From IMG/VR virus record IMGVR_UViG_3300024262_004767, positions 1 to 26,483 of that record: DNA of 26,483 bases, one strand, 5' to 3'. Positions 1-26,483 of the stretch are shown here, in pieces (position 1 is the first letter of the stretch; each line of letters opens with the position of its first letter). The translations under genes were made by a program, and so were the position numbers. The notes beneath the pieces are model-generated. The model had not been told where the DNA came from. It worked only from the letters and a program-made list of their open reading frames with translations, and did no database searches. Source of the DNA: a virus.

Positions 1-1746
1 GAAAGTCCTGTAGATGGTACTGGTGGAGTTCCAACAACTACTTTTACAAGGTCAACATCTTTGCCTCTTAGAGGAGTTGCTTCTTTTTTAGAAACTAAAG
101 ACGCAGCTAATCGTCAAGGTGAAGGTTCTAGTTGTGATTTTAATATTGATCCGACTGATCAACATTCAATGGTTGAGATCAGTTTCGACTATACGACCTC
201 AGCAAACTATGTGGACGATGATAAAAGACTTTTTGTTTATGATATAACTAATGCAAAAGTAATTGAACTTACTAATAGAAACTTAAAAGCTGGTGAATTT
301 GCCAAATTTAGAGGATGGTTCCAAGCTTCTCCAGATTCAACTTCATATAGATTAATTTTACATACAGCAACAACAAACGCTTTAGCTTACACTATTAAGA
401 TAGATAACGTTTTAGTTGGGCCTGCAGAAAACTTCGTTAATGGAACTGCTTGGAAAACTTATGACAGGTCTGCTGTTGGTGATATTACAGGAGCAAGTGG
501 ATGGGTAACAGATTTCGCTAAACTTACTCCGTATCAAACTATTGATGGGACTTGGCATCTAAAATTTAGCGTAAGAGGTTCGACTACATCTCTGGTTTCA
601 TCATTAAACCTAACATTCGTAGGGGTTACTTTCGCAACTACAGGAGCTACATATGGTCAAGCAGTAGAAACTGATTTAGTATCTACAGGTGTTGTTGGGA
701 GAGAGCCTTCTGTCAAGCATACAGGAACAGGAACTAGCATTGTAACTGTAGGGTCTGAAATTGGAACATTTGATGACATTGGAGTCTCATCTGGTGATGT
801 AATACTAGCTGGCAAACCAACATGGGCAACTGATTCGACTGTGCATTATGGTGGGAGCGTTAGCGCGGCAGTTGAGTTACGCGGAGATGCCACTACAGCA
901 CAAACAGTTATAGCAGGGGCATGGAATAAAGTCACTGGACTAACTGCGACTAGTTCTAATGGCGCAGGATGGGACGAAGCAAATAACAAATATGTTGTGC
1001 CTCAAACAGGATGGTACAATACTAAATTTGCAGCAGCATTAAATGCTGATGCTGATAATGATCTTATATCTTTTAGAACTGCAATATATATAGATGGGGT
1101 ATTGGCAATAACCAGAAAAGCTGGAGACGGCATAAATAACTCAAAATATCTGGATAATTCAATATCGCATTTATTCTATTTAACTAAAGATCAAGAAATT
1201 GAGTTTTATAATTACCAAGACAATACTGATAATGATTCAATCAATCTTGTAAATGATGCTAATAGTTTGTTTGCATCAATTGAAAAATCTAGCGCAGGTC
1301 AATCAGTTGTTCCGACTGAAAAAGTCTATGCTAAATATCGTACAGATGCAGGGCAATCAATTGCTACCAACTCTGCTACTACAATAAACTTTGAAGACAA
1401 AGAAGATGATAATTTTAACTCTGTAACCATTGGTGCTTCATGGAAGTTCACTGCTAAAAGAAGAATGACAATTGAGATAAAGGCTGATTATAAATACCAA
1501 GCAGCAACATGGAATGCAAACGAAGTAACTTATATCAATGTTAGAAAAAATGGGGCTGATTATGAAAAGATGGGGTATCGTGTGCATGTAGCTGGGGTAC
1601 TTTCCCACCATGCTAACAGTGGTAGCACTACTATGACGCTTAATGAAGGAGATTACTTTGATATACAAGCTTATCAAAATAGTGGAACAACTCTATCTCT
1701 TGAAACAGATGCAAGCTATAATTTTATAACTGTAATGGAGCAATAA
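1..1746 (+). CDS. Tail fibre / adhesin-like protein with C1q-like domains (5' truncated)
   Basis: The frame is open from base 1, so the gene begins upstream; 581 residues are visible and the TTG at 61 is internal, not a real start. The protein is rich in Thr, Ser, Ala, Asn and Gly and has no Cys-rich or membrane segments. Around window residues 55-160 it looks like a carbohydrate-binding beta-sandwich. Two C1q/TNF-like jelly-roll units follow: one centred on the GWY motif near residues 290-430 and one from about 440 to the end, with the typical late pattern 'LNEGDYFDIQ'. C1q-like heads are known at the tips of phage fibres, where they bind receptors. The position just ahead of other tail genes fits a fibre or tail-associated adhesin. 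The structural class is fairly safe; receptor-binding is inferred. Confidence 0.7.
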   Translation, partial: ESPVDGTGGVPTTTFTRSTSLPLRGVASFLETKDAANRQGEGSSCDFNIDPTDQHSMVEISFDYTTSANYVDDDKRLFVYDITNAKVIELTNRNLKAGEFAKFRGWFQASPDSTSYRLILHTATTNALAYTIKIDNVLVGPAENFVNGTAWKTYDRSAVGDITGASGWVTDFAKLTPYQTIDGTWHLKFSVRGSTTSLVSSLNLTFVGVTFATTGATYGQAVETDLVSTGVVGREPSVKHTGTGTSIVTVGSEIGTFDDIGVSSGDVILAGKPTWATDSTVHYGGSVSAAVELRGDATTAQTVIAGAWNKVTGLTATSSNGAGWDEANNKYVVPQTGWYNTKFAAALNADADNDLISFRTAIYIDGVLAITRKAGDGINNSKYLDNSISHLFYLTKDQEIEFYNYQDNTDNDSINLVNDANSLFASIEKSSAGQSVVPTEKVYAKYRTDAGQSIATNSATTINFEDKEDDNFNSVTIGASWKFTAKRRMTIEIKADYKYQAATWNANEVTYINVRKNGADYEKMGYRVHVAGVLSHHANSGSTTMTLNEGDYFDIQAYQNSGTTLSLETDASYNFITVMEQ

Positions 1747-1747
1747 T

Positions 1748-2392
1748 ATGTTTGAAGTAACTATAAAAACCCTTGAAGGAGTTATAACAAATGGTCCCTC
1801 AAAGTTTGAAACAAGAGAAATAGCAGACACTTGGGTAGCATTACAAGAGGCTGAATCAAGACCGTGGGGCCACAAAAAAGAAAGATGGCTAAGAGAAGAA
1901 CAATTCGATGACGAAACAATCGAAGCCGCAGAAGAAACTAGAGAAGATATCTTAGAACCTGAAATCCCAGAACATGAGGCTGATGAGCTAGATGAGAATG
2001 GAGACCCAACAGGAGAAACTATAATTATTCCTATGGTTCCAGCTGTTACTGTTACAGCTTATAAGTTTGCCAAAGAATATGTGATCGACGGGCCAACAGA
2101 TATCACAGAAACGTACAGTACAGAACAGGCCGAACTTGCTATGGTTAATGCTGGCAAAGCCGCGAGAGCAAAGTGTGAATTAGTATTAGACTATATTGCT
2201 GGTTATAATTATGCTCAAGCATTTACCCAAGAGCAGATCACAACAATGCAAACCCTATTCTCTGACGTTGAATTAGCCCTCAGAGCAAATAGACCTGACT
2301 TGTCGTTAGGAGCTGTTAATGCTGCCACTCCAGATGGAGTAGTTGTTACTGAAGCTTTAAAAACAAAGGTAATTGAATTACTGTCAAGATAA
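1748..2392 (+). CDS. Hypothetical tail-associated protein (possible fibre-assembly/accessory protein)
   Basis: I do not recognise this 214-residue family. The ATG lies one base after the stop of the fibre gene and GGAG at 1738-1741 sits at good distance, so the two are probably translated together. The N-terminal part (to about residue 60) is charged with Trp residues. A very acidic stretch follows (about 55-90, many Glu/Asp and a D-E-N-G-D run), then a helical C-terminal half. There is no signal peptide or membrane segment. Small acidic proteins encoded directly after a fibre gene are often fibre chaperones or tip proteins; that role is inferred from position only. Confidence 0.6.
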   Translation: MFEVTIKTLEGVITNGPSKFETREIADTWVALQEAESRPWGHKKERWLREEQFDDETIEAAEETREDILEPEIPEHEADELDENGDPTGETIIIPMVPAVTVTAYKFAKEYVIDGPTDITETYSTEQAELAMVNAGKAARAKCELVLDYIAGYNYAQAFTQEQITTMQTLFSDVELALRANRPDLSLGAVNAATPDGVVVTEALKTKVIELLSR

Positions 2393-2401
2393 GGAGTAGT
2401 T

Positions 2402-2845
2402 TTGACTTTACAATCACACCTCAATATTCAGTCTATAAGTGATATTTTTACAAAAATATTTAATTTGTTTCACTTAAAGATGATTTTTGCTTTCTTTATG
2501 ATCTGTTTTTCTTGGATTTTTGAAGGTGATTATCAAATTTTAATTAGTCTTTATGCTTTAGTTCTTATTGATACAATAACTGGAGTATGGTATACAGCAA
2601 AACAACAAAATATTACTAGTAGGGGCTTTTTTAAAGCTGCTAGAAAATCTTTTGTATATTTCCTATTAATAATAGTTGCTAGAATTGTAGATAAACATAC
2701 ACCTATTGATGTGGCTTCTTCTATTATGCAAGCATTTTTAATAGGAACAGAAGCTTTTTCAATTCTAGAGAATATAAATAAGTTAGGATTTCCTGTACCA
2801 ACTAAATTAGTAAAGTTATTAAAAATTTACTATGATAAGAAGTAA
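2402..2845 (+). CDS. Holin (phage holin family 4 / phi29-type)
   Basis: A small (147 aa) membrane protein that probably forms the holes in the inner membrane that end the infection. It starts with TTG; AAGGAG at 2391-2396, five bases before it, supports this start. Hydrophobic segments lie near residues 25-45, 48-65 and 80-97. Between and after them are the family marks: 'VLIDTITGVWYTAKQQ', then a basic turn with 'GFFKAARKS', and a C-terminal 'EAFSILENINKLGFPVP', which closely matches the 'EGISILEN...G.P.P' ending known for holin_4_1 proteins. The endolysin gene lies about 5.3 kb downstream (8157-8549), so the two lysis genes are split by tail genes. Family call is strong; its timing role is inferred. 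Confidence 0.85.
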   Translation: MTLQSHLNIQSISDIFTKIFNLFHLKMIFAFFMICFSWIFEGDYQILISLYALVLIDTITGVWYTAKQQNITSRGFFKAARKSFVYFLLIIVARIVDKHTPIDVASSIMQAFLIGTEAFSILENINKLGFPVPTKLVKLLKIYYDKK

Positions 2846-2847
2846 AT

Positions 2848-5800
2848 ATGTCATGCGAGTCAAACGGTCAATTCAGATGGTTCTATACAGGTAATCAGGT
2901 TGGTTGCTTAAATGAAACTGGTTATTTTAATTTCGTGGCCGGTGGTCCTCCTGGTTCTGGCATTGCTGCTGGAACATTAGTTAAGAAGTTTTTTCAAAGC
3001 GGGTTTAATAGAGCATTATGGCAAGGCTTTAATGCAGAACTTAGCCAAAATTTATTAAATGCTTCGTGGCCTTTTATAGAACTACAATGGATAGCAGAAA
3101 TTTCCATAACAAATGATGTTACTTTTAATGTTTCTAATAGAAATATATATGTTGAAGACACAAACGGAGCTCCAAGGTTCTATCAAGCAAGGGCTGAAAA
3201 GTCTCCAATATTAAATATTACTGCTGGAGAATGGTTATCACCTGGGTTTGAAATTGGAAACTTAAAGATTACTCTAAATAATAGAGACGGATTTTTTAAT
3301 GATTACCTTCCTCACGGAGAACAATATACTCAATGGATAGGTGGAGAAGTTAAAATTTTAGTTGGATTTGGTGAAAGCAGATCAAACTACTTTGAAGTAT
3401 TTACTGGTATAATTCCTAAAAAGAAAGGAATAGAAACCACTTTAGAAACTGTTATTATAAACGCTTATGACAAGCAAGAAGAAGACAAAGTTGAAATTCC
3501 AACGCTTATATATGATAGAACAAACTTTCCTTTTGTAGATTCAGATAAGATAGGACAACCACTACCAATTGTTTATGGAGACTGGACAACAGACCTTTCT
3601 TCTGAGTTTGGTGATATCCCTGCTATTTGCTCTAATGCTAAGGATGATCCTGTTATTAGTTATGTATGGAACATATCAGAAAATGCTTTAAGAGAAATTG
3701 GAGATATATATCTACATAGAGGAAACCGCAATGAGTCTGGAAACGGACCAATTAGATTTTTAGATTCTGCAATTACTAAAGAACCTGAAAAAGGAAGAGT
3801 CTTAATCCCATTTGGTATTCCAGTTTTAGAAGAAGTCTTTGTTCTTATAGATAATGGCAAACCAGGTATTGTTGGATCTATAGGAGAAGTTGTTGCAGAG
3901 TCTTCTAAACAAGACTTTATTATGCTAGGTGTTCAACCTGGAGATACTATATATAAAGAAGGAGATACAACTCCATATAGTGTTTTAGGTGTAACAAATG
4001 GAGCTGTTCAAACATCAATACCAACTGTTATGACTCCTGATAATAACTATAAGATATTAACAGATAAGTACGTATTTAAAAGTGGTGATAAAATATCTGT
4101 AGTTTGTAAAGGAAAAGATATAGAGGTTTTGTCTACTACTAGATTATCAGATTCCAACTTATTAACAATTAATCCTTTAATATTATCTATTGGATTAGAA
4201 AATGATTTCTGGACTTTAGATAACGATGCTCAGAAAATATATAATGTTTCGTTTAATAATGAAATTATAGCAGAATATGATTTTGCAGATATATCACCAG
4301 ACATAACAGAAATTACAGGTCTAGACATACAAACAGATGGCACCTTATGGTTATTTGATAGGCCTCTTTCGAAAATCTATCGATACGTCTTATCTGAGAA
4401 TGCTCTTGGAACTAGTTTTTCTACACTTCAAATTGCAGGTTTAGCAGCAATCTTACCCAAAGGTGGTCCACTATCTATAGATGATGGTAATATTATAACA
4501 CTTCATGATCAAATAAATGGAAATTTTTACAGAATAAATCCTTTTGCTGGTGTTCAACCTGGACTAGTAACAACCTGGAATAGAAACGCTTTTAATCCAT
4601 TAGCTATCGACTGTGTTGATATTGCAGCAGATGTAAACCTAAACCAGATAATAATTTTAGATAGAGAAACCAATAAGGTTTATAGGGTTGACCAAGATAA
4701 TGGAGCTTTTATTTCCTCGTTGGATCTAGTTGATAAAGTCGCTAGTAATTTTGATCAAGGTAGAGGAGTTGGTTACTATATTGATGGAACAATATTTCTT
4801 TTAAATAAGCAAGACTTATCTATATATAACTATAACGAATTTGAAGGAGCTAATGAAAATCCTGGCTTTATTGCAAGAGATATTCTACAAAGTTATGCAG
4901 GAAAGTCCACTTTTGATTTTGATTTAAAATGGAATGAACAATGTAGAGGATCTTTAGCTGATTTAAAATGTAGAGTTTCTATAGATTCTGCAACAAATAC
5001 TTTAGATTTTATAGCTACGCTTCTACAAAGTTATAATGTTTCTATGTTCTTAAGCTTTCAAAGATATAGTTTATTTCATGTTACTTTTGATAACTTCTCA
5101 ACTAATGGGTTGCCTATTAGAGAAGGCGATATAAAGATAGATACTTTTAATCCTAAAAAGGAATTTGAGCAATATTTTAACTCTGCTTACTCTAGATATA
5201 AAAAGAGGCCTTTTACAAACGTAACAATTGCTTCTGATAATTATGTTTCTCCAACTGGTGTTCAATTAGCTAATGGTAAAGAAATCAAGAAAGAATTAAA
5301 CTTGAGTCCTATTTATAGAAGAGAAGACTTAGATATAATTATGCCTTTGTTTGTTAGATTAGCCGCTGCAGAGCCAGAATTTATTGATTTAACTGTTGGT
5401 TTTAGGTTTTTATTTGCTCAGCTTAACACTTTTTATAATATAAACTTTAAAGACATTTTTAAATTAACTGGTAAATCAGGTAGAAGATTTGATAATATTC
5501 CATCTTTTGTTAGGCAGATTCAACTAGATCTTGATAATATGGAAATAAAATTAAAACTATGGTCATTAGGTACTACACAATTTGGAGACTTTGTTCCTGT
5601 TGGAGTGGTTGGCGGTGGTCAAAATGATCAAATTATTCTCACAAATCTTGGTACTGCTGGTTATGTAGCGCCTATAGGAGATATTGTTGGTTCAACCATT
5701 AACTCTGTTGATTTAGCTAATGTAGATGCTATTGATGCTGAAAATAGACAAGAAATTAGTGTAGGAAAAGCTTGGGTTGGTGGATATAAGGTTGGACTTT

Positions 5801-6132
5801 ACTCTGGAATAGACCATACACTAATAGAGGAGCTTGAAATTGATAATATTGCTGGTCCTACTGTTACTTTCAAATCTAATATTGCGAGTACCGTTGAGAA
5901 TACCATTAGAAATTCTGCCAGTTTTATTTCAGATGGACATTATTTAAAATATTTAGATTTTGATAAAGTTAAATTAGAACAAACAACTAAGTTTGGTTAT
6001 TATGGTAAACCTATTGAAGGATACTCATTAACAACAGCTGAAGAGGTTGAAGATCAGAGAGCAGGTAAGCACACTTTCGATAATGGAAGACTGCCTTATG
6101 TTCTTCACCCGTTAAACTTTGTTCCAACTTAA
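2848..6132 (+). CDS. Large tail/baseplate hub-like protein with internal propeller-like region
   Basis: A 1094-residue virion protein, probably part of the tail tip. The first ~30 residues are Gly/Cys-rich. Residues about 85-230 resemble the beta-rich hub or baseplate domain of tail-tip proteins ('GNLKITLNNRDGFFNDYLP', then 'VFTGIIPKK'). Residues about 445-675 contain several units of the type 'Dl..dGtlWlfD....kIYRy' and 'NKVYRVDQDNG', which look like blades of a beta-propeller (NHL/SMP-30-like). Residues 680-920 form another mixed domain, and the C-terminal ~170 residues are beta-rich. There is no signal peptide. The gene follows the holin by two bases and precedes the collar-fibre paralogues. 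A tail role is inferred from size, composition and neighbours; the exact tail part is not known. Confidence 0.6.
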   Translation: MSCESNGQFRWFYTGNQVGCLNETGYFNFVAGGPPGSGIAAGTLVKKFFQSGFNRALWQGFNAELSQNLLNASWPFIELQWIAEISITNDVTFNVSNRNIYVEDTNGAPRFYQARAEKSPILNITAGEWLSPGFEIGNLKITLNNRDGFFNDYLPHGEQYTQWIGGEVKILVGFGESRSNYFEVFTGIIPKKKGIETTLETVIINAYDKQEEDKVEIPTLIYDRTNFPFVDSDKIGQPLPIVYGDWTTDLSSEFGDIPAICSNAKDDPVISYVWNISENALREIGDIYLHRGNRNESGNGPIRFLDSAITKEPEKGRVLIPFGIPVLEEVFVLIDNGKPGIVGSIGEVVAESSKQDFIMLGVQPGDTIYKEGDTTPYSVLGVTNGAVQTSIPTVMTPDNNYKILTDKYVFKSGDKISVVCKGKDIEVLSTTRLSDSNLLTINPLILSIGLENDFWTLDNDAQKIYNVSFNNEIIAEYDFADISPDITEITGLDIQTDGTLWLFDRPLSKIYRYVLSENALGTSFSTLQIAGLAAILPKGGPLSIDDGNIITLHDQINGNFYRINPFAGVQPGLVTTWNRNAFNPLAIDCVDIAADVNLNQIIILDRETNKVYRVDQDNGAFISSLDLVDKVASNFDQGRGVGYYIDGTIFLLNKQDLSIYNYNEFEGANENPGFIARDILQSYAGKSTFDFDLKWNEQCRGSLADLKCRVSIDSATNTLDFIATLLQSYNVSMFLSFQRYSLFHVTFDNFSTNGLPIREGDIKIDTFNPKKEFEQYFNSAYSRYKKRPFTNVTIASDNYVSPTGVQLANGKEIKKELNLSPIYRREDLDIIMPLFVRLAAAEPEFIDLTVGFRFLFAQLNTFYNINFKDIFKLTGKSGRRFDNIPSFVRQIQLDLDNMEIKLKLWSLGTTQFGDFVPVGVVGGGQNDQIILTNLGTAGYVAPIGDIVGSTINSVDLANVDAIDAENRQEISVGKAWVGGYKVGLYSGIDHTLIEELEIDNIAGPTVTFKSNIASTVENTIRNSASFISDGHYLKYLDFDKVKLEQTTKFGYYGKPIEGYSLTTAEEVEDQRAGKHTFDNGRLPYVLHPLNFVPT

Positions 6133-6146
6133 GAGTAATATATAAT

Positions 6147-6317
6147 ATGAATATACTAAGATTTATTGCAGGTTTTTTATTTAATGTTATTATGATGATA
6201 TATTATGTGCCACATATGTGCCACGATGTTGGTATGATATGTGTAAAAAAAGAATGTTGGCCGTGGGAAATGACAGATTTTGAAATAGTTGAAGAAATAG
6301 AAAGGATGGATAAGTGA
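6147..6317 (+). CDS. Small Cys-rich single-span membrane protein
   Basis: A 56-residue ORF filling the gap between the hub-like gene and the first collar-fibre gene. It begins at ATG 6147 and its TGA overlaps the GTG start of the next gene (GTGA at 6314-6317), a strong sign that it is real and translationally coupled. Residues about 5-22 are hydrophobic (membrane anchor or signal sequence). A short segment with three Cys residues and two Trp follows (Cys25, Cys32, Cys38), then an acidic C-terminal tail. The size and Cys content recall small envelope or spanin-like lysis proteins, but no lipobox is convincing. Function unknown. Confidence 0.5.
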   Translation: MNILRFIAGFLFNVIMMIYYVPHMCHDVGMICVKKECWPWEMTDFEIVEEIERMDK

Positions 6318-6838
6318 TTGTAGTACCTCAAATTAAACCAGAAACTATTAAAGCTTTAGAGTCTGATTTTGGAACTTCAGTTGCTTCATCTATTTGGAGA
6401 AAAATAATTAATAACCACACTTGGGTTGAAAGAGCTTATCCCGTTGGTACCGTTTTGTTTTTTCATGAATCAATAACAGAAGCAGATGGTACACCTAAAG
6501 ATCCTCCTAATCCAGATATATGGAAATTTTGTGATGGATCCGCTATCGTTGATTCTGACTCTCCTTTAAATGGTCAAAATACACCAAATGTTTTAGATTT
6601 ATTTCCTAAAGGATCTAGTACTCAAGGACTAACTGGTGGAAACTCTACTTTAAACATTCAACATAATCATGGAGCAGGAACAGGTGTTACAAGCGACGCT
6701 CTTGGTCCTTTTGCGGACGTTGGTTCTGATCATAATACTGGGTCTTTCCATAACCATTCAATAGATAATAGATGGTCTACTGTAGAGCCAATTATTCCAA
6801 AGTATACGGCTTTACAGGCGTATGTGAGATATAAGTGA
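6314..6838 (+). CDS. Tail collar / short-tail-fibre-like protein, paralogue 1
   Basis: A 174-residue fibre-tip protein. GTG 6314 is the start, with AAAGGA at about 6300-6306, and overlaps the stop of the small membrane protein. Residues 1-35 form a helical N-terminus that may attach to the tail. From 'YPVGTVLFF' (about residue 41) onward it follows the phage tail-collar pattern: 'FCDGSAIV', 'DSPLNG', 'TPNVLDLFPKG', then His-x-His pairs ('HNHG', 'FHNHS') and a beta-ended 'ALQAYVRYK'. In T4 gp12 and gp37, His-x-His pairs bind metal inside the fibre trimer; the same is inferred here. Two paralogues follow at once. Collar/fibre identity is good; receptor use is inferred. Confidence 0.75.
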   Translation: MIVVPQIKPETIKALESDFGTSVASSIWRKIINNHTWVERAYPVGTVLFFHESITEADGTPKDPPNPDIWKFCDGSAIVDSDSPLNGQNTPNVLDLFPKGSSTQGLTGGNSTLNIQHNHGAGTGVTSDALGPFADVGSDHNTGSFHNHSIDNRWSTVEPIIPKYTALQAYVRYK

Positions 6839-6844
6839 GATTTT

Positions 6845-7363
6845 ATGGCTGGTTTTAATAAAATAGATAGTGATGATTTGAAATTTGGAAACATAATTTC
6901 ATATGAAGTCGCTACAGAACTAAAAGAAAATATAGATTTGTTTTCTTTATTAGTACCAGTTGGTGAGGTAATTCCTATTTTAGTTGATATTCCAGGAGTA
7001 CCAACGCCAGATTCAAATATTTTTCAAGAATGCAATGGCTCAGAGATAACTAATGAAAACTCTCCATTAAGAACTGTTGGCGCTAGTCAAAAGTTTACTC
7101 CAGACATGAGGGAAAGATATATAAAAATTCCACAAGTTTTTGGACAATCTGGAAACTTAGGCGGCTTAAATAATTCATATATCTTTAGACACAATCATGG
7201 TGGAGCTACAGGTTCACATATAGCGCCAGAGGATGGAGACGCTTCAAATCAACAACAGTCTACAAAACCAGACCATGCACACCTTGTAGGCTATTCTTTT
7301 GATTTTCAGACAAATGTTGAACCACCTTTCTATACACTTAAATGGTTTATGAGGATTCAATAA
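6845..7363 (+). CDS. Tail collar / short-tail-fibre-like protein, paralogue 2
   Basis: A 172-residue paralogue of the preceding gene. The order of motifs is the same: helical N-terminus, 'VPVGEVIPI', 'ECNGSEIT', 'NSPLRTVGA', 'FTPDMRERYIKIP', a Gly/Asn-rich turn, then 'FRHNHGG' and 'PDHAHL', ending in 'YTLKWFMRIQ'. The two His-x-His pairs would again bind metal in a trimeric tip. It starts six bases after paralogue 1, and its TAA overlaps the ATG of paralogue 3. The paralogues keep the framework and differ most between the His motifs, where receptor loops would be expected (inference). Confidence 0.75.
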   Translation: MAGFNKIDSDDLKFGNIISYEVATELKENIDLFSLLVPVGEVIPILVDIPGVPTPDSNIFQECNGSEITNENSPLRTVGASQKFTPDMRERYIKIPQVFGQSGNLGGLNNSYIFRHNHGGATGSHIAPEDGDASNQQQSTKPDHAHLVGYSFDFQTNVEPPFYTLKWFMRIQ

Positions 7364-7896
7364 TGGCTATAGAAACACCTCCTCTATATACAGGAATTTT
7401 TGAAGAAGAAGTTATAAAAGATAACGACCTTCAATCTTTTTCAGAAGAAACCTATAAAAAACTAGGCTTAAATAACAATTGGCTTATAGATTTAAGACCA
7501 ATAGGTAGTATAATATTTGTTAATATTAACCAAAGTGGTGGAGACGTTCCAAGTTCTTTGCTTTTTCAACAATGTGATGGAACTGAGATTGTTAATCCAA
7601 ATTCTCCACTTAGGTCTATAGGAGCTTTTCAAAACTTTACTCCAAACTTAAGAGATACTTATTTAAGAGCTGCTAGTGGAATATCTGGCAATGCTCAAGG
7701 TGGATCTCAAGAACATAATTTAACACATACACATATTACGGGTATTCCTTCCTCCATAGGTGGAGGAATGCAAGACAAAGGTGATAGAAGGTTTAGAACC
7801 ACTCATAATCACTTAATATCAGAACAATATGCTAACCCAACGGTTTTTGATTCACCAGCTTATATTTATATGATAGCTTATATGAAAATAGTTTAA
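7363..7896 (+). CDS. Tail collar / short-tail-fibre-like protein, paralogue 3
   Basis: The 177-residue third member of the tandem family. I chose ATG 7363 rather than ATG 7342 because GAGG at 7351-7354 is well placed for it and it makes a TAATG overlap with the stop of paralogue 2. The motif series is 'RPIGSIIFV', 'QCDGTEIV', 'NSPLRSIGA', 'FTPNLRDTYLRA', then 'LTHTHI' and 'TTHNHLI'. It is closer to paralogue 2 than to paralogue 1 ('NSPLR.(V/I)GA' and 'FTP(D/N)(M/L)R(E/D)' are shared), which suggests stepwise duplication. The His-x-His pairs are kept. Fibre-tip role by family; host-range role inferred. Confidence 0.75.
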   Translation: MAIETPPLYTGIFEEEVIKDNDLQSFSEETYKKLGLNNNWLIDLRPIGSIIFVNINQSGGDVPSSLLFQQCDGTEIVNPNSPLRSIGAFQNFTPNLRDTYLRAASGISGNAQGGSQEHNLTHTHITGIPSSIGGGMQDKGDRRFRTTHNHLISEQYANPTVFDSPAYIYMIAYMKIV

Positions 7897-7906
7897 AGGA
7901 AAACTT

Positions 7907-8164
7907 ATGTTTACTCATCTAATTACTTTAAAAAAGGCCCCATGGTTTATTTATTCACAAGACCAAGAAGATGCTCTAAATATTTGCAAAAAGTATGGAG
8001 ATAATGTTGTTGGTGTTGTTTTAGCACCAGAAGGATTAGTAATGCAAGAAGTTCATATGGAACTATCTTTATATACTCCAAATGTAAAGCTAATTGATAA
8101 AATTGTTGAAAGCGAAAATGAAAAAATTGCTTTAGAAATACTTGAGGAAAAAGAAGATGAATAA
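7907..8164 (+). CDS. Hypothetical protein upstream of the endolysin
   Basis: An 85-residue protein I cannot assign. AAAGGA just ahead of ATG 7907 marks the start. It is compact and mixed alpha/beta, without a membrane segment, with 'NICKKYGDNVVGVVLAPEG' in the middle and a Glu/Lys-rich helical tail. Its last codons overlap the first bases of the endolysin gene (8157-8164), so the two are likely co-translated. This could mean a lysis-related job, but nothing in the sequence proves it. Confidence 0.6.
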   Translation: MFTHLITLKKAPWFIYSQDQEDALNICKKYGDNVVGVVLAPEGLVMQEVHMELSLYTPNVKLIDKIVESENEKIALEILEEKEDE

Positions 8165-8549
8165 TTTTAGTAAAACTTCACAAACTAGGTTAGATTCTTG
8201 TCATCCAGACATAAAAAGACTGTTCTCTGAGGTTCTACAAGGCAGAGATTGCTCTATTTTAGAAGGACATAGAGTAGAAGAAATACAAAATGAGTTATTT
8301 AAACAAGGCTTATCAAAACTAGAATGGCCAGATTCTACCCATAATAAAGTACCATCATTAGGCATTGACGCTGCTCCTTATCCGATTAATTGGGAAGATA
8401 GTAAAAACTTTTACTTCTTTGCTGGTTATGTTTTGGGAATAGCTGATAAGCTAAATATAAAAATTAGGTGGGGCGGTGATTGGGACAGCGACAAAGACCT
8501 AAATGACCAAACTTTCATGGATTTAGTCCACTTTGAATTGGTTTTATAA
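8157..8549 (+). CDS. Endolysin, M15-family L-alanyl-D-glutamate peptidase type
   Basis: A 130-residue zinc peptidase that probably cuts peptidoglycan cross-bridges or stem peptides to release progeny. ATG 8157 is preferred over an upstream in-frame TTG (8142) because GAGGAAA at 8145-8151 is properly spaced for it. The VanY/M15_4 signature is present: His62 and Asp71 in 'STHNKVPSLGIDAAP', and Asp122 and His125 in 'MDLVHFELVL', matching the SxHxxGxxxD and DxxHFEL patterns of T5-type endolysins. His62, Asp71 and His125 would bind zinc and Asp122 would be the catalytic acid. There is no signal peptide, so release needs the holin (2402-2845). It ends the plus-strand unit, just before a hairpin. 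Confidence 0.85.
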   Translation: MNNFSKTSQTRLDSCHPDIKRLFSEVLQGRDCSILEGHRVEEIQNELFKQGLSKLEWPDSTHNKVPSLGIDAAPYPINWEDSKNFYFFAGYVLGIADKLNIKIRWGGDWDSDKDLNDQTFMDLVHFELVL

Positions 8550-8550
8550 T

Positions 8551-8578
8551 ATAAAGGGCCTTTTCAGACCCTTCATTA
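8551..8578. terminator. Hairpin between convergent genes (probable bidirectional terminator)
   Basis: Arms AAGGGCC (8554-8560) and GACCCTT (8567-8573) pair with one mismatch around a TTTTCA loop, in the 29-base gap between the endolysin stop and the stop of the minus-strand gene. It is flanked by A/T-rich runs on both sides but lacks a long U tract, so termination efficiency may be modest. The convergent position is the main support. Confidence 0.55.
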
Positions 8579-8839
8579 TTAAGCGTCGTATTCTGAAACA
8601 ACCTTAGCATATCCACAAACCATTAATGAATCAATAGATGCACCAAGCATTTTTGCTGCTAAATCAGCATGGTTTTTATAATCAATTTCAAATAAACGAA
8701 TCTTTGTTCCTTTAAAATTAGCTTTACCTTGCCTTTCAATGTCTTCTCTTAAGGCTTTTTTATTAATTGCGGTAACAATAGTGCCACCTAAATTAATTCC
8801 AATCCAAAACCTAATTTTTCTCATTTTTTCTGCGTCCAT
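8579..8839 (-). CDS. Hypothetical protein, last gene of the minus-strand operon
   Basis: An 86-residue protein without recognised family. A very strong ribosome binding site (AAGGAGG) lies between the stop of the helicase C-half and ATG 8839, showing that it is expressed with that operon. The N-terminus is basic, followed by 'FWIGINLGGTIVTAIN', a moderately hydrophobic stretch that is probably buried beta structure rather than a membrane span. The rest is mixed alpha/beta, with a single Cys near the end. Function unknown. Confidence 0.6.
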   Translation of the reverse strand: MDAEKMRKIRFWIGINLGGTIVTAINKKALREDIERQGKANFKGTKIRLFEIDYKNHADLAAKMLGASIDSLMVCGYAKVVSEYDA

Positions 8840-8849
8840 AGTTCCTCCT

Positions 8850-9770
8850 TTAGACTTTTATTATTTTTGGTTCAACTCCAAATTCTTGTTTAATAATTTT
8901 CATTCTTTCTTTTGAGTGAGCATATAAGCTCTTTTGTCTTCTATCTATAAAATCAAAATAGAACCCTATAGTTTTTCCTGGAAAATTTCTAACACACCTT
9001 CCTATATTTTGTAACAGCTCTCTTTTATTTTTGCCACCTTTTCCATTGATAATAGCTCCACAAGCTTTACTATCAACTCCCTCTCCTATAACAGAGGTTC
9101 CAACAATAGATGGTATTTCTAAAGAGTTAAATCTTTTAATTTGTTCTTGATTTTCTCTAGCACTTGCATCTTGACCATTTAAAAAGATAGAATTTGTTCC
9201 ACAAAGGTCTCTTCCGTGTTGAATATGCTTAACTAATGTTAACGCAGGAACTTCTTGTTTAATCATTTTTTCTATTAAATTAAGAATAATTTGATTTCTA
9301 TCTTCATTAATATCTATAAAGGTTTTATAGTCTTTTTTATAAATAGCAGCAGCATTAGGTTTTTTATTACTACCTTCATCGTACTTGGTTCCCTCTGATA
9401 CGAGGTGTGTATTAGGTATATCGAAAAACACAGGCATTATAGGAACTATATATTTTTTTTGTATGGCCTCTAGGATTGACATGGAATACACTGTGTTACT
9501 GAGTACAGCCTCTAATAATATAGAAGAATCATCACTAGAAGTGAAATTTGTTGCTGTAAGTCCATGTCTAAAATAAAAAGAATTCAAATGAGATAAATTA
9601 AAGTCAAACATGGTATTGTTTGAAGAATTAGAAACTAAAATACTATCAGCAAAATAATTGTGGTTATCTTCTACCTCTATATCATAGACGTACTCACTTT
9701 CTGAATCAACCTCTTCAATTGAAATAATTGTTCCTTTGAATAATTCTCCGGTATCCTGAAAACTTTCCAT
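8850..9770 (-). CDS. UvsW-like SF2 helicase, C-terminal half, with N-terminal C-intein
   Basis: A 306-residue protein made of two parts. Residues about 11-48 are a C-intein: block F 'YDIEVEDNHNYFADSILVSN' ends in the terminal Asn48, followed by the nucleophile Ser49 of the extein. They closely resemble C-inteins of the phage gp41-1 type. From Ser49 on, the protein is the second half of an SF2 helicase: motif III-like 'GLTAT' (70-74), motif V 'GEGVD' (229-233) and motif VI 'QNIGRCVR' (254-261). Alone it lacks Walker A and the DExH box, so it should be inactive until joined to the N-half (9677-11137). The start ATG 9770 has AGGA eight bases upstream and lies inside the other gene, in the -1 frame. 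Ligated helicase: 216 + 258 = 474 residues, near the length of T4 UvsW. Confidence 0.85.
   Translation of the reverse strand: MESFQDTGELFKGTIISIEEVDSESEYVYDIEVEDNHNYFADSILVSNSSNNTMFDFNLSHLNSFYFRHGLTATNFTSSDDSSILLEAVLSNTVYSMSILEAIQKKYIVPIMPVFFDIPNTHLVSEGTKYDEGSNKKPNAAAIYKKDYKTFIDINEDRNQIILNLIEKMIKQEVPALTLVKHIQHGRDLCGTNSIFLNGQDASARENQEQIKRFNSLEIPSIVGTSVIGEGVDSKACGAIINGKGGKNKRELLQNIGRCVRNFPGKTIGFYFDFIDRRQKSLYAHSKERMKIIKQEFGVEPKIIKV
9627..9770 (-). mobile_element. C-terminal part of a split intein (blocks F and G)
   Basis: Encodes about 48 residues ending in Asn48, with Ser49 as +1 residue. The His in 'EDNHNYF' is the block F histidine. The usual penultimate His of block G is Ser here (V-S-N|S), a tolerated but less common variant. 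Its partner starts at 10489. Confidence 0.8.
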
Positions 9771-10489
9771 CCTAATTTTCCTAGTCTTAGTTCTTTTTTA
9801 TTATCAGAATCCTCTCTACCTTTATGAGAAGAGCCGTCTACCTCTATAGCAATTTTTTTATCTATCAATGCTAAATCAACCTTGTACCACCCTGGCTTTT
9901 TACTACTTTTTAAATTTATTTGATATTCAACTTCTAAAAAAGGAAACAATTCCTTAAGTTCTTTTTGAGTAGGAGTTAATTCTCTACCGTTTCCATATTT
10001 TCCTCGACCATAAGCAGAAATAATACCGTCTTTAATATTTTTCTTCATTTTAATGCTTTGTGATTCTCTAGACTTTAATGATCTATTTTTATTATTTTTA
10101 GATGCTCTTTCAGACAAGTGTTTTCTATACTCTGGGTTTTTAGATCTACGTCTTCTTGCTTCTTTTTGTGTTGTATAGCTTAAATAAAGTTTATCTCCTG
10201 TTTTTAAATCTTTAGAAAAAACTTTTTTACCGTCTTTAAATATCTTATGTTTGCTTGTAACTAAAAGTTCTTTAATTTTTCCATCTTCGTCTTTTATTTT
10301 AATTCTTAACATTTTATCAGGAGACTTATATCTAAAAGCATTAATTATTTTTTTATATTCAATCTCTTTTCCGTTCCAACTTTTTATATATTTGTTTCTT
10401 TTTTTATTTTTAGAATAAAATGAATTATATATGTCTTCTATTTTTTGAGCATATCCCTTACATTCTATCTTTATATTAGGGTCTAAACA
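9677..10489 (-). mobile_element. N-terminal part of a split intein with fused EDxHD endonuclease
   Basis: Begins at Cys217 (codon 10489-10487), directly after the helicase DExH box, and ends with the endonuclease at stop 9679-9677. The published phage fractured-gene arrangement has a separate endonuclease ORF between the two intein halves. Here the nuclease is joined in frame to the N-intein, and its 3' end overlaps the C-intein gene. Confidence 0.75.
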
Positions 10490-11137
10490 ATGATGAAATT
10501 CATCAAACTCAACTAAATGATAATCCATCCATTCTCTATTGTCTGTAGAACCAAAAGAATGATAATTAATAATAGTAATAGGCTTAGAATCAAGTCGTTT
10601 GTCATAAATACCTACATTCTCAGAACCAAAGCAACTTTCTAAGTAGTCTGCCATTTGTTCTTTTAAAACAGTTGATGGAGTAATAACTAAAGACCTAACC
10701 CCTGTTTGTTGGATATTATCTTTAATAATTCTAGTCTTACCAACTCCGGTTGGAACTTGAGCAATACCCTGTTTTGCTTTTAATAAAGCTAATGTACAAT
10801 CTGTTTGGTCATTATATGCTGTTGGCTCAGAACAACGCATGTTATATTTATAATTTCCAATTTTAGGAACAACCCTATTATCAAATATTTCTACATCTAT
10901 TTTTCTAGACTCTAAAAAAAACTTAACCCTATGGATAATTCCAGTAGGGAAAAACCCATCAGAGTCTACCATATATTTTTTAAACTGTTCTTTCTTATTA
11001 CGCCTAACCCAAGGAGAAGACATCATATATCCGCCTTTATCAAAATAAAGAACGGTTTCTCTGAGAGTAAAAAGAATAGTCTCAGAAACATTGATAACCC
11101 TCGATTGTGTATTTTCCATTATGATAGCTGCTTTCAT
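9677..11137 (-). CDS. UvsW-like SF2 helicase, N-terminal half, fused to N-intein and EDxHD homing endonuclease
   Basis: A 486-residue three-part protein. Residues 1-216 are the helicase N-half: a UvsW-like N-terminal DNA-binding domain, Walker A 'VPTGVGKT' (128-135), motif Ia 'LVITPSTVLKEQ' and DExH box 'FDEFHH' (211-216). Residues 217-320 are an N-intein: Cys217 opens block A ('CLDPNIKIE') and 'VTSKHKIF' is block B. A Lys/Arg-rich linker follows. Residues about 385-475 are a Vsr/DUF559-like nuclease with 'VDLALIDKKIAIEVDGSSH', giving the E-x-D-G-x-x-H of EDxHD homing endonucleases. T4 UvsW unwinds branched DNA and R-loops during recombination-dependent replication. The ATG has only a weak SD; Met7 is an alternative. 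A start at Met38/39 (better SD) would cut into the UvsW-like domain. Confidence 0.85.
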   Translation of the reverse strand: MKAAIIMENTQSRVINVSETILFTLRETVLYFDKGGYMMSSPWVRRNKKEQFKKYMVDSDGFFPTGIIHRVKFFLESRKIDVEIFDNRVVPKIGNYKYNMRCSEPTAYNDQTDCTLALLKAKQGIAQVPTGVGKTRIIKDNIQQTGVRSLVITPSTVLKEQMADYLESCFGSENVGIYDKRLDSKPITIINYHSFGSTDNREWMDYHLVEFDEFHHCLDPNIKIECKGYAQKIEDIYNSFYSKNKKRNKYIKSWNGKEIEYKKIINAFRYKSPDKMLRIKIKDEDGKIKELLVTSKHKIFKDGKKVFSKDLKTGDKLYLSYTTQKEARRRRSKNPEYRKHLSERASKNNKNRSLKSRESQSIKMKKNIKDGIISAYGRGKYGNGRELTPTQKELKELFPFLEVEYQINLKSSKKPGWYKVDLALIDKKIAIEVDGSSHKGREDSDNKKELRLGKLGWKVFRIPENYSKEQLFQLKRLIQKVSTSMI

Positions 11138-11171
11138 TATATATAATACTTACCTAAATAGAAAAATTGTA

Positions 11172-11210
11172 TCTAGTTAATTTTTCTAGTTAAAAATTCT
11201 AGTTTTGATT
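11172..11210. repeat. Three tandem 13-bp repeats (TCTAGTTAA type)
   Basis: Units start at 11172, 11185 and 11198, exactly 13 bases apart. Each begins TCTAGTT and continues with A/T-rich sequence. They resemble the TCTAATTAA units of the larger array in both length and core, so they are probably a diverged block of the same sites. They lie close to the start of the minus-strand helicase operon. Confidence 0.65.
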
Positions 11211-11323
11211 TTAAAAATAAAAAAAATTTTTTGTATATTATTGATTTTATTAGTTTTCTTAATTTTTATTTTACCAACCGTGTTTAGAATATTTACCACA
11301 TTAGTATATATATAAAGGAGCTA

Positions 11324-11438
11324 TCTAATTAGACTGTCTAATCAAATTTACTAATTAAACTATCTAATCAAATTTACTAATTAAATTTTCTAATGAAACT
11401 AAAAAAAATTAGACTATTTGATTAGCTAATTAAATTGT
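11324..11438. repeat. Array of 13-bp iterons in both orientations
   Basis: Six direct units start at 11324, 11337, 11350, 11363, 11376 and 11389, with consensus (T/A)CTAAT(T/C)AAA(C/T)T(A/T). Units 2 and 4 are identical and 3 and 5 nearly so, which also gives a 26-bp higher-order repeat. Two inverted units follow on the other strand (11426-11414 and 11413-11401) and one more direct unit at 11426-11438. The junction makes a near-perfect 18-bp palindrome at 11417-11434. The strict 13-base phase points to cooperative protein binding. Confidence 0.85.
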
Positions 11439-11551
11439 CTTTTATCCTCGACGTAGAAGGCTTTTTTTTTCGGTAAAAAAAAATAAAAAAATCTTTTTTA
11501 ATAGTGGTATTTTTTCGTTTGTATTATTAATCATGTACATAAGGAGAAATA

Positions 11552-12910
11552 ATGTCAAATGAAGAAATAAAGTTTCACTTTACAGACGATTTTCAGTTAG
11601 GAATATTCGAATTAATGATGTTCGATACGAATTTTTGTGAAAAAGCTGTAACAAATTTGAAAGCAGAGTATTTTAAGAACAAATATTATGCTTGGTTCTT
11701 TGATAAAAACAGAGAATTAGTAGAAGAATATAAATCAGCACCATCTCATTTACAAATAAAGAACGAAATATTGAGGTTCCCTCCAGAAAAGCAGGATCTT
11801 TATATGCAGATCTTTAAGAAGATTACAAAACCAACAAACAAAAGAGACCATAAGTATATTAGAGACAACTTAGAAGAGTTTATTAGAAAATGTTTAAGAT
11901 TTCAATTAAATGATATTTTAGTAAAGAATCAAAATAAAGCTTCAGATTATGTTGATGTCTTAGTTAAGGCTAAAGTAGAAGAGATGAATAATATTAGCTT
12001 TGGTAAGGTCCAATGTCAAAGTATTAGACATTTAACTAGTATAATGGAAGAATCTGCTACAGAAGCTGGTGATCTGATACCTACTTTTATGCCTAATATA
12101 GATAGAGCATTAGGTGGTGGAGTTCCTAAACACACTTTAACACTTGGTTTATCAGGAACTAACGTAGGTAAATCAATCTGGATGATTAATTGGGCTTATC
12201 ATTTAATATTAGCTGGATATAAAGTTTTCTTTGTAACTCTAGAAGGTTTTGAAAAACAAACTATGTTAAGATTAGCATCTAGAGCAATTGGAACTCCAAT
12301 AGGAGATGTTAGGTGGAATAAGTTATCAGATATTGAGATGCAAAAGAGAAAAAGGTTCGAAGACAAATATAAAGATTCACTTCAAATATATTATGACAGT
12401 TCTTTTGGTTTTACAATTGAAGATTTGGTCCCTATTGCTAGACAAAAGAAAGAAGAGTTTGATTTTGATATAATGATGGTTGATTATGGTCAAATATTAC
12501 AATCAAAAAAGAACTTTTCAGACCTTAGACATCAACAAGCTTATGTTCATAGAGGTTTATCTAGTTTAGCAGGTCCTCAAGAATTAGATTGTGCTATGGT
12601 TACCGTAGCTCAAGGAAATAGAGAAACTCAAGAGAAAAACAGTAAAGGCAAAGGCTTAGTTAAAATTTCAGATATCTCTGAGTGTTTTGAGATTATAAGA
12701 TGTTGTGCTACTGTAATTACTCTAAACAGATCAGACCATGATGTAGAATCAGACACAGCAAGAGCCTTATTAGATAAATCTAGAGACGGAAGAACAAACG
12801 TTATAGATATTATGAAGACTAATTTCGACAGAACAGCTTTTTATGGAACTGCAGATGAAGGCCTCGGATTTCTCCCTGCAGATGACTATACAGCGTTAAA
12901 TAAAGGATAA
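11552..12910 (+). CDS. Replicative DNA helicase (DnaB/T4 gp41-like)
   Basis: A 452-residue RecA-fold helicase that would unwind DNA ahead of the replication fork as a hexamer. ATG 11552 has AAGGAG at 11541-11546. The N-terminal ~150 residues are helical, as in the DnaB N-terminal domain. The motor domain has Walker A 'GLSGTNVGKS' (about 199-208), 'VFFVTLEG' in the place of DnaB motif H1a, Walker B 'DIMMVDYGQ' (about 306-314) and 'TVAQGNRET' (about 351-359) in the H4 position. This pattern is closer to T4 gp41 than to bacterial DnaB. It is the first gene of the plus-strand replication operon, next to the iteron region, with the primase two genes downstream. Confidence 0.9.
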   Translation: MSNEEIKFHFTDDFQLGIFELMMFDTNFCEKAVTNLKAEYFKNKYYAWFFDKNRELVEEYKSAPSHLQIKNEILRFPPEKQDLYMQIFKKITKPTNKRDHKYIRDNLEEFIRKCLRFQLNDILVKNQNKASDYVDVLVKAKVEEMNNISFGKVQCQSIRHLTSIMEESATEAGDLIPTFMPNIDRALGGGVPKHTLTLGLSGTNVGKSIWMINWAYHLILAGYKVFFVTLEGFEKQTMLRLASRAIGTPIGDVRWNKLSDIEMQKRKRFEDKYKDSLQIYYDSSFGFTIEDLVPIARQKKEEFDFDIMMVDYGQILQSKKNFSDLRHQQAYVHRGLSSLAGPQELDCAMVTVAQGNRETQEKNSKGKGLVKISDISECFEIIRCCATVITLNRSDHDVESDTARALLDKSRDGRTNVIDIMKTNFDRTAFYGTADEGLGFLPADDYTALNKG

Positions 12911-12911
12911 T

Positions 12912-13427
12912 ATGTTTATTTATCAAGCAATTAATAAAATTAATAATAAATCTTATATAGGTTTTACTAGAAAAGATTTAAAATTTAGAATAAAAGCACA
13001 TAGTAGAGGTTCAACAACTAAGTTTGGAAGAGCTATCAACAAGTATGGTCATGAAAACTTTGAATGGATTATCCTAGATTCTTCTGCTAAAAATTTAGAA
13101 GAACTCAAGCAACTAGAAATAGACTATATAGCTAAACTTAAACCAGAATATAATGGAACCTTAGGTGGTGATGGAATAGTTCCAACAAAAGAAGTTATTA
13201 TTAAAAGGTCAAATTCACATAGAGGTTTTAGACATAGTGAAAAAAGTATAGAACTAATAAGAAAAAGAACAAAAGAAGAAATGAGTAAAAAAGATCATCC
13301 CTTTTTAAATAAAAAACACAAACAAGAAACAAAAGATAAAATTTCTAAAAAACTTAAAGGAAGAAAATTAACAGAACAACATAAAAAGAATATATCTTTA
13401 GGGACAAAGAAGAAAGAAAATGAGTGA
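12912..13427 (+). CDS. GIY-YIG homing endonuclease, free-standing, paralogue 1
   Basis: A 171-residue Seg-like endonuclease. The nuclease domain covers residues 1-90: 'FIYQAINKINNKSYIG' supplies the GIY and YIG elements (Tyr4, Tyr15), Arg26 and His30 follow, Glu69 is the likely metal ligand in 'KQLEIDYI', and 'YNGTLGGDG' closes the domain. From about residue 97, His/Lys/Ser-rich repeats of the NUMOD3 type ('HSEKSIELIRKR', 'HKQETKDKISKKLKGRK') should bind DNA. It sits between helicase and primase: the ATG follows the helicase stop by one base and its TGA overlaps the primase ATG. It is a paralogue of 25228-25794 ('ILDSSAK' and 'KPEYN' shared). It probably spreads itself by cutting phages that lack it; the target is not visible. 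Confidence 0.9.
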   Translation: MFIYQAINKINNKSYIGFTRKDLKFRIKAHSRGSTTKFGRAINKYGHENFEWIILDSSAKNLEELKQLEIDYIAKLKPEYNGTLGGDGIVPTKEVIIKRSNSHRGFRHSEKSIELIRKRTKEEMSKKDHPFLNKKHKQETKDKISKKLKGRKLTEQHKKNISLGTKKKENE

Positions 13428-14556
13428 TAATTTCTTTGAAGACAATTTTGACCTTAGACAAATTCTAGACGATGAAGGATTTGATTATAAAGAAAACGGA
13501 ACTCACTTTGTTTTATGTGAGTGTCCTATCTGTTATAAAAAAGATAAGCTATTTATAGACAAGAAATCAAAACTTTGGATTTGTTATGCTTGTGTTAAAA
13601 CAAATGAAGTAGATGAAAACAAAGAAGGTAGAGGAAACCTTTGGACCTTGTTTCTGACGCTTGGTTTTGATGAGCTACAAACAAAACAGTTATTTAAAGG
13701 TAAAAAGTGGCAGAGATATACAGACGATTTTGACTTTGAAAAGATGCGGTGGGATAGTTATGAACAAGAAAACGAAGGACACTCTAAAGAAATTGTCCCA
13801 TATCAATTGCCCAAGTGGTTATTGTATCTAGATAGATCAGAAGAACAAATTAGAAGATTTCCCGAGGTCTATTTATACTTATGGTCTAGATTTGTTAGAA
13901 CCAAAGATCAATACCAAAGGTTCCTTTTATATTATGATACATACCAAAAAAGAATAGTTTTTCCAGCTATTACTAGAAACTTTATTTGTGTAGGCTCTCA
14001 GTCTAGAGATATTACAAATAGGTGTAATGAAGATCACCCTAAGTGTCCTAATCCAGATTGTGAATTGCGATATCATTATTACTTTAAAGGAGAAGAAGAG
14101 GCTCCAGAGTTTTGTCCTAATTGTAATTCAAAATTAGAAGATACTTTTTATTCTAAATCTTTAAATACTAGAAATTTTCCAAAAACAGAGTTCTTTTATA
14201 ATGAACAGAACATTGATTGGACAAAACCGGTTGTTTTAGTTGAAGGACCTTTTGATTCTACTAATGTAGATAACTCTATGGCATTTTTAGGAAAAGTTTT
14301 ATCAGATACTCAATTTAATATATTAATAGAGAAGAATCCTCCTTTAATTATTATATACTTAGATGGTGATTCTGCTGGAGACTATTCATCTCAAGAAATT
14401 TATAATCAACTTAGAGCATTCTTTGAAGTAAAGATAGTTTTTTCAGAAAACAAAGACGATCCGGGATCTTTTTCATTAGAAGAGAACAAGAAAAAAGTTG
14501 ACTCTGCGTGTCAACCTGACGAATGGTTCACTAGGAAGAACCTTGTGTATATTTAA
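13420..14556 (+). CDS. DNA primase (zinc finger plus TOPRIM)
   Basis: A 378-residue primase that would make RNA primers for lagging-strand synthesis with the helicase at 11552-12910. Zinc finger: 'CPIC' (Cys35, Cys38) and 'CYAC' (Cys55, Cys58). A second Cys/His-rich zinc ribbon lies around residues 198-242 ('PKCPNPDC' and 'FCPNCN'), which is unusual in the middle of a small primase. TOPRIM core: 'VVLVEGPFD' (about 270-278) with catalytic Glu, and 'IYLDGDSAG' (about 312-320) with the DxD metal site. The start overlaps the stop of the homing endonuclease, and its SD is weak, so translation likely depends on coupling. It resembles T7/DnaG-type phage primases; equivalence to T4 gp61 is by context. 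Confidence 0.85.
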   Translation: MSDNFFEDNFDLRQILDDEGFDYKENGTHFVLCECPICYKKDKLFIDKKSKLWICYACVKTNEVDENKEGRGNLWTLFLTLGFDELQTKQLFKGKKWQRYTDDFDFEKMRWDSYEQENEGHSKEIVPYQLPKWLLYLDRSEEQIRRFPEVYLYLWSRFVRTKDQYQRFLLYYDTYQKRIVFPAITRNFICVGSQSRDITNRCNEDHPKCPNPDCELRYHYYFKGEEEAPEFCPNCNSKLEDTFYSKSLNTRNFPKTEFFYNEQNIDWTKPVVLVEGPFDSTNVDNSMAFLGKVLSDTQFNILIEKNPPLIIIYLDGDSAGDYSSQEIYNQLRAFFEVKIVFSENKDDPGSFSLEENKKKVDSACQPDEWFTRKNLVYI

Positions 14557-14669
14557 ACAATGGTAAAAAAAACTGAAAAATTTTGTTTTACATATTGAAT
14601 TTTTTTGTTTTCAATGACCATGTGCTTAAAACAAAAATTTAAATTTTAACAACCCCTCAAGGAGGAATT
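14557..14669 (+). promoter_or_regulatory. Intergenic leader of the sigma/nucleotide operon with an inverted repeat
   Basis: The 113-base gap is the longest in the plus-strand replication region, so a promoter here is likely. Arms at 14578-14590 and 14627-14640 are complementary apart from one extra A. Nested inside, ATTGAA (14594-14599) pairs with TTCAAT (14610-14615). A strong AAGGAGG precedes ATG 14670. No clear -35/-10 pair can be named. Confidence 0.35.
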
Positions 14670-15308
14670 ATGTCCGCTCAGGCTGTACCTACTTATCCAA
14701 TTTCGGATACAGATTTTGAAAAATTAATTAAGGAATATGACAAAACAATTAATCTATTAATCAAAACAGTTTACAATTATGATAGTTCAGACGTTTGCTA
14801 TAATAAAGAAGACGTTTATCAAGATTGCTTAATGTCACTGTTTAATGCGGTAAAAATTTACAAACCAAACAAGGAAATGAAATTTAGAACTTTTGTTATC
14901 ATGCATTTAAAATCTAGAATAGGAAACTTTAGAAATAAAGTAGTTAGAAAAAACCTAAATGGAACAATTCAAATGTCAGAACTACACGGTGGTTGGGGAA
15001 TTACTGGAAGAGAAGAATCTTGTGATGATAGCGACTCACAACTATCAACAAGATATAATGACTTCGTAGGAGAACTAATTGATGGTCAAGATGCTCTAAA
15101 CGAAATAATAGACGCAAAAACAATTTTAAATAAACTAACAGGTCACAAGAAAACCTTATTCTCTGAGTATTATATTGAAGGAAAGAAAATTAATGAGATA
15201 TGTAAAGACAATCCTGACTTAAAATATTACCAAATACAAAGGTATAATAAGCAGCTTGAACAAATTTATAAAACTTTAATCAAAGGAGACACTCCATGTC
15301 TGAACTGA
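14670..15308 (+). CDS. Sigma-70-family RNA polymerase sigma factor (phage type)
   Basis: A 212-residue sigma-like factor. Residues about 44-95 match sigma region 2: 'EDVYQDCLMSLFNAVKIYKP' corresponds to the core-binding helix (D-L-x-Q-E-G pattern), and 'MKFRTFVIMHLKSRIGNF' corresponds to the -10 recognition and melting helix. An acidic linker follows (about 110-145). Residues 150-205 could be a region 4-like helix-turn-helix ('TGHKKTLFSEYYIEGKKINEI'). It would redirect host RNA polymerase to phage promoters, as T4 gp55 does for late genes. It leads the nucleotide-modification genes and its 3' end overlaps the next start by 13 bases. The sigma fold is fairly sure; which promoters it serves is unknown. 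Confidence 0.75.
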   Translation: MSAQAVPTYPISDTDFEKLIKEYDKTINLLIKTVYNYDSSDVCYNKEDVYQDCLMSLFNAVKIYKPNKEMKFRTFVIMHLKSRIGNFRNKVVRKNLNGTIQMSELHGGWGITGREESCDDSDSQLSTRYNDFVGELIDGQDALNEIIDAKTILNKLTGHKKTLFSEYYIEGKKINEICKDNPDLKYYQIQRYNKQLEQIYKTLIKGDTPCLN

Positions 15309-15733
15309 ACCCAGAAAACAAATGTGCAGATTTAATTAATAATGAAGCAAAGATTCCAACAATTCAAGAAATGTTTAAGATGCAACTTGATTTACAGTGT
15401 AGTTTAGCTAAAAAAGGTAAAGCTGTTCATCCTCAATTTGCACCACAAGACGAATGCATTAAAGATATATCAATACAGTGGCGTAACCTTACTTTAGAAT
15501 TTGCTGAGTTATTAGAAAGAATACCTTTTAAAGAATGGAAAACCTATACAGAAGAAGATTGGAGTAAGGCTTTTTCAGAAGAAACTATTTTAGAGACAAA
15601 GTTTGAATATATTGATATGTTTCATTTCTTTATGAATATAGGTCTTCTTATTGGAATAGATGGTGAAGAATTTGCAAAGCTTTACTATCTTAAGAACAAA
15701 GAGAACTTTGCCAGACAAGAAAGAGGGTATTAA
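15296..15733 (+). CDS. dCTP pyrophosphatase / dUTPase (T4 gp56-like, all-alpha NTP-PPase)
   Basis: A 145-residue enzyme that would hydrolyse dCTP (and dUTP) to the monophosphate. In T4 this keeps plain cytosine out of DNA and supplies dCMP for hydroxymethylation and dUMP for thymidylate synthesis. The family metal sites are clear: 'EFAELLE' (Glu68, Glu71) and 'EYIDMFHFF' (Glu104, Asp107). The C-terminus 'KLYYLKNKENFARQERGY' is nearly the same as the ending I recall for T4 gp56 and also fits dimeric dUTPases. AAAGGAG at about 15281-15287 supports ATG 15296, which overlaps the sigma gene. The hydroxymethylase and glucosyltransferase downstream favour a dCTPase role; a pure dUTPase is the alternative. 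Confidence 0.8.
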   Translation: MSELNPENKCADLINNEAKIPTIQEMFKMQLDLQCSLAKKGKAVHPQFAPQDECIKDISIQWRNLTLEFAELLERIPFKEWKTYTEEDWSKAFSEETILETKFEYIDMFHFFMNIGLLIGIDGEEFAKLYYLKNKENFARQERGY

Positions 15734-15794
15734 ACTTTAGTTTTTCCATTACTTGTGGGTAATATAGATTGTGGAAAACATATAGGAGTTTAAT

Positions 15795-16157
15795 ATGACA
15801 ATTTTAGAATCAGAAAGTGGCAGTAGTACTATTGAAAGTAGCTTAAAAGAAAAATCAAGACTAACAAGGCGTATTAAGAAAATATCAAAGTTAGATTTTC
15901 TTGTTAATCTTTATCAAGGTAAGGCTGGAAAAGATGGAGATGAAATACCTAGTGTTCCTATTACAAATATTAAGGAACTAGCATTAAGATTAAAAGAAGC
16001 AGAAGATAAAGGTTATTTTAGAGTCCGCACAGACACTAAGACAGAAAGAAATGCAGATAAGTATGAGTCTGAAACAAAGTGGTATCTAACTCAAGCTGCT
16101 AAAAAGAATATTATTGATAGAGAATATAAAGAAAGAAAAAAACCAGTAGTTCAATAA
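15795..16157 (+). CDS. Hypothetical protein in the nucleotide-modification operon
   Basis: A 120-residue protein of no family I recognise. TAGGAG stands before ATG 15795 after a 61-base gap. The N-terminus is Ser/Glu-rich and likely disordered, followed by a strongly basic helix ('KSRLTRRIKKISK'), an alpha/beta middle and a basic tail (KERKKP). The high Lys/Arg content fits nucleic-acid binding, but no motif proves it. It lies between the dCTPase and the kinase. Confidence 0.6.
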   Translation: MTILESESGSSTIESSLKEKSRLTRRIKKISKLDFLVNLYQGKAGKDGDEIPSVPITNIKELALRLKEAEDKGYFRVRTDTKTERNADKYESETKWYLTQAAKKNIIDREYKERKKPVVQ

Positions 16158-16175
16158 TAAATATTTGAGGTCTAT

Positions 16176-16679
16176 ATGTTAATTATTATAGAAGGTCCTG
16201 ATAATACAGGTAAAACTACTTTAGCAAGACATTTGCAAGAAGTTTTTACTTTAGATTATATCCATTGTTCAAAGCCTAAGACAGATAATCCTTTTCAAGA
16301 GTACTTATCTATGTTTAGTGATTTAAATGTTCCAACTGTTATTGATAGAGCTCATCTTGGAGAGTACGTTTACTCTAAATTATGGAGAGACGGTTGCTCA
16401 ATTACAGATAAGCAATTTAAATTGTTAGATTTAGAAGCAATGAGTAGATTTGAATATACTATCATTATACATGCACAAGCGCCTAATGAAATTATACTTG
16501 AAAGATGTAAAAACAATAATGAGAAACTTTTAAAACCGGAGCAAATTAACCGTTGTTCTGAGCTGTTTCATGAAATTTTTCAAAAGACAGATATTCCTGC
16601 TATAAATTATTTGTCTCATATAGATACGCCTGAAAGCATTGTGGAGCTGCTATGTCAAATGGGATTAAATATTTCTTAG
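16176..16679 (+). CDS. P-loop nucleoside/nucleotide kinase (thymidylate-kinase-like)
   Basis: A 167-residue P-loop kinase. Residues 2-20 read 'LIIIEGPDNTGKTTLARHL', with Walker A GPDNTGKT, as in thymidylate kinases. 'VIDRAHLGEYVYSKLWRDG' (about 54-72) is the DRxxxGExVY element that binds the nucleotide in this group. An Arg-bearing lid region lies near 'LERCKNNNEKLL'. It is shorter than typical dTMP kinases (about 200 aa). The substrate cannot be read from sequence. Its place between a gp56-like dCTPase and the hydroxymethylase suggests it may phosphorylate hydroxymethyl-dCMP, as T4 gp1 does, but it is not similar to gp1 beyond the P-loop. GAGG precedes ATG 16176. Confidence 0.75.
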   Translation: MLIIIEGPDNTGKTTLARHLQEVFTLDYIHCSKPKTDNPFQEYLSMFSDLNVPTVIDRAHLGEYVYSKLWRDGCSITDKQFKLLDLEAMSRFEYTIIIHAQAPNEIILERCKNNNEKLLKPEQINRCSELFHEIFQKTDIPAINYLSHIDTPESIVELLCQMGLNIS

Positions 16680-16873
16680 TCTTTGTTGAAGGAATGAACA
16701 GTAAAGGTGAAATAGAAAAGTTTCCAGTGACATACTCTGGAAAGAGGATTATCTGGGAATACCTTATAGACACCGTTGAAGAAGATTTTAATTTATTAAA
16801 TGTTAAATTTAATGGTTATGAAGAAGTAAGTGAACAAAAATATAGAGAAATGAGTGTAGAATGCAAAAAATAG
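16652..16873 (+). CDS. Hypothetical small protein between kinase and glucosyltransferase
   Basis: A 73-residue protein of unknown function. The start at ATG 16652 lies inside the kinase gene (28-base overlap), with GGAG at 16643-16646 placed correctly, and its end overlaps the glucosyltransferase start. It appears to be a compact beta-rich fold with aromatic residues ('GIKYFLVFVEGMNSKGE', 'GKRIIWEYLIDTVEEDF'). There is no membrane segment. Both-side overlaps show it is part of the operon. Confidence 0.6.
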   Translation: MSNGIKYFLVFVEGMNSKGEIEKFPVTYSGKRIIWEYLIDTVEEDFNLLNVKFNGYEEVSEQKYREMSVECKK

Positions 16874-17973
16874 TAATTTTTAAAATGTGTTATAATGTCC
16901 ACTTCGGTTCTAAAAAAGAAACTGGAGTCATACTTTATGAGATTGATGAGCCTATTAAGGAATTAGTGTCTAAAGGTTATGAAGTAACAGTAGTTACTAT
17001 TGATAGGTATCACAAACACGCTTTTGATGGTGTTAAGTGTTTAGATTGGGAGCAATTAGACAGCGTTTGTAATTCGTTTGATTGTGCTATTATCTATAAT
17101 GGACCATTTAATTGTTATGGCGGTAAAATATCAGACCCAACAATATATTCTTATAGGTTTTTAAATCAATTTAAAGGTCCTATATTATTCTGTGTTACAG
17201 ACACAGCAATTCCTATTGGTGATGCTGCTAGTTGGGTAGAAGGAGCAAACAAAAAAGGAAACTACTTAGATATTAATCCATCAGATTTATATTTTGATCC
17301 AAAACAAATTCATTGCTTAACACAGACTCACAATATAGATAAATTTAGAACACATTGGAACCAAGAGACAAATAGTTTTGGATCCTATGAGTTATTTAAT
17401 TTTCATTATTACGCAATGAAGAAAGATAGATTATGTTTACAGATAAATAATGAATTAAAAAGAGACCTTATTTATTACGGTAATCAAAGGTCAGGAAAAA
17501 GAAATGATAAGTTTGTTGAATATTTCTGTGGACATAAAAACATTACTGTAGATATTTATGGAAAGTGGGTTCCCAAAAATTTAAAATCTTTTGAAGATGA
17601 GTTACCAAACTTTTTAGGACCTATTGATACAAGGGACCTTAATTCTGAGATCAATCAATCTTTAGCTACAGTATATATATCAGATAAGTTTAATGAAGAT
17701 TGTATTTTTACCACCAGATTATATGAGGCTGTTTTTAATAGAACTATAATGTTCATGGATATAGATAATGATCCGCAAAAAACTAAGTTTCCAGATTTCT
17801 TTTATGTATCTAGTAAAAAAGAATTGAGTGATAAAATTAATCTTTTAAAGTCTAATGCTCAAGTTAGAGTAGAATTACTTAATAAACAGTTTAGTTGTTT
17901 AAAAGAAGATATGAAAGAGATGTTAGCATTTCCACAAAGGTGGGATGAAATTATAAAGAAGAGGTTGGAATAG
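16861..17973 (+). CDS. DNA beta-glucosyltransferase (T4 beta-GT-like)
   Basis: A 370-residue GT-B glycosyltransferase that would move glucose from UDP-glucose to 5-hydroxymethylcytosine in finished DNA. Similarity to T4 beta-GT (351 aa) runs along the length. The functional residues appear to be kept: Glu20 (T4 Glu22), Asp114 in 'FCVTDTAIPIG' (T4 catalytic Asp100), Arg210 and Arg214 in 'QRSGKR' (T4 Arg191/Arg195 in 'FRSGQR'), and Arg286 and Glu289 in 'TTRLYEA' (T4 Arg269/Glu272 in 'TLRVWE'). 'NGPFNCYGGK' matches T4 'NSSINFFGGK'. The start overlaps the preceding gene by 13 bases; the stop shares one base with the GTG of the hydroxymethylase. A different sugar donor or acceptor base is possible. 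Family call is firm. Confidence 0.85.
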   Translation: MQKIVIFKMCYNVHFGSKKETGVILYEIDEPIKELVSKGYEVTVVTIDRYHKHAFDGVKCLDWEQLDSVCNSFDCAIIYNGPFNCYGGKISDPTIYSYRFLNQFKGPILFCVTDTAIPIGDAASWVEGANKKGNYLDINPSDLYFDPKQIHCLTQTHNIDKFRTHWNQETNSFGSYELFNFHYYAMKKDRLCLQINNELKRDLIYYGNQRSGKRNDKFVEYFCGHKNITVDIYGKWVPKNLKSFEDELPNFLGPIDTRDLNSEINQSLATVYISDKFNEDCIFTTRLYEAVFNRTIMFMDIDNDPQKTKFPDFFYVSSKKELSDKINLLKSNAQVRVELLNKQFSCLKEDMKEMLAFPQRWDEIIKKRLE

Positions 17974-18920
17974 TGGCGCACATATTTGAAGATAAGAAAA
18001 ACAACGCTTATCCATATGTTTTTTTAAATGCGTTAGATAAGTTAATGCTTGATGGAAGAGAAGCCTCTCCAAGAGGAATGCTAACTAAAGAATTAGATCA
18101 TTGTGTTTTTAAAATAGACCCAAGAAAGTCTCTTTTTGTAAGCCCAAAAAGAAACTTAAACTTTTGGTTCTTACTTGCAGAAAATTTATGGTATTGGTCA
18201 GGTAGAAACGCAACAGGAATTCCTTCTACCTATGTAAAAAATTATAAACAGTTTTCTGATGAAAACTTACACCAAGGAGCCTATTCTCCTCAAATACTAG
18301 AACAAATAAGGTTTGTTATTAACACTCTTAAAGAAGATAAGGATACTAGGCAAGCTGTTATGTCTTTATGGAGGCCGAATCCTAATAAATCTAAAGATAC
18401 TCCATGTACTCTTACTTTTGATTTTAAAATTAGAGACGGCAAGTTAAACCTTCATGCAACAATGAGAAGCAATGATATAATTTTTGGAAATAATTATGAT
18501 ATTCCTTCCTTTTCATTATTACAAATTGCAGTTGCTGGAATACTAGGAATAGAAACTGGTAATCTTTTTCTTACAGCTCATTCCCTCCATATTTATGAAA
18601 GACATTTTAAGCTTGCAGAGGAACTTTTAGAAGAATCATATCATTACTTAAAATATCCAGAAGAACTAATTATTCCTCAATGTAATGTTGGTTCTTTAAG
18701 TAAACATATAGAAAATATTGAGATGCTTTTGAGTGCTCATTATACTATGACTTGGGATTCAAGAGCCTTTTATCATACTTTTGAAGATTTTTATCAACAG
18801 TATTATTTAATGATGAGATTATTTGCTGAAGATAAAAATGATCCAGAGACTATTGAAGAACTTAAGAAGATAAACTCTCCATTTGGATATACTCATGATT
18901 ATCTATCAGGCAAGAAATAA
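17973..18920 (+). CDS. Deoxycytidylate (dCMP) hydroxymethylase, thymidylate-synthase fold
   Basis: A 315-residue enzyme of the thymidylate synthase superfamily that would turn dCMP into 5-hydroxymethyl-dCMP with methylene-tetrahydrofolate. The catalytic Cys145 lies in 'DTPCTLTF'. 'MRSNDIIFGNNYDIP' has Asp176 where thymidylate synthases have the uracil-reading Asn; Asp there is the mark of dCMP-specific enzymes such as T4 gp42 ('MRSNDVVFGFRNDYA'). 'CT' after the nucleophile (not 'CH') and 'SLHIYERHF' also match gp42. It is longer than gp42 (246 aa) and keeps a synthase-like N-terminal region with 'DTRQAVMSLW'. GTG 17973 follows GAGG at 17961-17964. Substrate: dCMP is well supported; dUMP is less likely. 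Confidence 0.82.
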   Translation: MAHIFEDKKNNAYPYVFLNALDKLMLDGREASPRGMLTKELDHCVFKIDPRKSLFVSPKRNLNFWFLLAENLWYWSGRNATGIPSTYVKNYKQFSDENLHQGAYSPQILEQIRFVINTLKEDKDTRQAVMSLWRPNPNKSKDTPCTLTFDFKIRDGKLNLHATMRSNDIIFGNNYDIPSFSLLQIAVAGILGIETGNLFLTAHSLHIYERHFKLAEELLEESYHYLKYPEELIIPQCNVGSLSKHIENIEMLLSAHYTMTWDSRAFYHTFEDFYQQYYLMMRLFAEDKNDPETIEELKKINSPFGYTHDYLSGKK

Positions 18921-18981
18921 AGATAATAATAAAAATATCTAAAACCTTAAGAGAAAAGAAACTTCATAAGTATTATCTATA

Positions 18982-21900
18982 ATGAATGTATCAATAAAAA
19001 ATAAATCTCACTATTCTTGTGGCCTTGCTGTTGGAACATCTAAGCAATATTTAGAAGCCGCAAAAGAAAAAAACATAACTCATTTTGCTATTACAGATTT
19101 TTGTACTCTTGGTGGAGCTTTAGATTTTTATAATCAAAAGAAAAAGACTGATATAAAGATAGCAATTGGAGTTGAATTTAAAATAGATTATGGTGGAGCT
19201 CTAGATTCTTTCCCCATATCTTTAATTTGCAAGAATCAAGAAGGCTATATAAACCTCTGTAAGCTTGTTACTCTAGCAAATAAGAACAATAAGATTTTAA
19301 ATATTCACGATATTTACGAACACTATGAAGGATTAGTTTGTATATCTCAAGACATTCAACACAAAGAATCATTATCTAAAATATTTAATGATAACTTATA
19401 TTTTGAAATAATCCCTTATGAAGATAGAAGAAAACATAACTTAGATATCATTTCACAAGTTGATCACACAAAAGTTGTGTTATCAAGTGATGCCCATATG
19501 CCTAACGTAGAAGATAAAGTTCTTCAAGATATTATGATTCAAAACTCTACTTTTGGATCTAAAGATAATACTTTCCCTTTTGCTAAATATATGATGGGAA
19601 CTAAAGAATTACTAACGACCGCAATTAGTAACCTTCCGTCTGAGTTTCAACAGTATTTAATAAGCGGCATAAAGAATGCTAAAAATATTATAGAAGAATG
19701 TTCTCAACTAGAACTAAATTTTAAAGATCAAATTGTTAATTATCCACATTTACTCCATAGATTAAATAAAGACAATTGTGATAAAGAAACCTTACTTAGG
19801 AGAATTATTAAGGAAAACAATAGGTGGGATCAAGAAAATAAAGAATATAAAGAAAGGTTAGAGTATGAAATTGATTCAATCACTAATAATTCTAGAGTTA
19901 ACCTTATTGATTACTTTCTGGTTCTTGAAGACTTATGTGAATACTGCTCAGCAAACGATATACCTGTTGGTCCTGGTCGTGGTTCAGGTCCTGCTTCCCT
20001 TGTCCTTTATGGACTCAAAGTAACACATTTAGATCCTATTAGACACGGATTACTATTTGAGAGATTTATATCTAAAGGACGTATTGAAGCCGGCACTCTT
20101 CCAGACGTAGATTTAGACTTTGCTAATCAAGATGTGGTTAGAGAATATTTAATTAATTTATATGGAGAAGATAGAGTAAAGCCTATAGGTACTTATCAAA
20201 CACTTGCTACAAGAGGAGCAATTAAAGACGCTTTTAGAACTTTATATCCAGATGTAGATTTTGTTCAGTCTAATAGAATTACTTTCTTAGTTGATAATGA
20301 CTTAAGGCAAGAAGGAGATACTGAAAGTGATTTTTTCCAAAGGCAACTCACAGACAATGAACCTTTCCAAATTGCAATGGAAGATTATCCAAGAGTTAGT
20401 GAAGCAGTATCCAGTCTCGTTGGTTATAACCGCCAACCTGGTGTTCACCCATGCGGATTGGCCATTACACAAGATCCCATCGATGAATTCGTTCCTACTC
20501 GCTTTACTAAAGACAACCAAGTGCTTGAATACCAAGCAGATTACTGTGAGCAATCAGGAATTATTAAGTACGACATACTTGGACTCAAAACCCTTAAGTT
20601 TTTTCAAAAATGTTTAAAGCTTATTTCTGAGAAATTTAAAGATGAAGACCTTAAGGGTCTTGATTATCCTAAAACTATATATGATATTCTATTAGACGAT
20701 ATAATGACGTATGAGGCTTTTGAAAGAGGAGATACTGAGTCTGTATTTCAATTTAACTCTAACGTAGCTAAAGCTATTTTAACTAAAATTAAAGTAAATT
20801 CATTAGACGACTTATCTATGGTAACATCTGTTGGTCGTCCAGGTCCTATGAAAAACGGTCAACATTTTAATTTTATGAAAAGAAAGAACAAAGAAGTTCC
20901 TTCTACTCCTCCTCATCCTGCATTAGAAGAACTTTTGAAAGATACTTTTGGTATTATGATATACCAAGAGTCTGTTATGAAATGTGCTCAACTAATGGGT
21001 GGATATAGCCTTGCAGAAACAGATAATATTCGTAAAGCTATGGGTAAAAAGAAAATAGAAATCTTACTTCCTTATAAAGAAGGTTTTATAAAACACTGTC
21101 AAGAAAAATATCCAGACACAAAACAAATGATGCCTAAGAAAAAAGATGAACAAGAGGCTGTTTCTAAGGCTGAATATATTTGGCACCTAATGGAAACGTT
21201 CTCTGGGTATGGTTTCAATAAGTCTCACTCAATGTGTTATGCTTTAATAGGATATTATTGTCAATACTTAAAGGTTCATTATCCATTAGAATGGTGGAGT
21301 GCCTGTCTTGAACATGCTGGAGGACCAGAACATACTAAAGCTTTTTATGCTGCCTTTAAGAACAGAATATTGTTACCTTCAATTAATATGTCTACAGATA
21401 AGTATCAAATTGAATATGAAAAAAAATATACACAAGATGAGAATGGAGACGAAGTAGAAGGTTTTATTATAATGCCTTTTGATTCTGTAAAAAACGTAGG
21501 CGAAAAAGCTTCTCATGCAATTCAAGAGTCTGCTCCATACTCTTCGTTTGAAGATTTCTTTAAAAGAGTAAACAAAAGAGCTTGTAATAAGAGAGTTGTT
21601 TGTAATCTTATTTTTGCTGGAGCTTTTGATTCATTTGAAACCGATAAAGAAAAGCTTTTGTCTGAGTATTATATTCTTAGAAAAGAAAAGAAGATTCCTA
21701 AGGAGCATCAAAATATAACAAGAGATTTTGAATTAGACATGAAACATCAAGTAATGGATTTTTTAACATTAGATTATATAGAAATGTATCCACATTTATT
21801 TGGACATTGTTTATATCCATCACAAATTAAAGACGTAGCCCAAGGTGACCCAGTTGTAATTGTAGGTAAAATTATAAAAATTTCAAAAAGAAAAAAACAT

Positions 21901-22122
21901 GATGGTGATCCATATTTAGTAATACAAATATCAAACTGTGATGAAAACTATGATGTTGTTGCTTGGACAGAAGAAGTTAAGTTTTATAAAGACTCTCTTC
22001 AAGAAAAAGAAGTTGTTAGAATTGATGGTATAGTTAATCATAAATTTAAAGCTAATCAAATAAGTATAAATAAAGTACACCTATTAAAAGAGTGTATCAA
22101 GTTTGGAGGAATAAACATATGA
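18982..22122 (+). CDS. dnaE: DNA polymerase III alpha subunit-like (C-family, DnaE type)
   Basis: A 1046-residue replicative polymerase, slightly shorter than bacterial DnaE (about 1160). Order: N-terminal PHP domain (1-200), palm with 'VGPGRGSGPASLV' (about 329-341), catalytic 'LPDVDLDF' (about 372-379) and the third Asp in 'IKYDILGLKTL' (about 531), fingers ('SVGRPGPMKNG'), a helix-hairpin-helix near 835-865, and a C-terminal OB fold (about 950-1035, 'VVIVGKIIKISKRKK'). The PHP metal site looks dead: the HxH of motif 1 is K-N-K and 'ITDF' replaces ITDH, so proofreading must come from elsewhere. ATG 18982 has no obvious SD; the sequence before it is TATCTATA. It follows the hydroxymethylase after 61 bases, so it would copy DNA with modified cytosine. 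Confidence 0.9.
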   Translation: MNVSIKNKSHYSCGLAVGTSKQYLEAAKEKNITHFAITDFCTLGGALDFYNQKKKTDIKIAIGVEFKIDYGGALDSFPISLICKNQEGYINLCKLVTLANKNNKILNIHDIYEHYEGLVCISQDIQHKESLSKIFNDNLYFEIIPYEDRRKHNLDIISQVDHTKVVLSSDAHMPNVEDKVLQDIMIQNSTFGSKDNTFPFAKYMMGTKELLTTAISNLPSEFQQYLISGIKNAKNIIEECSQLELNFKDQIVNYPHLLHRLNKDNCDKETLLRRIIKENNRWDQENKEYKERLEYEIDSITNNSRVNLIDYFLVLEDLCEYCSANDIPVGPGRGSGPASLVLYGLKVTHLDPIRHGLLFERFISKGRIEAGTLPDVDLDFANQDVVREYLINLYGEDRVKPIGTYQTLATRGAIKDAFRTLYPDVDFVQSNRITFLVDNDLRQEGDTESDFFQRQLTDNEPFQIAMEDYPRVSEAVSSLVGYNRQPGVHPCGLAITQDPIDEFVPTRFTKDNQVLEYQADYCEQSGIIKYDILGLKTLKFFQKCLKLISEKFKDEDLKGLDYPKTIYDILLDDIMTYEAFERGDTESVFQFNSNVAKAILTKIKVNSLDDLSMVTSVGRPGPMKNGQHFNFMKRKNKEVPSTPPHPALEELLKDTFGIMIYQESVMKCAQLMGGYSLAETDNIRKAMGKKKIEILLPYKEGFIKHCQEKYPDTKQMMPKKKDEQEAVSKAEYIWHLMETFSGYGFNKSHSMCYALIGYYCQYLKVHYPLEWWSACLEHAGGPEHTKAFYAAFKNRILLPSINMSTDKYQIEYEKKYTQDENGDEVEGFIIMPFDSVKNVGEKASHAIQESAPYSSFEDFFKRVNKRACNKRVVCNLIFAGAFDSFETDKEKLLSEYYILRKEKKIPKEHQNITRDFELDMKHQVMDFLTLDYIEMYPHLFGHCLYPSQIKDVAQGDPVVIVGKIIKISKRKKHDGDPYLVIQISNCDENYDVVAWTEEVKFYKDSLQEKEVVRIDGIVNHKFKANQISINKVHLLKECIKFGGINI

Positions 22123-22655
22123 AAGAGCAAGAAGAGTTTAAAGTTGAATTAGAAAGTCTTGGTATTCAGCTTGTTAATTTGGAAGATATTGAAGGATGTT
22201 TTGGGTTAGGAATAGAAGTTGATCTTGATACTGATGTAGATTATTCTCACTTAGTTAAAGAAAAACTTGTAATGAAAAAACTAACTAAAAGAAAAGATTT
22301 TTTCTATATTATGCTTAAAAGTTATGATACAGAAAAGAAGAGATTAACCTTAATGGTTGCTTCTCCAATTGATAAAAACGTTTTTGATTTTTTTGAGAAA
22401 ACAAACGATGTAATTATTGGAACTAACTTTCCAGACCTATGTTGGTACTACGCTGAAGGAACCACAGAGTTAACTAAAGAAGAGGTTGAAACTAAATTTA
22501 GAGAAGATGCTTTAATGGGCGATTTAAATTGGTTTTTACCAACAAGAATAATAGATAACTTTATTGAGATTATGCATACATTAAATCAATCTTTTTTGCA
22601 AGGACTAATGCAAGATACTATTTGCTATGGTCCCTATTTAATGTCAGATAAATAA
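22119..22655 (+). CDS. Hypothetical protein downstream of DnaE
   Basis: A 178-residue protein of no recognised family. ATG 22119 overlaps the polymerase stop (ATGA) and is preceded by GGAGG at 22105-22109, so it is preferred to an in-frame GTG at 22092. It is rich in Glu, Asp, Lys and aromatic residues, without Cys clusters or membrane spans. The C-terminal half is helical ('RIIDNFIEIMHTLNQSF'). The tight coupling to the polymerase suggests a replication accessory protein, but no motif supports a given role. Confidence 0.6.
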   Translation: MKEQEEFKVELESLGIQLVNLEDIEGCFGLGIEVDLDTDVDYSHLVKEKLVMKKLTKRKDFFYIMLKSYDTEKKRLTLMVASPIDKNVFDFFEKTNDVIIGTNFPDLCWYYAEGTTELTKEEVETKFREDALMGDLNWFLPTRIIDNFIEIMHTLNQSFLQGLMQDTICYGPYLMSDK

Positions 22656-22670
22656 TAAAAACAGAGTATT

Positions 22671-22684
22671 ATACTTTATAGTAT
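22671..22684 (+). promoter_or_regulatory. Small hairpin ahead of the ssDNA-binding protein gene
   Basis: ATACT (22671-22675) and AGTAT (22680-22684) flank a TTAT loop in the short leader of the gp32-like gene. T4 gene 32 is translationally autoregulated through leader structure, so this could be an operator or part of a promoter, but a 5-bp A/T stem can arise by chance. Confidence 0.25.
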
Positions 22685-22711
22685 GAATTAACTTTTATGA
22701 AGGAGACTAAA

Positions 22712-23659
22712 ATGTCACAAGTAGGTTATGGATTGTCAAACGAAATGTTTGATTCACAAAGAATTAACTTTCACAGTTTTGAAGGTAATAAAAATGGTTC
22801 AGCAAAAGAACACAAGTTTAGAGTTCTTCCTGCTTATGCTCCAGGAAAATTATTCCACAAGGTAGGTTTGCATTGGGGATTTAAAACAGCAGATGGTAAA
22901 ATGAAAGCCATCACTTGCGCTTTAGAAGAAAAAGGTTCTTGTCCTATTTGTGATAAGGTTAACTTTTTAAAAGGACAACTTGAAACAATTGAAGCTTCTT
23001 TAACTTCAGAGTTTGATCCAATTAAAAGAGCTACTTTAGAAAAGAACAAAACAGACATTGAACTTTATATTAGTGATCATAGAAGAAAGCCAATGTACTT
23101 GTGGAACGTTGTTACTGAGGAAGGAGACCAAAAAGTTCTTCAACTATCTTGGAACGGTCACGATCCTCTTTTTGAAAAGATTAAGTTTATCTTTAGTCAA
23201 CAAAAAATTGATGTAACTAGTATTTCAAACAGTTATCTAATGTATTGTAATAGATCAGGACTTAAAGCAAAAACTAGATATCAATATGAAATGCTTCAAG
23301 GTTTTGAAAAACAATTAGATATTACTAAGCTTACTGATCTTGCTAAAGTATATGTTAGTAAAAGTTTAGAATATTTACAAGAGGTTGTTGATACTGAAAC
23401 GGTACCAGCAGATAAAGTGGATCCTAATGATAGAAACTTTGATGCTAAACCAGCAAAAGAAGAGCCACCACAAAATATTCAAACAGACATACCAACAACA
23501 CAAGCAGCTTCTCCTGCAGTAGAGACAGCAGCTGCTCCGGTTGTAGAAACAGCTGCTCCAATTGTAGAAACAGCTGCCCCAGTTGTAACGTCTCAAGTTG
23601 AATTAACCTCTGAACAGGATAAAAATGTTGCCGAAATGATGGCCGCATTAAATAAGTAA
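22712..23659 (+). CDS. Single-stranded DNA-binding protein (T4 gp32-like)
   Basis: A 315-residue protein that would coat single-stranded DNA at forks and recombination sites. ATG 22712 is chosen over ATG 22697 because AAGGAG at 22700-22705 fits it and lies inside the longer version. The core has the gp32 zinc pattern: His54, Cys69 and 'SCPIC' (Cys77, Cys80), as in T4 His64, Cys77, Cys87 and Cys90. The OB-fold element 'RRKPMYLWNVV' follows. A flexible Pro/Ala/Glu/Thr tail (about 255-300) carries VETAA repeats. The end 'KNVAEMMAALNK' is not the strongly acidic tip normally found in gp32. Next come the UvsY-like and UvsX genes, as expected for a recombination module. Confidence 0.85.
   Translation: MSQVGYGLSNEMFDSQRINFHSFEGNKNGSAKEHKFRVLPAYAPGKLFHKVGLHWGFKTADGKMKAITCALEEKGSCPICDKVNFLKGQLETIEASLTSEFDPIKRATLEKNKTDIELYISDHRRKPMYLWNVVTEEGDQKVLQLSWNGHDPLFEKIKFIFSQQKIDVTSISNSYLMYCNRSGLKAKTRYQYEMLQGFEKQLDITKLTDLAKVYVSKSLEYLQEVVDTETVPADKVDPNDRNFDAKPAKEEPPQNIQTDIPTTQAASPAVETAAAPVVETAAPIVETAAPVVTSQVELTSEQDKNVAEMMAALNK
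23519..23584 (+). repeat. Three in-frame repeats encoding VETAA(A)P(V/I)V
   Basis: Units begin at 23519 (24 bases, one extra Ala codon), 23543 and 23564 (21 bases each), all starting GTAGA(A/G)ACAGC. They form the linker before the C-terminus of the ssDNA-binding protein and look like slippage-prone repeats that set linker length. Confidence 0.75.
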
Positions 23660-23663
23660 TATT

Positions 23664-24104
23664 ATGGAATTAAAGATCAGATACGAATCGTTTGACCAGT
23701 TTTTTAGACTTAATAAAGATAATTTTAAGAGAGTTCAAATGGCTAGAGGTCAATTGAAATCTCCTCAAGAATTAGGAATGAGTGGAGATGCTATAATAGA
23801 ATCAGAAAAATTAGCTTACCATTATTTAAATTTAAGAAACCTCGTATCTGATCTTTTGTTTGGACTATCCGCTTCAGTTCTCGATGCAAAACATGATATT
23901 AAAAGCCAAAGAGCTTTAGCTTATAGAGATTTAACTGGAGCTCAAGGTGAAAGAAATACTATGGCAGATGCTGATTCAAAAGTAATAAAAGCAAACCAAA
24001 AATTCAATGACTTAAATGATTTAATGGAATATTTAAGAAATAAGTATGATGATTTTGAAAAGGACCATTTTTATTATAAACAAATAGCACAAGGAAGAGT
24101 GTAA
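23664..24104 (+). CDS. UvsY-like recombination mediator (candidate)
   Basis: A 146-residue, highly helical, charged protein between the gp32-like and UvsX genes. T4 UvsY (137 aa) loads UvsX onto gp32-coated DNA, so size and position fit. The C-terminal third follows a pattern like that of UvsY: 'ADADSKVIKANQKFNDLNDL' then a long helix ending in 'HFYYKQIAQGRV', against T4 'SADKDVLKVDTSLQYWGILL' and a helix ending in 'IKHIQDMRAFEAGK'. Its TAA overlaps the UvsX ATG. There is little SD before ATG 23664. Sequence similarity is weak, so the name is mainly by context; another small helical accessory protein is possible. Confidence 0.5.
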   Translation: MELKIRYESFDQFFRLNKDNFKRVQMARGQLKSPQELGMSGDAIIESEKLAYHYLNLRNLVSDLLFGLSASVLDAKHDIKSQRALAYRDLTGAQGERNTMADADSKVIKANQKFNDLNDLMEYLRNKYDDFEKDHFYYKQIAQGRV

Positions 24105-25231
24105 TGAGTAAAAATTTATTTGGTAATCTATTAAAGAATGAAAACATATTTCAAGCATCCACAATTGTAGAAGACTTAGCGGTTAGGGTACCACAGAGAG
24201 ATCCTTTCTACTGTACAAGCCCCACTATGTCTTGGGGCACAGCGGCTGGTTTTCAACCAGGAACTATGGAATTACTATATGGTCCTAAGTCTTCTGGAAA
24301 AACAATGATTGTTCTTGATAGAATCAAACAATGTCAAAGAATAAGTAAAGATACAATTCAGCTCTTTGTTGATGCTGAACTTGGTTTTGAGTTTGAATCG
24401 ACAGTTAAGTGGATGAAAGTAAACGGAGTTGATATAGAAAGGGTTGCAATTATAAGACAAGTTTGTATTAAAGAAATTTTTGAAAAAACTTTACTTGGTG
24501 AGATACAACAAGAATTAAAAGCTGGTAATATCCAAGTAGATTATATAGCTATGGACTCTATTCAAGCTATGAGTGTTCAAAATATACCTTCTACTGAGAA
24601 ACAAATTGCTTCAGCAGTAAAAAATGATGGTTTTACCAAAGGAGACTATGGTGCTCGCGCAAACTATTTAGCTAAAATATTTCCATTCTTTAGAATGTTT
24701 TGTAGAGATTTTAGAATTTTTACAACCTTTGTTGGACAAGCAAGATCAGGTGGGACCGATTTTCATGGTAATCAAATTTGGACCACAAATGGAGGCGAAG
24801 CACTATACCATGAGGTTCAATATAGACAACTTGTTCTTCCAGCAGGAATTCCTGTTTTTGATGAGTTAAAATCAGATGCAAATGGAAAGCCTGTTCAAAT
24901 AGGACACCGCATAAAGTTTACGTTTGAAAAAAATAAAATGGGAGAAGGTCACCAACGTAAAGGCTATTTTGATATAATTTATCTTAAAGGTATAGTTAAT
25001 AAAGAAGAAGAATTAATAGTTCTATGTTCTAAATTAAACATTGTTGAAATTAAAGGAGCTTGGTATTATCTAGCAGATAAGAAATTTAATGGCTCTAAAC
25101 AAGCTGCTCAGTTTTTAATTGATAACCCAGACGAATACCAAACTTTATTTAATAGAATGATAATGCAGTCTCATACTGCTCCATCTGAAGATATTATTTT
25201 TGATAAAGAAACAGGTGAAATTAAAGAATGA
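24104..25231 (+). CDS. uvsX: UvsX/RecA-like recombinase
   Basis: A 375-residue strand-exchange protein; T4 UvsX is 391 aa. Walker A is 'GPKSSGKT' (60-67), followed by 'DRIKQCQ'. 'QLFVDAELGFEFES' resembles the 'iDaE.a.d..' element after RecA motif 1a. Walker B is 'DYIAMDSIQAM' (about 146-156). The DNA-binding loop 2 region is probably near 'GQARSGGTDFHGNQIWTTNGG' (about 212-232). The C-terminal part has a short mixed domain and an acidic tail. The start shares one base with the preceding stop, and the end overlaps a GIY-YIG gene by four bases (ATGA). It should act with the gp32-like, UvsY-like and UvsW-like proteins in recombination-dependent replication. Confidence 0.88.
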   Translation: MSKNLFGNLLKNENIFQASTIVEDLAVRVPQRDPFYCTSPTMSWGTAAGFQPGTMELLYGPKSSGKTMIVLDRIKQCQRISKDTIQLFVDAELGFEFESTVKWMKVNGVDIERVAIIRQVCIKEIFEKTLLGEIQQELKAGNIQVDYIAMDSIQAMSVQNIPSTEKQIASAVKNDGFTKGDYGARANYLAKIFPFFRMFCRDFRIFTTFVGQARSGGTDFHGNQIWTTNGGEALYHEVQYRQLVLPAGIPVFDELKSDANGKPVQIGHRIKFTFEKNKMGEGHQRKGYFDIIYLKGIVNKEEELIVLCSKLNIVEIKGAWYYLADKKFNGSKQAAQFLIDNPDEYQTLFNRMIMQSHTAPSEDIIFDKETGEIKE

Positions 25232-25794
25232 TAATTTATCAAGTGATTAACCAAATTAATAGTAAAAGATATATTGGCAAAACATGTAAAGATTTATCTG
25301 AACCAAAACATAGGCACTTTATGAACGCCAAGCAGGATCGTGGTTTTTATTTATCTAATGCAATTAGAAAGTACGGCTTTAATAATTTTAAATTTTTTAT
25401 TTTAGATTCCTCTGCTAAGTCTAATCAAGAGCTAATTGATTTAGAAAAAGAATATATAAAAGCAAGAAAACCAGAGTATAATATGACAAGCGGTGGTGAA
25501 GGTTTTTCTGGTTTAAAAAGAACAAAAGAACATTGTTTAAAAATAAGTAAAGCTAATAAAGGTAAGAAAATTTTAGACAAACATAAACAACAAATATCTC
25601 AAGCAAACAAAGGCCGTAAGCATACTGAAGAAGCTAAAGCTAAAATAGCAGAATCAAGCAGAACGAGAAAATTATCTTTTTTACATAAAGAAGCTTTGAG
25701 AAAATCAAGATTAGGCACGAAGCACTCTGAAGAAACGAAGAAATTAATAAGTATAAAAACTAAAGAAGGTATATCTAAAAGGAAGGAAAAATGA
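25228..25794 (+). CDS. GIY-YIG homing endonuclease, free-standing, paralogue 2
   Basis: A 188-residue paralogue of 12912-13427. Nuclease domain 1-92: 'IIYQVINQINSKRYIGKTCKDL' (Tyr4, Tyr15), His28/Arg29, likely catalytic Glu73 in 'IDLEKEYI', and 'YNMTSGGEG'. The rest is a run of NUMOD3-type units beginning with 'KRTKEHCLKISKANKGKK', then 'HTEEAKAKI' and 'HSEETKKLI', more copies than in paralogue 1. It fits between uvsX and the SbcD-like gene with four-base overlaps at both ends (ATGA at 25228 and at 25791), so it moves without breaking translation of its neighbours. Target site not visible. Confidence 0.9.
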   Translation: MIIYQVINQINSKRYIGKTCKDLSEPKHRHFMNAKQDRGFYLSNAIRKYGFNNFKFFILDSSAKSNQELIDLEKEYIKARKPEYNMTSGGEGFSGLKRTKEHCLKISKANKGKKILDKHKQQISQANKGRKHTEEAKAKIAESSRTRKLSFLHKEALRKSRLGTKHSEETKKLISIKTKEGISKRKEK

Positions 25795-26483
25795 ATAATC
25801 TTTTTGTAGCAATTTCAGATATCCATATAAGTCTAAAAAATTTAGACGTATCAATAAGAGTTTTAACTCAAGCGTTAGAAAAAGCAAGGGAACTAAATGT
25901 TCCCTTAGTTATTGCTGGAGATTTGAACGACACTAAAGCTGTAATGAGATCAGAGTGGGTAACCGCTTTAATTAAGTTATTTACAGGATTTTGGGATGTT
26001 AAAGTTTATATTATTAATGGTAATCATGATTTAAATAATAAAGCTAGCCAACTAAGTTCTTTAAGTTTTTTATCTCTTATTAAAAATATTCAAGTTAATC
26101 ACGTTTATAATTTTGTAAAATTTAAAACAGAAGAATTTGCTTTAATTCCTTACCAAAATAATAAAGAAAACTTTTTACAAATTTTAGAAGATACTAGAAA
26201 AAGCGGTATTAAAAATATAATCTGTCATCAAGGCTTTAAAGGAGCCTTTATGGGAGAATATGTTATTGATGATTCTTCCGTTGATCCAGAAGAACTTAAA
26301 GACTTTGACTTAGTTCTGAGCGGCCATTACCATCGTCACCAATATCTTGAAAATATTATGTATTTTGGCTCTCCTTTTACAGTAAACTTTGGGGAAGCAG
26401 GACAAGAGAAGTTTATTTGGCAAGTAAGTGAATTTGAAGGAAAAATTCATACTCAACCTATTTTAACTAATGTTCGTCGCCAT
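25791..26483 (+). CDS. SbcD/Mre11-like nuclease subunit (T4 gp47-like), 3' truncated
   Basis: The reading frame is open to the last base; 231 residues are visible and the gene continues past the window. It is a calcineurin-type metallophosphoesterase: 'ISDIHIS' (Asp10, His12), 'IAGDLND' (Asp44), 'INGNHD' (Asn, His), 'IICHQGFKG' (His) and 'LSGHYHRH' (GHxH). In the third element Asp stands where many have His (GDxxH), as in T4 gp47 'GDIFD'. With the SbcC/gp46 ATPase, presumably encoded just downstream, it would resect DNA ends for recombination. GGAAGG precedes the ATG, which overlaps the endonuclease stop. Family call is strong; choice of gp47 over a general phosphatase rests on the motifs and context. 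Confidence 0.85.
   Translation, partial: MNNLFVAISDIHISLKNLDVSIRVLTQALEKARELNVPLVIAGDLNDTKAVMRSEWVTALIKLFTGFWDVKVYIINGNHDLNNKASQLSSLSFLSLIKNIQVNHVYNFVKFKTEEFALIPYQNNKENFLQILEDTRKSGIKNIICHQGFKGAFMGEYVIDDSSVDPEELKDFDLVLSGHYHRHQYLENIMYFGSPFTVNFGEAGQEKFIWQVSEFEGKIHTQPILTNVRRH

Follow-up and report, generated by a model that had tools for sequence, protein, structure and literature searches.

What does a block of short repeats do at the place where two replication operons of a phage diverge? The window analysed here, a linear fragment of 26,483 bases derived from environmental DNA, comprises one entire IMG/VR record; in it, tail and lysis genes are followed by a replication module. This module encodes a UvsW-like helicase (minus strand), a DnaB-like helicase, a primase, a sigma factor, a dUTPase-like protein, a thymidylate synthase, a DnaE-type polymerase, a UvsX-like recombinase and an SbcD-like nuclease. 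The uvsW-like DEAD/ResIII helicase gene (8850-11137, minus strand), which is interrupted by an intein and split into two overlapping ORFs, and the gene of the DnaB-like replicative helicase (11552-12910, plus strand) diverge from a non-coding gap of 414 bp (11138-11551), the sole ORF-free gap of more than 200 bp in the window. Genes on the minus strand form a single run, uvsW, in the window as well as in G3 and G4. The repeat array occupies 118 bp of the gap (11321-11438). A previous sequence-only reading had placed it between two helicase operons in very A/T-rich DNA, and this description was correct: the gap has a G+C content of 19%, compared with 31% for the record.

Several features of the surrounding genes deserve mention in their own right. 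The two uvsW ORFs overlap by 94 bases in different frames (9677-9770, minus strand) inside the intein, which carries a DUF559/MTES-type nuclease domain. The same split is found in L012 (15913-16006, minus strand), a phage only about 42% identical in DnaB, and thus it is unlikely to be a sequencing error; an overlapping-gene split intein and a programmed frameshift are both possible. In L001 and L014, uvsW is intact and has no intein. DnaE carries an intein-like insertion in three relatives (L001 15475-19470, L013 15386-19375, L005 385-4371) and lacks it in the window (18982-22122) and in L014. A T4 beta-glucosyltransferase-like gene lies beside a thymidylate-synthase homologue (16861-17973 and 17973-18920), a pair which could possibly serve DNA base modification. 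Two short ORFs next to dnaB and the recombinase gene (12912-13427 and 25228-25794) begin, as judged by eye, like GIY-YIG proteins and from this resemblance are probably homing endonucleases.

The array consists of nine related, AT-rich sites with a CTAAT core. Six direct 13-bp units (11321-11398, plus strand; cores at 11325, 11338, 11351, 11364, 11377 and 11390) are followed by two inverted units (11400-11425, minus strand; ATTAG at 11408-11412 and 11421-11425, 13 bp apart) and by a ninth, direct unit (CTAATTAAATTG, 11426-11437, plus strand, core at 11426), which abuts the inverted unit back to back. All of them were found where the sequence-only reading had located six direct, two inverted and one further direct unit. 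The phasing, which had been called strict, is so only in part. The core centres are 13, 13, 13, 13, 13, 18, 13 and 5 bp apart, i. e. the 13-bp step is unbroken from the first to the sixth direct unit and again from one inverted unit to the other, and the phase is lost at both orientation switches (18 and 5). Similarly, the proposed 18-bp palindrome (TTTGATTAG/CTAATTAAA) is present at 11417-11434 with one mismatch, and the left inverted unit (CTAATTTTTTTTA) has retained nothing but the core (CTAAT/CTAATT). Among the six direct units all changes fall outside the core. With a 13-bp step, each site is turned by about 86 degrees round the helix relative to the one before.

This is a real, non-random repeat array. 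At lag 26, 50 of 65 bases are identical, compared with a mean of 35.7 (sd 1.7, maximum 43) in 300 dinucleotide shuffles; at lag 13, 48 of 65 are identical, compared with a mean of 30.3 and a maximum of 41 in 500 shuffles. CTAAT/ATTAG occurs 12 times in the 414-bp gap where 2.3 +/- 1.5 occurrences are expected. The exact 12-base consensus CTAATYAAAYTW has four copies in the whole record, all four of them inside the array. One-mismatch copies outside the array lie within genes and are not clustered in the 26-kb window, copies with two mismatches are no more frequent in the whole window than expected by chance, and no further cluster of sites elsewhere in the 26 kb held. A motif scattered evenly through the genome would have spoken against a special role; the search through the rest of the record showed no scatter within the 26-kb fragment. 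A coding origin of the array was rejected, as the period of 13 or 26 is not a multiple of three and no ORF of at least 60 aa covers it.

The 26-bp period is stronger than the 13-bp period (TRF score 113 with 89% matches vs 71 with 72%). It is repeated 2.8 times over the stretch of the six direct units, in which CTAATT and CTAATC forms alternate, so that units two apart resemble each other more than adjacent units do. This would suit a mostly neutral tandem duplication, in which a 26-bp AT-rich unit was duplicated, partly inverted and left to drift in unconstrained non-coding DNA, and the missing conservation described below fits the same explanation. However, the CTAAT core is constant in nine of nine units (an argument that is partly circular, as the units were found by their core), the gap is retained in four phages although phage genomes are tightly packed, and a second cluster with an equal step lies in the same gap. 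We therefore regard a neutral origin of the array as rather unlikely.

Searching IMG/VR with DnaB, DnaE and tail-protein queries yielded three relatives that hold the gap: L001 (DnaB 47% identical, gap of 553 bp), L012 (42%, 663 bp) and L014 (44%, 435 bp). In all three, uvsW and dnaB diverge from a non-coding gap. The CTAAT array is missing from each of these gaps (at 42-47% DnaB identity), and none of the three contains repeats with a 13-bp step. Hence the conservation in related phages that one might have expected from a functional site did not materialize: L001, L012 and L014 keep the gap without the array. This lowers the claim but is not decisive, because non-coding DNA is hardly alignable at 42-47% DnaB identity. 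Judging from the compared sequences, the position of the gap is conserved and its sequence is not. Repeats in the gap of L001 are borderline and the gap of L014 has no repeat array at all. L012 has its own purine-rich repeats in the homologous gap (17577-17672), with a period of 31-34 bp and beyond what shuffles produce. A long way from the uvsW-dnaB gap, an exact 28-bp repeat (2.3 copies) was seen in non-coding DNA of the record of L014 (L025 1831-1894).

In the relatives' whole records the consensus occurs as scattered singles, about as often as a reversed-pattern control in G1 (11+11 vs 11+7) and G3 (7+2 vs 5+6) and somewhat more often in G4 (17+6 vs 3+8), there also without a cluster. No DNA-level relatives of the region were found among phages (blastn, 5 kb). 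Comparison of the array with phages and plasmids by blastn gave nothing useful, apart from a single 22-base chance match; two exact array patterns had no occurrence across IMG/VR, and no relatives of DnaB were found in bacterial and archaeal genome contigs.

Does the gap behave like an origin of replication? Since nearly all genes of the four phages lie on one strand, GC skew was compared at four-fold degenerate sites of plus-strand genes. In none of the four (the window and the three relatives) does the skew change sign at the gap. Thus this check, which the sequence-only reading had suggested, gave no sign of a bidirectional origin, and a fixed bidirectional origin at the gap is unsupported. 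A skew switch is a supporting sign of an origin and not a required one; an origin that is unidirectional, used only early or overlaid by recombination is compatible with the observed skew.

The stability of the DNA is more favourable to an origin. According to nearest-neighbour energies the least stable 200-bp stretch of the window is 11131-11330, a candidate unwinding element, and for window sizes of 100, 150 and 200 bp the minimum of stability in the record always falls into 11123-11330 (starts 11123-11173). This DNA adjoins the array and overlaps its left edge. AT-rich intergenic DNA is usual in such phages, however, and for this reason the assignment as an unwinding element is weakly supported.

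Regulation of the two operons is the other obvious role for such an array, and here the location of the promoters is informative. The motif GTATWA was found in 12 of 16 upstream regions of 60 bases (uvsW, dnaB, dnaE and the ssb-like gene in four phages), compared with a shuffle mean of 2.2 and a maximum of 6. Its upstream distance from the start codon is 12-14 bases for uvsW in four of four phages and for dnaE in three of four, a spacing which suggests leaderless or nearly leaderless transcripts. In the window, the likely -10 element of uvsW is GTATTAT at 11143-11149 (minus strand; conserved in four of four phages) and that of dnaB is GTATTAT at 11521-11527 (plus strand); further GTATWA(T) elements are found at 18970-18976 and 22666-22672 (plus strand). 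The relatives in this comparison were L001, L012/L013 and L014. Measured upstream from the likely start of dnaB, the main array is about 95-210 bp away; its distance from that of uvsW is at least 185 bp, and it overlaps neither of the likely core promoters. Since both are outside the array, simple promoter occlusion is disfavoured; an origin and regulation from afar would both be compatible with this arrangement.

A second cluster with a 13-bp step, which the sequence-only reading had not mentioned, was detected by TRF and autocorrelation at 11173-11204 (plus strand). It contains CTAGTT three times (CTAGTTAATTTTT CTAGTTAAAAATT CTAGTT), and its lag-13 signal has a shuffle p of about 0.002-0.03. 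At a TRF score of at least 45, this cluster and the main array are the only non-coding tandem arrays in the window; they share the gap and a period of 13 bp, which is not a multiple of three. The second cluster adjoins the likely uvsW promoter, just upstream of the likely -35 position, where an activator of uvsW might bind.

These features would fit a cooperative operator, in which a phage-coded regulator binds to the main array and to the 11173-11204 cluster and times the two divergent operons, uvsW and dnaB; it would act from afar, by activation, silencing or loop formation, and not by occupying a promoter. Two clusters of equal step, one on each promoter's side, would serve such a regulator, and direct and inverted units together with a palindrome suit a dimeric one. 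A possible regulator is a basic protein of 120 aa (15795-16157), which has small syntenic counterparts in all three relatives (22-28% identity) and whose structural model gives weak winged-helix-like matches (best Z 5.0). But the confidence of this model is low (mean pLDDT 67.7) and a Foldseek search with it returned no significant match, so that the protein is only a candidate for binding the array. Moreover, the main array covers no promoter, and no other cluster of sites in the 26 kb held. Based on the mixed orientation, the palindrome, the twin cluster and the divergent promoters, which recall the omega arrays of pSM19035, we consider an operator quite possible, if on balance doubtful.

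If the array is an origin, which protein would recognize it? Among the 20 scanned proteins of the window (10 with Pfam, 20 with PHROGs) no Rep-, O- or DnaA-like initiator was recognized, the record being a fragment; this agrees with the statement of the sequence-only reading that no initiator gene is obvious. An exact DnaA box is absent from all four gaps, where near matches are at chance level only. A conserved protein of 178 aa (22119-22655; model with a mean pLDDT of 80.1) was not assigned as a helicase loader because the best match to a solved structure is unconvincing (E 0.0033).

The array could also act as RNA, i. e. a transcript of the gap could fold into long hairpins formed by the palindromic CTAAT units and serve as a leader, a small RNA or an R-loop primer. 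The predicted folding does exceed that of shuffles on both strands, with -18.1 kcal/mol (z -4.6) on the plus and -28.2 kcal/mol (z -5.8) on the minus strand. Yet a strong fold is built into palindromic repeats in both orientations and is lost on shuffling; the probable promoter of dnaB is downstream of the array; and no intrinsic terminator, no Rfam match or tRNA and no homologue for covariation were found. A role as RNA is thus very improbable.

How does the array compare with known systems? The oriE region of T4 contains evenly spaced 12-nt direct repeats, the role of which is called ill defined (PMC3016281). The array shares with it short, even direct repeats in a phage with UvsX/UvsW-type replication genes. 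This likeness is loose because the T4 block lies in the coding DNA of gene 5, whereas the array is non-coding, has a 13-bp step and includes inverted units; in addition, the region has no DNA similarity to any phage record, and neither the syntenic position nor the related repeats of an oriE-type origin were found. The T4 block beside the annotated oriE (NC_000866 79426-79557; L033 2927-3058) has a 24/48-bp period according to TRF and may reflect a protein repeat.

Origins of iteron plasmids (RK2, R6K, F, P1) have direct repeats beside an AT-rich unwinding element; their iterons are typically 17-22 bp long, are accompanied by a Rep gene and mostly by DnaA boxes, and bind cooperatively depending on helical placement (PMC4980987). 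The array likewise has several direct repeats next to AT-rich, easily unwound DNA, but its units are of 13 bp with a turn of about 86 degrees per step, and neither a Rep gene nor an exact DnaA box was found. The origin of the PLE satellite, in which RepA binds an iteron in a non-coding region between divergent operons (PMC7145576), is similar in its place. In pSM19035, omega (ParB) binds cooperatively to parS/promoter arrays of direct and inverted heptads that overlap promoters (PMC9499535). These too are runs of short sites of mixed orientation in promoter regions, but they are contiguous 7-bp heptads (WATCACW) at six sites on the plasmid, whereas the 13-bp units of the array occur in one place only and lie clear of the core promoters. 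At ParR/parC centromeres, too, short direct repeats follow one another ahead of an operon (PMC9426499); here, no parM- or parR-like gene was seen in the window, and a fragment of a lytic-type phage has no evident need for partition. Membership of the array in the T4 oriE, plasmid iteron or any other of the compared families is not established.

Overall, we judge that a protein binds the array, and the best reading is a lineage-specific, iteron-like array for cooperative protein binding. Both roles proposed by the sequence-only reading, origin and cooperative operator, survive; the place between divergent operons, the low duplex stability, the confinement of the motif and the lack of a recognizable initiator came out as it had described, and conservation and skew did not lend support. 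On sequence grounds, the bound protein most likely either starts DNA replication or controls the two genes, with an origin slightly likelier than a regulatory operator.

A possible interpretation is that, in this phage with its T4-like replication genes, the array is an iteron-like cis-acting element in the control region between the divergent replication operons. A putative DNA-binding protein would fill the CTAAT(T/C)AAA sites side by side and cooperatively, and the bound complex could help to open the AT-rich DNA at 11131-11330. The primase and the DnaB-type helicase of the phage would then be placed there, which would make the gap a replication origin. The sites would evolve fast, hence each phage lineage would have its own set. 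Six direct repeats at constant 13-bp spacing and the retention of the gap and the gene order in L001, L012 and L014 argue for an origin. Against it stand that no initiator was recognized, that the skew is reversed in none of the four phages and that the array is missing in the relatives; moreover, the phage has UvsX- and UvsW-type genes, and for T4-like phages R-loop or D-loop starts are possible without an initiator (PMC3016281). Because of its place, the adjoining weak duplex, the concentration of the sites in one spot and their distance from both core promoters, we consider recognition of the array as an origin a serious possibility, if somewhat short of an even chance. More specific, and unlikely, is the proposal that the array is the origin of a phage lineage which combines a DnaE-type polymerase with T4-like recombination genes, that an initiator of an unknown family serves it, and that the repeats are swapped wholesale between related phages with the gap staying fixed.

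To our knowledge, the choice of the first origins in large lytic phages with UvsX/UvsW-type replication is poorly understood, and the repeats of T4 oriE themselves have no established role. The array is a short, well-defined block of 118 bp in a non-coding gap and is open to direct experiment. If its role is that of an operator, it would reveal how the timing of uvsW relative to dnaB is set in such phages.
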